Of a stretch of DNA of 64,000 nucleotides, positions 1-64,000 are shown one piece after another. The DNA comes from Opitutia bacterium (GTDB taxonomy: Bacteria; Verrucomicrobiota; Verrucomicrobiia; Opitutales; Opitutaceae), in NCBI GenBank assembly GCA_016217545.1, contig JACRHT010000002.1, positions 62,001 to 126,000 on the forward strand, given 5' to 3'. The notes beneath the pieces are model-generated. The model was not told the DNA's origin and ran no database searches. It saw nothing but the letters and a program-made list of their open reading frames with translations. The position numbers were made by a program, and so were the translations under genes. The stretch's first letter is position 1. Every line of letters starts with the position of its first letter.

Positions 1-2
1 TC

Positions 3-1673
3 GTCTTCTTCGGCACGCTGCTCTTTTTCGCGGCCTTCTTCCTCTGGCCGATCGCGCAAATTCTCCGCGGCGGCTTCGTCGATGCCGACGGCCACATCAC
101 GCTCGCCTACATTGCCGCCCTGCTCCGCGACCCCATCTATGTGGGGGCGCTGGCCAATTCATTTCTCCTCGCGCTGACGACCACCGCCTTCGCCCTCGGC
201 ATCGCGCTGCCGCTCGCAGTCGTTTCCGACCGCTACGCCTTTCCGGGTAAGAGCCTGCTCGGCGCCCTCGTCCTCGTGCCGATGATCCTGCCGCCCTTCG
301 TCGGTGCGATCGGCATCAAGCAAATCCTCGGGCAATACGGCGCGGTCAACAGCCTCATCGTCGCGCTGGGACTGCGGCCGCCCGGCTGGGCCTTCGACTG
401 GCTCGGCGCCAACCAGTTTCTCGGCATCGCGATCGTCAACGCGCTGTCGCTCTACCCGATCATCTACCTCAACGCCGTCGCCGCACTCGCCAATATCGAT
501 CCCGCACTCGAGGAAGCCGCGACCAACCTCGGTTGCACGGGCCTGCGTCGCTTCCGCAAGATCACGCTGCCGCTCATCACGCCGGGGCTCTTCGCCGGTG
601 GAACGATCGTCTTCATCTGGTCTTTCACCGATCTCGGCGTGCCGCTCATCTTCGACTACGCCCGCGTCACGCCGGTCCAGATTTTTCACGGTCTGAAGGA
701 CATTGGCGGCAACCCGTTCCCCTTCGCGCTCGTGGCGATCATGCTCGCCGCATCGGTTGCCATCTACGCTCTCGGGAAAGGCCTCTTCGGCCGCCAGAGC
801 CACGCCATGATGGCCAAGGCCACGCACTCCGGCGGACCGCGCACGCTCCACGGCCTCGCCGCCTGGACGGCCACGGCGCTCTTCGCCGGTGTGACGCTCG
901 TCGCCGTGCTGCCCCACCTCGGCGTGATTGCCGTGGCGTTCTCGCGCGAGTGGTATGGCACCGTTCTCCCGCAGCACCTCACGACGGAGAATTTCCAACT
1001 CGCACTCGGCCACGACCTCACCGTTCCCGCCATCGCCAACAGCCTCAAATACGCGAGTGCCGCCACGATCATCGATCTCCTGCTCGGCACCGCGCTCGCC
1101 TACGTCATCGTGCGCTCCCGCATCGCCGGCCGCGCCGTGCTCGATTTTCTCGCCATGCTGCCGCTCGCCGTGCCGGGCCTCGTGCTGGCCTTCGGCTATC
1201 TCGCCATGAGCCAGGAGGGAAAGTTCTTTTCCTTCCTCAACCCCATCGCGAATCCGACGCTCCTCCTGATCATCGCCTACTCCGTTCGTCGCCTGCCCTA
1301 CGTCGTGCGTTCGGCCGTCGCCGGTTTCCAGCAAACCAGCGAGACGCTCGAGGAAGCCGCACAAAACCTCGGCTGCCCTCCGCTCAAGGCGACATTCAAG
1401 ATCACGCTCCCGCTCATTCTCGCCAACCTCATCGCGGGCGGCCTGCTCGCGTTCTCCTTCGCGATGCTCGAGGTGTCCGACTCGCTCATCCTGGCGCAGA
1501 AGCAGGCCTTTTACCCGATCACGAAGGCCATCTACGAACTCTTCCAGCTGCTCGGCGACGGCAAGTTCCTTGCCTCCGCGCTCGGCGCGTGGGCCATGGC
1601 TTTCCTCGGCATCACGATCGCAGGTCTCGGCATTCTCCTGGGCCGCAAACTCGGCGCCATCTTCCGCGTCTAG
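3..1673 (+). CDS. ABC transporter permease, fused FbpB/ThiP type (5' end outside window)
   Basis: Inner-membrane permease of an ABC importer, most like the iron(III)/thiamine FbpB-ThiP group in which two permease halves are fused. The reading frame is open from the first bases of the window, so the N-terminus lies upstream; the first ATG in frame (141) falls inside a membrane segment and is not the start. Two copies of the EAA loop that contacts the ATPase are visible, one per half: LEEAATNLGCTGLRRF and LEEAAQNLGCPPLKATF, each followed by KITLPLI. About a dozen hydrophobic segments alternate with short loops. Its stop overlaps the convergent MFS gene by 4 bp. A solute-binding protein and ATPase of the same broad family lie at 11.8-14.6 kb on the other strand and could be partners, but genes upstream of the window may be instead. 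The substrate is not readable from the sequence. Confidence 0.88.
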   Translation, partial: VFFGTLLFFAAFFLWPIAQILRGGFVDADGHITLAYIAALLRDPIYVGALANSFLLALTTTAFALGIALPLAVVSDRYAFPGKSLLGALVLVPMILPPFVGAIGIKQILGQYGAVNSLIVALGLRPPGWAFDWLGANQFLGIAIVNALSLYPIIYLNAVAALANIDPALEEAATNLGCTGLRRFRKITLPLITPGLFAGGTIVFIWSFTDLGVPLIFDYARVTPVQIFHGLKDIGGNPFPFALVAIMLAASVAIYALGKGLFGRQSHAMMAKATHSGGPRTLHGLAAWTATALFAGVTLVAVLPHLGVIAVAFSREWYGTVLPQHLTTENFQLALGHDLTVPAIANSLKYASAATIIDLLLGTALAYVIVRSRIAGRAVLDFLAMLPLAVPGLVLAFGYLAMSQEGKFFSFLNPIANPTLLLIIAYSVRRLPYVVRSAVAGFQQTSETLEEAAQNLGCPPLKATFKITLPLILANLIAGGLLAFSFAMLEVSDSLILAQKQAFYPITKAIYELFQLLGDGKFLASALGAWAMAFLGITIAGLGILLGRKLGAIFRV

Positions 1674-2821
1674 GCCGAGCGACTCGGCTCTCCCGCCGCC
1701 CGCGGCAGCACGAAACCCAACGCCGCCACCGCGAGACCGAGCGCCGCGGTGAACAGGAAATACCGTCCGCCCTCGTGCAGCCCGAGCGCCGTGATCAGCA
1801 CCGGCGCGAAGCCCGCGAAGATCCGCCCGAGATTATACGCCGCGCCCGACAACGTCGTGCGGTAGCGCGCGAACACCTCGTTGAAATACGCCCCCATCAA
1901 CCCGAACGGCACGCCGTTCAACAACGGCAGGCTGAGCGCGAAAAACAAACTGCGCCCCGTCCAGCTCCAGCTCCAACACGCCACCGAAAGAGTCGTCAGT
2001 CCCGCCGCGTAGAGCCACAGCGCGCGCGTCACTCCGACGCGCCCCACGAGCCACGCACCGAACGCCATGCCGGGCGCGACGTTCAGCCAAAACAGCGCCG
2101 TGAACCACGGTGACTGCGGCAGCTCACGCGCATAGAAGACGTTCATCGTGCCGCTCGCGATCGTCAGGCTCGCGATCGCGAGGCAGACGAGAAACGCACC
2201 GCCTTGCACCCGCCACGCGCCGCGCGGCGGGCCAGCCGATTTCGCCTCATCCACCACCGGCTCCGCCAGCGCCCGCCAACGCCACAGCGCCAACACCGCC
2301 ACCGGCACGAGCGACGCCGCGAACAGCACGCGCCAGCCCACGACCGGCAAGGCGAACCGCGCCGCCATCGCCGCGAGCAGCCCGCCCAGAATCGCGAACT
2401 GCAGCCACGCCGAGAACCGATACCGCACCGCACCCGTCACCCGCTCGGCGAGATACGTGTGACTGATTCCCCATTCCGCGCCGAGCGCGAGCGACGCGAG
2501 CAAACGGAACGCCAGCAAGCTCCCTACGTTCCACGCGAGGCTGATGCCCGCGATGCCGATGCCGTAGAGCGCGAACGTCGCCAGCATCGCGCGACCTCTT
2601 CCCGCGCGGTCGGCCAAAAATCCGAACAACAGCGAACCGGCACCGACGCCCGCCAGCCCGGCAAACTGCAGCCAGCTGCTCTGCGTCGGCGTCAGCGCGA
2701 ACTCGGCCGCCAGTGCGCGCTCCAGATAGACGAACAGGTAAAGGTCGTAGTAATCGAAAAACAGCCCGACGAACGCCGTCCAATAGATGGTCGCCGGAGA
2801 CGGAGCCGCGCGCGCGCTCAC
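1670..2821 (-). CDS. MFS transporter
   Basis: Major facilitator superfamily carrier of the inner membrane, about 383 residues with roughly 12 hydrophobic segments. Loop 2-3 carries the MFS signature in the form GFLADRAGRGRAM. The segment FFDYYDLYLFVYLERAL in the first helix resembles the sialate/aromatic acid:H+ and sugar-phosphate porter groups, but the substrate cannot be assigned. I chose the GTG start at 2821 because it overlaps the TGA of the upstream TPR gene in a GTGA arrangement and puts the first membrane segment about 10 residues in. The longer open frame upstream gives a low-complexity Gly/Arg stretch that is only the shadow of the TPR gene. Last gene of the trpD-glmM-TPR-MFS minus-strand run. 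Confidence 0.85.
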   Translation of the reverse strand: MSARAAPSPATIYWTAFVGLFFDYYDLYLFVYLERALAAEFALTPTQSSWLQFAGLAGVGAGSLLFGFLADRAGRGRAMLATFALYGIGIAGISLAWNVGSLLAFRLLASLALGAEWGISHTYLAERVTGAVRYRFSAWLQFAILGGLLAAMAARFALPVVGWRVLFAASLVPVAVLALWRWRALAEPVVDEAKSAGPPRGAWRVQGGAFLVCLAIASLTIASGTMNVFYARELPQSPWFTALFWLNVAPGMAFGAWLVGRVGVTRALWLYAAGLTTLSVACWSWSWTGRSLFFALSLPLLNGVPFGLMGAYFNEVFARYRTTLSGAAYNLGRIFAGFAPVLITALGLHEGGRYFLFTAALGLAVAALGFVLPRAAGEPSRSA

Positions 2822-3453
2822 TGTTTCACCTTCGCCCGGAAATCGCCGCCCTCGTCCCACCGGCCCGCCTTCATCGTTTGCGCGACCGACGCGTCCTTCA
2901 GCAGCGCCTGCGCCGGACCGTTGATCGACTCGCGCGCCAGCACCGCCTCCGCGCACCGCACCGCCGCGTCCGCGCGACCCGCGCCGAGATGCGCCCGGCC
3001 GAGCGCCACGAGAGTCTCGAGATCGTCCGGCGCGTTTTCCCGCAACGCCTCGAACGCGAACACCGCCGTCTCATGCCAACCGAGCGCGCTCGCAGCGTTG
3101 CCGAGCAAACGCAGTCCCGGCGCGCTGGCCGGATCGGCATCGAGCATCTTCTGCGCGCTGGCCAGCGCCTTCGCCGGATCCTTCGCCAGCGCGGAATTGC
3201 CGCTCAGCAGGAACGGCGCGGTGGAAACGCTCCCGAGCGCCTTCGCGAAAAACCCGCCCTTGCCCGCCGCGCCCTTTTTCAGCTGCGCCGCGCGCTGCAA
3301 TTTGCGCACCGGCAGGCAACCCGGCGCGACCGCGAGCACGTCGCGCGAGAGTTCGATGGCGTAATCGAAATTCCCGCGCTCGAACGCCGTGCGCGCGCTC
3401 TCCACGAGTTTCTGCAACCGGGGCTCGAGCGAAGCGACGGATTGTTCGGCCAT
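2818..3453 (-). CDS. TPR-repeat protein
   Basis: A 211-residue alpha-helical protein with TPR-like repeats, for example around ARTAFERGNFDYAIELSRDV near the N-terminus and LVALGRAHLGAGRADAAV near residue 150. There is no signal peptide and no membrane segment, so it is probably cytoplasmic; TPRs mediate protein-protein contacts. It lies 42 bp downstream of glmM and is probably translationally coupled to the MFS gene through a 4-bp GTGA overlap. No enzymatic motif is visible and I do not recognise a specific family. Confidence 0.8.
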   Translation of the reverse strand: MAEQSVASLEPRLQKLVESARTAFERGNFDYAIELSRDVLAVAPGCLPVRKLQRAAQLKKGAAGKGGFFAKALGSVSTAPFLLSGNSALAKDPAKALASAQKMLDADPASAPGLRLLGNAASALGWHETAVFAFEALRENAPDDLETLVALGRAHLGAGRADAAVRCAEAVLARESINGPAQALLKDASVAQTMKAGRWDEGGDFRAKVKQ

Positions 3454-3495
3454 GGCAGCGGGATGCCAGCGCGGTGCGCGGCGCGCAAGCGCGGC

Positions 3496-4833
3496 TTACA
3501 ACACCTCGAGATCGCGCCGGGTGGCCTGCTCGAGCCGCGCCAGCGCGGCGCCGACGATTTCGTCGGTCGGCCCCTCGACCAGCAGACGCAGCTTCGGCTC
3601 GGTGCCCGAGTAGCGCACCAGCACGCGTCCGCTGCTGCCCAGCTCGCGCTCCAGCGCGGCGATCGTCGCGGGCAAGGTCGGCAGGTGATCCAACGGTTTC
3701 TTCTCGCGCACCGTGAGCGCGGCAGTGACTTGGGGGAATTTCCGCAGCTGACGCCGCAGCTGTGAGAGCGGCTGGCCGGTTGCGAGCATGACTTCGAGAA
3801 CCTTGAGCGCGGCAACGAGACCATCGCCCGTCGGCGAGACGTCCGCGCAAATCACATGGCCCGACGATTCGCCGCCGAGTGTCGCGTGGTCCGCGAGCAT
3901 GCGCTCAATCACGTAGCGGTCGCCCACCGGCGTCCGCGCGACCTTGCCGCCCGCGGCCGCCAGCGCGGCGTCGACGCCAAGGTTGCTCTGCACCGTGATC
4001 ACGAGCTGCCCGTGCGCGAGCCGCCCGCATTTCAACGCATGCAAGGCGAGCACGGTTAGAATCTCGTCGCCGTCGAGGACGTCGCCGTTCTCGTCGCAGA
4101 GAATACAACGATCCGCGTCGCCATCGTGCGCGATGCCGAGGCGGGCGCCGTGTGCTTGGACCGCTGCGGCCATCTGTTCCGGATGCTGGCTGCCGACGGC
4201 GGCGTTGATATTGTTGCCGTCGGGCGAGCAACCGATCGTGACGACGTCCGCGCCGAGTTGCGTGAGCACCGCGTGGCTCGTGTGACACCCCGCGCCGTTC
4301 GCCGCATCGAGCACGATCTTCCAGCCGCGCAACGCGCCGACCGGCAGCAGGCGCACAGCGGTCGCGACGTAGAGCGAACGCGCGTCGAAATTCTCCAGCG
4401 CTCCGTGCGACGACGCCGCCGCGTCGGGCAACAACGCCTCGATGCGCGACTCCTCGTCGTCGGTGAGCTTGATGCCGGTCGGACCGAAAAACTTGATGCC
4501 GTTGTCCGCCGCCGGATTGTGCGACGCCGTGATCACCACGCCGAACGCCGCGGGAGTGGACCGCAGCGCGAGGCTCACGGCCGGAGTCGGCACGACACCG
4601 AGACTCACCGGCTTGAAACCTTCCGCCGCCAACCCGCCGGCCAGCGCAGCCTCGAGGCTCGCACCGGACGCGCGCGTATCGCGTCCGATAAAGACGACCG
4701 GCGACGCGGCTCCGTTTTCACGTGCGAACCGCGCTGCGGCCGCGCCGAGCCGCGAGGCGAACGCCTCGTTCATCGTCGCGCTGCCGTAGGCACCGCGCAC
4801 GCCGTCCGTGCCGAAATACTTCCGCGAACCCAT
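3496..4833 (-). CDS. glmM: phosphoglucosamine mutase
   Basis: Converts glucosamine-6-phosphate to glucosamine-1-phosphate, supplying UDP-GlcNAc for peptidoglycan and lipid A in the cytoplasm. The 445-residue length is normal for GlmM. The start MGSRKYFGTDGVRG is the family N-terminus. The active-site phosphoserine loop is ITASHNP (Ser about 104), the Mg-binding loop is DGDAD (Asp 237, 239, 241), the sugar-binding loop is GGESSGH, and the C-terminal phosphate-binding loop is RYSGTEPKLR. Only 3 bp separate it from trpD upstream, so the two are co-transcribed. Here glmM sits with trpD and transporter genes rather than with folP or ftsH as in many bacteria. Confidence 0.96.
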   Translation of the reverse strand: MGSRKYFGTDGVRGAYGSATMNEAFASRLGAAAARFARENGAASPVVFIGRDTRASGASLEAALAGGLAAEGFKPVSLGVVPTPAVSLALRSTPAAFGVVITASHNPAADNGIKFFGPTGIKLTDDEESRIEALLPDAAASSHGALENFDARSLYVATAVRLLPVGALRGWKIVLDAANGAGCHTSHAVLTQLGADVVTIGCSPDGNNINAAVGSQHPEQMAAAVQAHGARLGIAHDGDADRCILCDENGDVLDGDEILTVLALHALKCGRLAHGQLVITVQSNLGVDAALAAAGGKVARTPVGDRYVIERMLADHATLGGESSGHVICADVSPTGDGLVAALKVLEVMLATGQPLSQLRRQLRKFPQVTAALTVREKKPLDHLPTLPATIAALERELGSSGRVLVRYSGTEPKLRLLVEGPTDEIVGAALARLEQATRRDLEVL

Positions 4834-4836
4834 CCC

Positions 4837-5880
4837 CTACGAACGATAGAATTCGAGGGTGTCGGCAATCTTTTTGGCGACCGCTCCGCCGAACAACAGC
4901 TCGCGCGCGACCGGCACGCCGCTGCGCAGGTCCGGCTGACGCCCGGCGATCCACAAGCCCATGGCGGCCACCGCGACGATCGTGTCCATCAACCCGCGCG
5001 GCGCCTTGCCGGCGAGGATCGCCTCGGTGAGCGCGCGGTTCGTCGCCACGTCGCCGCCGATCAGGTCCGCAAACGGCGCGCGTTCCATGCCGAAGTCCGC
5101 CGGCGTCCAGTTCGCCGTCGCGCCTTTCAGGCGGCCGACACCCGCGACGAGATTGTCCGTGGCGGTGGTCCACTCGTCGATGCCGCGCCCGGACTCGATC
5201 ACGCCGTGGGCCACGATGCCGGCGGGGCACTCGAGCGCGGCGAGTGTCGTGGCGAACTTCTCCACCAGCGCCGGCGAATAGACTCCGAGCATCACGTGCG
5301 CCGGACGGCCGGGGTTGATGAGCGGACCGAGGATGTTGAAGATCGTGCGTTGCCCGCGCGCGGCGAGCGCCTTGCGGGCGGGTGCGATGTGCTTGAACGT
5401 CGGGTGATACGCCGGCGCGAAGAAGAAACAGAATCCCAGCTCGCGCAGCGCGGCGCGGGTCTTCTCCGGCGAAGCCTGCAAATCGAGACCGAACGACGCC
5501 ATCAGGTCGGCGCTGCCGCATTTCGAGGTGATGCCGGCGTTGCCGTGCTTCATCACCGGCACGCCCGCGGCAGCGAGCGTCAGCGTGACGAGCGTGGAGA
5601 CGTTGAAGCCGCCGGCGTGGTCGCCCCCGGTGCCGACGATGTCGAGCGCGTGCGGCGCCCATTCCTGGACGCCCGGATCGCGCGCGACCTCGCGGTAGGT
5701 GCGTGCGAAGGCGGCAATCTCCTCCGCGGTCTCGCCCTTGGTCGCGAGCGCGGCGAGAAAATCGATCTTGGTCGCCTCCGCGATATCGGGGCTGGCCAGC
5801 GCGAGCGCGGCGGAGCGCGCTTCGGCGGGGGCAAGGTCGCGGCGCGCGTGGAGTTCTTGAGTCAGTTGCTCGAGCAACAT
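4837..5880 (-). CDS. trpD: anthranilate phosphoribosyltransferase
   Basis: Transfers the phosphoribosyl group of PRPP to anthranilate in tryptophan synthesis. The 347-residue protein has the PRPP glycine loop DIVGTGGD (83-87 GTGGD), followed by FNVSTL, then KHGNAGITSKCGSADL, which matches the conserved KHGN..S...GSAD block, and NILGPLINP later. The N-terminal helical domain begins MLLEQLTQELHARRDL. It is an orphan: no other trp gene is adjacent. It heads the run trpD-glmM-TPR-MFS. The loop is slightly variant (DHAGGFN instead of DGANTFN), so a TrpD-like paralogue is possible, but full length and motif content favour TrpD. Confidence 0.88.
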   Translation of the reverse strand: MLLEQLTQELHARRDLAPAEARSAALALASPDIAEATKIDFLAALATKGETAEEIAAFARTYREVARDPGVQEWAPHALDIVGTGGDHAGGFNVSTLVTLTLAAAGVPVMKHGNAGITSKCGSADLMASFGLDLQASPEKTRAALRELGFCFFFAPAYHPTFKHIAPARKALAARGQRTIFNILGPLINPGRPAHVMLGVYSPALVEKFATTLAALECPAGIVAHGVIESGRGIDEWTTATDNLVAGVGRLKGATANWTPADFGMERAPFADLIGGDVATNRALTEAILAGKAPRGLMDTIVAVAAMGLWIAGRQPDLRSGVPVARELLFGGAVAKKIADTLEFYRS

Positions 5881-5963
5881 CGGCGCGCATCAAAGACGGA
5901 GGTCGCGCGGGACGGCAAAGCATAATTCTCGACACGTCTGGTCCGTTTGCGAACGCTCGCTCT

Positions 5964-6998
5964 GTGTTTCTCCGAATTACGGGTCGCCTCCTGTCTGTCA
6001 TAGCAGCCTGCGTCGCGTTGAGCGTCGCGCACGCCGCCGAGCCGGCGTCGAAGAAGAGAGTGCCGCGCGAACCGGCGCCGAAGCCCGTCGCGGAGCTGAG
6101 CGCGACCGATGCCCTCGTGCTCGGCGTCGTGGAAGGCGTGACCGAGTTCCTGCCGATCTCGTCGACGGGACACCTGATCATCGCCAGCCAGATGCTCGGC
6201 CTGGAGTCCGACAAGCCGCTCACGAACGCAGCGGGCGAACCGCTCTGGTATAAGAAGCCCTCCGAGAAGCATCCGCAGGGCGAGCCGCTCACGTTGAAGC
6301 TCGCGGCGGACACCTATACGGTCGTCATCCAGGTCGGCGCGATCCTCGCGGTGGTTTTCATGTATTGGTCGCAGCTGGTGAACATGCTCATCGGATTGTT
6401 CGGGCGAAGCAGCTCGGGGTTTCGTCTGCTGCGGAACGTGCTGCTGGCCTTCGTGCCGGTGGCGGTGATCGGCTTCGCGCTGCACGACCTGATCGACAAA
6501 TACCTTTTCTCCATCGGCGCAGTGGTGGCCGCCCAAATCGGCGGAGCCCTGATCATGCTCTGGGCGGAACACTGGCGAAAAAAGAACTCCGGCATCGGAT
6601 TCTCGAAGGCCGATCCTGCGGACATGACCGCGGGCAAGGCCGTGGGCATCGGTTTCGCGCAGTGCCTCGCGCTGTGGCCGGGCACGAGCCGCTCGATGGT
6701 GACGATCGTCGGCGGTTACTTGGCGGGCCTGACGCCGGTGAAGGCTGCGGAGTTCAGCTTCCTAGTCGGGCTGCCCACCCTCGCTGGTGCGGCGGTCTAT
6801 AAGTCCTACAAGTCCGGCGCGGCCATGATCGAAGTCTTCGGCTGGTCGAGCGTGCTGCTGGGCTGCGTGGTGGCGGCGGTTTCGGCGGCGCTGGCGGTGA
6901 AATTCTTCGTGCGATTCCTGTCGCGCAACGGTCTGGCGCTGTTCGCCTATTACCGCATCGCGGTGGCGGTGGTGTTGGCCGCATTTTACCTGTTCTAA
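5964..6998 (+). CDS. uppP: undecaprenyl-diphosphatase UppP/BacA, with N-terminal extension
   Basis: Integral membrane enzyme that dephosphorylates undecaprenyl diphosphate to recycle the lipid carrier for peptidoglycan and surface polysaccharides. Signature motifs are present: LGVVEGVTEFLPISSTGH (the ExxxE motif and His) and the phosphate-binding PGTSRSMVTI. At about 344 residues it is longer than the usual 265-290. The extra length is an N-terminal hydrophobic, signal-like segment ending in AHAAEP plus a Pro/Lys-rich linker, and a hydrophilic insert around GEPLWYKKPSEKHPQGEPL after the first helix. I chose the GTG at 5964 (VFLRITGRLL) because it opens the hydrophobic segment; frame further upstream is shadow of trpD. 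No clear Shine-Dalgarno is visible, so the start is uncertain. Confidence 0.92.
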   Translation: MFLRITGRLLSVIAACVALSVAHAAEPASKKRVPREPAPKPVAELSATDALVLGVVEGVTEFLPISSTGHLIIASQMLGLESDKPLTNAAGEPLWYKKPSEKHPQGEPLTLKLAADTYTVVIQVGAILAVVFMYWSQLVNMLIGLFGRSSSGFRLLRNVLLAFVPVAVIGFALHDLIDKYLFSIGAVVAAQIGGALIMLWAEHWRKKNSGIGFSKADPADMTAGKAVGIGFAQCLALWPGTSRSMVTIVGGYLAGLTPVKAAEFSFLVGLPTLAGAAVYKSYKSGAAMIEVFGWSSVLLGCVVAAVSAALAVKFFVRFLSRNGLALFAYYRIAVAVVLAAFYLF

Positions 6999-7027
6999 GG
7001 TCTCGTCAGCGCGGGCAGTTAAACGTC

Positions 7028-7056
7028 TTGACGGGGTCGCAGGCCGAACCTTACCT
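7028..7056 (+). promoter_or_regulatory. candidate promoter for rpmF-plsX-fabH
   Basis: TTGACG at 7028-7033 is a good -35 hexamer; 17 bp later lies TTACCT (7051-7056), a poor -10. It lies in the 124-bp gap before rpmF, the natural place for a promoter of the downstream run. Only spacing and the -35 support it. Confidence 0.3.
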
Positions 7057-7122
7057 CCTCGACCTTCCAACCGAAACTAGCGGCCAGTCCACGCGTCGGG
7101 CCGCACTACTCAACCACTTACC

Positions 7123-7299
7123 ATGGCCAATCCGAAACGTAAGCAATCCAAGCGCCGCAGCGCCAACCGCCGCGCGGCCAACGCCTTCAAAGCCCCGCAG
7201 GTCGCCAAAGACAGCGACGGCGGCGCCTTCCGCCCGCACCGCGTGAACCCGAAGACGGGTCTCTATCGCGGCCGTCAGGTGCTCGACGTCACGGTCTGA
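7123..7299 (+). CDS. rpmF: 50S ribosomal protein L32
   Basis: Small basic protein of the large ribosomal subunit, 58 residues. It starts MANPKRKQSKRRSANRRAA, the typical L32 N-terminus (family MAVPKRKxSKSR), and continues to FRPHRVNPKTGLYRGRQV, which matches the L32 C-terminal block. The zinc-binding cysteines found in some L32 proteins are absent. It directly precedes plsX and fabH, the widely conserved rpmF-plsX-fabH order, which supports the call. The usual upstream yceD/DUF177 neighbour is missing; uppP is there instead. Confidence 0.93.
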   Translation: MANPKRKQSKRRSANRRAANAFKAPQVAKDSDGGAFRPHRVNPKTGLYRGRQVLDVTV

Positions 7300-7351
7300 T
7301 TTCATCCGGCAGCTTCCTGCTATCCAACCCGAAGCCGCCAGTTCCACGCCG

Positions 7352-8407
7352 TTGCCGCCCCGCATCGCCGTCGATGCCATGGGCGGCGACTTGGGCCCTG
7401 CGGAAGTAGTCGCGGCGGTCAAAATCGCTCTTTCCGAGGACGCAGACCTCGCGCCCATCGTCTTGGTGGGCCAACAGGAGGTGCTGACTCCCCTCGTCGC
7501 CGAAGCCGGCCTCGCCGGCAGTTCGCGCGTGTCGATCGTGCACGCCTCCGAGGTGATCACGATGGACGACAAACCCCTCAAGGCGCTCAAGACCAAGAAA
7601 GACGCCTCGATGGTCCGCGCGATCGAGCTCGTGAAGTCGGGCGAGGCCAAGGTCGCCGTCAGCTCCGGCAACACCGGCGCGCTCATGGCCGGCGGCACGC
7701 TCCGCCTGCGCACCATGAACGGCGTCGATCGCCCCGCACTCGCGGCGGTCATCCCTCGCGAAGGCGGGCACTTCGTGCTCATCGACGCCGGCGCCAATCC
7801 CGAGGCGAAGCCCGAGCACCTGATGCACAACGCCATCCTCGGCGCCGACTACGCCCGCGTCATTCTCGGCCTCGATAACCCGCGCGTCGGCCTCCTTACG
7901 ATCGGCACCGAAGAAGGCAAAGGCAACGCGCTCGTCACCGAGACGAACGACCTGTTGAAGAAGATCAACGGCGTCGTGAACTACGTCGGTCCGATCGAGG
8001 GCTTCCAGGTTTTCCGCAACCACGTCGACGTGGTCGTGTGCGACGGTTTCGTCGGCAACACGCTCCTCAAGACGTGGGAGTCGCTCGCGAAATTCATCAC
8101 CGGCATGCTCAAGGACGAGCTGAAGCAAAGTCCCGTGCGCATGGCCGGAGCGGTCCTCGCCAAGGGTGCCTTCAGCGCCTTGAAGGACCGCATGAATCCC
8201 GACCGCTACGGCGGCGCGCCGCTCCTCGGCGTCCGCGGCAACATTCTCAAGGCCCACGGTTCATCCAACCGCCACGCTTGGGCCAGCGCCATCCGCGCCG
8301 CTGGCAAAATCATCCGTCAGGACCTTTACCACCGCATCGAAGACGACGTCGCCAAGGCCAACGAGCTCATCCAAGCCGCGCCCGGCGTGTCGCCGACGAA
8401 TAACTGA
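7352..8407 (+). CDS. plsX: phosphate acyltransferase PlsX
   Basis: Makes acyl-phosphate from acyl-ACP as the first step of phospholipid synthesis; soluble and membrane-associated. The 351-residue protein begins PPRIAVDAMGGDLGPAEVV, the hallmark N-terminus (DxMGGDxGP). Other blocks include SSGNTGALMAGG, LIDAGANPEAKPEHLMHNA and CDGFVGNTLLKTWES. The start is a TTG at 7352: no ATG or GTG occurs in frame between the rpmF stop and this motif, and the position matches other PlsX proteins. It lies 52 bp after rpmF and 13 bp before fabH. Confidence 0.95.
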   Translation: MPPRIAVDAMGGDLGPAEVVAAVKIALSEDADLAPIVLVGQQEVLTPLVAEAGLAGSSRVSIVHASEVITMDDKPLKALKTKKDASMVRAIELVKSGEAKVAVSSGNTGALMAGGTLRLRTMNGVDRPALAAVIPREGGHFVLIDAGANPEAKPEHLMHNAILGADYARVILGLDNPRVGLLTIGTEEGKGNALVTETNDLLKKINGVVNYVGPIEGFQVFRNHVDVVVCDGFVGNTLLKTWESLAKFITGMLKDELKQSPVRMAGAVLAKGAFSALKDRMNPDRYGGAPLLGVRGNILKAHGSSNRHAWASAIRAAGKIIRQDLYHRIEDDVAKANELIQAAPGVSPTNN

Positions 8408-8420
8408 TCCCTTTTTACCT

Positions 8421-9407
8421 ATGGCCTCCGTGATCATCGCCGGAGTCGGCGCCTATGCGCCCGAACGCATCCTCACCAACGAGGATCTCACCAAAATGGT
8501 CGATACGTCCGACGAGTGGATCCGCACTCGTTCCGGTATCCGCGAGCGGCACATCGCCGCGCCGGACCAGGCGTGCTCCGACCTCGCCCTCATCGCCGCC
8601 CAGCGTGCCCTCGCCGACGCGAAGGTCAGCGCCTCCGAGGTCGACCTCCTCATCATTGCGACGGCGACTCCGGATTACCCGCTCCCGTCCACGGCGTGCG
8701 TCGTCCAGCACAAGCTCGGCGTCCCGCCGCACGCGACCGCCTTCGACATTGCCGCCGCCTGCTCGGGCTTCGTCTACGCCCTCGAGATCGCCTACGGCCA
8801 GCTGCTCACTGGCCGCTACAAGTGCGCGCTGATCATCGGATCGGAAAAACTCTCCTCGATCACCGACTGGTCCGACCGCACCACTTGCGTGCTCTTCGGT
8901 GACGGCGCCGGCGCGGCCGTGCTGAAGAAGAGCGATCAGGACGGTGTCGGCATCATCGGCTCCGACCTCGGCGCCGATGGCGAACTCGCCGAATACCTCT
9001 ACACGCCCGCCGGCGGTTCCCGCTGCCCGGCGTCGCCCAAGACCGTCGAGGAGAAGGGCCACTTCCTGCGCATGAAGGGCAAGGAGATCTTCAAGAACGC
9101 CGTTCGCGTCATGGAGACCGTCGCGCGCGAAATGGTGGAACAACACGGCCTCACGTTTGACCAAATCAACCTCGTGATCCCCCATCAGGCGAACGTGCGA
9201 ATCGTCGAAGCGCTCGCGGGCAACCTCGGTGTGCCCATGGATCGTTTCTACGTGAACATCGATCGCTACGGCAACACGTCGTCCGCCTCCATTCCCCTCG
9301 CCCTCGACGAAGCCCGCAAGGCCGGTAAGATCAAGCCCGGCGACTACACGCTCCTTGTTGCTTTCGGCGCCGGCTTCACCTACGGCTCTACTCTCATTCG
9401 CTGGTAA
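8421..9407 (+). CDS. fabH: 3-oxoacyl-ACP synthase III (FabH)
   Basis: Condenses acetyl-CoA with malonyl-ACP to start type II fatty-acid synthesis. The 328-residue protein has the complete Cys-His-Asn triad: Cys114 in AAACSGF, His255 in IPHQAN and Asn285 in GNTSSAS. The N-terminus MASVIIAGVGAYAPERILTN and the block DEWIRTRSGIRERHI are typical. It follows plsX by 13 bp and precedes the BamD-like gene by 5 bp, so it is part of one transcription unit joining lipid synthesis with outer-membrane assembly. Confidence 0.96.
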   Translation: MASVIIAGVGAYAPERILTNEDLTKMVDTSDEWIRTRSGIRERHIAAPDQACSDLALIAAQRALADAKVSASEVDLLIIATATPDYPLPSTACVVQHKLGVPPHATAFDIAAACSGFVYALEIAYGQLLTGRYKCALIIGSEKLSSITDWSDRTTCVLFGDGAGAAVLKKSDQDGVGIIGSDLGADGELAEYLYTPAGGSRCPASPKTVEEKGHFLRMKGKEIFKNAVRVMETVAREMVEQHGLTFDQINLVIPHQANVRIVEALAGNLGVPMDRFYVNIDRYGNTSSASIPLALDEARKAGKIKPGDYTLLVAFGAGFTYGSTLIRW

Positions 9408-9412
9408 TCCTC

Positions 9413-10465
9413 ATGTCCCGTCGCACCCTTTCCGCCCTTGTTGCCGTCGTCATCGCGCTGTTCGGCGCCGCGCGCCTTAGCGCCGACCTCGTCTGGACGC
9501 CCGGTCAAGGCTGGCGCATCGAGGGCGGCGCCCTCGCCGGGCTCTCCGGCGAAGAAGGCCGCAACGCGCTGGAGATGATGAACACCGCGCGCAACGCCGA
9601 GGAAAAAGGCTCCACGCGCTCCGCCATCAAGACCTACGAGAAGGTCGCCAAGAAGTTCCCGAACTCGATCTACGCCGGCGAGGCCCTCTACCGCTCCGGT
9701 CTCCTCTACGAAAAGCGGAAGCAATACTTCAAGGCCTTCGACTCCTTCCAGGAGATGGTGATGAAGTATCCGAGCAGCCAGAAGTTTTCCCAGGTCATCG
9801 CCGAGCAATACCGCATCGCCCAGCTCCTCCTCGACGGCGCCCGCTCCTACATGTGGGGCGTTATTCCCGGCTTCAAAAACCGCGAGAAGTCCGTCGAGTA
9901 TTTCGAGCATATCGTCCACAACGCGCCCTACTCCGACTACGCGCCGCTCTCGCTGATGAATATCGCGCGCGCCCACCAGAAAATGGGCAACACCGAGGAG
10001 GCAATCGACGCCCTCGACCGGATGATCAACAACTACCCGAAGAACGTCCTCACGCCCGACGCCTACCTGAAGCTCGCGCAGACGCATTCCTCGCTCGTCG
10101 ACGGCGCCTACTACGACCAAGCGTCGACGAAGGAAGCCATCACCTACTACGAGGACTACCTCATCCAATTCCCCGGCGACTCCGGCGCCGGCACGGCCGA
10201 AAAAGGCCTCGGCGAGATGAAGACCATGCTCGCGCAGAGCAAAATGATCCTCGCCGACTACTACTTCAAATACCGCAAGAACTACACCGCCGCGAAGGTC
10301 TTCTACAACGAGGCGATCACCACCTATCCCGATTCGCCCGTCGCCGCGCGCGCCCGCAAAATGCTCGTCGAAGTCGACTCCCGCCTCGCCGGCAACAAGG
10401 CGCAGGACGTGAAGGACGACCAGCCCGCCGCGCCGAAAAAGAAAAAGCGCTTCTGGCTCTTCTGA
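9413..10465 (+). CDS. BamD-like outer-membrane assembly TPR protein
   Basis: A 350-residue exported protein with a cleavable-looking signal (SRRTLSALVAVVIALFGAARLSA) followed by several TPRs of the BamD/YbgF type, for example AIKTYEKVAKKFPNSIYAGEA, KAFDSFQEMVMKYPSSQ and AITYYEDYLIQFPGDSGAG. BamD is the TPR subunit that docks with BamA in beta-barrel insertion. Unlike E. coli BamD there is no lipobox cysteine after the signal, so this protein would not be lipid-anchored, and it is longer (E. coli about 245 residues). The C-terminus is very basic (PKKKKRFWLF). Position directly before an LptE-like lipoprotein supports an envelope-assembly role, but a generic periplasmic TPR protein is also possible. 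Confidence 0.75.
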   Translation: MSRRTLSALVAVVIALFGAARLSADLVWTPGQGWRIEGGALAGLSGEEGRNALEMMNTARNAEEKGSTRSAIKTYEKVAKKFPNSIYAGEALYRSGLLYEKRKQYFKAFDSFQEMVMKYPSSQKFSQVIAEQYRIAQLLLDGARSYMWGVIPGFKNREKSVEYFEHIVHNAPYSDYAPLSLMNIARAHQKMGNTEEAIDALDRMINNYPKNVLTPDAYLKLAQTHSSLVDGAYYDQASTKEAITYYEDYLIQFPGDSGAGTAEKGLGEMKTMLAQSKMILADYYFKYRKNYTAAKVFYNEAITTYPDSPVAARARKMLVEVDSRLAGNKAQDVKDDQPAAPKKKKRFWLF

Positions 10466-10481
10466 GCACCGCGCATCGCCC

Positions 10482-10991
10482 ATGCGCCTCGCGCTGTTCG
10501 CCTCGCTCGCTGCCCTCGCCCTCGGCCTCGCGTCCTGCGCGAACTACCACCTCGGCACCGGCAGCGAGACCCGCTACGCCACCTTGCACGTCGCCGTCGT
10601 GAAAAGCGATGTGCTCCTGCCCCAGGCCGTCGCCATCGTCACGACGCAGGTGCGCGAAGCGTTCCTTAAGGACGGACGCGTCCGCCTCGTCGACTCGGCT
10701 TCCGAAGCCGACGCCGTGCTCACGCTGACGCTCGAGGATTACCACCGCGACACGACTGTTGCCCGCGCCGACGACACCGGACTCGCCCGGCGCTTCGATG
10801 TCGTGCTCCAAGCCCGCGCGGCGCTCGTGGATCAACGTTCCAAGCAAACCGTCTTCGCGAATCGCCCGCTCAAAGTCACCCGCGGCGCCTTCACCGACAG
10901 CGGCCAGCTGCAGTCGGAATACCAGTTGCTCCCGCTGCTCGCGGAGCAGCTCGCCGAGCGCGCGCTGCACGCCACGCTCGACAACTGGTAA
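10482..10991 (+). CDS. LptE-like LPS-assembly lipoprotein
   Basis: A 169-residue lipoprotein: hydrophobic signal ending in the lipobox LASC, then NYHLGTGS. The mature part (TLHVAVVKSDVLLPQAVAIV, REAFLKDGRVRLVDSASEAD, VLTLTLEDY) follows the LptE/RlpB plan, in which a small alpha/beta lipoprotein plugs the LptD barrel and helps insert LPS at the outer membrane. The pattern of a short strand, an amphipathic helix with TxQVREAF and then 'EADAVL' is characteristic of the family even though identity is low. It lies 16 bp after the BamD-like gene. Confidence 0.72.
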   Translation: MRLALFASLAALALGLASCANYHLGTGSETRYATLHVAVVKSDVLLPQAVAIVTTQVREAFLKDGRVRLVDSASEADAVLTLTLEDYHRDTTVARADDTGLARRFDVVLQARAALVDQRSKQTVFANRPLKVTRGAFTDSGQLQSEYQLLPLLAEQLAERALHATLDNW

Positions 10992-11001
10992 GGAAACTCG
11001 C

Positions 11002-11178
11002 ATGCCCCGCGCGACCAAGCCCCGCCTGAATCGCGAGTGGCATCTCGCGCACCGCATGCCGCCCCGCGCCACGCTCGAACAGCGCCTCGCCTGGCACCTC
11101 GAACATCACGCGCATTGCGCCTGCCGGCCGATACCGGGAAAACTGCTTGGCCTGCTGCGCGAGCGCGGCTTGCTTTGA
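11002..11178 (+). CDS. small conserved-looking basic protein (58 aa)
   Basis: A 58-residue basic, His/Arg-rich protein, MPRATKPRLNREWHLAHRM at the start and then a WHLEHHAHCACRPIPGKL segment near the middle. An AGGAA Shine-Dalgarno lies about 8 bp before the ATG, which is unusual for this region and supports real translation. It fits between the LptE-like gene (10 bp) and rpe (4 bp) in the same operon. I have a vague memory of similar short proteins with the WHxxHRMPxxATLxQR pattern in other bacteria but no function. The paired His/Cys residues could bind a metal; that is a guess. Confidence 0.65.
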   Translation: MPRATKPRLNREWHLAHRMPPRATLEQRLAWHLEHHAHCACRPIPGKLLGLLRERGLL

Positions 11179-11182
11179 GTCG

Positions 11183-11842
11183 ATGTCGCTCTCGCCCGTC
11201 CTCGCCCCTTCCCTCCTCGCCGGCGATCACGCCGCCCTCGGCGCCAGCGCGAAACTCGCCGCCGATTCCGGCGCACCGTGGCTCCACCTCGACCTGATGG
11301 ACGGCCACTTCGTGCCGAACCTTACCTTCGGCCCCGAAGTGCTCGCCGCTCTCCGCCGCGCGGGCGTGAAGACATTCTTCGACACCCACCTCATGCTTTC
11401 CGAACCGCACCGCTACGTCGAAGCGTTCGCGAAGGCCGGCGCCAATCTCATCAGCATCCACATCGAGCCCACCTATGACCACGCGGCCACGCTGCGCCGC
11501 ATCCGCGAACTCGGCTGCCAGTGCGGCGTCGTGCTGAATCCCGGCACGCCCGCCGAATCCATCCGCATGCTGCTGCCGCAGGTTGATCTCGTGTTGGTGA
11601 TGACCGTGCAACCGGGTTTCGGCGGCCAACCCTTCCGGCGCGACATGCTCCCAAAGCTCCAGCAAATCGACGGCTGGCGCCGCGAAGCCGGCCTCAACTT
11701 CCGCCTCGAAGTCGACGGCGGCATCGACCTCGTCACGGGCAAGGAATGCCGCGCCGCCGGCGCCGACACCTTCGTGGCCGGCACGTCTTTCTTCAAGGCC
11801 GGCGACCGTGCTGCGTTCGCCGCGGCATTCGCGTCACTCTGA
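11183..11842 (+). CDS. rpe: ribulose-phosphate 3-epimerase
   Basis: Interconverts ribulose-5-phosphate and xylulose-5-phosphate in the pentose phosphate pathway. The 219-residue TIM-barrel protein has the family motifs HLDLMDGHFVPNLTFGP (metal-binding His and Asp), DTHLMLSEP, MTVQPGFGGQ and LEVDGGI. The ATG at 11183 follows the small ORF stop by 4 bp; the longer frame starting at 11147 would overlap that ORF and adds a Cys-rich stretch not seen in the family. Its 3' end overlaps the convergent solute-binding protein gene by 9 bp. Confidence 0.95.
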   Translation: MSLSPVLAPSLLAGDHAALGASAKLAADSGAPWLHLDLMDGHFVPNLTFGPEVLAALRRAGVKTFFDTHLMLSEPHRYVEAFAKAGANLISIHIEPTYDHAATLRRIRELGCQCGVVLNPGTPAESIRMLLPQVDLVLVMTVQPGFGGQPFRRDMLPKLQQIDGWRREAGLNFRLEVDGGIDLVTGKECRAAGADTFVAGTSFFKAGDRAAFAAAFASL

Positions 11843-13468
11843 GGCGGGACTGAAGCTCGCTTTGCCGCCCGCGATGTCCGTCGCGCGCGCGTATCGGGCA
11901 CGAAATCTCCCCGCCAGCTCGCTCGCCAGCCGCACCTCGTCGACCTTGTGCTTCGAAGTCAGCGCGCGATGAATTTCGTTCTGCGCTCGATCGTAGCTCA
12001 CGTCGGAGAGGTCCTGCAGCACTGACAATGCGGCGCTTCTTCGAGCCGCATCGACGCCGGGCGCATTGATCGCACGCCACGCGGCGCGGAGTTCCTCGTG
12101 CGTGTCCTGGCACATCACGCGAATGATGAACGCCATTTCGCGAAACACCGCCGCCGTCCGCTCCGGCCGATAGATCAGCGGATCCTCGGTCGCGAACGGA
12201 TTCGCGTCGGGATCGCTGCGGAGCGGCAGCCACTCGGCCCGCGCGTAATAGTCGCGTCGCACCGGCAGGCGCCGGAGGGCGTAACGCTGCGGTCCGCCGG
12301 GAGTGCCCGGCTTCGCGTTCCACAACCGTTGCGCCTCCATCGAAAGCACGAACTCCATGAACGCCTCCGCGACCGCCCGATGCGGCGCACCGCGCAGGAT
12401 GCCGATCGGATCGACGGAGCTGACCGACCCACCCGCCGGCGATATGTAACCCAGCCGCGCCGACCCGCCGCGTGCGCTCGCCGCCTCGGCTTGGGCGCGT
12501 CCGTAAAAATCGATGCACATGCCGGCCGCGCAGTTCCCATCCGCCACGTCGATCGGCGGCTTCTGCGAGGTGTCGGTGAAATAGCGCGCGTTGGCCCCCA
12601 CGAGTTGTATCAACCGCAGTCCGTCCTCCCAGCCTTCGCGCACCGCGCGCGCTTCGCGGGCGGTCGCGTCCGGTTCGCTCGACGCGCGCGCGCGCCGCTG
12701 CATCCGCTGCTGGAGAATGTTCTCGAACGCCTTGGCGATCGATCCGCTCTTCGTGGGATCGCACAGCGCGACCTCGCCGAAGAAATGAAAATCCGCGAGA
12801 TCGTCCCACTGTTGAGGCTCCCGCACCCCGAGGCGCGCGAGCGAATCGCGATTGAACAGGATGCCGTAGGAACTGAGCACACAGCCGATCCACAGGTGCT
12901 CGCGATCCCAGAACTCCTCGCCGCCATAAACCCGCGGAATCACGTCGTCGGTGAACCACTCGGGATGCGCCTCAAAAACCCGCGACGCCACCAGCCGCCC
13001 CGCGACCGCCTGACGCTCGAAATCGTAGGTGCCGCCGCCGAAAAAAACATCGATCCCGCAGCCGACATCCGAAGCGAGAAACACCGCGCGCGCCTCCCGC
13101 GCGATCGCGGGCGCGTCGGCCGGCAGCCGGCCATTCTGCGAACCGGCCTGCACGTCGCGGCTCCACGGTTTGCCCAGCTGGTTCACCCAGTGATTGCGGA
13201 ACGCGGTGATGTATTCGCTCTCGAGGAAACGGGCGATCTCGCTTGTGCCGCCGAGCACGCGCCAATCGATCGCGACGCTCCGCCCGGTCCGCGCGCGATA
13301 CCACTCCTGAAACGCGCGCCCGAATTCGTAGCGGGTCGCCTCGTTGTTCGGCGTCACGATCACCACGCGATCATCGGCATCGCGCGCGGCGGCGACCTGA
13401 CGCGGCCGGAGCGCGAACGGCAGTGCGAGCACCGTCAGCAACGCCAGGACGATCACGGCCCGTTTCAT
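11834..13468 (-). CDS. ABC transporter solute-binding protein (iron-type, large)
   Basis: A 544-residue exported protein: N-terminal signal (KRAVIVLALLTVLALPFALRP) then RVVIVTPNNEATRYEFGRAF and YRARTGRSVAIDWRVLGGTSEI, the fold start of class-II periplasmic binding proteins related to FbpA/AfuA. Later features are GCGIDVFFGGGTYDFERQ, GILFNRDSLARLGV, and GGSVSSVDPIGILRGAPH, a pattern (SxDPIGILxGAPH) common in iron-type binding proteins. It is longer than the usual 330-350 residues, with a helical C-terminal extension from about residue 430. The ATPase gene ends 7 bp upstream, so they form an operon, but no permease follows. Substrate unknown. Confidence 0.85.
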   Translation of the reverse strand: MKRAVIVLALLTVLALPFALRPRQVAAARDADDRVVIVTPNNEATRYEFGRAFQEWYRARTGRSVAIDWRVLGGTSEIARFLESEYITAFRNHWVNQLGKPWSRDVQAGSQNGRLPADAPAIAREARAVFLASDVGCGIDVFFGGGTYDFERQAVAGRLVASRVFEAHPEWFTDDVIPRVYGGEEFWDREHLWIGCVLSSYGILFNRDSLARLGVREPQQWDDLADFHFFGEVALCDPTKSGSIAKAFENILQQRMQRRARASSEPDATAREARAVREGWEDGLRLIQLVGANARYFTDTSQKPPIDVADGNCAAGMCIDFYGRAQAEAASARGGSARLGYISPAGGSVSSVDPIGILRGAPHRAVAEAFMEFVLSMEAQRLWNAKPGTPGGPQRYALRRLPVRRDYYARAEWLPLRSDPDANPFATEDPLIYRPERTAAVFREMAFIIRVMCQDTHEELRAAWRAINAPGVDAARRSAALSVLQDLSDVSYDRAQNEIHRALTSKHKVDEVRLASELAGRFRARYARATDIAGGKASFSPASE

Positions 13469-13475
13469 CGGCGCC

Positions 13476-14552
13476 TCACGCGGTCAAGACCACCACGTCC
13501 TCGGGCTGCACGGCGGCGAACAGCTCGCCGCGCTGCGCGCCGTCCACGAACCGCGGGTTGAGTTCGAAAATTTTCAAGCGCGCGCCTTCGCCCGAAGTCA
13601 CGAACTCGTATTGCGCGACCTCGCCAAGATAGACCGATTCGCCAATGCGGCCACGCACGCAGTTCCGCGGCTGCGCCTCGCGATGCAGCTCCCAGCATTC
13701 AGGCCGGATCGATACCGTGACGGCCGCGCCGACCTCGGGCGAGAGAGCCGGATCGCCGGGGATGCCATCGAAATTCCCCACGGTCGTCTCGACGGTCACG
13801 GTGCCGTCGCCCCAGCGCAGCACTTTGCCCGGAAGGAAATCCGTTTCGCCAATGAAATTCGCGACGACCTGCGTCGTCGGCCGCTTGTAGACCTCGCGCG
13901 GCGTGCCGACTTGCAGGATGCGTCCGTGGTCGAGGATCGCCATCCGGTCGGCGATCGACAGCGCCTCCTTCTGGTCGTGCGTGACGTAGACCGTGGTGAG
14001 TTTGAACTCCTTGCACACCCGGCGGATTTCGGCGCGCATCTCGAGGCGGAGCTTGGCGTCGAGGTTCGAGAGCGGTTCGTCGAGCAACAGGCAGCGTGGC
14101 CGGATCACGAGCGCTCGCGCGAGCGCCACGCGCTGCTGCTGGCCGCCGGAGAGCAGGTTCGGCTTCCGGTCGGCGTAACTCTCCATCCGCACCGACGCGA
14201 GCGCCTCGCGCACGCGTTCCTTCAGTTCGGCCGCGGGCACTTTCCGCTCATGTAGACCGAACGCCACGTTCTCCGCCACGGTCAGGTGCGGCCACAGCGC
14301 GTAGCTCTGAAACATCATTCCGGTGTTCCGCTTGTGCGGCTCGAGGCGAGTGACGTCCTCGTTGCCGAATGAGATCGTCCCCGCCTCCGGAATGTAGAAG
14401 CCGGCCATGCACCGCAGCAGCGTGGTTTTGCCACAGCCACTCGGGCCGAGCAGGAAAAACAGCTCACCGGGCGCGATCGTGAGGTCCAGACCGTGCAGCG
14501 CCACGACGTCGCCAAAGCGCTTTGTCAGTTGCTGGATCTGGATGGAGATCAT
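13476..14552 (-). CDS. ABC transporter ATP-binding protein, FbpC/PotA type
   Basis: Cytoplasmic ATPase of an importer, about 358 residues. Walker A is GPSGCGKTTLL, the Q-loop is in MMFQSYALWPH, the signature is LLSGGQQQRVALARAL, Walker B is CLLLDEPLSNLDAKLR, and the switch His is in YVTHDQKEAL. A C-terminal TOBE-like domain follows (about residues 240-350, including VTVSIRPE). This layout is that of FbpC, PotA and MalK. I chose the ATG at 14552 (MISIQIQQLTKRFGD) by family alignment; an ATG 45 bp further upstream would add a Pro/Ser-rich tail. It is first gene of a two-gene minus-strand operon with the solute-binding protein. Confidence 0.93.
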   Translation of the reverse strand: MISIQIQQLTKRFGDVVALHGLDLTIAPGELFFLLGPSGCGKTTLLRCMAGFYIPEAGTISFGNEDVTRLEPHKRNTGMMFQSYALWPHLTVAENVAFGLHERKVPAAELKERVREALASVRMESYADRKPNLLSGGQQQRVALARALVIRPRCLLLDEPLSNLDAKLRLEMRAEIRRVCKEFKLTTVYVTHDQKEALSIADRMAILDHGRILQVGTPREVYKRPTTQVVANFIGETDFLPGKVLRWGDGTVTVETTVGNFDGIPGDPALSPEVGAAVTVSIRPECWELHREAQPRNCVRGRIGESVYLGEVAQYEFVTSGEGARLKIFELNPRFVDGAQRGELFAAVQPEDVVVLTA

Positions 14553-14630
14553 CGGGGGCGACCGCGAGAGGCAACCGGCCGGAATCTGCCGAGTCAAAAA
14601 GATTGGCGTCCGCGGCCGTCCGCTAACGGG

Positions 14631-14660
14631 TTGCCATCGGCAACGGAATCGACCTTAAAG
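14631..14660 (+). promoter_or_regulatory. candidate promoter for hpt
   Basis: TTGCCA (14631-14636) and TTAAAG (14655-14660) are separated by 18 bp and sit 4 bp before the hpt ATG, which would give a leaderless message. The TTGCC also pairs with GGCAA three bases on, a small hairpin. Suggestive only. Confidence 0.3.
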
Positions 14661-14664
14661 CGCC

Positions 14665-15237
14665 ATGGCCCGCACCAAGCCCACGATTCCCGAGCTCAAG
14701 CACCTCGACCACGTGCTCGTGAGCGAACCCGCCATCCGCCGCCGCGTCGCCTCGCTCGCCGAGCAGATCAACAAAGCCTATCGCGGCAAGGACCTCACTG
14801 TGATCGCCGTCGTGAACGGCGCCCTCATCTTCACCGCCGATCTGCTGCGCCACATGCGTTCGCCGCTGCGGTTGGACTGCATCCGCGCATCGAGCTACCA
14901 CGCCGGCACGTCCGCGACCGGCAAGCCCGTCATCATCGACAACCTGAAACTGGATATCGCGGGCCAACACGTGCTGCTCGTCGATGACATCCTCGACACC
15001 GGCAACACGCTCTCCGCCGTCCACGAGTTGCTCCTCGCGAAGAAAGCCGCGTCCGTCCGCACCTGCGTGCTGCTCGACAAGAAGGCGCGCCGCGTCGTGC
15101 CGTTCGAGGCGGAATACGTTGGCTTCGAAATCCCGAACGAGTTCGTCGTCGGCTACGGCCTCGATTTCAACGAGCGCTACCGTAATCTGCCCTGCATCGG
15201 CGTGCTGAAGCCCAAGTTTTACTCGGGAAAAATCTGA
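14665..15237 (+). CDS. hpt: hypoxanthine phosphoribosyltransferase
   Basis: Purine salvage: converts hypoxanthine (and often guanine) plus PRPP to IMP/GMP. The 190-residue protein carries the PRPP-binding motif VLLVDDILDTGNTL, the flexible loop region RASSYHAGTSATGKP, and the C-terminal base-recognition part EYVGFEIPNEFVVGYGLDFNERYRN, where the conserved FVVGYGLD is diagnostic of Hpt. It stands alone, divergent from the ABC operon and upstream of a tRNA gene. Confidence 0.94.
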   Translation: MARTKPTIPELKHLDHVLVSEPAIRRRVASLAEQINKAYRGKDLTVIAVVNGALIFTADLLRHMRSPLRLDCIRASSYHAGTSATGKPVIIDNLKLDIAGQHVLLVDDILDTGNTLSAVHELLLAKKAASVRTCVLLDKKARRVVPFEAEYVGFEIPNEFVVGYGLDFNERYRNLPCIGVLKPKFYSGKI

Positions 15238-15338
15238 GTTCCACCGCCCGTCACCCGGGCGCAGGGCCGAAATCGGCCGGAAGGAAAATGCCTTGCGCTC
15301 GGCGGAACCGCGCTCTTTGTTCTGCGCTCCACTCCGAC

Positions 15339-15429
15339 GGAGGGGTGGCCGAGTGGTCTAAGGCAGGTCTTTGCTAAAGACCCAGACCCCAAAAGGGTCT
15401 CGGAGGTTCGAATCCTCTCCCCTCCGCCA
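15339..15429 (+). tRNA. tRNA-Ser(GCU), with encoded CCA
   Basis: The 91-nt sequence folds as a class II tRNA. The acceptor stem GGAGGGG pairs with CCCCTCC, followed by discriminator G and CCA (15427-15429). The anticodon stem GGTCT/AGACC closes the loop TTGCTAA, giving anticodon GCU (codons AGC/AGU). A long variable arm (CAGACCCCAAAAGGGTCTCG) and a T-arm with TTCGAAT follow. The long variable arm and the G discriminator fit serine. Confidence 0.97.
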
Positions 15430-15461
15430 TTCTTCGTCCCTCTCGGGGCGCCCTTCGGGAA

Positions 15462-16268
15462 ATGCCCGCGCCGCTGCTCTTCGATTTTCGCCAACTCACC
15501 GTCTACCGCGGCGAACGGCGCGCGCTCCACGGGCTCGATCTCCAGCTTCGCGCGGGTGAGCACGTGGCCATTCTCGGCCCGAACGGCTGCGGCAAGTCGA
15601 CGCTGATCAAGACGCTCACGCGCGAACTCTACCCGCTCACCGACACTCCCGGCTATCGCTTCCAGCTCCTCGGCGAGGAATTCGCCGACATCACGGACTT
15701 TCGCCGCAAGCTCGGTCTCGTCGCGCTCGATCAGATGCTGAAGCTCTCTTACGAAGTGACAGAGCGCCGCGTCACAGGTCTCGAATTGGTGCTCTCCGGC
15801 TTCTTCGACAGCATCGGTCTCTGGCCGCACATGCGGCCGACGCTCGCCCAACGCCGGCGCGCCTACGCGATCCTGCGCGAACTCGGCATCGCGCATCTCG
15901 CCACGCGCTCGCTCAAGGAAATGTCGTCCGGCGAACAACGCCGGTGCTTCATTGGCCGCGCACTCGTTCACGATCCTGCCGCGCTGTTGCTCGACGAACC
16001 GACGACCAGCCTCGATCCGGCGGCGGTGATCGAGTTTCGCCGCACGTTGCGCAAGCTGTGTCGGCGCGACAAGAGCGTCGTGCTCGTGACGCACAACGTC
16101 GCTGATCTCGTGCCCGAAATCTACCGCGTGCTCCTGATGCGCGACGGTCGCATCGTCGCCGACGGCGCGCCGCGTCACGTGCTCAGCTCGTCCGCGCTAT
16201 CGGATTTATTCGGTGCGCCTCTGCGGCTCGTCCGCACGCGTGGGCACTACGATCTGGTCAGCCGCTGA
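15462..16268 (+). CDS. ABC transporter ATP-binding protein, lone
   Basis: A 268-residue ABC ATPase with Walker A GPNGCGKSTLI (about 38-48), signature MSSGEQRRCFIGRAL, Walker B ALLLDEPTTSLDP and switch His in VLVTHNVADLV. It resembles the YlmA/ModF-like ATPases that often appear without partner genes. No permease or binding protein adjoins it: a tRNA gene lies upstream and a convergent HAD gene downstream, overlapping by 22 bp. Its transport substrate or other role is unknown. Confidence 0.87.
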   Translation: MPAPLLFDFRQLTVYRGERRALHGLDLQLRAGEHVAILGPNGCGKSTLIKTLTRELYPLTDTPGYRFQLLGEEFADITDFRRKLGLVALDQMLKLSYEVTERRVTGLELVLSGFFDSIGLWPHMRPTLAQRRRAYAILRELGIAHLATRSLKEMSSGEQRRCFIGRALVHDPAALLLDEPTTSLDPAAVIEFRRTLRKLCRRDKSVVLVTHNVADLVPEIYRVLLMRDGRIVADGAPRHVLSSSALSDLFGAPLRLVRTRGHYDLVSR

Positions 16269-16912
16269 ACGGCCGCGGGCAACTCTGCGAGCGACTCGAT
16301 GCGCGCCGTGGCCGCAGCGGGATTTTCGCCCGTGCGGTCGCGATCCACCCAGATGCGCGTGATGTCCATTTCGCGAGCGGGACCGATGTCGTGATAAAAA
16401 CTGCACGCCGCGTGCACCCAATTCGCCCGCTCGACGCCGCTCACCCGCCAGAAGTGCCGGAAGTGCGCGAGCGAAGGCTTGTAGTCCTTCACCTCCTCGG
16501 CCGTCACGACCAGATCGAAAGGCTGGCGAAAACCGCGCTCGGTTTGCGCGAAGAGCGCACGGTCGCAGTTGGTGAGAACGGCCAGTTTCCAACCGGCCGC
16601 TCGCAGCGCCGCCAACGCGGGCTCGACGTCGGCGAAGACGGGCTGCGTGCCCCAGTGGGCGGGCAACGCGTCGACGGCGGCGGCCGAAACCTCGAGACCA
16701 ATCTCGCGTGCTGCGCGGGCGACACCCTCGCGCAGCACGTCGGCGTAGAGTCGGTGCGGACGCTCCTGCTCCAACGGGCGTTCGTAGCGATGGTAAGCAG
16801 CGATCAGTTCGCCCACGCGCCCGCCCGCGAGCGGACGCAGGATGTCGGCGAAGCCCGTGTGCCAATCCACGAGCGTGCCGAAGCAATCGAAGGTGATCCA
16901 TTGGTTCGCCAT
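16247..16912 (-). CDS. HAD-superfamily hydrolase, haloacid dehalogenase-like
   Basis: A 221-residue cytoplasmic hydrolase. HAD motif I is FDCFGTLVDW (nucleophile Asp9), motif II is LTNCD, the motif III lysine is probably in EVKDYKPS, and motif IV is around HDIGPAREMDI. The sequence FDCFGTLVDW and WVHAACSFYHDIGPA match the type II haloacid dehalogenase/HAD subgroup, but that subgroup includes many phosphatases, so the substrate is open. Its 3' end overlaps the convergent ABC ATPase by 22 bp. Confidence 0.87.
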   Translation of the reverse strand: MANQWITFDCFGTLVDWHTGFADILRPLAGGRVGELIAAYHRYERPLEQERPHRLYADVLREGVARAAREIGLEVSAAAVDALPAHWGTQPVFADVEPALAALRAAGWKLAVLTNCDRALFAQTERGFRQPFDLVVTAEEVKDYKPSLAHFRHFWRVSGVERANWVHAACSFYHDIGPAREMDITRIWVDRDRTGENPAAATARIESLAELPAAVQRLTRS

Positions 16913-17000
16913 GCGAGAAGGAAGGCCCGTGAGGCCAACCCGCGCAAGCGCGGTGCGCGAGGTGCCGACGGACGCCGCCGTCCGAGGTGCGGGCGCGCCG

Positions 17001-17035
17001 AAAAAGAAAAACGCCGCGGATTGCTCCGCGGCGTT
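17001..17035 (-). terminator. rho-independent terminator of metK-ahcY
   Basis: On the minus strand an 11-bp perfect stem (AACGCCGCGGA / TCCGCGGCGTT) closes a GCAA tetraloop and is followed by TTTCTTTTT. It begins 19 bp after the ahcY stop. Confidence 0.93.
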
Positions 17036-17054
17036 GAAAAGGAACCGACTCCGC

Positions 17055-18491
17055 TCAGTAGCGGTAGTGCTCGGGCTTGTAGGGGCCTTCGACCGGGACG
17101 CCGAGGTAGGCGGCTTGCTCCTTAGAGAGTTTGGTCAGCTTGGCGCCGATCTTCTCGAGGTGCAGGCGCGCGACTTCTTCGTCGAGGTGCTTGGGCAGGC
17201 GGTAGACGCCGACCTTGTAGACGTCCTTGTTCTTCCAGAGGTCGAGCTGGGCGAGCGTCTGGTTGGTGAAGGAGTTCGACATGACGAACGACGGGTGGCC
17301 GGTGGCGCAACCGAGGTTCACGAGGCGGCCTTCGGCGAGCAGGTAGATGCTGTTGCCGTTGGCGAACGTGAACATGTCGTATTGCGGCTTGATGTTCGTG
17401 CGCTTGACGCCCTTGGCCTTGTAGAGGCGGTCGACCTGGATCTCGTTGTCGAAGTGGCCGATGTTACAGACGATGGCCTGGTCCTTCATCTTCGCCATGT
17501 GCTCGAGCGTGATGATGTCCTTGTTGCCGGTCGTCGTGACGTAGATGTCGGCGATGCCGAGCGTGGACTCGACCGTGTTGACCTCGAAGCCTTCCATCGC
17601 GGCCTGGAGGGCGTTGATGGGGTCGATTTCGGTGACGATGACGCGCGCGCCGAAGCCCTTGAGCGAAAACGCGGAGCCCTTGCCCACGTCGCCGTAGCCG
17701 CACACGCACGCGACCTTGCCGGCGATCATTACGTCGGTGGCGCGCTTGAGGCCGTCGGCGAGCGACTCGCGGCAGCCGTAGAGATTGTCGAACTTCGACT
17801 TCGTGACCGAGTCGTTGACGTTGATCGACGGGACGAGGAGCTTGCCTTGCTCGTGGAGCTGGTAGAGGCGGTGGACGCCGGTCGTGGTCTCTTCCGAGAC
17901 GCCGCGCCACTCCTTCACCATCGCGGTGAAGATGCCGGGCTGCGACTTCTGGATTTTCTTGAGGAGGTTCTTGATGACCTGCTCTTCGTGCGAACCGGAG
18001 GCGCTGTTCACCCAGTCGCTGCCCTGCTCCATCTCGTAACCCTTGTGGAGGAGGAGCGTGACGTCGCCGCCGTCGTCGACGACGAGCTGCGGGCCGGTGC
18101 CGTTCGGATGGCTGACGGCTTTCCAGGTGAGATCCCAGTATTCCTCAAGCGTCTCGCCCTTCCAGGCGAAGACCGGCACGCCGGCGGCCGCGATGGCGGA
18201 GGCGGCGTGATCCTGCGTCGAGAAGATGTTGCACGACGCCCAGCGCACGGAGGCGCCGAGTTCGACGAGCGTCTCGATGAGGACGGCCGTCTGGATCGTC
18301 ATGTGCAGCGAACCGGTGACGCGCACGCCCTTGAGCGGCTTCTTGGGGCCGAACTTGGCGCGGACGGACATGAGGCCGGGCATCTCGTGCTCGGCGACGG
18401 AGATTTCTTTGCGACCCCAGTCAGCGAGACCGATGTCCTTGACGTGGTAGTCCTGCGCCTTCGCAGCGGAAGATTTTTTGGCTTTGGCCAT
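17055..18491 (-). CDS. ahcY: adenosylhomocysteinase
   Basis: NAD-dependent hydrolysis of S-adenosylhomocysteine to adenosine and homocysteine, removing the inhibitory product of methylation. About 478 residues. Visible are the NAD-binding loop [11 protein letters not shown], the substrate region [22 protein letters not shown] (quoted in parts: [10 protein letters not shown]), [10 protein letters not shown] and the typical C-terminus PEHYRY. It is the long form with the insert common in bacteria. I chose the ATG at 18491 ([17 protein letters not shown]); frame upstream reads into metK. It follows metK by 11 bp, so production and recycling of SAM are co-transcribed, and ends at a strong terminator. 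Confidence 0.96.
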
Positions 18492-18502
18492 GGAAGTGGT
18501 GG

Positions 18503-19720
18503 TTAGGCTTTGATGGCGGCGCGGAGTTCGGCGGCCTTGGCGGTGGATTCCCACGGGAGGCCCTTCTTGCCGAAGTGGCCGTAGTTGGTGGTCTGGCGAT
18601 AAATCGGGCGGAGCAAGTCGAGCTGGGCGACGATGTCGGCCGGCTTGAACGAGAAGACTTGTTGCACGGCGTCGGTGATCTGCTCGTCGGAGACGCCGAG
18701 CTTGGCGGTGCCGAAGGTCTCGACGCGAACCGAGACGGGCTTCGGGTGGCCGATGGCGTAGGCGAACTGGATCTCGGCGTGCGTGGCGAGGCCGGCGGCG
18801 ACGATGTTCTTCGCGACCCAGCGGCCCATGTAAGCGGCAGAGCGGTCAACCTTGGACGGGTCCTTGCCCGAGAAGGCGCCGCCACCGTGACGACCCCAGC
18901 CGCCGTAGGTGTCCACGATGATCTTGCGGCCGGTGAGACCGGAGTCGCCCTGCGGACCACCGATGACGAAGCGGCCGGTCGGGTTGATGAGATACTCGGT
19001 GTTCTTCGTCAGCAGCTTGGCGTCGATGACCTTCTTGATGACGTTTTCGATGAGGAATTTCTCGATCGTGGCGTGCTTCGCGTCAGCAGCGTGCTGCGTG
19101 GAGATGACGACGTTCACGACTTCGACGGGCTTGTCGTTCTGGTAACGGACGGAAACCTGCGTCTTCGCGTCGGGGCGGAGCCAGGAGACGGCGCCGGACT
19201 TGCGGATCTTGGTCAGCTCGCGACCGAGACGGTGCGCGAACATGATCGGCGTCGGCATGAGTTCGGGCGTCTCGTTGCACGCGTAGCCGAACATGATGCC
19301 TTGGTCGCCGGCGCCTTGCTCGGCGGTCTTCTTGCCCTCGGCTTTCTTGGCGTCGACACCTTGCGCGATGTCGGGCGATTGGGCGGTGAGGTAGTTATTG
19401 ATGAAAACCTTGTCGGCGTGGAACACGTCGTCGTCGTTCACGTAACCGATGTCGCGGATGGCGTCGCGGATGACTTTGCCGAGGTTGATCGCCTCTTCGA
19501 TGGGCTTGGTCGTGCCCTTCTTGGCGTCCTGCAGCTTCGGGATGGTGATCTCGCCGCCCACGACGACGATGTTGGACTTCACGAACGTCTCGCACGCGAC
19601 GCGCGAGGTGTGATCGATCTTCAAGCATGCATCGAGCACGCTGTCGGAAATGAGGTCAGCGACTTTGTCGGGGTGACCTTCACCGACCGACTCGGAGGAG
19701 AAAACGAAGTGATTAGCCAT
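18503..19720 (-). CDS. metK: S-adenosylmethionine synthetase
   Basis: Makes SAM from methionine and ATP. The 405-residue protein starts [19 protein letters not shown], with the ATP-binding GHPDK, and has [15 protein letters not shown], the P-loop-like [19 protein letters not shown] (quoted as [14 protein letters not shown]) and [15 protein letters not shown]. The longer open frame to 19858 adds a non-homologous stretch. Upstream on the minus strand GATAAT (19769-19774) could be a -10 element with a weak GTATCA 17 bp before it. I looked for a SAM riboswitch in the 150-bp leader and saw no convincing one. Confidence 0.96.
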
Positions 19721-19872
19721 AGAATGTGAGCGGCGAAGAAAGACAGCGCCGCGAGCGGGAGCAAGTAGATTATCAACGTATCTGGATTCCATGATACGAG
19801 GATGTTCGAACCATCCCGGCGGCATCCGGCTTGCGTCGCCCGCTAGCTGCGGTTGCATGCGGACATCACCCC

Positions 19873-20229
19873 ATGTCCGAGCCCATTTTGAGACCCGAGG
19901 CTATCGAAGCGCTCCGCGCGGTTTCACCGGATGACGGCGGCGTGTTTTTTCGGGAGCTCATCGATATCTTTCTGGAGGACACCCCTAGACGCATCACCGA
20001 GCTGAAAAACGCCCTTCGCGAGCAAAACGTCGGTGCATCCGTGCGTGCTGCCCACAGCATCAAAGGCAGCGCCGGAAATTTCGGCGCGCAGCACCTCGCG
20101 CATGTGGCGTTGGAACTCGAATCCCTGGCGAAATCGGACCAACTCCCCGCGATTATCGCCCGCCTCGACGAACTCGAGCAGTCCTTCGCAGCCGTTAAGG
20201 AGGCGCTCCTCGCCCTGCGCGATTCATGA
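19873..20229 (+). CDS. Hpt-domain phosphotransfer protein
   Basis: A 118-residue single-domain histidine phosphotransfer protein. The phospho-acceptor motif is [14 protein letters not shown] with His61, set in a four-helix bundle ([17 protein letters not shown] before, [15 protein letters not shown] after). Such proteins relay phosphate between receiver domains of hybrid kinases and response regulators; no receiver or kinase gene is nearby. Its TGA overlaps the start of the DUF1573 gene (ATGA), so the two are translationally coupled. Confidence 0.9.
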
Positions 20230-20891
20230 TCCATCGCCATTTCATTTCGTCTCTTGTCGGCGTCGCGGTTCTTGGACTCGCAGTCGTGCCTGCGCCGGCG
20301 GCGCTTACGTGGACGCAGACCGAAGTTACGAGCGCCACCAAGCCGTTGCAAAAAGTCCTCGCGGTCACCTTCGGCTTCAAGAACACCGGCCAAACGCCCG
20401 TCACGATTCGCGACGTTCAAGTGAACTGTGACTGCATGACGGCGGCGGCAGACAAGACCGTCTACCAACCCGGTGAAAGCGGAACCATCAGCGCACACTT
20501 CACCGTCGGCGACCGCATCGGCTCGTATGAGCGCGGGGTGAAGGTCTTAACCGACGACGGCGCGAAACCGCAGCACCTGCGGGTGCACATCGAGGTCCCG
20601 GAACTGGCCGCGATCGAACCGCGCATCCTCGACTGGGAATCGGGCGCGCCGGCAGATGAGAAGCCGGTCCTGATCACGGTCGCTGCGGGAATCCAAATCA
20701 ATTTCAGCGAACTGTTCGTCTCCGCGCCGTCGTTCTCCGCGCGCTTCGAAACCATCGAAGCCGGCCGCCGCTACCGTTTGTTCGTGAAGCCGCTGGCCAC
20801 AGCCGAAGCGGCCAGCGCGGCGATCCGCTTCAAAGGCAAAGCCGAATCCGGCGAAGACGTGGTCGTCAGCGCCTACGCGAACGTCCACTGA
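20226..20891 (+). CDS. DUF1573-domain exported protein
   Basis: A 221-residue protein with a signal peptide ([20 protein letters not shown], cleaved near APAALTW). The segment VTFGFKNTGQTPVTIRDVQ, then NCDCMTAAADKTVYQPGESG, matches the DUF1573 immunoglobulin-like pattern, in which a paired Cys motif follows 'F.FKNTG..p..I'. These are periplasmic or surface proteins of unknown role, common in Bacteroidota and Verrucomicrobiota. It overlaps the Hpt gene by 4 bp; a functional link between a cytoplasmic phosphotransfer protein and an exported protein is not obvious. Confidence 0.8.
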   Translation: MIHRHFISSLVGVAVLGLAVVPAPAALTWTQTEVTSATKPLQKVLAVTFGFKNTGQTPVTIRDVQVNCDCMTAAADKTVYQPGESGTISAHFTVGDRIGSYERGVKVLTDDGAKPQHLRVHIEVPELAAIEPRILDWESGAPADEKPVLITVAAGIQINFSELFVSAPSFSARFETIEAGRRYRLFVKPLATAEAASAAIRFKGKAESGEDVVVSAYANVH

Positions 20892-20936
20892 CGCCTCGCT
20901 TCGCTCCGCCGGGACCGAGGTGCGCGCCCGCTCCGC

Positions 20937-21941
20937 TCAACCCGTCTTGAAATAGCCGCGCTGTTTCTCGCTGATGGGCAGCCCAGCCTTCTCCATCACC
21001 GCGAGCAAATCCTCCCAAGCGTCGCGCTTGATCTTCAGCGCCGCCTCCGACCGCAGTCCTTCCTGGCGCAAGAGATACGACGGGTGGTAGGTCGCCCGCA
21101 GCGGGATGCTGTTGTAGGCGTGCCACGAACCGCGTGCGGCGCCCATCGTCTTGAAGCGATCCGCGCCGAGCAGTCCGTCGACGGCGGTTTTGCCCAGCGC
21201 GACGAGCACCCGCGGCTGGATGATGTCGATTTGCGCGCGGATAAACGGCAGGCAATACGCCATCTCGTCCTGTGTCGGCGGGCGATTGCCCGTCTGAAAA
21301 CCGTCCGGCGAGCGCGCGCCCATTTCGGGCCGCCAATTGAGGATGTTGCCAATGTAGACCTGCGAGCGATCCAGGCCCATCGCCTTGATCATGCGGTTGA
21401 GCAACTGCCCGGCGCGTCCGACGAACGGCTCGCCCTGCTCTTCCTCGTCCGCGCCCGGCGCCTCGCCGATGAACATCACGGACGCATCGACATTGCCGAC
21501 GCCGAAGACGACCTGCTTGCCCGCGTAGACGCGCGCCTTGCATGTCGCGTCGTTCAGCACGACCTCACGCAGCGCATTCCAACGTTCCTGTTTCGAGCCG
21601 CTCGGCAAATTCAACGGCGGCGGCGCGCCCAGACTCGACGGCGCATTCGCTGGAACGATCCGCGCCGGCGGCGGAGGGGCAAACGCGGTGGACGCGAAGC
21701 TCTGCGCCGGCTCGGCTACGACCGCTTCGCGGGCCGGCGTCGGCGCAGCCGCGCGCTCCGCGACGGCGCTGCTCGGCGCGGGAACCGCGGCAGTCGCACC
21801 CGCAAGTTCGGCGCGCGCGACTTCGACGGCGCGGCGCAATTCCACGAGGCTCTCCTCGTTCACCACCACGGTGCGGCTGCCCTCGCCTTTGAGGCGCCGG
21901 AGTTCGTCGGTGAGACAGAGGAGGTGCTCGCGAACGTTCAC
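20937..21941 (-). CDS. family 4-type uracil-DNA glycosylase with reduced cysteine set
   Basis: Base-excision repair enzyme that removes uracil from DNA. The C-terminal about 200 residues carry the active-site motif [20 protein letters not shown] and the DNA-binding motif TYHPSYLLR of family 4 UDG. Classical members hold a 4Fe-4S cluster with four cysteines; here only two align (ATCKAR and AYCLPF). The other two are Arg and Trp (NILNWRPE), and there is an insertion between the last pair, so the cluster is probably absent. A long N-terminal region (about 1-125) is helical and then Pro/Ala-rich. The last bases overlap ribE upstream in an ATGA arrangement. Confidence 0.88.
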
Positions 21942-22543
21942 AGATTGGCCGGCAGACGAGCCGCGATGAGTTTTTCGACGTATTTGCCGAGGAGATCGAA
22001 CTCGAGATTCACGCCTCCGCCGACGCGCTTCTCACGGAGATTGGTGACCTCCATCGTATGCGGGATCAGCCACACGGCGAGGGCGTCGTCGTCGACTTCG
22101 GCGACGGTGAGCGAGATGCCGTCGATCGCGATGCTGCCCTTGTGGATCAAGTAGCGTCCACTGCCCGCCGGGCCGCGAACCTTCAGGTAATGATCAGCGC
22201 CGCGCTGCTCGAAAATCTCCACGCGGCCGAGCGTGTCGATGTGCCCGCTGACGAAGTGTCCGCCCATGCGGCTGTTCGGGAGCATGCTGCGCTCGAGGTT
22301 CACGAGCGAGCCGGGCTTCAACTCGGAGAAGCTCGTCAGGCGCACGGTTTCCTCGAGCAGATCGAACCAGAGGTTGCGCGCGTCGTGCTTCACGACCGTG
22401 AGGCAGCAGCCGTTCACGGCGACGCTGTCCCCGAGTTTCACATCCGAGGCGACCAGCTGCGCGGAGAGGTGGAGCGACCACGCTTTCGCGCCGCGGGTGA
22501 ACGAGACGACTTGGCCTGTTTCTTCGACGATGCCGGTGAACAT
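21938..22543 (-). CDS. ribE: riboflavin synthase alpha chain
   Basis: Dismutates two 6,7-dimethyl-8-ribityllumazine molecules to riboflavin. The 201-residue protein starts MFTGIVEETGQV, the near-invariant N-terminus, and has two lumazine-binding repeats: SVAVNGCCLTVV in the first and GSIAIDGISLTVAEV in the second, with MGGHFVSGHIDTLG between. No other rib gene adjoins it. It is the upstream partner of the UDG gene through a 4-bp ATGA overlap. Confidence 0.95.
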   Translation of the reverse strand: MFTGIVEETGQVVSFTRGAKAWSLHLSAQLVASDVKLGDSVAVNGCCLTVVKHDARNLWFDLLEETVRLTSFSELKPGSLVNLERSMLPNSRMGGHFVSGHIDTLGRVEIFEQRGADHYLKVRGPAGSGRYLIHKGSIAIDGISLTVAEVDDDALAVWLIPHTMEVTNLREKRVGGGVNLEFDLLGKYVEKLIAARLPANL

Positions 22544-22544
22544 G

Positions 22545-23930
22545 TTAGTTGAGCTTTACGCGGAGCACTTGGGTCTCTCCGCCGCGGCGCGTGAGCAACA
22601 CGAATTCCGCGCGGGCTTTGTCATTCTCGACCGCGGCGAGCTTGTCGACCGCCTCGGCGTAGGTGTGCACTTCCGCGCCGTCGATCTCGCGAATCCAATC
22701 GTCGGGGCGCAGGCCGGCGTTCGCGACGGGGCTGTTGGGCCGCACGAAATTCACGATCGCGCCGCCCATCTCGGCGGATTTGGCGCGCTGGGCCACGAGG
22801 TCGGCGGTGAGGAACTCGCGCGCGGTGAACCCGAGTCGCTCGAAGTAGCGGCGCTCCGCTTCGCGCACCATCTTCGGCTCTTCGCCGAGCGTGACGGCGA
22901 GTTCCTGTCGATCTGTGCCGCGCAGCACCGTGAGCTTCATCACGTCGCCGGCTTTGCGCTTGAGCACTTCCTGGCCGAAATAGCCGACGATGCTCCGGTC
23001 CGGCCGCAGGCGCGGCAGCGTCTTGCCGTCGATCGCGAGCACGATGTCGCGATCCTGCAGGCCCGCTTGCGCGGCGGGGCTGCCTTCGAGGATGTCGCTG
23101 ACGACGAGCGCGGACTGGCGCTCGAGTTTGAGCAGTTTGGCGACGTCGGGATCGACGGGCTGCAAGCCATAGATGCCGATCGACGTCACCGGGCGACCGG
23201 TGATGGAGGTCGGCACGCGATTAAGGAACGGCAGAAACTCATCCGCGAGCAGCACGACGCTGCTCTCGTCCGCGTTCACGAGCATCACGGGCGTGCCGTG
23301 CTGCGTGCGCGAGAACATCAGATAATTTTGTCCGAACGAGCTCAGCGTCAGACCGACAAGCCGGCCTTCGACATCAAACACCGGCAAGCCCGGCGCGCCG
23401 AGATCCTGGCCGGTGAGCGCGGTCTTGTTCGGCAGCGTCGTGAGCATCGCGACACGCGAGTTCAGCGCGTAGGGTTTGAAGTCCTCGTCCTTGCCGCGCA
23501 GGCCGAGGCCCCAGAGTTCGGTGCCGAGCGGGGGCTCCGGCGCTTTCGCGAACGAAGTGATCGGCTTCAGCTTCGCGACGAGGCCGTCGGTCGCGCGCAC
23601 GAAATGAAAACCCGTGAGTTCGTCCTGGCCAAGGTAAGTCGCGGGCGTCGACTCGTCCTGCTCGGGCAGATAGACTTTGAAATCCTTGAGCTGGTCGACC
23701 GCGAGACCACCCGGGATGTTGGCGCCGGGAATGATGATCGTGCCTTTTTCGTCGATGACGGTGCCGGCGATCGTGACTTGGCGACGCTCGATCTCCGTCT
23801 GGATTGTGAACTCGACGGCGACGATCGACTTCAGCCGCTCCGGGAGGAGCGAGGCGAGATCGGCGGCGATCGCGTGCAGCGTGAGCGAAAGAACGACAAA
23901 AGCCGCGGCGGCGCGGCGGACGGTGATCAT
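22545..23930 (-). CDS. HtrA-like PDZ protein, catalytic triad lost
   Basis: A 461-residue exported protein (signal [21 protein letters not shown]) built like HtrA/DegP: an N-terminal trypsin-like domain and two C-terminal PDZ domains (about 240-330 and 380-455; for example DILEGSPAAQAGLQDRDIVL). The position expected for the nucleophile reads LGAPGLPVFDVEGRLVGL instead of the GNSGGPL form, and the His and Asp motifs are also missing, so it should not cleave peptides. It overlaps the active HtrA gene upstream (ATGA), suggesting the pair work together, for example as a hetero-oligomer or a chaperone-type partner. It ends 1 bp from the ribE start region. Confidence 0.85.
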   Translation of the reverse strand: MITVRRAAAAFVVLSLTLHAIAADLASLLPERLKSIVAVEFTIQTEIERRQVTIAGTVIDEKGTIIIPGANIPGGLAVDQLKDFKVYLPEQDESTPATYLGQDELTGFHFVRATDGLVAKLKPITSFAKAPEPPLGTELWGLGLRGKDEDFKPYALNSRVAMLTTLPNKTALTGQDLGAPGLPVFDVEGRLVGLTLSSFGQNYLMFSRTQHGTPVMLVNADESSVVLLADEFLPFLNRVPTSITGRPVTSIGIYGLQPVDPDVAKLLKLERQSALVVSDILEGSPAAQAGLQDRDIVLAIDGKTLPRLRPDRSIVGYFGQEVLKRKAGDVMKLTVLRGTDRQELAVTLGEEPKMVREAERRYFERLGFTAREFLTADLVAQRAKSAEMGGAIVNFVRPNSPVANAGLRPDDWIREIDGAEVHTYAEAVDKLAAVENDKARAEFVLLTRRGGETQVLRVKLN

Positions 23931-25276
23931 GGTTTGAAAACGTAGAGCGCGATGCGGCGGTTGCGCTGGGCCTCGACGAGGACGGGCTCGGGCTTCGCCT
24001 CGTAGGCGGCGTGGAGCTCCTTCATGCGCGCGAGGTCGTTGATGGTCTCGCCAGCGACCTTGGTGATGATGTCGCCGCGCGCGATGCCGGATTGCGCCGC
24101 CGGATAGCCGGGCTGCACGCCGATGACGAGCACGCCGCCGGCATCGGGGAGTTGATTCTCGCGGGCGTAGGCGCGCGAGACCTTGCGCACGCTGAGGCCC
24201 CATTTTTCGAAGGCCCATTCCTCGCCGACGCGGCTTTCGAGTTTCTCGGTTGTGGCAGTGAGGTCGAGCGTCTGCGCGCCGCGCTTGACGGTGAGTTTCA
24301 CGGCGGCGCCGACGCGCAGGTTGGCGATCATGTTTTGAATGGGCGGCAGCTGCTCCGGAAAGCGGCCGTCGAGCTTCGTGCCGTTCAGCGAAAGGACGAT
24401 GTCGCTGGGTCGCACGCCGGCGCGTGCGGCGGGCGAGCCGGGATCGACGCTGTCGACGAGCAGGCCCGTGTTGGCCGCCAGCGAGTAGAAGCGCTCGAGG
24501 TCCTGCAACTCGCGCGGGCGGATCCCGAGGTAGCTGCGCGTGATGCCGCCGTTTTTCACGAGACCTTCGGCGACGCGCTGCGCGACGGTCGACGGGATGG
24601 CGAAACCGAGGTTGTCGGCGCCCATGTAAGTGCGCGAATTGATGCCGACGACCTTGCCGTCCTCGGTGACGAGCGGGCCGCCGCTGTTGCCGGGGTTGAT
24701 CGCGGCATCGGTTTGCAGCCAGGTGTTGAACGAGCCGGTCTCGTAACCGCGCACGGCGCGCGAATCCTCGAAGTAGCGGCGGTTGTTCGAAATGATGCCG
24801 CGCGTGACGGTGCGCGTGAGACCGTGCGGCGTGCCGACGGCGTAGACGGTCTGGCCGGGGAACAGGTCGTCGCTGTCGCCGAAGTCGGCGTGCGCGAAGC
24901 TGAGTTTGCGCGCCTTCACTTCGTCCATGTTCAGCCGGATGACCGCGAGATCGGTCCAGTGATCCCAGCCGACGAGTTTGGCGCCGACGCGTTCGAGGCT
25001 GGCGAGCGTGACGGAAATTTCGACGGCTTGCGGGCTGGCGACGTGGGCGTTGGTGAGGATGAGGCCGTCGGCCGAGATGATCACGCCCGAGCCGATGCCG
25101 CGCTCGGTTTTCTTCGTGCCGTCGTCGAAGGTCGTCTCGGTCACGTCGATGCGCACGACCGCATCGAGCAGGCGCGTGAAGCCTCGGCTCACGCCGCCGG
25201 CGGCCGCGAGCGAATTGGCGGCGAACAAAAACCCGGCCGCGAGAACGACCGGGAGGATGATTGACGGTAATGGTGA

Positions 25277-25300
<24 letters not shown>
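23927..25300 (-). CDS. HtrA/DegP-type periplasmic serine protease
   Basis: Envelope quality-control protease, about 457 residues. After a signal-anchor-like hydrophobic segment ([20 protein letters not shown]) comes a trypsin-like domain with the full triad: His86 in LTNAHVA, Asp117 in WTDLAVI and Ser206 in [10 protein letters not shown]. Two PDZ domains follow (about 240-330 and 355-445). The start is uncertain. The GTG at 25300 has a weak AGG upstream; a GTG at 25285 is the alternative; the ATG at 25351 would run deep into leuS. At 25300 the start codon shares the palindrome CACGTG with an in-frame GTG of divergent leuS. Confidence 0.9.
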
Positions 25301-27874
<2,574 letters not shown>

Positions 27875-27907
27875 AGTGTTAGGTGGGCAAAAAGTTCGGT
27901 TTAAAGC

Positions 27908-27936
27908 TTGATGTAGGGGTATTCCCCTACTTAGCT
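27908..27936 (+). promoter_or_regulatory. putative promoter with palindromic operator for the exopolysaccharide operon
   Basis: TTGATG (27908-27913) and TTAGCT (27931-27936) are separated by exactly 17 bp, and the spacer is filled by a perfect 7-bp inverted repeat with a TATT centre (GTAGGGG-TATT-CCCCTAC, 27913-27930). It lies 42 bp before the FecR-domain gene. A repressor or activator dimer bound there would sit between the polymerase contacts. A hairpin of the GTAG-footed repeat type seen elsewhere in the window is the alternative. Confidence 0.5.
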
Positions 27937-27978
27937 CGCGACAACCGGGGCAAAACCGCTCCACCGAACCTCTCCGCC

Positions 27979-28887
27979 ATGAAAACTCTTCTTCGCCTCT
28001 TCGCCGCATCACTCGCGCTCGCCGTGATCGCCGCGCCGTCTGCGTTTGCTCAACGCCAGCTGGGCAAGAAAAAGGGGCCGACGAGCAAGCTGTTCCTCGC
28101 CGAAGCGGTTGGTGAAGGCAACATCACGACCGAAGGCAAATCGCACACCGCCAAGCAAGCGACGGCGTTCGATGCACCGGGAACCGTGATCGAGACGGGC
28201 AAAGACTCGCACCAAGCTTTTGTTTACTCCAACGGCACCGCGATGCTCGTGGATGAGAACACGCGCGTGGAAGTCGACCGGTTCGTCCAGGAGCCTTTCC
28301 GTCCCGACCGCGAGAAATCCACCGAAACGGAGCCCTCCATTTCCCAAAGCGACGTCTTCGTCTCGCGCGGCCAGGTCAACATCTGCACGAGCCAGATGGT
28401 CTCTGGCTCGACGATGAACTACTCCACTCCCAACGCCTCGGTGAACATCCGCGGTGGCAAAATGGCGGTCTCCACCAACGGCACCGAGTCGACCATCTAC
28501 CTCCTCGATGGCGACGTCACTGTCCGCACCGGCGGTAAGGACACCGGCGGCACCCTCCTCCGTCCCGGCGAGAAGGCCACGATCCGCCCCGGACTCCCGG
28601 GCCGCCCGCCCATCATCACCGTCGCCCCCATCGAATCCAATCTTCTGCCCACTCTCGACGACAAGGTCGGCGCCGCCTGCGCCGCAAAGAAAACCGTCTC
28701 ATTCGAGACGATCGAGAAGAAGTCCGAGTTCGGCGCCGAAGGCGAAAAGCAACAGGATCTTCCCGCGGGCGCCCCGCCCGCTCCGCCCGAGGAACCCACG
28801 CAGGAAATCGTCGTGACCCCCACGACCCCGGAGGAGCTGCCCACCAACATCACGGTCAGCCCGTCCGCGCTCCCGGGCGGACAGTAA
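27979..28887 (+). CDS. FecR-domain exported protein of the exopolysaccharide operon
   Basis: A 302-residue exported protein: signal KTLLRLFAASLALAVIAAPSAFAQ, then a FecR-like beta-rich domain (about 50-210, including AFVYSNGTAMLVDENTRVEV, ASVNIRGGKMAVSTNG and IYLLDGDVTVRTGG) and a long Pro/Glu/Thr-rich C-terminal tail. FecR is known as an anti-sigma sensor, but stand-alone exported FecR domains without a membrane helix are also frequent beside polysaccharide genes; no sigma factor adjoins this one. I set the start at ATG 27979 because it opens the signal peptide. It is the first gene of the run ending at 32841. Confidence 0.82.
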   Translation: MKTLLRLFAASLALAVIAAPSAFAQRQLGKKKGPTSKLFLAEAVGEGNITTEGKSHTAKQATAFDAPGTVIETGKDSHQAFVYSNGTAMLVDENTRVEVDRFVQEPFRPDREKSTETEPSISQSDVFVSRGQVNICTSQMVSGSTMNYSTPNASVNIRGGKMAVSTNGTESTIYLLDGDVTVRTGGKDTGGTLLRPGEKATIRPGLPGRPPIITVAPIESNLLPTLDDKVGAACAAKKTVSFETIEKKSEFGAEGEKQQDLPAGAPPAPPEEPTQEIVVTPTTPEELPTNITVSPSALPGGQ

Positions 28888-28902
28888 CTCTCACCTCTCA
28901 CC

Positions 28903-30033
28903 GTGCTGACTCGCTCGTCGCTGAAACTCGCCTTGGCCCTGTGTGCCGCCCTGCTGTGCTCGCCGCACAGCGCGTTCGCCTTGCTCAATATCGACGGCAC
29001 GCGCAACCAGGTCTTCGTCTTCGGCAAGCTCACGATCGGCTACGACTCCAACATCTTCTCCTCCGCGGATGGCTCCGGCGACACTCTCTACAGCGCACAA
29101 GCCGGACTGGAGCTGAAGCGCCGCGCCGGGATCATTTCGGTGAACGCCCGCGCCGTGATCGATCGCCAGGAATTCCAGAAAAACAAAACGCAGTCCGCCT
29201 GGAACCCCACGTTCTACCTCGAACTCAACAAAACCACCGGGCGCACCACGGGCGCGTTCACCGTCAACGCCTACCGTTCCTCCCGCGCCGACAGCGCCGT
29301 CAATCTGCGCACGCAGACCTGGAATTTCCCGCTCGGCCTGAACGTGAAGTATCCCGTCAACGACAACTTCTACGTCACGTCCACCAGCGGCTACCTCCGT
29401 CGCAGCTACACGGACAATACGACGCTCCTCAATTACACCGACTACAGCGAGGGCATCGATCTGCTCTACGTCTACACCAGCAAGACCGACCTCTCTCTCT
29501 CCTACCGCATCCGCGTCGGCAACACGACCCTCGACACGTCGACCGACCAGTCGCTCATGCTCGGCTTGGTCAATCAGATCATCCCGAAGATCAACGGCGC
29601 CCTGCGCGCTGGCGTCCAGCGTCGCTCCATCGATTCCACCGGCGACGTTTTCACTCAGTGGACTCTTTCGGCCGACTTGGGATGGTCCGTCACCCGCAAA
29701 TTCAACCTTCAAGCCGTCGCGATGCGCGACTTCAGCACGACCGCTGTCGGCGGTTCGGTCGACACGCTCTCCGCCCAGCTGCGCGCCGCCTACGACTTCA
29801 ACCGCAAATACCAAGCCAACGGCGGCCTCGGCTACGGCCGCAATAAGTTCCTCGACGGCACCACGCGCGGTCGCCGCGACGACTTCTTCTCGTGGGACGT
29901 CGGCCTGAGCGCCACTTGGAGCGAACACCTCCACGTCGGCATCTCCTACAACTATCTCCACAATTGGTCGTCCATCAGCTTCTCGGACTTCGAGCGCACG
30001 GGCTACTCCATCGATATTTCCTCCCGCTACTGA
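28903..30033 (+). CDS. outer-membrane beta-barrel protein of the exopolysaccharide operon
   Basis: A 376-residue outer-membrane protein, GTG start, with a signal (SLKLALALCAALLCSPHSAFA) followed by many alternating amphipathic strands (LTIGYDSNIFSS, LSLSYRIRVGNTTL, LHVGISYNYLHNW) and a C-terminal aromatic residue (DISSRY) as needed for BamA-dependent insertion. It resembles the putative outer-membrane beta-barrel proteins (BBP2-type) found in exopolysaccharide loci. Located 15 bp after the FecR gene and 10 bp before the short OPX gene, it is a candidate porin partner through which polymer leaves the cell. Confidence 0.82.
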   Translation: MLTRSSLKLALALCAALLCSPHSAFALLNIDGTRNQVFVFGKLTIGYDSNIFSSADGSGDTLYSAQAGLELKRRAGIISVNARAVIDRQEFQKNKTQSAWNPTFYLELNKTTGRTTGAFTVNAYRSSRADSAVNLRTQTWNFPLGLNVKYPVNDNFYVTSTSGYLRRSYTDNTTLLNYTDYSEGIDLLYVYTSKTDLSLSYRIRVGNTTLDTSTDQSLMLGLVNQIIPKINGALRAGVQRRSIDSTGDVFTQWTLSADLGWSVTRKFNLQAVAMRDFSTTAVGGSVDTLSAQLRAAYDFNRKYQANGGLGYGRNKFLDGTTRGRRDDFFSWDVGLSATWSEHLHVGISYNYLHNWSSISFSDFERTGYSIDISSRY

Positions 30034-30043
30034 TCACTTTGTC

Positions 30044-30661
30044 ATGAAACCGCTGCTGCGTTTCCTCCTCCCCGTATTGCTCGCCGCGCTCGTCGGCCCG
30101 GCCTTTGCGCAGTCCGGCAATCCCGCCGACGCGAAAAAATCCTACGTGCACCGCCTGCAATTGGCGGATCGTGTCCGCGTCGCGGTTTACCAGGAGGAAG
30201 ACCTCACGACGCTCGCGCGCATCGACGCCCGCGGCATGGTCAATCTCCCGCTCATTCAGGAAATCCAAATCGGCGGCATGACGATCGTCGAGGCCCAGGA
30301 CGCGATTCAGAACGCGTTTCGCGAAGGACGTTTCCTGCGCGCTCCCCAAGTCACGGTCAGCGTAGAGGAGTATGCGCCGCGCGAAGTCTCCATCTCCGGC
30401 CAGATCCGCAATCCCGGCCGCTTCCCCCTGCCCAACGAGTCCACCTACACCATCGTCGAGCTGGTCACCAAGGCCGGCGGCATCACCGATATCGGCAAGG
30501 GCACCGCCGTCACCATCACGCGCTTCCTCGCCGACGGCACCAAGAAGGTTTTCTCCGTTAACGTCGACGCCCTGATCAAGGGATCGAAGGACGCCCGCGC
30601 CGAGGACAATGTTCTCCTGCTGCCCGGCGACAACGTCTACGTCCCCGAACGCCTCATCTGA
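30044..30661 (+). CDS. short polysaccharide export protein (OPX/Wza-like)
   Basis: A 205-residue periplasmic or outer-membrane-associated export protein. A signal ending in GPAFAQ precedes a polysaccharide export (PES) domain (about 35-110: LADRVRVAVYQEEDLTTLARIDARG in parts, LIQEIQIGGMTI) and one SLBB domain (about 112-185: EVSISGQIRNPGRFPLPNES, ELVTKAGGITDIGKGT). It lacks the C-terminal helix that forms the outer-membrane pore in E. coli Wza (about 380 residues), like GumB-type short OPX proteins, and has no lipobox cysteine. It would need another pore, perhaps the beta-barrel encoded just upstream. Confidence 0.9.
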   Translation: MKPLLRFLLPVLLAALVGPAFAQSGNPADAKKSYVHRLQLADRVRVAVYQEEDLTTLARIDARGMVNLPLIQEIQIGGMTIVEAQDAIQNAFREGRFLRAPQVTVSVEEYAPREVSISGQIRNPGRFPLPNESTYTIVELVTKAGGITDIGKGTAVTITRFLADGTKKVFSVNVDALIKGSKDARAEDNVLLLPGDNVYVPERLI

Positions 30662-30669
30662 TTTTCCCA

Positions 30670-32841
30670 ATGGCCTCCCCCATCGCCGCACCTCCGCCGG
30701 ATAAAAAACCGGCCTCGCTTCACGGCAACGAAGACCACGTCGTCGAACGCCGCACGCTGCGCGACTACTACATCATTCTCCGCGAACGCCTCTGGATCGC
30801 CCTCCCGATCGCCCTGCTGGTCGCCGTCTCGCTCGGCTACTACCAGGCGCAGGAGACCCCGATGTATTCCGCCGCCGCGACGATGCAATTCGAGCGCCCG
30901 GACCGCGTCGTCACGACCACCGAGGTCATCGACACCAGCGTGCGCTCCGAAATCGACCTCAATACCTACCTGCGCATCCTCGACAGCGGCCGCCTCCGCT
31001 CGATGGTCGTGCAATCGCTCACTCCGGAACAGGTGCAGAAACTCCAGCGCCCTTTCCTAAAAGAGCTTCCCCCGGGTGCTACGCCGCCCCCCGTCGGCGC
31101 CTGCATCGGCAGCGTGAACGTCCAGTCGCTGCGCAACAGCTTCCTCATTTCGGTTAACGTCGCGAACCGCGACCCCGAGGGCGCCGCCATCGTGGCCAAC
31201 GCCTACGTCAGCCAGTTCATGCGCTACCTCATCGAGTATTCCGGCGGCAAAAACGAGTTCGCCGTCGACTACCTCCGCACCCGCGCCGAGGAACTGCGCA
31301 AGGAATCCGAAGCCGCCGAAGGCCGCCTCCAAGACTACAAGCGCAAGAACAACCTCGTCTCCCTCTCCGCCTCCGTCGACATCGTCGCTGACCGCCTGAA
31401 GTCCATCAACGGCGAGCTCACGCGCGTCCGCCTCGAGCGCCTCAACCTCGAGGTCGTCATCAAGCAGATCGAGCGCATGAAGGCCGAGGGCGGCAACCTG
31501 CTCGAAATCCAATACATCGCATCCTACGGCACCATTCCCTCGCTGAAAGCGCAGCTGGCCGAACTCACGAAAACCCAATCGGTCCTCAGCGAACGCTATC
31601 TCGAGCGCCACCCGAAGATGGTCGACCTCGCCAACTCCATCGACGTCCTCCAGCAGCAAATCCAAAAGAACATCGAGCAGGCCATCGCCGACCTCAACAC
31701 CCAGTTCACCAAGGTCAAAGACTCCGAGGTCTCCTTCGAGCGCGAATACAAGCTCGCGGAAAACGACCAGCTCCGCCTCGGCGAACTCTCCGTCGAATTC
31801 AAATCCCTCGAGAACCAAGCCCAGGTCGCGAAGAACAACTACATCCAGATCCTCGACCGCCTCAACCAGACCACCACCTCGAAGAACCTCGAGAACATCC
31901 CGGTCAAGCCGCTCGACGCCGCCACTCCCGCCGGCGCGCCCTACACGCCCGACATCCGCAAAATCGTCAAGACCTGCGCCGGCCTCGGCTTCGTCGTCTT
32001 CGCCGCTGTCGCCGTTGGCCTCAGCTTCCTCGACGACCGTGTGAAGAGCGCCTGGGACATCGAAGGCTTCATCGGCGTCAACCTCCTCGGCATCATCCCC
32101 GAGCTCGCGGACATCCCCGAGGGCGAGAAACACAACCTCGTCACGAGCAATAAAGCCTCACCCGGCTCCGAAGCGTTCCTCAGCGTCTACAGCTCGGTGA
32201 AGATTCAGTCGAAGCTCGACTTCCCGAAGTCGATCCTCGTCACCTCCACCATCCCCGGCGAAGGCAAGACGATGATCAGCTGCAACCTTGCCGCCTCCTT
32301 CGCGCGCCACGGTAAACGCGTGCTCCTCATCGACTGCGACATGCGCCGCCCGATGCTGCACCGCCACTTCAAACTCACCAACGAGACCGGCCTCATCGCG
32401 TGGTTCGAAGCGGGTGCGAAAATCCCCGACGATCCCGTCGCCGACCCCACCCTCGGCTTCACCAAGGTCGACGAAAACCTCTTCCTCCTCCGCTCCGGTG
32501 GTCGCTCGAAGAGCCCGACCGAATTGCTCGAGAACCCGATCTTCGGCCAGTTCCTCGAGTCGCTGAAGCACCACTTCGACCTCGTCGTCATTGACTCGCC
32601 GCCGATGGGCGCCGTCACCGACTCGCTGCTGATCTCCGCTCACACCGACGAGATCATCTACGTCTGCCGCTTCAACCGCGCCTACCGGAAACACATTCGT
32701 CTCTACATCAAATCGCTCCGCGACGGCAAAAACGAGCTGCTCGGCGTCGTGCTTAACGGCCTCTCGCCGCGCCGCATCGAGTATTACTCGAACTACCGCT
32801 ACTACCGAAGCTACAAGAAATACTACGGCGCCCAGTCCTGA
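30670..32841 (+). CDS. polysaccharide co-polymerase / BY-kinase (Wzc-like)
   Basis: A 723-residue inner-membrane protein fusing a Wzz chain-length domain to a bacterial tyrosine kinase. Membrane segment 1 is about residues 41-60 (LWIALPIALLVAVSLGYY), a long periplasmic coiled coil spans about 190-390, and membrane segment 2 is about 432-452. The kinase has Walker A TSTIPGEGKTMISC (about 523-536), Walker A' LLIDCDMRRP (about 552), Walker B LVVIDSPPMG (about 637) and a Tyr-rich C-terminal tail (YYSNYRYYRSYKKYY) that is the expected autophosphorylation cluster. It controls polymer length and export together with the OPX protein 8 bp upstream. A terminator follows 30 bp after the stop. Confidence 0.94.
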   Translation: MASPIAAPPPDKKPASLHGNEDHVVERRTLRDYYIILRERLWIALPIALLVAVSLGYYQAQETPMYSAAATMQFERPDRVVTTTEVIDTSVRSEIDLNTYLRILDSGRLRSMVVQSLTPEQVQKLQRPFLKELPPGATPPPVGACIGSVNVQSLRNSFLISVNVANRDPEGAAIVANAYVSQFMRYLIEYSGGKNEFAVDYLRTRAEELRKESEAAEGRLQDYKRKNNLVSLSASVDIVADRLKSINGELTRVRLERLNLEVVIKQIERMKAEGGNLLEIQYIASYGTIPSLKAQLAELTKTQSVLSERYLERHPKMVDLANSIDVLQQQIQKNIEQAIADLNTQFTKVKDSEVSFEREYKLAENDQLRLGELSVEFKSLENQAQVAKNNYIQILDRLNQTTTSKNLENIPVKPLDAATPAGAPYTPDIRKIVKTCAGLGFVVFAAVAVGLSFLDDRVKSAWDIEGFIGVNLLGIIPELADIPEGEKHNLVTSNKASPGSEAFLSVYSSVKIQSKLDFPKSILVTSTIPGEGKTMISCNLAASFARHGKRVLLIDCDMRRPMLHRHFKLTNETGLIAWFEAGAKIPDDPVADPTLGFTKVDENLFLLRSGGRSKSPTELLENPIFGQFLESLKHHFDLVVIDSPPMGAVTDSLLISAHTDEIIYVCRFNRAYRKHIRLYIKSLRDGKNELLGVVLNGLSPRRIEYYSNYRYYRSYKKYYGAQS

Positions 32842-32871
32842 GCGCCCGCGCCAACCCTTTCTTTGCCACCG

Positions 32872-32900
32872 AGCCGCGTCGCAAGACGCGGCTTTTTCTT
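32872..32900 (+). terminator. rho-independent terminator of the exopolysaccharide operon
   Basis: A 9-bp perfect stem (AGCCGCGTC / GACGCGGCT) with a GCAA tetraloop, followed by TTTTTCTT, 30 bp after the BY-kinase stop codon. Confidence 0.93.
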
Positions 32901-32960
32901 GCCCGACAACCGCCCAACTTCCCGCTTCAAACCGCGCCGTCCCTCGCTCACGCTCCCGCC

Positions 32961-33800
32961 GTGCTCTCCGCCTTCCTGCCGCCGAACTTCGATCCGCGCC
33001 GCCCCGTCGCCCTCATCGCCGGCCGCGGCCACTACCCGCTGTTCACGGCCAACGCCATCCGCGCCGCCGGCGTGCCCCTGCGCCTCATCGCCATCGAGGA
33101 GGAAACGATGCCCGAGCTGTTCAACAGCGTCGCTCCCGCCGAGCGCATCGAGGTCAACGCTGGCCAGCTCGGCAAAATGCTCGGCGCCCTCCGCGACTTC
33201 GGCGCCGGCTACGCCATCATGGCCGGCCAGGTGAAGCCCAAGCGCCTCTTCCACGGCCTCACGCCAGACCTGAAGGCCGCGCAAATTCTCTTCTCCCTCA
33301 AACGCCGCAACGCCGAAACCATCTTCGGCGCGATCGCCCAGGAGATCGAGAAACTCGGTGTCACGCTCCTCGACGCCCGCGCCTTCATCGACAACCACAT
33401 GGCCCACGCCGGCCCGATGGCCGGCAAGAAACTCCCCGTCGACCGCGAATACCTCGACCACGGCATCCACATCGCCCGCGAGATCGCCCGCCTCGACATC
33501 GGCCAAGGCTGCGTCGTCCGCAAAGGCACCGTCCTCGCCGTCGAAGCCTTCGAAGGCACCGACGAAATGCTCCGCCGCGCCGGCACCTTCAAGACCGACG
33601 AGACGCTCTTCGTGAAAGTCGTGAAGGAGAAACAGGACTTCCGCTTCGACGTCCCCGTCTTCGGCCTCCGCACCCTTGAAACCATGCGCGAAGCCGGCCT
33701 CGCCGCCGCCGCGCTCGAAGCCGGCAAGGTCATCGTCCTCGACAAGCCAGCGGTGCTCGCCCAAGCGAAAACCTGGGGCATCTCGCTCTACGGTTTCTGA
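32961..33800 (+). CDS. lpxI: UDP-2,3-diacylglucosamine pyrophosphatase LpxI
   Basis: Hydrolyses UDP-2,3-diacylglucosamine to lipid X in lipid A synthesis; LpxI replaces LpxH in many bacteria. The 279-residue protein has the LpxI (formerly DUF1009) pattern: VALIAGRGHYPLFTANAIRA at the N-terminus, GQLGKMLGALRDFG, MAGQVKPKRLF, GQGCVVRKGTVLAVEAFEGT (in parts) and the C-terminal AGKVIVLDKPAVLAQA. The GTG start at 32961 lies 61 bp after the terminator. With lpxK at 51 kb it shows that the organism makes lipid A. Confidence 0.93.
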   Translation: MLSAFLPPNFDPRRPVALIAGRGHYPLFTANAIRAAGVPLRLIAIEEETMPELFNSVAPAERIEVNAGQLGKMLGALRDFGAGYAIMAGQVKPKRLFHGLTPDLKAAQILFSLKRRNAETIFGAIAQEIEKLGVTLLDARAFIDNHMAHAGPMAGKKLPVDREYLDHGIHIAREIARLDIGQGCVVRKGTVLAVEAFEGTDEMLRRAGTFKTDETLFVKVVKEKQDFRFDVPVFGLRTLETMREAGLAAAALEAGKVIVLDKPAVLAQAKTWGISLYGF

Positions 33801-33859
33801 GCGACGCGACACGCTCGCCGCTCTTGCACTTTGCCGCCGCCCGCGCACATTCCGCCCTC

Positions 33860-34327
33860 ATGAGTGACGTCGTCGAAGTCGGAATCAAAGGCCTCATGCC
33901 CACGGCCAACGGCTGCGCCGTGTTCCTCGGCAACGACGACAAAACCTTCGTCATCTACGTCGACCCGAGCGTCGGCAGCGCGATTTCGATGACGCTGAAC
34001 AACGTCAAAAAAGAGCGCCCGCTCACTCACGACCTGATCGGCCACCTCTTCCTCGGTTTCGGCATCAGCCTCGAACGCGTCGTCATCAACGACGTCAACG
34101 AAGGCACCTATTTCGCCCGCATCATCCTCACGATGCAAAACGAACTCGGCCGCAAAATCCTCGAACTCGACTCGCGTCCCAGCGACTCGATCGTCCTCGC
34201 GCTCCAGCAGAAGCGCCCGATCTTCGTCTCGCACCGCGTCTTCGACGCCGTCGAGGACATGACCGAGATTCTCGAGCGCGTGCTCAAGCAGCAGAAGGAA
34301 GAGCAGACGGGCGAGGAGGAGCAGTAA
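33860..34327 (+). CDS. bifunctional nuclease family protein (DUF151)
   Basis: A 155-residue cytoplasmic protein of the DUF151/BFN family, whose plant member has combined DNase and RNase activity and whose bacterial members are mostly uncharacterised. Recognised by LGNDDKTFVIYVDPSVGSAI, RPLTHDLIGHLFLGFG, INDVNEGTYFARI and DSRPSDSIVLALQQKRPIFV; the DSRPSDSIxLA motif is the family hallmark. The C-terminal tail is acidic and Gln-rich. I chose the ATG at 33860; the preceding frame is not family-like. It lies 4 bp before dus. Confidence 0.85.
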   Translation: MSDVVEVGIKGLMPTANGCAVFLGNDDKTFVIYVDPSVGSAISMTLNNVKKERPLTHDLIGHLFLGFGISLERVVINDVNEGTYFARIILTMQNELGRKILELDSRPSDSIVLALQQKRPIFVSHRVFDAVEDMTEILERVLKQQKEEQTGEEEQ

Positions 34328-34331
34328 GCGC

Positions 34332-35480
34332 ATGACCGCTCCGGGGCTCACCGCCGCGACCGGCTCCGCCGTCGCGTTGCCGCAAACGTTGCCACCGCCG
34401 ATCGCGCCCAGCCAACCGCTCACCGCGCTCGCGCCGATGCAGGACGTCACCGACCTGCCCTTCATGCGCGTCATGGCGCACTACGGCGCGCCCGATTATT
34501 TCTTCACCGAGTTCTTCCGCGTCCACGCCCAGTCGCGTCCGGAGAGACACATCGTCCGCTCCATCGTCGAAAACAAGACCGGCCGCCCCGTCTTCGCGCA
34601 GCTGATCGGCGAAGAGATTCCGCACATGGTCCGCACCGTGCGCGAACTCATCAAACTCCCCGTCGCCGGCATCGACCTGAACATGGGCTGCCCCGCCCCG
34701 AAAATCTACAAGAAGAACGTCGGCGGCGGCCTGCTCCGCGATCCCGCAAAAATCGACGAACTCCTCGGCGCGCTTCGCGCGAGCGTGCCCGGGCTCTTCA
34801 CGGTGAAGATGCGCATCGGCTTCGATTCGACCGACAACTACCGCCGCATCCTCGATCTCATCGCGAAGCACCGCGTCGATCTCCTCAGCGTCCACGGCCG
34901 CACCGTGAAGGAAGGTTACCGCAGCGACGTGCACTACGACTTCATCGCGGAGGCCGTCCGCAGCGTGCCCTGCCCCGTCCTCGCGAACGGCAACATCACC
35001 TCCGCTGCCCGCGCCGCCGCCGTCATCGCCGAGACTCGCGTCGCCGGCGTCATGATCGGCCGCCACGCGATTCGCAATCCGTGGATCTTCCGTCAATGCC
35101 GCGAATTTCTCGCAGCGCCTTCGGTAGGGGCGGTTGCCCCCAACCGCCCTTCTGTCTTTGCCCCCACGCTCCGCGACGTCCGCGGCTACATCGAGCATCT
35201 CTACCGCGAAACGCGACAGCCCGAAATCCCCGAAGCCGCCCACGTCGCGAAGATGAAGAAATACCTCAACTTCGTCGGCCAATCCGTGGACGCGCAGGGC
35301 GCATTCCTCCACGACATGCGCCGCGCCATGACCGAAGCGGAGCTTTTCGCGGTCTGCGACCGCCACCTCCTCGCCGACCCCGACCGCCCATTCGCCGACG
35401 AGCCCTACGCCGGCGTCATCGCCCGCCCCAATTGCGAGACCCCGAACGAGAGCTGCTCGCTCGACACCGTCAGCGCCTGA
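34332..35480 (+). CDS. dus: tRNA-dihydrouridine synthase
   Basis: FMN-dependent reduction of uridine in the D-loop of tRNA. The 382-residue protein has the TIM-barrel FMN site ALAPMQDVTDLPFM, the catalytic cysteine in DLNMGCPAPKIYKKNVGGGLL (quoted in parts: LNMGCPAPKI), VHGRTVKEGY and MIGRHAIRNPWIF. A C-terminal helical domain follows. Between the barrel and that domain, codons at 35124-35150 form a perfect GTAG-footed hairpin encoding VGAVAPNRP, apparently a repeat element accepted in frame. Which Dus subfamily it is cannot be settled by eye. Confidence 0.93.
   Translation: MTAPGLTAATGSAVALPQTLPPPIAPSQPLTALAPMQDVTDLPFMRVMAHYGAPDYFFTEFFRVHAQSRPERHIVRSIVENKTGRPVFAQLIGEEIPHMVRTVRELIKLPVAGIDLNMGCPAPKIYKKNVGGGLLRDPAKIDELLGALRASVPGLFTVKMRIGFDSTDNYRRILDLIAKHRVDLLSVHGRTVKEGYRSDVHYDFIAEAVRSVPCPVLANGNITSAARAAAVIAETRVAGVMIGRHAIRNPWIFRQCREFLAAPSVGAVAPNRPSVFAPTLRDVRGYIEHLYRETRQPEIPEAAHVAKMKKYLNFVGQSVDAQGAFLHDMRRAMTEAELFAVCDRHLLADPDRPFADEPYAGVIARPNCETPNESCSLDTVSA
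35124..35150 (+). repeat. GTAG-footed REP-like hairpin inside dus
   Basis: GTAG at 35124-35127 is followed by a perfect 9-bp stem (GGGCGGTTG / CAACCGCCC) with a CCCC loop. It is read in frame within dus and lies in the linker after the TIM barrel. The design matches the other GTAG-headed hairpins of this window. Confidence 0.65.
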
Positions 35481-35488
35481 TTTTTCCG

Positions 35489-35517
35489 GTAGGGCGCGGA
35501 CTCCGATCCACGCCGCG
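35489..35517 (+). repeat. GTAG-footed REP-like hairpin after dus
   Basis: GTAGG followed by an imperfect stem (GGCGCGGA / TCCACGCC, one mismatch) with a CTCCGA loop. It fills the gap between the dus stop (35480) and the convergent sufT stop (35518) and could also act as a bidirectional transcription barrier. Confidence 0.55.
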
Positions 35518-36054
35518 TCACTCCAACCCCAGCGTCTTGCGGCCGATGTCCGAGATCATCTGCGGCGTCCACTGCGGATCCCACACGATGTGAACCTCGG
35601 CCTTCTCGACCGTGGGCAGCGCCGCGATTTTCGCACGTGCATCCTCGGCAATGACCGGGCCCATGCCGCAACCCGGCGCCGTGAGCGTCATCTTCACCTG
35701 CACCGTGTTGCCGCCCGCCGCCGTCTTTTCGACGGCCATGTCGTAAACAAGGCCGAGATCGACGATGTTCACCGGGATCTCCGGATCGAAACAGGTCTTG
35801 AGCGTATCCCAAACGAGCTGCTCGCTGAACTCTCCCGCGGCCACTGCAGGCGTCTCCGCCGTCGCCTGGAAACCGCCGATCGCATCGGCGTGCTCACGTG
35901 CGATGCGGAAAAGCCCCTGCTCCGTGCGCACCGTGACGTTGCCGCCGAGCGTCTGCGTGATGAAGACGTTCAAGCCGGCGGGCAGCGTGACCTTGTCGCC
36001 GGCGGGAATGACCGTGGCGGGCGTATCGCGGAGGAGCGTGTGCACTTCGTTCAT
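35518..36054 (-). CDS. sufT: SufT-like Fe-S cluster maturation factor (DUF59/MIP18)
   Basis: A 178-residue cytoplasmic protein. The N-terminal half is specific to the SufT group (RDTPATVIPAGDKVTLPAG, then VTVRTEQGLFRIA), and the C-terminal half is a MIP18/DUF59 domain (KTCFDPEIPVNIVDLGLVYD, LTAPGCGMGPVIAEDA, VWDPQWTPQMIS). The PGCGMG motif is typical of SufT. SufT helps maturation of Fe-S proteins, but no other suf gene is nearby. I chose the ATG at 36054; the alternative at 36072 adds six residues. Confidence 0.88.
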   Translation of the reverse strand: MNEVHTLLRDTPATVIPAGDKVTLPAGLNVFITQTLGGNVTVRTEQGLFRIAREHADAIGGFQATAETPAVAAGEFSEQLVWDTLKTCFDPEIPVNIVDLGLVYDMAVEKTAAGGNTVQVKMTLTAPGCGMGPVIAEDARAKIAALPTVEKAEVHIVWDPQWTPQMISDIGRKTLGLE

Positions 36055-36099
36055 GCGCCCGTGACGATGCACGCGGACGGGCGTGGCGCAACAGCGAGC

Positions 36100-37941
36100 T
36101 TACTGCAACTGCAGGTTCAGCGGCAGACGCGCGTAGATGCCCTGCGGATCGTTGAAGCGGGAGAGCGATTCCAGTTCGGTCGTGATCTGTCGCACGAGCA
36201 CGCCCGCCGGCCCCTTCACGGCCTGCTCGTGGCGACGATTGTCGAGCGCTTCGGACAACGCCTCGGCGAACGGCTTCTTGCGCGGCAATTCGACGACGCG
36301 GAATTTCTCACCGAGATTCGCCTTCTGCGCGGCGTATTTCACCGCATCCTGCAAGCCGCCGAGTTCGTCGACGAGGCCGAGCTTCTTGCCTTCCGCGCCC
36401 GACCACACCCGGCCCTGCGCGATCTCGCGCACGACCGCGATGTCGAGCTTGCGCGATTCCGCCACCTTGCGCGTGAACTCGTCGTAGATCCAATCCACCA
36501 TGTGCTGGAACATCGCCAGCTCGTCCGGCGTCTTCGGCCGCGTGACCGTCAGCGCGTCGGCAAATTTGCCGGTCTTCACGGTGTCGAACGTCAGGCCGAT
36601 CTTGTCGGTCGCGAGCCCTTGGAAATTCAGGAACATGCCGAACACGCCGATCGATCCCGTGATGGTCGTCGGTTCGGCGAAAATGCGGTCGCCGTAGGTC
36701 GAAATCCAATAGCCACCCGACGCGGCCAAGCCGCCCATCGAAACCACGATCGGCTTTTTTTCGCGGATCAAGCGGACCTCGCGCTGGATGGTCTCCGACG
36801 CTGAGGCGCTGCCGCCCGGGCTGTTCACGCGGAGAACCACCGCCTTGATTGAATCGTCGAGCCGCAATTCGCGGAGCTGACGCGCGACCTTGTCGCCGTA
36901 GATCACGCCCTGCTCGCGGCCTTCACCGTCGGCGATCTCGCCTTCCGCATACACGATCGCGATCTTCCCCTTCGCACTCGGGTCGATCTTGGTTTCTCTC
37001 GCACGTTGCGCGGCGACGCCGTCACCGGGCACCAGCTTCGCATATTCCTTCAGGCCGATCTGCTTGAAAGTCTCTTTGCCGCCCTTGCGGCCCGTGTCGG
37101 CCTTCAGTTCCTCGAGCACGACATCCCAATAGGCTTCGCGGTCCACCAACTTCGCCTCGATTGCCGCCTTCGGGCGGAGAATGCCCTCGGCGTCGACGAC
37201 CTTCTGCAGCGAACCGGCGGCGAGCCCGCGGCTGTGCTCGATGCTTGAAACCAATTCGGCCCAGACGTCGTCCAGCAGCTTCTGGATCTGCGCCCGGTTT
37301 TCCGGGCTCATGTCCTTGCGCGTGTAGGGCTCCACCGCGGACTTGTATTTGCCCACGCGCGTGACCTGCACACCGATGCCGAATTTCTCGAACGCGCCGG
37401 CAAAGAACATCGGTTGCGACGCGAGACCCGGCAGCAGGATGCCGCCGTAGGGATCGAGCGTCACTTGGTTGGCCGCGGAGGCCAGGTAGAACTCACGCGT
37501 CGTCGCAAACGAGAGGTAAGCCTTCACCGGCTTGCCCGACGCGCGGAACTTTTCGAGTGCGCCACGCACTTCCCGCAAGCTCGCGAGACTGGTGCCGTAG
37601 CCCACGGGCGACAGCTGCCCGCGCATCAGCACGCCGGCGATGTCGCTATCCTTGGCCGCGGCCTCGAGCGCGCGCGTCACCTGGCGCAATTGCAGGGTCG
37701 TATTGCTCCGACCACCGAAGGCCTCCGCGATCTTCTCGAAGCCCTCCATCTGCTCCGGCGCATCCTGGATGTTGGCGTTCAGGTCGACCACCAGATACGA
37801 GCCCGGCGTCACCGTGACCTTCTTGTCTCCGCCGATGGCGGCGAGCGCGGCCACAAAGATGAAAAACACAACGACGCTGCCGAAGCAGAACACCAGCAAG
37901 GCGGACAGCGTCGCGAAAAACGACGTGAAGAAATTCTTCAT
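36100..37941 (-). CDS. sppA: signal peptide peptidase SppA, 67-kDa type
   Basis: Membrane-anchored serine protease that degrades cleaved signal peptides. At 613 residues it matches the long E. coli form (618) with tandem ClpP-like domains. One N-terminal membrane segment (LVFCFGSVVVFFIFVAALAA) is followed by the general-base lysine in VGKYKSAVEPY (Lys200) in the first domain and the nucleophile serine in GGLAASGGYW (Ser408) in the second. RVNSPGGSASAS is the oxyanion region. The start at 37941 puts the membrane segment near residue 15. It is monocistronic, between sufT and the unknown gene at 38113. Confidence 0.95.
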   Translation of the reverse strand: MKNFFTSFFATLSALLVFCFGSVVVFFIFVAALAAIGGDKKVTVTPGSYLVVDLNANIQDAPEQMEGFEKIAEAFGGRSNTTLQLRQVTRALEAAAKDSDIAGVLMRGQLSPVGYGTSLASLREVRGALEKFRASGKPVKAYLSFATTREFYLASAANQVTLDPYGGILLPGLASQPMFFAGAFEKFGIGVQVTRVGKYKSAVEPYTRKDMSPENRAQIQKLLDDVWAELVSSIEHSRGLAAGSLQKVVDAEGILRPKAAIEAKLVDREAYWDVVLEELKADTGRKGGKETFKQIGLKEYAKLVPGDGVAAQRARETKIDPSAKGKIAIVYAEGEIADGEGREQGVIYGDKVARQLRELRLDDSIKAVVLRVNSPGGSASASETIQREVRLIREKKPIVVSMGGLAASGGYWISTYGDRIFAEPTTITGSIGVFGMFLNFQGLATDKIGLTFDTVKTGKFADALTVTRPKTPDELAMFQHMVDWIYDEFTRKVAESRKLDIAVVREIAQGRVWSGAEGKKLGLVDELGGLQDAVKYAAQKANLGEKFRVVELPRKKPFAEALSEALDNRRHEQAVKGPAGVLVRQITTELESLSRFNDPQGIYARLPLNLQLQ

Positions 37942-38112
37942 GGCGCCGAAGCTAGCCCGCACCGCCAGCCTCGCCAGCGAAAAGCGTTCTCAGGCAACCG
38001 ACTGGGACAAGCGGCAGCCGCGCTCCACGGACGGCGTTAAGCGCGTTGCGCCGTTAACGAACTTTCCCTTGTGCCGATGGAGCCGTGTCATACCTTGGCC
38101 GTCCCCTCCTCC

Positions 38113-39597
38113 ATGAGCAGCGAGAAGAAAGAACTCCTCACCACGAACCGCAAAGCGCTAACGATCAATCTCGACGGCACGCGCTACGGCACGATCGCCG
38201 AGATCGGCGCCGGTCAGGAGGTCGCACGCGTGTTCTTCCAGGCCGGCAGCGCGTCCGGCTCGATCGCGAAAACCATGTCGGCCTACGACATGACGTTCAG
38301 CGACGCCATCTACGGCAAGGCCCCCCGCTACGTCTCGCGCGAACGCCTGCAGACGATGCTGCACCACGAATACGCGCTGCTGAAAGAGCGCCTCTCCGAC
38401 AAACGCGGCGACCGCACGCGCTTCTTCGTCTTCGCCAACACAGTCGCCGCCAAATCCGCCCGCGTCGCCGACGGCCACGGCTGGCTCGGCATCCGCTTCC
38501 AGCACGAGCCGCTCGCCGAGCCGAGCGAGATCATGATCCACGTGCGCATGTGGGACAAAAAGAACGTCCTCCAGCAGGAAGCCCTCGGCATCGTCGGCAC
38601 CAACCTCATCTACGCCGCCTTCTACTACCTCGACGACCCCGAGAAACTCATCACCTCCCTCGCCGACAACCTCGGCACCGACCGCATCGAAGTCGACATG
38701 GTGAAGCTCGTCGGCCCGGCCTTCCACCACGTCGACAACCGCCTCCTCGCCCTCTACCTCGTGAAACACGGCCTGACCAACGCCGTGCTGTTCTCCCCGA
38801 GCGGCGAGATGCTCCAGCCATCCGAGGCGTTCTATAACCGCCCCATCCTCGTCGAGCGCGGCAGCTTCCGCCCCGTCACCCACGTCAACGTCGACATGCT
38901 CAACTGCGCCACCGCGCAGTTCCTCCAAGAGCCCACCGTCAAGGGCAAGGACATCGTCGTCCTCATGGAGATCACGATGAACAACCTGCTCGCCGGCGGC
39001 GAACTCGACATCGCCGACTTCCTCTCGCGCGTCGATATGCTCGGCCACATCGGGTTCACGGTCCTCATCTCGAACTACTCCGAGTTCTACCGCCTCTCGA
39101 CCTACTTCCGCCGCTACACGAAGGAGATGATCGGAATCGCCCTCGGCATCAACACGCTCCTCGAGATCTTCAACGAAAAATACTACGAGCACCTCGAGGG
39201 CGGAATTCTCGAATCGATGGGCCGCATGTTCCGGCACTCGGTGAAACTCTACGTCTACCCGATGCGCGCCGCCGCCTCCGAGAAACTCATCACCGCCGGC
39301 ACCGAACACCAGGCCAGCGACACCACGTCGCCCTCTGAACTCATCACGACGAAGAACGTCCACGTCGCCCACCACCTGCGCTACCTCTACCGCCACCTGC
39401 TCGAGAACAACGCCATCGACTCGATCACCGGCTTCAACGACGACTACCTTGCCATCTTCTCGCGCGACGTGCTGCAGATGATCAAGACCGGCGACGCGAC
39501 CTGGGAGCGTCTCGTCCCCGCCAAAGTCGCCGCCGTCATCAAATCTCGCCAACTTCTCGGTTACACCGAACCCAAGCCCGCCGCCACCGGCGCCTAA
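38113..39597 (+). CDS. large conserved-looking protein of unknown function (494 aa)
   Basis: A 494-residue soluble protein without signal peptide or membrane segment. The N-terminal part is strongly patterned: INLDGTRYGTIAEIGAGQEV, then ARVFFQAGSASGSIAKTMSA, YDMTFSDAIYG and RYVSRERLQTMLHHEY. A middle part reads GWLGIRFQHEP, VHVNVDMLNCATAQFL-like (VNVDMLNCATAQF) and VLMEITMNNLLAGGELDIAD, and the C-terminal part is helical. I recall near-identical N-termini in proteins from other phyla that are called hypothetical or carry unconvincing names, so it is probably widespread, but no catalytic motif of a known family is visible. The glycine-rich IGAGQEV could bind a nucleotide; that is inference. 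The start was set at ATG 38113. It stands alone, followed by a REP-like hairpin. Confidence 0.85.
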   Translation: MSSEKKELLTTNRKALTINLDGTRYGTIAEIGAGQEVARVFFQAGSASGSIAKTMSAYDMTFSDAIYGKAPRYVSRERLQTMLHHEYALLKERLSDKRGDRTRFFVFANTVAAKSARVADGHGWLGIRFQHEPLAEPSEIMIHVRMWDKKNVLQQEALGIVGTNLIYAAFYYLDDPEKLITSLADNLGTDRIEVDMVKLVGPAFHHVDNRLLALYLVKHGLTNAVLFSPSGEMLQPSEAFYNRPILVERGSFRPVTHVNVDMLNCATAQFLQEPTVKGKDIVVLMEITMNNLLAGGELDIADFLSRVDMLGHIGFTVLISNYSEFYRLSTYFRRYTKEMIGIALGINTLLEIFNEKYYEHLEGGILESMGRMFRHSVKLYVYPMRAAASEKLITAGTEHQASDTTSPSELITTKNVHVAHHLRYLYRHLLENNAIDSITGFNDDYLAIFSRDVLQMIKTGDATWERLVPAKVAAVIKSRQLLGYTEPKPAATGA

Positions 39598-39598
39598 G

Positions 39599-39626
39599 GT
39601 AGGGCGGGACCGCTGGGCCCGCCGCG
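39599..39626 (+). repeat. GTAG-footed REP-like hairpin
   Basis: GTAG at 39599 with stem GGCGGG / CCCGCC around an ACCGCTGGG loop, starting 2 bp after the stop of the 494-residue gene. The remaining 190 bp up to 39815 hold no gene I can support; a second inverted repeat (CCACCGAT / ATCGGTGG, 39781-39806) lies near the convergent Gfo/Idh stop but lacks a T run. Confidence 0.5.
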
Positions 39627-39815
39627 AAACCGCGCGAACAATCCTCGGTCAATTTCCAGAGGAGCGTTATGCTCCGAGCATGACATTCCGCCTGTCGCGA
39701 GATTCCGCTTCTGCGCTTATCTCGCCCCGTCCGAGCGGTGCTCAGCTCGGAGTGGCTGCCCAACTTTATGCCAGGCTAACCACCGATGGAGACGCCGATC
39801 GGTGGCAATCTTTCT

Positions 39816-40859
39816 TCACTCCGGCAACGCCACGCGCGCTCCGCCGCGGCTCCACGATTCCCACACGGCGTCCGTAAACGCCATGTAGCGCACGCCGCTC
39901 GCGAAATCCGTCAGCGTAACCGGCTTCCCCTCGCGGATACTGTCCACAAAGTCCGCCTCGACGCGCCATTCGCCGCGCTGCGCCGGCTCGATCTCCACGC
40001 GTTGCTCCGGCTGACCGCGCACCGCAAACCACAGCTCGTTCGTCGCGAAATCCGCCCGCACCGCGCCCTCGCTGCCGTTCACACGAATCTCGTTCCGCGG
40101 CGCGCTCGTTTCCACGCCGCTCAAGTGCATCACCAGCCGCGCGCCGTCGGCGTAGCGACCGAGCACGCTCACGCTATCGGGAATCTTCACCTCGTGCTCC
40201 GCGCCGCGCTCGTCACGGCGCATGGGCGTGAAAACGGCAGCGTCCGCGACGACGCTCTCCGGATCGCGCCCGAGCCACCGCCGCACCATCTCGTAGAAAA
40301 TTCCGAGGAACAGCGTGTTCTTTCCGCTCAACGCGAAATCCTGCCGCCAGCTGAACGGCGCCGCCGGACCCGCCAGCCCGCCATGCGTGAACGTCGCGTG
40401 CACCTCGCGCACCGCGCCGAGTCTCCCGCCGCGCAGCCACTCCATCACGGTCGCGTCGAACGGCAGTGAAAACGGCGCCGGCACGATCTGCGCGACCAAG
40501 TGCGGGTGCCGCCGCGACTCCTCCAGCATCGTCTGCGCCTCGGCGAAATCCCGCGCCATGCGCGCCTCGGTCAGCACGTGCTTGCCGGCACGCAGGCTCG
40601 CGATCGTCACCTCCGCGTGCAGATAGGGCCACGTGCCGATCACGATCGCGTCGATATCCCGCGCCTCGACGACCTCTCGCCAATCCGCCGCCACGCGCGA
40701 GATCCCGAATTCCCGCGCCACACGCTCGCTCGACTCACGTGAACGGTTAGCCACGGCGACGATTTCCACGCCGGGAATCGCCCGCAGCAGCGGTAGGTGT
40801 TTCGCGCGCGTATTCGCGCCGGCTCCGATGATGCCGACCCGAAGACGCCACGCGCTCAT
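39816..40859 (-). CDS. Gfo/Idh/MocA-family oxidoreductase
   Basis: NAD(P)-dependent dehydrogenase of sugars or related compounds, about 347 residues. The N-terminal Rossmann domain starts LRVGIIGAGANTRAKHLPLL and continues VEIVAVANRSRESSERVA, VIGTWPYLHAEVTIASLRAG (in parts) and HVLTEARMARDFAEA; the usual catalytic EKP motif is here EAR, so the lysine of EKP is absent. The C-terminal alpha/beta domain ends near VTLTDFASGVRYMAF. Substrate unknown. Its ATG shares one base with the scpB stop (TGATG); a GTG at 40862 is possible too. Confidence 0.87.
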   Translation of the reverse strand: MSAWRLRVGIIGAGANTRAKHLPLLRAIPGVEIVAVANRSRESSERVAREFGISRVAADWREVVEARDIDAIVIGTWPYLHAEVTIASLRAGKHVLTEARMARDFAEAQTMLEESRRHPHLVAQIVPAPFSLPFDATVMEWLRGGRLGAVREVHATFTHGGLAGPAAPFSWRQDFALSGKNTLFLGIFYEMVRRWLGRDPESVVADAAVFTPMRRDERGAEHEVKIPDSVSVLGRYADGARLVMHLSGVETSAPRNEIRVNGSEGAVRADFATNELWFAVRGQPEQRVEIEPAQRGEWRVEADFVDSIREGKPVTLTDFASGVRYMAFTDAVWESWSRGGARVALPE

Positions 40860-41764
40860 CACTCGGCCTTCGGCGCCTCTTCCGTCGGCACTGCTTCGCC
40901 GCTGCTTTCGGCGGCGGCCACCGGCGCCTGATCGAGCGTCATCTGGCTCGGCTGCGTCTCGTCGAGCCCCATGTCACCGTCGCTCGCCGGACGCGGATTG
41001 TTCGAAGTGTTCAGCCACGCATCGATCTGACGGGGCGACAGCACGTCGGAGGCCGGCAGTTCGTCGAGCGACTTGATGCCGACAAATTCCAGAAACGCAT
41101 CCGTCGTGCCAAACTGCGTCGGGCGCCCCGGCAGGTCCGCGCGGCCGACGACGTAGATGAGATCGCGCTCGAGCAGCTTCGCGATACCGGCCTCCGCCGA
41201 CACGCCGCGGATCTGTTCGATTTCGGCGCGCGTCGTCGGCTGGCGATAGGCGATTACCGCGAGGGTCTCGATCGCCGAAGCCGTCAAGCGCACCGGCGGC
41301 GGCTCGTTGCGCAGCAAGCGCACCCAACGGGCGTAGCGCGGATGAGTCACCAGGCGCCACCCGCTGTGGCTCTCGACGATCAGCACTTCGCTGTTGGTGT
41401 CGCGCAATTCCTGCGAAATCGCGTCCATCGCCTCGCGAATCTGGGCCGTCGTGATGAGCGACGGCACGTCGCGGTAAATTTCGTCTTCTTCAGCCGGCGG
41501 CACGATGGCCTCTGCCATCTCCGTCACCGGCGCGGTCTCGGCTGGCGGCATATCCGTCGCGACCGTCTCGCTCTCCATCGCGGCCGCGGGCGCCTCGGCC
41601 GAGGCCTCTCCGACCGGTTCGGCAGCCTCGGCCTCGCTCTCGAACGGCAGGCTGTCCGCCTGCTCGTGGAACCGCGCGAAAGCGGTCTGGATGTCTTTCA
41701 CCGCGAGCGGTCCGTTGGAGGCGAACAGCATCACTTTGAGCACACGTTTGAGATCGAAGGCCAT
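40859..41764 (-). CDS. scpB: segregation and condensation protein B
   Basis: Non-SMC subunit of the bacterial SMC condensin, made of winged-helix domains. About 301 residues, larger than the usual 180-200: after the first helix-turn-helix half (FDLKRVLKVMLFASNGPLAV) there is an Ala/Glu/Pro-rich acidic insert (about residues 32-90), then REAMDAISQELRDTNSEVLIVESHSGWRLVTHPRYA (in parts), the diagnostic SAIETLAVIAYRQPTTRAEIEQIRG (in parts) and LIYVVGRADLPGRPTQFGTT. The ScpB motif LAVIAYRQPxTRAEI and FGTTDAFLEFVGI leave little doubt. scpA is not adjacent. I chose the ATG at 41764. Confidence 0.93.
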   Translation of the reverse strand: MAFDLKRVLKVMLFASNGPLAVKDIQTAFARFHEQADSLPFESEAEAAEPVGEASAEAPAAAMESETVATDMPPAETAPVTEMAEAIVPPAEEDEIYRDVPSLITTAQIREAMDAISQELRDTNSEVLIVESHSGWRLVTHPRYARWVRLLRNEPPPVRLTASAIETLAVIAYRQPTTRAEIEQIRGVSAEAGIAKLLERDLIYVVGRADLPGRPTQFGTTDAFLEFVGIKSLDELPASDVLSPRQIDAWLNTSNNPRPASDGDMGLDETQPSQMTLDQAPVAAAESSGEAVPTEEAPKAE

Positions 41765-41891
41765 TGTCGCCCCCGAGTGAGGGTCGCCCCGCGCAGCCTG
41801 ACAATCCCGAATTGCTGACAAGCCCCGGACCGGCCTGTGACGCTTTTCCGGCTAGCCGCGCCGCACGTCCCGGGCTACCTGTTTAACCCTC

Positions 41892-43484
41892 ATGAGCTGG
41901 GACCGCTTCAAGTCACTTTACTTCCACGCACCGAAGCTCGGCTTCGGTCTCGACATCTCCCGGATGCCGTTTCCCGACGGCTACCTCGAATCGATGGCCC
42001 CGCGCCTCGAAAAGGCCTTCGCCGACATGGCGGCCCTCGAAAAAGGCGCCATCGCGAACCCCGACGAGAACCGCATGGTCGGCCACTACTGGCTGCGCAA
42101 CGCCGAGCTCGCGCCCACGTCCGAGCTGAAGGACGCCATCGCGCGCACCGTCGATTCGATCAAGGAGTTCGTCGCCGCCGTGCACGCCGGCGACATCGCC
42201 CCGCCCTCCGGCGGCAAGTTCAAGGACCTCCTCGTCGTCGGCATCGGCGGCTCCGCGCTCGGTCCGCAACTCGTCAACCACGCCCTCGGCCGTCCGAACG
42301 GCCGCCGCGACAAGATGCGCGTCACCTTCTTCGACAACACCGATCCCGACGGCATGGACTACGTCCTCGCCGAACTCGGCTCGCGCCTGAAGCAGACACT
42401 CGTCGTCGTCATTTCGAAATCCGGCGGCACCGTCGAAACGCGCAACGGCATGCTCGAAGCCGCCGCCGCCTTCAAGAAAGCCGGCCTCGATTACCCGAAG
42501 CACTTCGTCGCCGTCACCGGCGACGGCTCGAAGCTCGACCAGACCGCGCAACGCGAAGGCTGGCTCGCCCGCTTCCCGATGTGGGACTGGGTCGGCGGCC
42601 GCACCTCCGAACTCTCCGCCGTCGGCCTGCTCCCCGCCGCGCTCCAAGGCATCAAGATCGACCAGATGCTCGCCGGCGCCGCCGCGATGGACGAGCTCAC
42701 GCGCAAGCCGAAGCTCCGCGAAAACCCCGCCGCGCTCCTCGCGCTCACCTGGTATTGGGCCACCGACGGCAAGGGCGCGAAGGACATGGTCGTCCTTCCC
42801 TACAAGGACCGCCTGCTGCTCTTCTCGCGCTACCTCCAGCAACTCGTGATGGAGTCCCTCGGCAAGGAGTTCGACCTCGCCGGCAACGTCGTCAACCAAG
42901 GCATCGCCGTCTACGGCAACAAAGGTTCGACCGACCAACACGCCTACGTCCAGCAGCTCCGTGAGGGCGTGAACAACTTCTTCGTCACCTTCATCGAAGT
43001 CCTCAAGGACCGCTCCGGCGAAGCCCTCGAAGTCGACGCTGGCGGCGTCACCACCGGCGACTACTTGCAAGGTTTCTTCCTCGGCACGCGCGACGCGCTC
43101 TCCGAAAAGGACCGCCACTCGATCACCGTGACCGTCGCCGACGTTTCGCCGAAAACCCTCGGCATGCTGATCGCTCTCTACGAGCGCGCCGTCGGCCTCT
43201 ACGCCTCCCTCGTCGGCATCAACGCCTACCACCAGCCCGGCGTCGAAGCGGGCAAGAAGGCCGCGACCGCCGTCATTGCGCTCCGCGGTCAGATCGTCGC
43301 CGCGCTCAAAGCCGCACCCGGCACCGCCTACACCGCCGACTCGCTTGCCGAGAAGATCGGCGCCGCCGCCCAGGCCGAGCTCGTCTTCAAGGTTCTCGAG
43401 CACCTCGCCGCCAACCCCGGCAACGGTATCACGAAAGCCGCGAAGAAGCCGTGGTTCGAGAGCACCTACGCGGCCAACGCGTAA
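41892..43484 (+). CDS. pgi: glucose-6-phosphate isomerase
   Basis: Interconverts glucose-6-phosphate and fructose-6-phosphate. The 530-residue protein has [18 protein letters not shown], the phosphate-binding [15 protein letters not shown], the block [14 protein letters not shown] (PGI signature variant with catalytic His and Gln) and a C-terminal helical region. It opens the plus-strand run pgi to ppx and has class II fba of the same pathway elsewhere in the window (59.6 kb). Confidence 0.95.
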
Positions 43485-43492
43485 GTCCATCC

Positions 43493-44374
43493 ATGCCCAC
43501 GCGCCTGCTTCTCGTAACTCTGTCGGTGCTGATCGTCGCAGGCGCGATCGGCACCGTTTTCTTCCAGCGCCAGGCCGAGCAACACGCCACCCGCGCCGCG
43601 ACGCTCGCGCGTGACCTCGAACGCGCCCGCACCGAAGCCACACAGGAACGCGAGCGCGCCGAGAAACTCTCCACCAAGGCCGCCGACCTCGACACCCAGC
43701 TCGGCAACGCCAAGACACGCACCACCGCGACGGAGTCCAAAAACTCGCAGCTCTCGCGCGAACTCACCGCCACGAAGTCCTCCCTCACCGAGCGCCAGCA
43801 ACGCGAAGTCGCCCTGCTGTCCGAGATCGAGGCACTGCGTCAGCAAATGAAGCTCGCCGAAACGGCGTCAACCGCCGCGCCCACGCCGGTGCCGCCATCG
43901 AGCGCGACGCTCGCCACCTCCACCTCCAACGCCACCACGATCACCGCCGGCGCCGCTCCGCCGCCCCACGCGCCGATTCCTCCCTCGTCCGCAACCGTCG
44001 GCGAGCCGCCCGAAGCCGACCTCGCCGCCTACCGCGAACGCATCGCCGCCCTCGAATCTCAACTCACCGACATGCTCGCACGCGCCCTCGCCGAGCCCGC
44101 CCCTGTCCCCGCTCCGCCGCCGCCAGTGCAGGCTCCTGCGGTCCCCGGCTACCGCGTCGTCCGCGTGGGTCCGCACGACGCTTTCGTCATCGTCGACTAC
44201 GGCCGGGACGAAGGCGCTGCAATTGGGGATGAACTCACGCTGCACCGGGGAACCTCCGTCGTGGCCCGCGTTCAAATCTCCGACGCCCGCGCCAAGTTCT
44301 CCGTCGCCCAGGTCTTGCCCGCCGCGTTGAAACGACAGTTGCAGCCCGGCGATTTTGTCCTAATAGCCAAATGA
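43493..44374 (+). CDS. membrane-anchored coiled-coil protein with C-terminal beta domain
   Basis: A 293-residue protein. An N-terminal membrane segment (RLLLVTLSVLIVAGAIGTVFF) is followed by a coiled coil (about 28-125, rich in E/Q/R heptads), a Pro/Thr/Ala-rich linker, a short second helix (DLAAYRERIAALESQLTDML) and a compact C-terminal beta domain (about 220-293: VVRVGPHDAFVIVDYGRDEG, LTLHRGTSVVARVQI, LQPGDFVLIAK). That last module resembles the FlgT-like C-terminal fold found in several envelope proteins. Probably a periplasmic scaffold. It lies 8 bp after pgi and overlaps the small lipoprotein gene by ATGA. Confidence 0.72.
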   Translation: MPTRLLLVTLSVLIVAGAIGTVFFQRQAEQHATRAATLARDLERARTEATQERERAEKLSTKAADLDTQLGNAKTRTTATESKNSQLSRELTATKSSLTERQQREVALLSEIEALRQQMKLAETASTAAPTPVPPSSATLATSTSNATTITAGAAPPPHAPIPPSSATVGEPPEADLAAYRERIAALESQLTDMLARALAEPAPVPAPPPPVQAPAVPGYRVVRVGPHDAFVIVDYGRDEGAAIGDELTLHRGTSVVARVQISDARAKFSVAQVLPAALKRQLQPGDFVLIAK

Positions 44375-44529
44375 GCATGCCCACTCTCCGCAAAGCCCTC
44401 CTCGCCTTGGCGCTCGCCGCCCTCGCACTCGCCGGCCTCGCTGGCTGCACCTCGCCGCAGCAGGACTCGTCGATTCCGTGGAGCCGCCCTGCCGATTGGG
44501 AAGGCCGCATCCCCGGCATGGGCAAATAA
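44371..44529 (+). CDS. small lipoprotein (52 aa)
   Basis: A 52-residue lipoprotein: basic start MSMPTLRKALLALALAALAL, lipobox LAGC (Cys26), and a 26-residue mature tail SPQQDSSIPWSRPADWEG then RIPGMGK. Start overlaps the stop of the coiled-coil gene (ATGA), so it is probably translated with it and may anchor or partner that protein at a membrane. No function is known to me; short verrucomicrobial lipoproteins with a 'PWsrPadWEG..PG' tail look familiar, but I cannot name a family. Confidence 0.78.
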   Translation: MSMPTLRKALLALALAALALAGLAGCTSPQQDSSIPWSRPADWEGRIPGMGK

Positions 44530-44547
44530 CCCGAGCGACGGCCCGCC

Positions 44548-45270
44548 ATGACCGCGCCGGCCGAGAACACCTCGCTCGTCCCCCAACCCGGCTACCTTTA
44601 CGTGGTGGCCACGCCGATCGGCAACCTCGCCGACGTCACCGACCGCGCCCGCGCCATCCTCGCGGGCGTCGACGTCATCGCCTGCGAAGACACCCGCACC
44701 ACCGGCGTGCTGCTGCACCGCTTCGGCCTGCACAAGGAACTCGTCCCCTACCACGACCATAACGAGACCGAGGCCGCCGACCGCCTCGCGGAACTCGTCG
44801 GCGCGGGCAAATCCGTCGCCGTCGTCAGCGACGCCGGCACGCCGGCGCTGAGCGATCCCGGATTCCGCGTCGTCCGCGCCTGCCGCCGCCGCAACCTGCC
44901 CGTCGTGCCCGTGCCCGGCGCCAGCGCGCTCACCGCCGTGCTCAGCGCCGCCGGCCTGCCGACCAACGGCTTCCTCTTCGCCGGTTTCCTGCCGCCGAAA
45001 TCCGCCGCGCGCATCGCCTTTCTCCAAAAACACCGCGACTTCGACTACACGATCGCGCTCTACGAAAGCTGCCACCGCATCGACAAGTTCGCGGCCGAAA
45101 TCGTCGAGCACCTCGGCCCCGACCGCGTGATCTGCATCGCGAAGGAAGTCACGAAGCTCCACGAAACCTTCCTCATCGGCCTCGCCGCCGACGTGCAGAC
45201 CCGCCTGATGAAGGGCAGCCTCAAGGGCGAATTCGTGGTCCTGATCGCGCCGAAGGACTTCACGCCGTGA
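44548..45270 (+). CDS. rsmI: 16S rRNA (cytidine-1402-2'-O)-methyltransferase
   Basis: SAM-dependent methylation of 16S rRNA C1402 in the decoding centre. The 240-residue protein has the RsmI/YraL tetrapyrrole-methylase fold with GYLYVVATPIGNLADVTDRA at the N-terminus, IACEDTRTTGVLLHRFG, VVSDAGTPALSDPGFRVVRA, VPGASALTAVLSAAGLPTNG (with FLFAGFLPPK) and ESCHRI. These are diagnostic. Its stop overlaps the next gene by GTGA. Confidence 0.95.
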   Translation: MTAPAENTSLVPQPGYLYVVATPIGNLADVTDRARAILAGVDVIACEDTRTTGVLLHRFGLHKELVPYHDHNETEAADRLAELVGAGKSVAVVSDAGTPALSDPGFRVVRACRRRNLPVVPVPGASALTAVLSAAGLPTNGFLFAGFLPPKSAARIAFLQKHRDFDYTIALYESCHRIDKFAAEIVEHLGPDRVICIAKEVTKLHETFLIGLAADVQTRLMKGSLKGEFVVLIAPKDFTP

Positions 45271-45599
45271 GCGCGCCAGACATCGAACGCCAATTCGTCG
45301 ATGCCTGCATCCAAGATGGCGTCGCAGTCTCCGTCCAGCGAACCACAGCCATTGACGGCGATTGGCAGATCGATTTCACCGCTGGGAATCGCAAATTCAC
45401 CGTCGAGAACGAACGTCGCGACGGCTTCGTGTTTCTCGAGCGCATCGATGGCAACGCGAACGAATTCGTGCTATTCGATCAAGGTCAGGCGACCCAACTC
45501 TGGTTAGATAACAAAGCAGCGTGCACGCGAGCGGCGGCGCTGCTAAAAATGGCGCTCCGTGATCCCGATTTTCGCGGCTGTCCCTCACGAGTAATTTGA
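45267..45599 (+). CDS. orphan 110-residue protein between rsmI and ppx
   Basis: A 110-residue soluble protein with GTG start, linked by 4-bp overlaps on both sides (GTGA with rsmI, TTGA with ppx), so it is surely translated with them. The sequence is acidic-to-neutral with a beta-rich middle (WQIDFTAGNRKFTVENERRD, FVLFDQGQATQLWLDN). No known domain is recognised. It is less G+C-rich in codon third positions than its neighbours by eye, which could suggest more recent acquisition. Confidence 0.7.
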   Translation: MSAPDIERQFVDACIQDGVAVSVQRTTAIDGDWQIDFTAGNRKFTVENERRDGFVFLERIDGNANEFVLFDQGQATQLWLDNKAACTRAAALLKMALRDPDFRGCPSRVI

Positions 45600-46540
45600 C
45601 CGCCATTCCCCAGCCCTCCGTCGCCGTCATCGATATCGGCAGCAACTCCATCAAGGTGCTCGTCGCCGCGCTCGCCGCCGACGGTGGTCTTGAGGTCCTT
45701 CGTCACGAATCGCTCGACGCGCGCATCAGCGCCGGCATCAGCGCCGCCACACCGCACCTGAGCGAGGAAGGCATGGCGCGCGGCCTCGCCGCCATCGAGG
45801 AGTTGCTCGCGCTCGCCGCGCCCTACGCGCCGGTGCGCACGCTGCTCGTCGCCACCAGCGCCGTGCGCGACGCCGCCAACGGCTCCGAGTTCCGCGCCCG
45901 CGTCCGCGCCGCCACCGGCCACGAAATCCGCATCCTGACCGGACGCGAGGAAGCGAACGGCATCGGCCACGGCCTGACCGCCGATCGCGCGCTCGCCGCC
46001 CTGCGCGATTTCTACGTCTTCGATCTCGGCGGCGGCTCGCTCGAGTGCCTCGAATTCCGGGACCGCGAAATCCAGCAGGAGCTCAGCCTCCAACTCGGCT
46101 GCGTGCGCCTCACCGAGAAATTCGTGCGCGACACTTCCGCCCCGTTCTCCGCGGAAAGCCGCGCGCAAATCGCAGCGCACGTCGCGGCCACCTTGCGCGC
46201 GTCGAGCTTCCGTCTCGGTGCGACCCGCTGCGCCATCGGCACCGGCGGGACCGTCGCCACGATCCGGAAAATTCACGGTGCCCGCGTGGGGCTCGAAGCC
46301 GAGCAAACCGCGTCCATCGTCACCCTCGCGGAAATTCGCGATCTCCTCGATTTTCTGGCCGCGCTTCCGCTCGCCGAGCGGCAACGAGTGGCCGGTCTGC
46401 CGGCCGCGCGCGCCGACGTCTTTCCCACCGCGCTCGCCACCATTGTCGCGGTCGCCGAAGCGGGCGGGTTCACCGAATTCCACCACAGTTTCTACAACCT
46501 CCGCTACGGTCTCGCCACGGAGTTGCTGTCCTCTCTGTAG
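45596..46540 (+). CDS. Ppx/GppA-family phosphatase
   Basis: An exopolyphosphatase/guanosine pentaphosphatase-type phosphatase of 314 residues. It has the sugar-kinase/Hsp70-fold motifs VAVIDIGSNSIKVLVAAL, VATSAVRDAANGSEF, ILTGREEANGIGHGL, YVFDLGGGSLECLEF (phosphate loop) and IGTGGTVATIRKI. It is the short single-domain form without the C-terminal HD domain of long Ppx. The start is a TTG inside the stop of the upstream gene (TTGA). Its stop codon TAG is the foot of the REP-like repeat that follows. Confidence 0.92.
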   Translation: MTAIPQPSVAVIDIGSNSIKVLVAALAADGGLEVLRHESLDARISAGISAATPHLSEEGMARGLAAIEELLALAAPYAPVRTLLVATSAVRDAANGSEFRARVRAATGHEIRILTGREEANGIGHGLTADRALAALRDFYVFDLGGGSLECLEFRDREIQQELSLQLGCVRLTEKFVRDTSAPFSAESRAQIAAHVAATLRASSFRLGATRCAIGTGGTVATIRKIHGARVGLEAEQTASIVTLAEIRDLLDFLAALPLAERQRVAGLPAARADVFPTALATIVAVAEAGGFTEFHHSFYNLRYGLATELLSSL

Positions 46541-46613
46541 GAACCTGCTTGCAGGCGACCCGAAGCCGGCGACCCGCCCGCGAGCGCTTGGTCGCCTGCA
46601 AGCAGGCTCCTAC
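46537..46613. repeat. inverted pair of GTAG-footed hairpins (BIME-like)
   Basis: Two 24-bp copies in opposite orientation, 46537-46560 and 46590-46613, identical except for one base; each is a stem CCTGC TT GCAGG with a GTAG foot (GTAGGA...CCTGCTTGCAGGCGACC). The outer GTAG feet provide the TAG stops of ppx (46538-46540) and of convergent rluD (46610-46612). A 29-bp G+C-rich spacer separates them. It is the clearest repeat in the window. Confidence 0.85.
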
Positions 46614-47530
46614 AATTTCCGCAGCGCCCCCACGAGCGCCTCGAAATCCGCTGGCAACGGTGCGCGTAAATCGAGCGTCTTACCGTTCGCAGGATGAGTC
46701 AGCACGAGGTGCTCCGCATGCAGCATCACGCGCGGCACCGCCGGCATGGCGGGATTCTGCTTCCAGCCGTAAGTCGGATCACCGAGCAGCGGATGCCCGA
46801 CCGACTTCAGGTGCACGCGGATCTGATGCGTGCGGCCCGAGTGAATTCGGCAGCGCAGGAACGCCGCCGCTTCACCGAACTTCTCCAACAAGATCCAATC
46901 CGTTCGCGCGGGCCGGCCGCCCTCGCCCGTCGTCATGCGGTGACGGTGCACCGGGTGACGCGCGATCGCGCGATCGATGACGCCGCTCATCGCCTTCGGC
47001 ACGCCGCTGACCAGGGCGACGTATTCCTTCAACAGCGTGCGCGAGGCGAATTGATCCGACAGCGCGCGATGCGCGGCATCGTTCTTCGCGACGACCAGCA
47101 GTCCGGTCGTCTCCTTGTCGATGCGATGGACGATGCCGGGACGCTCCACGCCGCCGACGCCACTCAACTCTCCTTCGCAATGCGAGAGCAGCGCGTGCAC
47201 GAGCGTATCCTCGCCCGTGCCGACACCCGGATGCACGACCATGCCGGCGGGCTTGTTGAGCACGATGAGGTGCTTGTCCTCGAAGACGACGTCGAGCGGG
47301 ATGTCGACCGGCTTGAGCTCGGCGGGCTTCACCTCGGGCAGCGAAAACTCGATCGTCTGCCCCCCGCGCACATCGTCGCTCTGCGCCACGACCTTGCCGT
47401 CGACTTTCACCAATCCGGCTTCGAGCGCGCGCTGAAACGCAACGCGACTGTGCGCGGTGAAGGCCGCGGCGAGCACCTTGTCGATGCGTTCGCGGCGGGC
47501 GCCGGCAGGGACGGTAAACGATTGCGCCAT
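46610..47530 (-). CDS. rluD: RluD-family 23S rRNA pseudouridine synthase
   Basis: Makes pseudouridines in 23S rRNA (RluD type). The 306-residue protein has an N-terminal S4 RNA-binding domain (RIDKVLAAAF, SRVAFQRALEAGLVKVDG) and a pseudouridine synthase domain with the catalytic Asp in GIVHRIDKETTGLLVVAKND, plus HQIRVHLKSVGHPLLGDPTY (in parts), the RluA-superfamily C-terminal block. I chose the ATG at 47530. RluC or another RluA paralogue is possible. Its 3' end lies in the inverted repeat above. Confidence 0.9.
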   Translation of the reverse strand: MAQSFTVPAGARRERIDKVLAAAFTAHSRVAFQRALEAGLVKVDGKVVAQSDDVRGGQTIEFSLPEVKPAELKPVDIPLDVVFEDKHLIVLNKPAGMVVHPGVGTGEDTLVHALLSHCEGELSGVGGVERPGIVHRIDKETTGLLVVAKNDAAHRALSDQFASRTLLKEYVALVSGVPKAMSGVIDRAIARHPVHRHRMTTGEGGRPARTDWILLEKFGEAAAFLRCRIHSGRTHQIRVHLKSVGHPLLGDPTYGWKQNPAMPAVPRVMLHAEHLVLTHPANGKTLDLRAPLPADFEALVGALRKL

Positions 47531-47601
47531 GGAAGTCGGAATGGCCGCCATCCGAACACGACGAAGGCGCGGTCGTCGATGTTTGTTATCCGGGCCGCGC
47601 G

Positions 47602-47642
47602 GATAAAAAGAAACGAGCCCGAACGGCGATACGTCGGGCTCG
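47602..47642 (-). terminator. rho-independent terminator after the DUF1842-like gene
   Basis: On the minus strand CGAGCCCGA and TCGGGCTCG form a 9-bp perfect stem with an 11-nt loop, followed by TTTCTTTTTAT. It lies 42 bp after the stop of the gene at 47685. The short palindrome ATCCG...CGGAT follows. Confidence 0.88.
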
Positions 47643-47684
47643 CCAAACGCATCGCAGGCCTTCGCGTGCGATGCGATCGGAACG

Positions 47685-48104
47685 TCAGGCTTGGACGATT
47701 TTCACGACCACGGGCGCCTGGTGCTGGACGTTGTTCACCGTCCAGTGGCACATGCCTTTGCCGGTCTTGCGATCGACGACGCAGTTCGCGGCAAGGCGCG
47801 AGAGCCACGAGCCGATGGCCGGCGGCGGGAGCGAGATCACGGTCTCGCCGCTGAAGTTGATCAGCAGTTTCGCGGGACCGAAGCCGGTCGTGTAGACGTG
47901 GCCGCTGACGTGCGGATAGACCACGTGGCCGTTCGGCGGAGCGATGGCCTGGCTGGTTTCGGCGTGGCCGCTGACGACGCTGGTGTTGGGGCCCTGGACC
48001 AACCAGAAGCGCAGGATCGCGCCGCCGGGGAGAGGGTTGCCGGCTTGGCCGGTGTAGAAAGTCGCCGGGGTGGCGACGGTCGCGGATGAGGTTTCTTCGG
48101 ACAT
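47685..48104 (-). CDS. DUF1842-like small protein (139 aa)
   Basis: A 139-residue soluble protein without signal peptide. The pattern PLPGGAILRFWLVQGPNTSV, VSGHAETSQAIAPPNGH, VYPHVSGHVYTTGFGPA and SGETVISLPPPAIGSWL resembles DUF1842, a small beta-rich family of unknown function in which 'GxGxITQAxNPP' precedes 'vxGxxyxm'. I chose the ATG at 48104 (MSEETSSATVATPA). It has its own terminator and about 180 bp upstream, so it is probably a single transcription unit. Confidence 0.6.
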   Translation of the reverse strand: MSEETSSATVATPATFYTGQAGNPLPGGAILRFWLVQGPNTSVVSGHAETSQAIAPPNGHVVYPHVSGHVYTTGFGPAKLLINFSGETVISLPPPAIGSWLSRLAANCVVDRKTGKGMCHWTVNNVQHQAPVVVKIVQA

Positions 48105-48283
48105 GGCAGTGTTCGTTTTGGGTCCTACTCGTATGGCTTTTCGGATTCGCCCCGTTTTTTCGTGTGGTGGCTGGTCTCCACACGACCCCATGCGCAATAT
48201 CCGGCGCGAAACTGTCATGCCGCGCTTCCGTTCGCGAAAACTTGGCGAGATCGCGCCGACTGTGCCGCCGCCCGGAAAATCCG

Positions 48284-49273
48284 TCAGGCGACGAGCGAGT
48301 CGATCTCCGCGATCGCCGCGGCACGCACCGTCTCGGCCACGTCGGCCACCCGCCAACCGTTTCGGGCCACCTCCGTGAGTTCACGCCGGCTGAAGCCGCG
48401 TAGCTCGGCAAGCGCGACGTAGTCGTCGGTGAGCGTGTTACCGAAGGAGATCGGATCGTCGGTGCTGATCGTGACCGTAACTCCCGCGTCGAAGAGGGCG
48501 CGGATCGGATGCGTCTCCAGCGTGACACCGGGCATGAGCTTATGGTTGCTGATCGGGCAGACATCGAGGCCCACGCCCGCTCGCGCGAGGCGCGCCACGA
48601 GCGAGGCGTCCTCCACGGCGCGCACGCCATGCTCGATGCGGTGCGGATTCAGCTCATCGAGGATGAACCGCACGAAGTCCGCGCCCATGAATTCGCCCGC
48701 GTGCGCCTTGGTGTATTTGCCGGCCTTGCGCGCCGCGGCCCAGTAATCGCGCGTCCACGGTTCGATCGGTTTGTCTTCGAAACCGTGCAGATCGATGCCG
48801 GCGAGATCAGGCCAGGTCAGCGCGTCTTCGAGCACCGCACGCATCTTGCCACCGGCGCCGTCGTGATGGATGCCGAGGAAGATACGCACTTCGAGCCCGG
48901 CAGGCACGGCGGCGCGGATCGCGTCGAGCACAGCGCGGCCGTCGAAGCCGAGGAACTCGATGCCGCCGGACGCGAAACTCGTCTCCACGTAGCGGACATT
49001 TTGCGCGACGTGGCGCGCGAAAATCAGCTTCGCCGCCTCGTGGTAGTGCTCGGGTGAAGTGAACCACGAGAACGCCATGTCGAGCAGCTCGCGCTCGAAG
49101 TGCGCGAAGTCGGCGAACTTGAAGTTCGGCACCCACGAGTCGGGCGTGCGCCCGCGAAACTCCGGCCGCACGCGCTGCAGCAGTTCGAGCGGCAGCGCGC
49201 CTTCGAGGTGGAGATGCGTCTCCGTTTTCGGGAGCGATTGGATGAACGCCGCCAGCGCAACATCAGCAGTCAT
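48284..49273 (-). CDS. add: adenosine deaminase
   Basis: Converts adenosine to inosine (adenine deaminase is a near relative). The 329-residue TIM-barrel metalloenzyme has the zinc ligands in KTETHLHLEGALP, the glutamate in HAGEFMGADF, EHGVRAVEDASL, and the aspartates in TVTISTDDPISFG. The start at 49273 is chosen by that N-terminal motif. The upstream M29 gene is 70 bp away, and a REP-like inverted pair fills this gap up to 2 bp from the ATG, so the ribosome-binding region of add lies in a hairpin. Confidence 0.92.
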   Translation of the reverse strand: MTADVALAAFIQSLPKTETHLHLEGALPLELLQRVRPEFRGRTPDSWVPNFKFADFAHFERELLDMAFSWFTSPEHYHEAAKLIFARHVAQNVRYVETSFASGGIEFLGFDGRAVLDAIRAAVPAGLEVRIFLGIHHDGAGGKMRAVLEDALTWPDLAGIDLHGFEDKPIEPWTRDYWAAARKAGKYTKAHAGEFMGADFVRFILDELNPHRIEHGVRAVEDASLVARLARAGVGLDVCPISNHKLMPGVTLETHPIRALFDAGVTVTISTDDPISFGNTLTDDYVALAELRGFSRRELTEVARNGWRVADVAETVRAAAIAEIDSLVA

Positions 49274-49274
49274 T

Positions 49275-49329
49275 GTAGGAGCCTGCTTGCAGGCGATCAT
49301 TCTGCGGTCGCCTGCAAGCAGGCTCCAAC
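49275..49329. repeat. inverted pair of GTAG-footed hairpins in the add leader
   Basis: Two copies of the same 22-bp unit as at 46.5 kb (CCTGCTTGCAGGCGA core) in inverted orientation, 49275-49296 and 49308-49329. The left copy has a GTAG foot, the right one a changed GTTG foot. The pair sits between the M29 gene and add, ending 2 bp before the add start codon. Confidence 0.83.
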
Positions 49330-49343
49330 AGAAACTCGCCGCT

Positions 49344-50462
49344 CTACTTCACGTTCAGCAACTGGTCCGGGTTCAGCTTCTGCAGCGCCTTCGGCACGAA
49401 CAGGCCGTCCTTGCGCACGAGCTTGCCGTCGAACCAGATTTCGCCGCCGCCGTAGTCGGGGCGCTGGATGCAGACCATGTCCCAGTGGACGGCGGACTTG
49501 TTGCCGTTGCCACCAATCTCGTAGGCTTGGCCGGGCGTGAAATGGAAGGAGCCGGCGATCTTCTCGTCGAAGAGGATGTCGCGCATCGGCTGCTGGATGT
49601 GCGGATTGAAGCCGATCGCGAACTCGCCGATGTAGCGCGAGCCGGCATCGGTATCGAGAATCTCGTTCAGGCGCTTCGTGTTGTTGCTCGTGGCGTCGAC
49701 GATGCGGCCCGCCTTGAAGGTGAGCTTGATGTTGTCGAACGCGGTGCCGAGGTAGACCGTGGGTGCGTTGTAGCTGATCGTGCCTTCAACGCTGTCCTTC
49801 ACGGGACAGGAGAACACTTCGCCGTCCGGGATGTTGCGCAGGCCGCCGCACGGCACAGCGCCGATGCCCTTGATCGAGAACTGCAGATCGGTGCCCGGGC
49901 CCTTGATGTGCACGCGATCGGTCTTGTTCATCAAATCCGTCAGCGCCTTCATGCCCGGGCCGTAGCGGCGGTAGTCGAAGGTGCAGACGCGGAAATAGAA
50001 ATCCTCGAACGCCTCGGTGCTCATGCCCGCCTGTTGCGCCATGGCGGACGACGGCCAGCGGAGCACGACCCACTTGGTCTTGTTCACGCGGTGGTCGAGG
50101 ACGGGCTTCATGATCTTCGCGACCATCTGAACTTTCTCCGACGGCACGTCGGAGGTCTCGAAGATGTTATCCGAGCCGCGCACGGCGATGTAGGCCTCCA
50201 TCTTCTGCATGCGGGCGAGCTCCACGTCGGCGGAAATCTGGTATTGCTCGGCCTGCGCGCCCTGCAGCAGCTCGCGCGTGATGCGCGCGCGCTGGACGTT
50301 CACGTAGGGCATCGCGCCGCGCGCGCGGGCGGCGCGCACGAGTTCGATCACGAACAGGTCGGGAATGTCGAACGCGTCGATGAGCACGCGCTCGCCCTTT
50401 TTCAGGGCCGTGGAAAATCCGGTGAGAACTTCAGCCAGTTGCGAGTAGCGGGGATCAGCCAT
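49344..50462 (-). CDS. M29-family metallo-aminopeptidase
   Basis: A 372-residue aminopeptidase of family M29 (AmpS/aminopeptidase T). Visible parts are [20 protein letters not shown], the catalytic-domain segment [17 protein letters not shown] (which carries a metal-binding glutamate in the family), [14 protein letters not shown] and, near the end, [22 protein letters not shown] (in parts). M29 enzymes use two metal ions and release N-terminal residues. The 144-bp gap to lpxK includes a GTAGGGCG tract on the minus strand. A second, diverged M29 protein lies at 62.3 kb. Confidence 0.9.
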
Positions 50463-50606
50463 TCGAAACCTATCGCCAGCCGTCCCGCGTGCGGCAACCG
50501 CAAAGACGCGACGCAATCAGCCGGCGCAGACCAAAGACGCAGTCTTCCCGATGCGAACCAGGTGCCTTCAAAACCGCCGCGGAAGCAGCGCCCTACCCTA
50601 CCCGAC

Positions 50607-51842
50607 TCACTTCGCCGCGACGGCAGCCTCGCTGTCTGGTTCGGGCAGCTCGTTCGCCGGCAGGCCGCGCGGGAAACAGATTTTGCCGACGGCCTCTTGA
50701 AAGTCCGCCGCTCCGCGCAGGATCTCGATCTCGAGCCGCAGAAAATACAGCGGTCGCGACGGATTCGCGTCGGCTGACGCGATGCGCACGGCGTCCTTCT
50801 CCGTCGTCACAATGAACTCCGCGCCGGCTTTCTCGGACTCGGCGTAGACTTCCGCCAAGTCGTCCGACGTGAAGCGATAGTGATCGAGGAACCGCCGCGC
50901 GTAGACGAGGTGCGCCCCGCCCTCGCGCAGGAAGCGCTCGAAGCTCTCCGGCGTCGCGATGCCGCTGAACGCCGCGATGCGCCGGCCTTTCAGGTCATCG
51001 AGCGGACGCTTCTCGCCGTTGCCGACCCGCTGGAGGAACTGCGGCCGGTGCGCGCACTCGATGATCTCGGCGTGCGGGTTGTAGTGGCGGATGAGATGCT
51101 CGAGTTCCTCGTCGCGGTGGCCGTTCGACTTCGTGAGGAAAACGTAGGACGCGCGCTTCAAGTGCTTGACCGGCTCGCGCAGGATGCCGCGCGGCAGGAG
51201 GAAGCCGTTGCCGAAGGGGTTGGTCTTGTCGACGAGCAGGAGGTTGAGCCGGCCCTTGAGCGGCAGGTATTGGAAACCGTCGTCGAGCACGAGCGTGTCG
51301 CAGCCGAAGCGCTTGATCGCATACGCGCCGGCCTTCACGCGGTCCTTATCCACCAGCACGACGACACCGGGCAGATTCTTCGCCAGCATGAACGGCTCAT
51401 CGCCCGCCAGCTCCGAGTCGAGCAACAGCCGTTCGCCGTCGCTCACCACGCGTGGCGGCTCGGCCTCCTGGTGCGTGAAGTCGTGCCAGAGGCGTTTCCA
51501 GAGCGGCGGCGCCTTGCTCTTGTAGCCGCGGCTGAGGATCGCGACCTTGCGCCCGCGGTCGCGCAGCGCACGCGCGAACATCTCGACAATCGGCGTCTTG
51601 CCCGTGCCGCCGACCGTCAGATTGCCGACCACCACGACGAGGCAACCGAGCGGCGTGTCGTGAAAAATGCGCTTCCGGTAAAGCCACAGCCGGGCCTGCG
51701 CAATGCCGCTGAAAAGATACGAGCACATCTGCAGGAACCCCGCGAACACCAGCGCGCCGAAGCCCTCCCGCTTCCCCATGATGACGTCGATGCCGAACTG
51801 CTCGAATTCGTTGAGCTTGGTGCGAATCCAGCGATTGGGCAT
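50607..51842 (-). CDS. lpxK: tetraacyldisaccharide 4'-kinase
   Basis: Phosphorylates the 4' position of the lipid A precursor at the cytoplasmic face of the inner membrane. About 411 residues with the P-loop [20 protein letters not shown] (Walker A GGTGKT), the block [47 protein letters not shown] (in parts), [19 protein letters not shown] and [10 protein letters not shown], all LpxK hallmarks. The N-terminal region is about 60 residues longer than in E. coli. I set the ATG at 51842 ([10 protein letters not shown]). It diverges from the class V aminotransferase. Confidence 0.95.
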
Positions 51843-51938
51843 GACGTGAAATGGCTTTGACCGCGCGACGTGCGCGACTGCTTTTATGGTCACGTTGACG
51901 CCGGCCGCGCAAGCGGCAACTCCGGCTTCGCTCCTCTC

Positions 51939-53015
51939 ATGCCTTACAAGCTCTACATCCCCGGTCCGATCTCCGTCTCCGAAAAAACCCTGCGCGCCAT
52001 GGCGCAGCCGATGATCGGCCACCGCGGCAGCGAGTTCATCGCGCTCTACCGCACGCTCACGCCGCAACTGCAGGCGCTGTTCGGAACGCAGAACTCCGTC
52101 TACCTCGCCACCAGCAGCGCGTGGGGCGTGATGGAAGGCACACTGCGCAACGTCGTCCGGAAAAAAGTTCTCTGCTGCATGAACGGCGCGTTCTCCGACA
52201 AGTGGCTCGACGTCGCGCGTCGCTGCGGCCTCGACGCCGCCGGCCTGCAATTCGAATGGGGCCAACCGGTCGACCCCGCCGCGCTCCGCGCCGAGCTCGC
52301 CAAGGGTGGCTACGACGCCGTGACGATTATCCACAACGAGACCTCCTGCGGCTGCATGAGCGACCTGCCCGCGCTCGCCGCCGTGCTGCGCGAGTTCCCC
52401 GACGTGATCGCGATCGTCGACACCGTCAGCTCGTTCAGCGCCGTGCCGATCAACCAGGACGCGCTCGGCCTCGACATCGTCCTCGCCGGTTCCCAGAAAG
52501 CGCTCGCGCTGCCGCCTGGCTTGACGGTGTTTTCCGTGTCGAAGCGCGCGCGCGACCGCGCCGCGACCTCACCGGCGCGCGGTTACTACTTCGACCTCCT
52601 CGAATTCGAGAAAAACCACGAGGGCGGCATGACGCCCAGCACGCCAGTCATCCCGCTGATCTACGCGCTGCGCTCAAAACTCGACGACATCGCCGCCGAG
52701 GGACTCGAAGCGCGCTACGCGCGCCACGTGAAGCTCAACCGCACCGTGCGCGACTGGGGCTACGCGCGGGGATTCAAACTATTCCCGGAAGAGCGCTTCG
52801 CCTCGGTCTCGCTCAACTGCTTCGCCAACACCCGCGGCATCGACCTGCCGGCGCTGAACACGAAGCTGAAAGCGCGCGGCTTCCTCATCGACGGCGGCTA
52901 CGGCAAGCTGAAGGGAAAGACCTTCCGCATCTCGAACATGGGCGACGAAACCGACGCCACGATCGCCGAACTCCTCGCCGCGCTGGACGCGTCGTTGCAG
53001 GAACTCGGCGCTTAA
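51939..53015 (+). CDS. class V PLP-dependent aminotransferase
   Basis: A 358-residue aminotransferase of the alanine-glyoxylate/serine-pyruvate group (class V). It starts [18 protein letters not shown], close to LxPGPt in the family, and has [15 protein letters not shown], a PLP-contact segment [15 protein letters not shown], the Asp in [15 protein letters not shown] and the Schiff-base lysine in [13 protein letters not shown]. The exact amino donor and acceptor are not readable. It has a 96-bp divergent promoter region shared with lpxK. Confidence 0.9.
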
Positions 53016-53079
53016 CCGCATCGCTCCGGTGCGCACGCAGCTTGCGCCTGCGGCATGATCGCGGCAAAAGTCACGAGCG

Positions 53080-54084
53080 ATGAAATTCGCCGTGCGCTGG
53101 TTGGTCTTTCTGCTGGCCGCTCCGCTCGCGTTCACCGCAGCGCCCGGCGAGCGAATGGCCACGGGATCCGTGCAGGTGCTGAAGGTCCGCGCGAGCGCGA
53201 CCGATTCCACCCTCAAGGCGGCTGATTTCCCGCACTACGCCTACGTCGATCGCGATGTGCTCGCCCATCGCGCAGGCGCGGCAGCCGACCGCCATGTTCT
53301 CCTGCTCTGGATTCCGGGCACGCAACCGCCGGGCACCAGCGGCGAAGGCCCCGGCGGTGCCGGGCATTTCTGCGAGCTCGCCGCGCGCCTCGGCTATCAC
53401 GCCATCGTGCTGAAATACCCGAACGAACAATCCGCCAGCATCTGCCGCAACGACAGCGATCCGCGCGAATTCGAGCGCTTCCGACTCGCGCTGATCACCG
53501 GCGGCGCCTCGAAGCACCTCACCGTCGCCCGGAACGACAGTATCGAGAGCCGGCTTGTGCATTTGCTGCAGCACCTCGCGAAGACGGACACCGCGAGCGA
53601 CTGGGGGCAGTTTCTGACGCCCGACGGCGACCCCAAATGGGAGGCTATGGCCGTCGCCGGCCAGTCACAGGGCGGCGGCCACGCCGCGCTCATCGCGCTG
53701 CATCATCGCGTCGCCCGCGTGATCTGCACGGGCAGCCCGAAGGACTACAGCCTCGCGCACGATGCGCCTGCCCCGTGGCTTCGGCTCGAATCGGCGACGC
53801 CGAAGGCACGCTTTTTCGCCTTCAATCACCGCCAAGACCACCAAGCTTGCTCGCCCGAGCAACAACTCGAAAACCTTCGCGCGCTCGGGCTCGATCAGTT
53901 TGGGCCGGTCGTCGATGTGGACCGCGAGTCGCCGCCGTATCGGCACTCGCGCATGCTGACGACGAACCATCCCGGGACGCAACTCGACTCGAAGACCGCG
54001 CACACCTCGGTGATGAGCCCGCGCAACGCAGACGTGTTCGAGCCCGTCTGGCGCTATCTCCTGACGGAGCCGACGGATCACTGA
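53080..54084 (+). CDS. secreted alpha/beta-hydrolase-like protein
   Basis: A 334-residue exported protein (signal KFAVRWLVFLLAAPLAFTA). It has an alpha/beta-hydrolase elbow AVAGQSQGGGHAALIALHH with a Ser nucleophile (about residue 195), preceded by HVLLLWIPGTQPPG and followed by VICTGSPKDYS; a late His in SKTAHTSVM may complete the triad. Extracellular esterase or related activity is plausible; the substrate is unknown. The next gene, a TPR protein, lies 83 bp downstream. Confidence 0.78.
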   Translation: MKFAVRWLVFLLAAPLAFTAAPGERMATGSVQVLKVRASATDSTLKAADFPHYAYVDRDVLAHRAGAAADRHVLLLWIPGTQPPGTSGEGPGGAGHFCELAARLGYHAIVLKYPNEQSASICRNDSDPREFERFRLALITGGASKHLTVARNDSIESRLVHLLQHLAKTDTASDWGQFLTPDGDPKWEAMAVAGQSQGGGHAALIALHHRVARVICTGSPKDYSLAHDAPAPWLRLESATPKARFFAFNHRQDHQACSPEQQLENLRALGLDQFGPVVDVDRESPPYRHSRMLTTNHPGTQLDSKTAHTSVMSPRNADVFEPVWRYLLTEPTDH

Positions 54085-54167
54085 CGATGATTTGGCGCGG
54101 CCGCCGGTTTTCCGCTGACACGCCGACGCCGGCTTGAGTCGCGGCGACGCTGGCGCAGTATGCGTTC

Positions 54168-55376
54168 ATGGCGCGCACGATTCTGGCGATTTTCGTCTTC
54201 ACCCTGACCACGGCCATCGCGACCGACCGCACCCCGGAGCGCTTCGCGCTCGATTTTGCCCGCGCCAATGGGCTCTCCGAGGCAGGCCAGCGCGCCGAGG
54301 CAGTCGCGCTCTATGAATCCCTGGTCAAGGAACGACCGAAGTTCGGCGAGCTGAACTTCCACTACGGCACCACGCTCTACATGCTTTCGGTTACCTCGGA
54401 ACTGCCGCCGGACAAAGCGAACGACATGCGCCTGCGAGCGCGCGCCGCGCTATTGGAAGCCAAATCGGCCGGCTTCCAGGATCCGCTGCTCGACCAATTT
54501 CTCCTGGCCATCAAGCCGGACGGATCGACCAACAAGCCCAAGTATTCGCAATCCCCCGCCGCAGAATCGGCGATGCACGAGGCAGAGGCGGCGTTCGCGA
54601 AGCGAAACTTGGACGCTGCGTTCGTCGCCTACCAACGCGCGCTGAAGATCGAACCCAAGCTCTACTCCGCCGCCCTGTTTTCGGGCGATTGCCTCTTCGT
54701 CGCCGGAAAGTTGGACGAAGCGATCGTCTGGTTCCGCCAAGCCAGTGAAATCGATCCCGATCAGGAAAGTGCGTATCGCTACTGGGCGGACGCGCTCGCG
54801 AAACAAGGCAAAGTGCGCGAAGCGCTCGTGCAACTCACGGAGGCGCTGGTCGCGAATCCCTACAGCGGCTACGCGTGGCGGAACATCAACACGATCGCGA
54901 CTCCCGCGGGACGATTGCGGACCTTGCCGAAATTCCGCGCGCCGGTGGCGGCGATCAGCTGGAAAGACGGCGCCAAGAAAGCGGACCTCACCTTGGCGAA
55001 GGACTTCAACCCCTTCGACATCGTTTACGGCGGCGCGCGGCTCGAATGGACGGATAAGCAGTTCGCGAAAACCTATCCGGGGCAAAAATACCGCCATTCG
55101 CTCCCCGAGGAAGTCGCGGCACTGCGCGGAGTCCTGGCCGTGGCCGCAGAACTCAAGCAGGCGCCCAAACCCGACGCCAAGATCAGCGATGCTCTGTCAG
55201 AAATGAAGCCGGCGATCGATTTCCTGGCCCAGCTCCAAAGCGAAGACTTGCTCGAGCCCTATGTGCTTTTCCTCCGCGCCGACGACGGCATAGCGCAGGA
55301 CTACGCGAGCTATCGCGCGACTCATCGCGAGAAACTCCGCGAATTCGTGCGGCGCTATTTGGTGAATCTCGACTGA
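54168..55376 (+). CDS. exported TPR protein
   Basis: A 402-residue protein with a hydrophobic N-terminal segment (MARTILAIFVFTLTTAIA) and TPR-like repeats (EAAFAKRNLDAAFVAYQRAL, GKLDEAIVWFRQASEIDPDQ, GKVREALVQLTEALVANPYS). The C-terminal third has no repeat pattern. No catalytic motif is seen. It is followed by a purine-pyrimidine alternating CG tract and then topoisomerase III. Confidence 0.72.
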   Translation: MARTILAIFVFTLTTAIATDRTPERFALDFARANGLSEAGQRAEAVALYESLVKERPKFGELNFHYGTTLYMLSVTSELPPDKANDMRLRARAALLEAKSAGFQDPLLDQFLLAIKPDGSTNKPKYSQSPAAESAMHEAEAAFAKRNLDAAFVAYQRALKIEPKLYSAALFSGDCLFVAGKLDEAIVWFRQASEIDPDQESAYRYWADALAKQGKVREALVQLTEALVANPYSGYAWRNINTIATPAGRLRTLPKFRAPVAAISWKDGAKKADLTLAKDFNPFDIVYGGARLEWTDKQFAKTYPGQKYRHSLPEEVAALRGVLAVAAELKQAPKPDAKISDALSEMKPAIDFLAQLQSEDLLEPYVLFLRADDGIAQDYASYRATHREKLREFVRRYLVNLD

Positions 55377-55381
55377 TTTTC

Positions 55382-55436
55382 GGTCGCGCGCGCGAGCGCG
55401 CCTACACACGCGTTCACGCGTGCGCGCGCGGCTCTC
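55382..55436. repeat. alternating CG/CA tract upstream of topoisomerase III
   Basis: About 55 bp made mostly of alternating purine-pyrimidine runs (CGCGCGCGAGCGCGC, ACACGCGTTCACGCGTGC and GCGCGCGCGG in order) with internal inverted repeats such as CACGCG/CGCGTG. Such runs favour left-handed Z-DNA under negative supercoiling. It could also serve as a weak terminator for the TPR gene. Confidence 0.6.
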
Positions 55437-55451
55437 GCAAAAAAGTAGTGC

Positions 55452-55480
55452 TTGAAATCGGCGACGCGCGCCCGTAACCG
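55452..55480 (+). promoter_or_regulatory. candidate promoter for topB
   Basis: TTGAAA (55452-55457) and TAACCG (55475-55480) are separated by 17 bp and lie 11 bp before the topB ATG, with no Shine-Dalgarno between. A very short leader or leaderless message is implied. Confidence 0.35.
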
Positions 55481-55491
55481 CTCGCCTCCCA

Positions 55492-58308
55492 ATGAAGTCC
55501 CTCATCATCGCCGAGAAGCCGTCCGTGGCTGCAGACATCGCCCGCGCGCTCGGCAAAGTTCCCAAGTCCGGCGACCACTACGAGAACGACGAATACGTCA
55601 TCTCCTCCGCCGTCGGCCACGTTGTGGAACTTCAGATGCCCGAGGACATCGACAAGAAGAAATACGGTTTCTGGCGCCTCGAGACGCTCCCGATCATTCC
55701 GGAAAAATTCGAGCTGAAGCCGATCGAGGACTCCAAGGACCGCTTCAATCTCCTCAAGAAGCTCATCGCGCGAAAGGACATTAAAGAGGTCATCAACGCC
55801 TGCGACGCGGGCCGCGAGGGCGAGCTCATCTTCAAGAACCTCGCGCTGCTCGCGAAGAACAAGCACCCGGTGAAGCGCCTCTGGCTCTCCTCGATGACCA
55901 ACGAGGGCATCCGCGAGGCGTTCCAGCACCTGCGCGACGACAAGGAGATGCAGGGCCTCGCCGACGCCGCGCGCTGCCGCAGCGAGAGCGACTGGCTCAT
56001 CGGCATCAACGGCACGCGCGCGATCACCAAGCGCATGTTCGGCTCCCGCGCCGGCAACGTCGCCTCCGTCGGCCGCGTGCAGACTCCCACCCTCGCGCTG
56101 GTCTACGCGCGCGAGCTCGAGATCCGTAATTTCAAGCCGCGCGGCTACTGGCGCGTCACAGCGAAGTTCGGCGTCGCGAAGGGCGAATACGAGGGCACCT
56201 ACCAGCGTCCCGACTTCAAGAAGAGCGACGACGAGCACGACCGCATCGATCGCCTGTGGGAAAAGGCCAAGGCCGAGGCAATCGTCGCCGCGTGCGCCGG
56301 CCAGCCGCTCGCCACCGTTGCCGAGGAAAGGAAGGCCAGCTCGCAGATCGCGCCGCGCCTCTACGACCTCACCACGCTGCAACGCGAGGCGAACGGCCGC
56401 TACGGCTTCCCCGCGAAACGCACGCTGCAGATCGCGCAGGCGCTCTACGAAAAGCACAAGATGATCACCTACCCCCGCACCGACTCGCGGGCGCTGCCGG
56501 AGGATTATCTGCCCGTCGTGCGCCGCACGCTCCAAAACTTGCACGGCGCCCTCGCGCCGCACGCGCACAAGGCGCTCGAGAAAGGCTACGTTCAGTTCAA
56601 CAAGCGCATCTTCAACAACGCGCAGGTCTCCGACCACTTCGCCATCATCCCGACCGAGCACGAGGCCAAGCACCTCGATGAGTCCGAGGCGAAGATCTTC
56701 GACATGATCGCGCGGCGCTTCGTCGCGGCGTTCTTCCCGTCCGCGGAATTCGACGTCACCACGCGCACGAGCACGGTCGCCGGCCACAATTTCAAGACCG
56801 AGGGCAAGGTCCTCACCGTCCCCGGCTGGCTCGAAGTCTACGGCAAGAGCACGGTCGACGAGGATTCACCCGACTCGAAGGCGCTGCCCGCGATGTCCGC
56901 CGACGACGCCGGCAAAGCCAAGACTCTCTCCACCGAACTGCACGAGGAAGCCACCCGCCCGCCGCCGCGCTACACGGAAGCCACGCTGCTCTCCGCGATG
57001 GAAACCGCCGGCAAGCTCGTCGACGACGATGAACTCGCCGAAGCGATGAAGGAGCGCGGTCTCGGCACGCCCGCGACCCGCGCCGACACCATCGACGGCC
57101 TCATCTACCAGAAGTATATCGACCGCAATCAGCGCGAGCTCGTCCCGAGCGCCAAAGCCGAGCAAGTCATGCAATTCCTCGCCGCCGTGAAGGCCGAGGA
57201 TCTCACGTCGCCCGCGATGACCGGCGAGTGGGAGTTCCACCTCCGCGAGATGGAGCACGGCAAGTATTCGCGCGAGAAGTTCATGGCGGAAATCGCCAAG
57301 GAAACCCGCGGCATCGTCGAACGCGTGAAAGGCTTCGAGGAAGACGACTCGATCGCGCGCGAGACCGACATCCCCTCGCCCACCGACGGCAAGCCCCTGC
57401 GCGAGACGCTCCGCGGCTACAAATCCCAGGACGGCGAATTGATGATCTACAAGGTCATCGGCGGCCGCCGCATGGAGGAGCACGAGGTCAAGGAACTCGT
57501 CTCCGCCGGCAAAGTCGGTCCGCTCGACGGGTTCATTTCCGCGAAGACCCGCAACCGCTTCTCCGCCCTCCTCAAGCTCAATCAAGTCGAGGAAGAGGAA
57601 AAGGACGGCACGAAGACCAAGAAGTGGAAGACCGAGTTCGATTTCGGCGACAAGGCCGACATCAGCGGCCTCGTCCCGTTCTGGACGCATCCGGAAACCG
57701 GCGCCGAACTCTGCGAAAACGGCAGCAGCTTCATCCTGCGCGAACGCGACCCGGCCGCGGAAGGCGGCTGGAAACAGACGTTCCGCCTCGGCCGCATCCT
57801 CTGCCAGAAGCCGATCACTCACGAGATGGCGATCGACCTCATCTCGAAGGGCAAGACGGGCCTCATCCAGGGCTTCATCTCGAAAAAAGGCCGCCCGTTC
57901 GACGCGTTCCTCAAACACGAAGGCGCGCGCATCGCGTGGGAATTCCCGCCCCGCGCCCCGAAGCTCGACAAGGACGGCAAGCCCATCGAGCGCAAAGCCC
58001 GCGCCAAGGTCGACCTCTCGAAGGCCGTCGTCCTCGGCAAGAGCCCCGCGCACGACGGCGGCGAGCTGGTCGAGCTCGGTGACGCCTACTACGTGCGCAA
58101 GCCCGAGCAGGACAACCGCTCCGTTTTCAAGCTCTCCAAGAAGCTCTGCGAGCACGAGATCGCCCCCGCGGTCGTCCAAAAGCTCCTCGCCGACGGCAAG
58201 AGCGATCTCATCGAAGGCTTCGTCTCGAAGCGCGGCAACAAGTTCGGCGCCTACCTCGTGCTCTCAGCGAAGAAGGACAAGGCCGAGTTCGAGTTCCCGC
58301 CGCGGTGA
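55492..58308 (+). CDS. topB: DNA topoisomerase III-like type IA topoisomerase
   Basis: A 938-residue type IA topoisomerase. The Toprim domain (KSLIIAEKPSVAADIARALG, INACDAGREGELIF) is followed by the catalytic tyrosine motif YPRTDSRALP, RVQTPTLALVYARE and GLGTPATRADTIDGLI of the TopB group. In place of C-terminal zinc fingers it carries three Topo_C_Rpt-like repeats: VGPLDGFISAKTRNRFSALL, TGLIQGFISKKGRPFDAFL and SDLIEGFVSKRGNKFGAYL. Type IA enzymes of this kind decatenate or relax negatively supercoiled DNA. The name topB rests on the N-terminal pattern; TopA with repeat C-termini is the alternative. Confidence 0.92.
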   Translation: MKSLIIAEKPSVAADIARALGKVPKSGDHYENDEYVISSAVGHVVELQMPEDIDKKKYGFWRLETLPIIPEKFELKPIEDSKDRFNLLKKLIARKDIKEVINACDAGREGELIFKNLALLAKNKHPVKRLWLSSMTNEGIREAFQHLRDDKEMQGLADAARCRSESDWLIGINGTRAITKRMFGSRAGNVASVGRVQTPTLALVYARELEIRNFKPRGYWRVTAKFGVAKGEYEGTYQRPDFKKSDDEHDRIDRLWEKAKAEAIVAACAGQPLATVAEERKASSQIAPRLYDLTTLQREANGRYGFPAKRTLQIAQALYEKHKMITYPRTDSRALPEDYLPVVRRTLQNLHGALAPHAHKALEKGYVQFNKRIFNNAQVSDHFAIIPTEHEAKHLDESEAKIFDMIARRFVAAFFPSAEFDVTTRTSTVAGHNFKTEGKVLTVPGWLEVYGKSTVDEDSPDSKALPAMSADDAGKAKTLSTELHEEATRPPPRYTEATLLSAMETAGKLVDDDELAEAMKERGLGTPATRADTIDGLIYQKYIDRNQRELVPSAKAEQVMQFLAAVKAEDLTSPAMTGEWEFHLREMEHGKYSREKFMAEIAKETRGIVERVKGFEEDDSIARETDIPSPTDGKPLRETLRGYKSQDGELMIYKVIGGRRMEEHEVKELVSAGKVGPLDGFISAKTRNRFSALLKLNQVEEEEKDGTKTKKWKTEFDFGDKADISGLVPFWTHPETGAELCENGSSFILRERDPAAEGGWKQTFRLGRILCQKPITHEMAIDLISKGKTGLIQGFISKKGRPFDAFLKHEGARIAWEFPPRAPKLDKDGKPIERKARAKVDLSKAVVLGKSPAHDGGELVELGDAYYVRKPEQDNRSVFKLSKKLCEHEIAPAVVQKLLADGKSDLIEGFVSKRGNKFGAYLVLSAKKDKAEFEFPPR

Positions 58309-58463
58309 GGGTGAGATAGGTCGTTGCGACCGACGCCACTTCCCGCCGTTGCAGGGGAGTTCGTCCTGCGCCGCCTCCGCCCGCACCCGACACACCGACC
58401 GCTCGTCCCTTTCCCCTCGCGCCGAGGGTGAAACCGTGGCCTGTTGGCGGCGTCTCTCTCGCC

Positions 58464-59504
58464 ATGCGCACGCTGTTTCGCCTCGCCGTTCTCGTCTTCG
58501 CCCTCGTGGCCGCCACCAGCGTTTTCTACGCCTTCCAGCAGCAGAAGGCCCTGAAGCTGGCTCGCAACGCCGCCGAGTCGCTCGAGAAGGAGCGCAACGA
58601 TCTCCGCAAGAAACTCTGGGACGCCGACAAACGTCGCGGCGAACTCGAGGCCCAGCTCCGCAACCGTCGCGGCGGTCCGGGCGGCCCCGACGGTGAGTCC
58701 GGCCCCGGCGATGGCTCGATCGAAAACGCCGCGGTCGACGCCACGATCCGCTTCGCCCGCGAAGCCGAGGGCGGTCCGTTCGGTCGCTTCATGGCGATGA
58801 TGGACAACCCCGAGATCCAGCGCCTGATGGCCCAGCAGCAGCTCGGCGCCCTCGACTCGCGCTACGCCGCGTTGTTCAAGAACCTCAACCTCTCGCCCGC
58901 CCAGCTCGAGCAGTTCAAAAATCTCCTGGTCGAAAAGCGCACTGCCGTCGCCGACGTGATGGCCGCCGCCCGCTCGCAGGGCCTCACCGGCCGCGAAAAC
59001 CGCGATGAACTGCGCGCGCTCGTGCAGAACGCGCAGAACGAGGTCGACAACAACATCCGCGCCACGATCGGCGATGCCGCCTTCGCGCAGTATCAGAACT
59101 TCGAGCAGACCCAGCCGCAACGCACCGTCGTCTCCCAGCTCCAGCAGCGCCTGAGCTACACCGATGCGCCGCTCACCGATGCGCAGTCGGAGCAACTCGT
59201 CCAAGTCCTCTCCGCCACGACCGAGCAAAAGAACCCCAGCGCTGGGGGGATTCGCACGCCGGCCGGCCGCATCGGCTTCGGCGGCAACGGCGGCGCGCAG
59301 ATCACCGACACTGCGGTCCAGCAATCCGCCACGGTGCTCTCCGCCAGCCAGCAACAGGCGCTCCAGCAGCTTCAGGCCGAGCAACAGGCGCAGGCCCAAC
59401 TCGCCAAGCTCATGCGCGAGCAATTTCAACGGCGCGGCGGCAACGGCACAGGCGCGTCCTCGACGTCGACCCCGGTGCAAGTCCCCACGCCGCCGAAGGG
59501 CTGA
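58464..59504 (+). CDS. membrane-anchored coiled-coil protein
   Basis: A 346-residue protein with an N-terminal membrane segment (LFRLAVLVFALVAATSVFYAF), a coiled coil (about 24-70), a Gly/Pro linker (GGPGGPDGESGPGDG), a helical region with repeated LSPAQLEQFKNLLVEKR-like segments (about 130-230), and a Gln-rich C-terminal part (QQQALQQLQAEQQAQAQLAK). I do not recognise a specific family. It lies 155 bp after topB and is probably a separate unit; the gap carries a GGTCG...CGACC hairpin. Confidence 0.68.
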   Translation: MRTLFRLAVLVFALVAATSVFYAFQQQKALKLARNAAESLEKERNDLRKKLWDADKRRGELEAQLRNRRGGPGGPDGESGPGDGSIENAAVDATIRFAREAEGGPFGRFMAMMDNPEIQRLMAQQQLGALDSRYAALFKNLNLSPAQLEQFKNLLVEKRTAVADVMAAARSQGLTGRENRDELRALVQNAQNEVDNNIRATIGDAAFAQYQNFEQTQPQRTVVSQLQQRLSYTDAPLTDAQSEQLVQVLSATTEQKNPSAGGIRTPAGRIGFGGNGGAQITDTAVQQSATVLSASQQQALQQLQAEQQAQAQLAKLMREQFQRRGGNGTGASSTSTPVQVPTPPKG

Positions 59505-59518
59505 CACAAACTTACAGC

Positions 59519-59547
59519 TTGTCGCAGTTTCGCGCGGGGAGTTAAAT
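59519..59547 (+). promoter_or_regulatory. candidate promoter for fba
   Basis: TTGTCG (59519-59524) and TTAAAT (59542-59547) are separated by 17 bp, both near consensus. The -10 lies 17 bp before the fba ATG, so the leader would be about 11 nt. Confidence 0.5.
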
Positions 59548-59564
59548 CTCAGGCTCTCCCCGTT

Positions 59565-60515
59565 ATGATCGTCACTACTGCCCAGCTCTTCAAACACGCC
59601 TACGGCAAATACGCCATCGGCGCCTACAACATCAACAACGCGGAACAGGCCATGGGCCTGTTCAAGGGCTGCATCAGCTCGAAAGCGCCCTTCATCATCC
59701 AGATCTCCAAGGGCGCCCGCAAATACACCGACAAGAAGATGCTCGAGGCGATCATCCGCTCGGCGGACGAGATCTTCCCCGAAGCGATCTTCGCGGTGCA
59801 CCTGGACCACGGCGACGAGGAGACCTGCTACGACTGCATCAACTCCGGCTTCTACAGCTCGGTGATGATCGACGCCTCGCACGACCCCTTCGAAAAGAAC
59901 GTGGCGATCACCAAGCGCGTCGTCGACGCGGCCCACGCCAAGGGCATCTCCGTCGAGGCCGAGCTCGGCATGCTCGGTGGCGTCGAGGAGGACATCAAGG
60001 TCGAGGACGGCCATGCCACCCTCACGAACCCGGCCGAGGCTGAGGACTTCGTCAAGAAGACCGGTTGCGACTCCCTCGCCTGCGCCATCGGCACCTCGCA
60101 CGGCGCCTTCAAGTTCAAGGGCAAGCAATCCCTCCACTTCGACGTGCTCGAGAAGATCAAGGCCCGCATGCCCGGCTTCCCGCTCGTCATGCACGGCAGC
60201 TCCAGCGTGCCGAAGGACGAGGTCGACCGCATCAACGCCGCCGGCGGCACCATCAAGGACTCGATGGGCGTCGACGTGAACGAGTATCTCCCCGCCGCCA
60301 AGCTCGGCGTCACCAAGATCAACATCGACACCGACGGCCGCCTCGTCTGGACGCGCGTGCACCGCGAGTTCTTCCGCGACAAGCCCGCCGAGTTCGACTT
60401 CCGCCCGCCGGGCAAGATCTTCATCGAGGAATACGCGAAGTTCATCGCCTCGCGCAACGTGCTGCTCGGCTCCGCCGGCCAGCTCGACGACCTCCGCGCC
60501 AGCTTGAAGAAATAA
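59565..60515 (+). CDS. fba: class II fructose-bisphosphate aldolase
   Basis: Zinc-dependent cleavage of fructose-1,6-bisphosphate in glycolysis and its reversal in gluconeogenesis. The 316-residue protein has YAIGAYNINNAEQAMGLFKG, the metal His block AVHLDHGDEETCYDCINSGF, MIDASHDPFEKN, EAELGMLGGVEEDI, and the second metal/phosphate block LVMHGSSSVPKDEVDRI, closing with LGVTKINIDTDGRLVW. A strong terminator follows, so it is monocistronic or the end of a unit. Confidence 0.95.
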   Translation: MIVTTAQLFKHAYGKYAIGAYNINNAEQAMGLFKGCISSKAPFIIQISKGARKYTDKKMLEAIIRSADEIFPEAIFAVHLDHGDEETCYDCINSGFYSSVMIDASHDPFEKNVAITKRVVDAAHAKGISVEAELGMLGGVEEDIKVEDGHATLTNPAEAEDFVKKTGCDSLACAIGTSHGAFKFKGKQSLHFDVLEKIKARMPGFPLVMHGSSSVPKDEVDRINAAGGTIKDSMGVDVNEYLPAAKLGVTKINIDTDGRLVWTRVHREFFRDKPAEFDFRPPGKIFIEEYAKFIASRNVLLGSAGQLDDLRASLKK

Positions 60516-60542
60516 GCTCTGCCGCACGAGCCACTCACTCTC

Positions 60543-60576
60543 AACGCCGCCTCAATCCGAGGCGGCGTTTTTCTTT
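60543..60576 (+). terminator. rho-independent terminator of fba
   Basis: An 11-bp perfect stem (AACGCCGCCTC / GAGGCGGCGTT) with an AATCC loop and the tail TTTCTTT, 27 bp after the fba stop. Confidence 0.94.
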
Positions 60577-60630
60577 GTCGGCAATTTACGGCTCGGCGCG
60601 ATCCACGCCGATTTGCATGCTCGTCCCACA

Positions 60631-61671
60631 ATGAAGCCGTCATTCCGCTCGTGCCTTCTACGGATCATCGTCGCCGCCAGCGCCCTACTCACCGTCGCGC
60701 AGGCCGCAGACTCCAAGAGCCCCCTCGTCAAGGTCGCCGACATCCCCATGCAGCGCGCACGCGTCGGCGCGGCCATCGCGCCGCTCGGCGACTACCTCTA
60801 CATCTTCGGCGGCAGCGGCGGCGGCGCGCCGATCTACGACGCCGAGCGCCTCGACCTGCGCACCGGCAAGACGGAGAAAATCGACGGCACCTTCCTCGCC
60901 CGCCGCTATCACGGTGCCTTTGAATACCAGGGCAAATTCTACCTCGTCGGCGGCGACGGCTACGCGCTCCCGGGGCGCTCCCACGAAGACAACGTCGAAG
61001 TCTACGATCCCGCGACCGGCAAGGTTTCCCTGATCGAAAAGATGCCGCGCCCGCGTGCGCGCTTCGGCGTCGTGAAAATCGGCAACGAAGCCTGGCTGGT
61101 CGGCGGCACGAAGCACAAGGAAGGCCGCTCGTATTCGCAGACCAACGAAGTCGAAATCTTTGACCTCGCCAAACTCGAGTGGCGCAAAGGTCCGCCCATG
61201 CCTACGCCGCGCGACGCGCCCGTGGTCGTCGTGGGAGCCTTCGCCGTCGTTGCCGGCGGCTACGCCAGCGGCACCACGCTCGACGAGGTCGAAATGTGGG
61301 TCCCGACGGAGCAGGTCTGGAAACACCTCCCCAAGCTCGGCCAGCCGGTCAGCTCCCACAGCGCCGCGTTCCTCGGCCGCTGGCTCTTCCTCTTCGGTTC
61401 CCACGACGTGGGCGACCAAGTGCTCGCCTACGAGCTGAGCACACGCAAAACGACGAAGATCTCTCCGGGATTCCTGAACACCCGGCGATCGATTGCCATC
61501 ACTCTCGGCGATCGCATCTACGTGGTCGGCGGCGAAGCGGTCGACACCGGTCCAGCAGGCGGACGCAACGGCGGTCACGTCGCGAATTCGGGTAACACCA
61601 CCTACGCCGGATCCGAACGAGCCACGATCCAAGTCTTCGAGCTCAATCCCGACTACAAGCCGGCGCCGTGA
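60631..61671 (+). CDS. exported Kelch-repeat beta-propeller protein
   Basis: A 346-residue protein with signal SCLLRIIVAASALLTVAQAA and six Kelch-type repeats with the usual double-glycine motif: YLYIFGGSGG, FYLVGGDG, AWLVGGTK, AVVAGGYA, LFLFGSHD, IYVVGGEA. This predicts a six-bladed beta-propeller in the periplasm or outside the cell. Kelch propellers bind ligands or carry out sugar-related reactions (for example NanM mutarotase); here no specific function can be given. Confidence 0.85.
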   Translation: MKPSFRSCLLRIIVAASALLTVAQAADSKSPLVKVADIPMQRARVGAAIAPLGDYLYIFGGSGGGAPIYDAERLDLRTGKTEKIDGTFLARRYHGAFEYQGKFYLVGGDGYALPGRSHEDNVEVYDPATGKVSLIEKMPRPRARFGVVKIGNEAWLVGGTKHKEGRSYSQTNEVEIFDLAKLEWRKGPPMPTPRDAPVVVVGAFAVVAGGYASGTTLDEVEMWVPTEQVWKHLPKLGQPVSSHSAAFLGRWLFLFGSHDVGDQVLAYELSTRKTTKISPGFLNTRRSIAITLGDRIYVVGGEAVDTGPAGGRNGGHVANSGNTTYAGSERATIQVFELNPDYKPAP

Positions 61672-61743
61672 GTCTGTTCTACCGGGACTGAGGACTCGTC
61701 ATTGCCACCACAGCCGGCGAGCCTCCCGCTCGCTGGCTTTTTC

Positions 61744-62280
61744 ATGAACCTCGTCTTCCTCCACGGCGCTCCCGCCACCGGCAAATACACCGTCGGCCGC
61801 GAACTCGCCGCGCTGACAGGCTACGAGCTGTATCACAATCACCTCGTGGTCGATGAAGTGTTGCGACGCCACGCGTTCGGCTCGCCGGCGTTTGTCGCCG
61901 AACGAGACACCGCGTGGCGCACTCATCTCGGCACAGCGGCGCGTCGCTCGGAGGGCGGCCTGATCTTCACCTTCAACCCCGAGAACACCGTTCCGCAGGC
62001 ATTCATCGATTGGCTCTTCGAAAAACTGCCGCGCGACACCAGCTCGGTGTTGCTCTCGATCGAACTCGCAGCCGCCGAAAGTGAGATTGAAGCTCGCCTC
62101 GCCAGCGAGCAGCGCCAGGGCTTCCGCAAACTCACCGACGTCGCGCTCTACTGGCAGCTGCGCGAAGCCGGGGCCTTCCGCTCGCCCGCGATTCCGCGCA
62201 CCGATCTGCGCTTGGACACCGCGCAGCTTTCTCCGGCCGACGCCGCGCGCGCGATCGCGCAGCGCTTCACCCTCGCCTGA
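61744..62280 (+). CDS. P-loop kinase-like protein
   Basis: A 178-residue cytoplasmic protein starting MNLVFLHGAPATGKYTVGRE with a Walker A of the form GAPATGKYT, placed at residues 8-16, as in shikimate-kinase-like and small-molecule kinases. A DxxxR-like segment (VVDEVLRRHAF) follows, and the C-terminal part contains TDLRLDTAQLSPADAARAIA, a pattern of gluconate/shikimate kinase-type P-loop proteins. The substrate is unknown. It sits one base before the M29 gene, suggesting coupling. Confidence 0.75.
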   Translation: MNLVFLHGAPATGKYTVGRELAALTGYELYHNHLVVDEVLRRHAFGSPAFVAERDTAWRTHLGTAARRSEGGLIFTFNPENTVPQAFIDWLFEKLPRDTSSVLLSIELAAAESEIEARLASEQRQGFRKLTDVALYWQLREAGAFRSPAIPRTDLRLDTAQLSPADAARAIAQRFTLA

Positions 62281-62281
62281 G

Positions 62282-63469
62282 ATGCTGCCCGACTTCGAAG
62301 TTCGTCTACGCGACTACGCCGAAGCGATCGTCCGCGTCGGCGTGAATCTCCAGCCCGGACAGAAGCTCCTCGTCACCGATCCCTACGATCAACAAGGCGT
62401 CGCCCGCAGCGCCGAAGTGCTGGTCGAAGCCGTGCAGCGAGCCGCGCTCGCAGTCGACGGAGAGGTTGAAGTGGTCTGGAGCCCAAGGGCCGAAATTCGC
62501 GCGATGGCCGAGGCCGACCAGCGCGGCGCCTTCGATCGCCTGGTCGAGCAAAACACCTCGCGACTCGCGCACCATCTCCGTCGCGGCGGCGCGTTTTTCT
62601 TTCTCACTGGCAGTCAGCCGCGTCTCATGGACGGCGTGCCCGCCGCACACCTCGCCGCCCAGCACGAGATCGCGTGGCGACACTTCGGTCCCATCGTCCA
62701 GCAACTCGTGCGCGGCGCCACCCAATGGTCCATCGCACCCGCGCCCTCACCGACTTGGGCCGCACTGACATTCGCCGACCTCCCGAGCGAGGAGCGCCTC
62801 GCCGCGCTGTGGCGTTGCATATTCGACAGCGCACGCGCCACCGGCACCGGAGACACCATCGCTCGCTGGAACGATCACCTCGAACGTCTCGTCGCCACGG
62901 CCGGCAAACTGAACGCCGCGCGTCACGCCACGCTCCAGTTCACCGGTCCCGGCACCGATCTCACGGTCAAACTCCCGCCCCAACACCACTGGTGCACCGC
63001 CGCGCAGCACACTAAACGCGGTGTGCGCCACGTGGTCAATCTGCCCACCGAGGAAGTTTTCACCGCGCCCGATTGTCGGACCGCGAGCGGCCGCGTCCGC
63101 GTCGCGCGGCCCGTCTGCCACGCCGGCACCACGATCGAGGGCATCGAACTGGAGTTTCGCGCCGGCCGCGTTGTGGCCTCCACCGCGCGCACCAACGCCG
63201 ACTTGCTCCGTGAACTGCTCGCGACCGACCGTGGCGCCGCGCGACTCGGCGAAATCGCTCTGCTCGCGAGCGAACTCGGCGCCCCGGCGCCGACGTGGCC
63301 GCACGCGCGCCGCGTCTTTCATCACCCGCTGCTTGACGAGAACGCCGCCAACCACATCGCGCTCGGCGAGGCGTATCCATTTTGCCACCGCGGTTGGTGG
63401 AAGCGCGCCGTGAATCGCAGTCTCGTGCACGTCGACCTCCCGCTCGACGCCCGCGTGACGCTCGGCTAG
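62282..63469 (+). CDS. M29-family metallo-aminopeptidase (second copy)
   Basis: A 395-residue M29 aminopeptidase of the AmpS/aminopeptidase T group. Metal ligand regions are VNLPTEEVFTAPDCRTASG, ARLGEIALLASELGAP, and RVFHHPLLDENAANHIALGE (in parts: LLDENAANHIALG), all with the expected Glu, His and Asp. The start ATG at 62282 follows the P-loop gene stop by one base. It is clearly different in sequence from the M29 gene at 49.3 kb, so the two represent different M29 branches. Confidence 0.93.
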   Translation: MLPDFEVRLRDYAEAIVRVGVNLQPGQKLLVTDPYDQQGVARSAEVLVEAVQRAALAVDGEVEVVWSPRAEIRAMAEADQRGAFDRLVEQNTSRLAHHLRRGGAFFFLTGSQPRLMDGVPAAHLAAQHEIAWRHFGPIVQQLVRGATQWSIAPAPSPTWAALTFADLPSEERLAALWRCIFDSARATGTGDTIARWNDHLERLVATAGKLNAARHATLQFTGPGTDLTVKLPPQHHWCTAAQHTKRGVRHVVNLPTEEVFTAPDCRTASGRVRVARPVCHAGTTIEGIELEFRAGRVVASTARTNADLLRELLATDRGAARLGEIALLASELGAPAPTWPHARRVFHHPLLDENAANHIALGEAYPFCHRGWWKRAVNRSLVHVDLPLDARVTLG

Positions 63470-63506
63470 GGAACAGCGCGCCACCCTTCCCTGTCCATCG
63501 CGTCCC

Positions 63507-64000
63507 GTGCCGGAACCCGACCCCAGTCCCGCCAACGACCCCGACTTGCTCCAGCGCGCCCGCGCAGGCGACCAGACGGCGTTCGGCCAGCTCATGCGCG
63601 CCCACTACGAACCCGTTTTTCACACGGTGTTTGGCATTTTGCGGAATGAACACGACGCCCGCGACGTCACACAGGAGGTTTGGGTCAAGGTCTGGCAGGA
63701 ATTGCCGCGCTTCCGCGGCGACGCGAAGTTCACGACCTGGGTCCATCCCATCGCCGTGCGCAAATCCCTCGATCATCTCCGCAAGCGTCGCCGCTGGTTC
63801 GACCGGTTCCTGCCGTTCGCCAGTGCCGGCGAAGACGCGCCGCCCGAGGCGGTGATGGTTGCGGAGCCGTCGACCGAAACCACCGCCCGCGACGAAGCCG
63901 AGGGCGGCGAACGCCGCGAGCAACTCCAGCGCGCCCTCGAGGCGCTGCCCCCCAAGCATCGCGCCGTCCTCACGCTCCGCGAGGTGCAGGGCCTCACTTA
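63507..64000 (+). CDS. RNA polymerase ECF-type sigma factor (3' end outside window)
   Basis: At least 164 residues of a sigma-70-family, ECF-type factor, start GTG (63507). Region 2 is clear: LLQRARAGDQTAFGQLMRAHY, RNEHDARDVTQEVWVKVWQE and FTTWVHPIAVRKSLDHLRKR. Region 4 starts LQRALEALPPKHRAVLTLRE but is cut by the window end before the helix-turn-helix is complete. A 36-residue Ala/Glu-rich linker joins the two. An anti-sigma gene is expected to follow, but it lies beyond the window. Confidence 0.92.
   Translation, partial: MPEPDPSPANDPDLLQRARAGDQTAFGQLMRAHYEPVFHTVFGILRNEHDARDVTQEVWVKVWQELPRFRGDAKFTTWVHPIAVRKSLDHLRKRRRWFDRFLPFASAGEDAPPEAVMVAEPSTETTARDEAEGGERREQLQRALEALPPKHRAVLTLREVQGLT

Follow-up and report, generated by a model that had tools for sequence, protein, structure and literature searches.

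The closest described counterpart of the locus reported here is EpsY/EpsX of Myxococcus xanthus, a composite translocon formed by a two-domain (D1D2) OPX protein and an 18-strand β-barrel (Schwabe et al., 2022; PMC9601211). AlgE is the closest structural homolog of EpsX (PMC9601211), and VpsM/VpsN of Vibrio cholerae similarly couple a short OPX protein to a barrel (PMC9601211). Class 3 OPX proteins with a barrel porin were described in the same year (Saidi et al., 2022; PMC9603273). An extended periplasmic part of the polysaccharide co-polymerase (PCP) was proposed by Schwabe et al. as likely, not as defining. By the published text, there are 287 cases in which the nearest polysaccharide gene to a short OPX and its barrel is a PCP only, with no pathway assigned. 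In E. coli, yjbEFGH is likewise an operon of its own that has been linked to polysaccharide secretion (PMC9603273), but yjbEFGH and gfcABCDE have another architecture, since YjbH and GfcD are double-barrel proteins beside a Class 1 or 2 OPX. Our literature search on exopolysaccharide export in Opitutaceae found no paper.

Here we characterize a four-gene operon from a member of this family, and think it reasonably likely that it is the exporting half of a Wzx/Wzy-like pathway for an exopolysaccharide, with the synthesis half encoded at a different place on the chromosome. The operon is located in a window, meaning the whole 64,000-nucleotide stretch of DNA that was analysed, which corresponds to positions 62001-126000 of contig C2 in a 5.09 Mb genome (17 contigs, 99.9% complete). 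All four genes are on the plus strand. They encode a FecR-domain protein (27979..28887; 302 aa from the ATG at 27979; PF04773, 31.8 bits, cut-off 24), an outer-membrane β-barrel that we propose to be the pore (28903..30033; 376 aa; OMP_b-brl PF13505, 34.8, cut-off 28.7), a short D1D2-type OPX (30044..30661; 205 aa; Poly_export PF02563, 66.1 bits, plus SLBB), and a PCP fused to a BY-kinase, of the Wzc type (30670..32841; 723 aa; CbiA/AAA_31 and a weak Wzz match). The gaps between the open reading frames are 15, 10, and 8 nt. Immediately 3´ of the kinase gene is an intrinsic terminator-like stem-loop (32871..32894, plus strand) with 10 pairs and a T run, the longest of eight such sites in the region, for which shuffles gave an expectation of 6.1. 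The conserved neighbors provide context: leuS (25277..27874, plus strand; Pfam tRNA-synt_1_2 and others) lies outside the exporter, 104 nt 5´ of the operon, and lpxI (32961..33800, plus strand; PF06230, 144.4 bits; PF17930, 94.2 bits) lies 119 nt 3´. With leuS and lpxI as its flanks, the operon has no adjoining glycosyltransferase, flippase, or polymerase gene by Pfam annotation of the neighbors. An earlier, sequence-only reading of this DNA had described the same gene content and order, the terminator, and the lack of synthesis genes, and the open reading frames and Pfam matches agree with it.

The AF2 model of the barrel (pLDDT 89.6, 34 alignment rows) has 18 strands, counted by hand from the listed elements, which start directly behind the signal peptide with no plug or N-terminal domain before them. 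When structural matches were re-ranked by VIA, the first 11 entries were all AlgE (Z 19.6-20.2, ~300 residues aligned). Ordinary porins stood only ~1-2 Z units below, so the fold match by itself is no proof of barrel function; a search of PDB sequences with the barrel profile gave no convincing relative. The model bears out the earlier prediction of an outer-membrane barrel. An unrelated receptor, which that reading had named as a result that would refute it, was rejected as a candidate: although the Cir receptor held the first rank in Foldseek (TM 0.45), TonB receptors scored at about Z 16 in the VIA list led by AlgE.

The OPX protein has a Sec signal, and no lipobox was present in 31 of 31 alignment rows. 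Its profile matches PDB Wza across the first two domains (D1-D2), and its orthologs stop at the second domain, so that, as had been noted from the sequence, the C-terminal amphipathic pore helix of a Wza-type (Class 1) OPX is absent. The features of a composite translocon are present instead, namely an OPX of at most 280 aa that carries a PES motif and lacks a membrane helix at its C terminus (here 205 aa, with PF02563 and one SLBB), and, within five genes, a gene for an AlgE-like 18-strand barrel (here 10 nt away; AlgE Z 20.2). The kinase matches TIGR01007 above cut-off (141 bits), the Wzz Pfam match is below it (21.1, cut-off 25.5), and Walker A with at least five tyrosines in the tail was found in 30 of 32 orthologs. 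Given the TIGR01007 match, the Walker motifs, and the C-terminal tyrosine cluster, we place the protein among Wzc-type PCP2a/BY-kinases. It is colinear with E. coli Wzc 7nhr (379-716 on 376-716, an offset of 3 residues) and, judged by length alone, is not extended. Matches to the XrtA/PEP-CTERM export models TIGR03027, TIGR03016, TIGR03007, and TIGR03018 were all below cut-offs, and the module is not assigned to that group.

Since AlgE is the nearest match of the predicted barrel, as it is of EpsX, the module is, by sequence and structural model, a predicted composite D1D2-OPX/barrel translocon of the kind already described in 2022. It resembles EpsY/EpsX in having a short two-domain OPX without a pore helix (EpsY is 217 aa), an adjacent 18-strand AlgE-like barrel, and a PCP partner. 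The earlier suggestion that the adjacent barrel is the partner of the OPX is thus plausible, given the 18 strands, the top match to AlgE, and the fixed gene order. The module differs from EpsY/EpsX in its fixed FecR-domain gene, its constant housekeeping site between leuS and lpxI, a PCP of Wzc length rather than an extended one, and a synthesis cluster that is distant but co-inherited. VpsM/VpsN, unlike this module, belong to the vps synthesis clusters, and that system is not known to include a FecR. What the locus adds to a known kind of translocon would be a FecR-domain subunit whose history is older and separate, together with, probably, an unlinked synthesis partner.

The arrangement is not due to chance, since relatives repeat these four genes, in this order, at the leuS-lpxI site, a comparison the sequence-only reading had recommended. 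The order leuS-FecR-barrel-OPX-kinase-lpxI-(nuclease-like)-(dus-like) is repeated many times within Opitutaceae, the family to which the window is assigned by its nearest named relatives, Lacunisphaera, Opitutus, and Candidatus Didemnitutus. The barrel profile, run against 84,980 species genomes, picked out 38 loci, nearly all from this family. FecR and the barrel are in place in all 38, and the OPX, the kinase, and later genes are present wherever the contig reaches, with end-cut loci missing only sequence past the contig end; a few loci have small variations 3´ of the kinase. In many module-less genomes, leuS is followed directly by lpxI, leaving a clean empty site (for example G043, G056, G064, G070, G071, G073, G074, G077, and G082). 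One of these Opitutaceae-type leuS-FecR-barrel-OPX-kinase loci (L117) is on a contig titled as an Akkermansia muciniphila MAG, a title that is probably misnamed.

The genome encodes two further barrel-OPX-kinase modules. A complete cluster at C17:367.6-379.1 kb (L007/L008) encodes, besides barrel, OPX, and kinase, transferases of the WbaP and WecG types, a FecR-domain protein, and a GH26 enzyme. At C12:1198.9-1204.7 kb (L005/L006), a divergent TPR gene accompanies a barrel, an OPX, and a kinase, with no synthesis gene among the neighbors examined; this export-only unit recurs across families of the order (L066, L068, L069, L071, L072, L077, L082, and L084). A fourth short OPX is encoded at C4:107.4-108.2 kb (L004), beside unrelated genes and without an adjoining barrel or kinase. 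The earlier reading had held that a Wza-length OPX, or a synthesis cluster with its own exporter, would refute it. The second of these exists, as the C17 cluster has its own barrel, OPX, and kinase and a third module is on C12, but no Wza-length OPX was seen among the four OPX matches by open frame. Moreover, three relatives (G062, G273, and G075) have the leuS-lpxI module as their only OPX and a single PF02397 WbaP-type transferase, located in the distant cluster described below, and the module is therefore not redundant there.

The FecR-domain protein is predicted to be secreted by a Sec signal. Its AF2 model (pLDDT 84.4, 33 rows) comprises a signal-peptide-like helix, a FecR domain, and a low-confidence disordered C-terminal tail. 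The best VIA match is to PupR 6ovk (Z 16.2 over residues 111-250), with the related anti-sigma factor structure 4m0n at 14.7-14.9 and all other matches at Z ~5 or less; its profile found no convincing relative among PDB sequences. PupR residues 110-238 form the CJM subdomain, and the STN subdomain (250-324) is needed together with CJM for transducer binding (PMC7186176). The protein therefore shares the periplasmic FecR/CJM fold with the FecR/PupR cell-surface signalling regulators (PMC7186176), but differs from them in having no STN after the CJM, no anti-sigma domain before it, and no membrane helix besides the signal peptide, and no anti-sigma or STN Pfam match was found in the 302 residues. 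Likewise, no sigma factor gene or STN-domain transducer gene is among the genes adjoining the operon. A role as a sigma regulator was rejected for want of the STN and anti-sigma parts. In some genomes the module FecR gene encodes 874 to 988 aa (L058 5945-8569, L115 149-3112, and L122 7250-9961), and L058 has, further along, a second FecR-like stretch and a long Ala-rich region. Another FecR-domain gene is located between Wzy_C-TPR and CHASE2-nucleotide cyclase genes in five genomes, including our own (G000 C17:17.7-23.0 kb, L160 6665-12013; L154, L159, L254, and L258). A biofilm operon of Burkholderia is known to have FecR next to CHASE2 kinases (PMC5192318).

The sequence-only reading had regarded FecR as a fixed member of the operon without a clear explanation. 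Its fixed membership holds for every module found, across the 38 loci, and its presence can now be explained in part. Profile hits in other families of the order include leuS-FecR-lpxI with no barrel, OPX, or kinase gene in between, in G034, G121, G217, and G242 (family f11) and in G234 (f17); such exporter-free sites include L155 8478-13010, L156 7992-12244, L158 6636-10900, L247, and L251. FecR is thus separable from the exporter. The simplest history is that an ancestor within Opitutaceae acquired the trio by insertion between lpxI and a FecR gene already present; alternatively, the trio was lost elsewhere.

These exporter-free sites also lend themselves to the view that FecR is a passenger, left in place when the trio was inserted and without a role in export. 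This would be compatible with the operon being an export half, and no FecR was detectable by profile in the barrel-OPX-kinase clusters of G017 and G063 or in C12-type modules. Yet the module-less leuS loci of the family no longer have FecR, apart from a piece of it at the end of a contig in G042, and the complete C17 cluster has a FecR gene as well. FecR evolutionary rates, after correction for leuS, also follow those of the barrel (partial r 0.44) and the kinase (0.43), both with p at most 0.0004, and do not follow lpxI (0.06, p 0.27), in a test on pairwise distances among 20 taxa whose cells are non-independent. We regard the passenger view as possible but on the unlikely side, and favor, with modest confidence, FecR as a recruited accessory.

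Where, then, might the polymer be made? We searched for a partner by examining the transferase locus of relatives with a single exporter, and found what we refer to as cluster S, a set of Wzy_C, GT2, GT4, and WbaP genes that precedes an lpd-like gene and a gene for an M42 peptidase. In this genome cluster S is at ~255.2-270.9 kb of contig C2 and the module at 90.0-94.8 kb, with 171 kb between the module end and the Wzy_C gene. The description of the module as secretion-only is thus true of the locus and does not extend to the pathway, as a co-inherited synthesis cluster lies on the same contig. In the examined genomes cluster S encodes two polytopic proteins, one of the Wzy_C family that includes ligases (PF04932; TIGR03097) and one weakly like Wzy polymerases (PF14296). 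A profile search found no PF01943 flippase in the cluster, and the genes examined included no OPX or co-polymerase.

We assessed co-inheritance in 61 family genomes from 40 genera, each at least 90% complete, scoring the module by its barrel and cluster S by Wzy_C and by WbaP. By Wzy_C, cluster S is present in 33 of 36 genomes with an intact module and in none of the other 25 (Fisher 3.7e-14), counts obtained with profiles built from module-bearing genomes only and cut-offs chosen after the score list was seen, and in which absence from a draft genome can be missing data. On the leuS tree there were 11 independent contrasts, about 10 of them concordant and none opposed (median p 0.002). When 16 fragmented or less complete genomes were omitted, 28 genomes had both, two only the module, and 14 neither, with none having cluster S alone (five contrasts, mean 4.8 concordant, 0 opposed, p 0.06). 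With WbaP as the marker and broken modules counted as present, the link was weaker (35 genomes with both, three with either one alone in each direction, and 20 with neither). G042, whose contig ends inside FecR, short of where a barrel would lie, can be omitted with the same result. Because the module and cluster S are physically apart, linkage does not explain their co-inheritance. Other barrel-OPX modules, the control, had no link to cluster-S Wzy_C (Fisher p 0.18, sign test p 1), and were rejected as its partners. Exosortase (PF09721) was also set aside as a tied partner, being present in 57 of 61 genomes and hence uninformative. The only genomes of the 61 without it (G043, G056, G071, and G077) are also without the module and cluster S.

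Individual genomes speak on both sides. In G013 most of the barrel is joined in frame to the C-terminal part of the kinase and FecR is truncated (L064 9166-10689), which may be a deletion derivative or an assembly artefact, and G041 has a frameshifted barrel, for which assembly error is possible. In both, remnants of WbaP are all that is left at the lpd site, as coupled decay of module and cluster S would produce if the assemblies are correct. The module is missing from G017 and G063, but their WbaP and GT4 genes of the cluster-S type are no more than ~30 kb from a Wzy_C gene and a barrel-OPX-kinase trio, in G063 with a PF13440/PF01943 flippase gene in between. Together with the fixed order, the predicted AlgE-like barrel, the helix-less OPX, the co-inheritance, the FecR rates, and the three relatives with one OPX and one WbaP, these cases support an export half with its synthesis half in cluster S. 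Counting against it are G052 and G057, with apparently intact modules and no cluster S, and G061, whose module looks intact but whose WbaP is truncated. The likeness of Wzy_C to ligases and the lack of a PF01943 flippase count against it as well, since cluster S could be for O-antigen, as does a co-polymerase no longer than E. coli Wzc, given that a two-domain OPX would have to span the periplasm.

The module might instead be a shared exporter that serves any polymer and has no dedicated partner, with the co-inheritance being a by-product of some lineages losing surface polysaccharides in general. Retention of the module without cluster S in G052 and G057 fits this proposal, and G043 and G056 are without any OPX or WbaP, as general loss predicts. 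However, the other barrel-OPX modules do not track cluster S, and G074, G071, and G014 are without module and cluster S yet keep other WbaP genes, so we consider a shared exporter improbable. More improbable still is that cluster S makes LPS O-antigen, its length set by the operon's co-polymerase while OPX and barrel export something else: the two polytopic proteins, one from the ligase-containing Wzy_C family and one weakly Wzy-like, would suit it, but a lone co-polymerase would not hold barrel and OPX in fixed order, and both are kept in every intact locus.

If the operon is the export half of a pathway that begins at cluster S, the WbaP-type transferase and glycosyltransferases of the cluster would build the repeat unit, and its polymerase would join the units. 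The Wzc-type co-polymerase/kinase would set chain length and pass the chain to a ring of short OPX, for which the AlgE-like barrel would be the outer-membrane pore that the OPX itself lacks. FecR could be a periplasmic accessory, a stabilizer or adaptor on the barrel side, recruited from the older gene at the leuS-lpxI site. The analysis itself establishes gene content, predicted folds, gene order, and co-inheritance, and from there the pairing, the direction of transport, all contacts between the proteins, and the part played by FecR are inferred. In its most specific form, which we put forward tentatively and think rather unlikely to hold in every part, this would be a two-site Opitutaceae pathway, with an export unit at leuS-lpxI in which FecR came to connect the short OPX to the barrel as an adaptor, and a second unit, for synthesis, beside lpd, the two unlinked but kept together by selection.

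Many short-OPX/barrel pairs adjoin only a co-polymerase, and their neighbors hence do not point to the polymer they export. Here, co-inheritance names a likely synthesis partner, and the pairing of the module with cluster S is directly testable by single-gene deletions. The locus also offers a testable reading for FecR-domain proteins beyond iron signalling, in which they may be periplasmic accessories of polysaccharide exporters.
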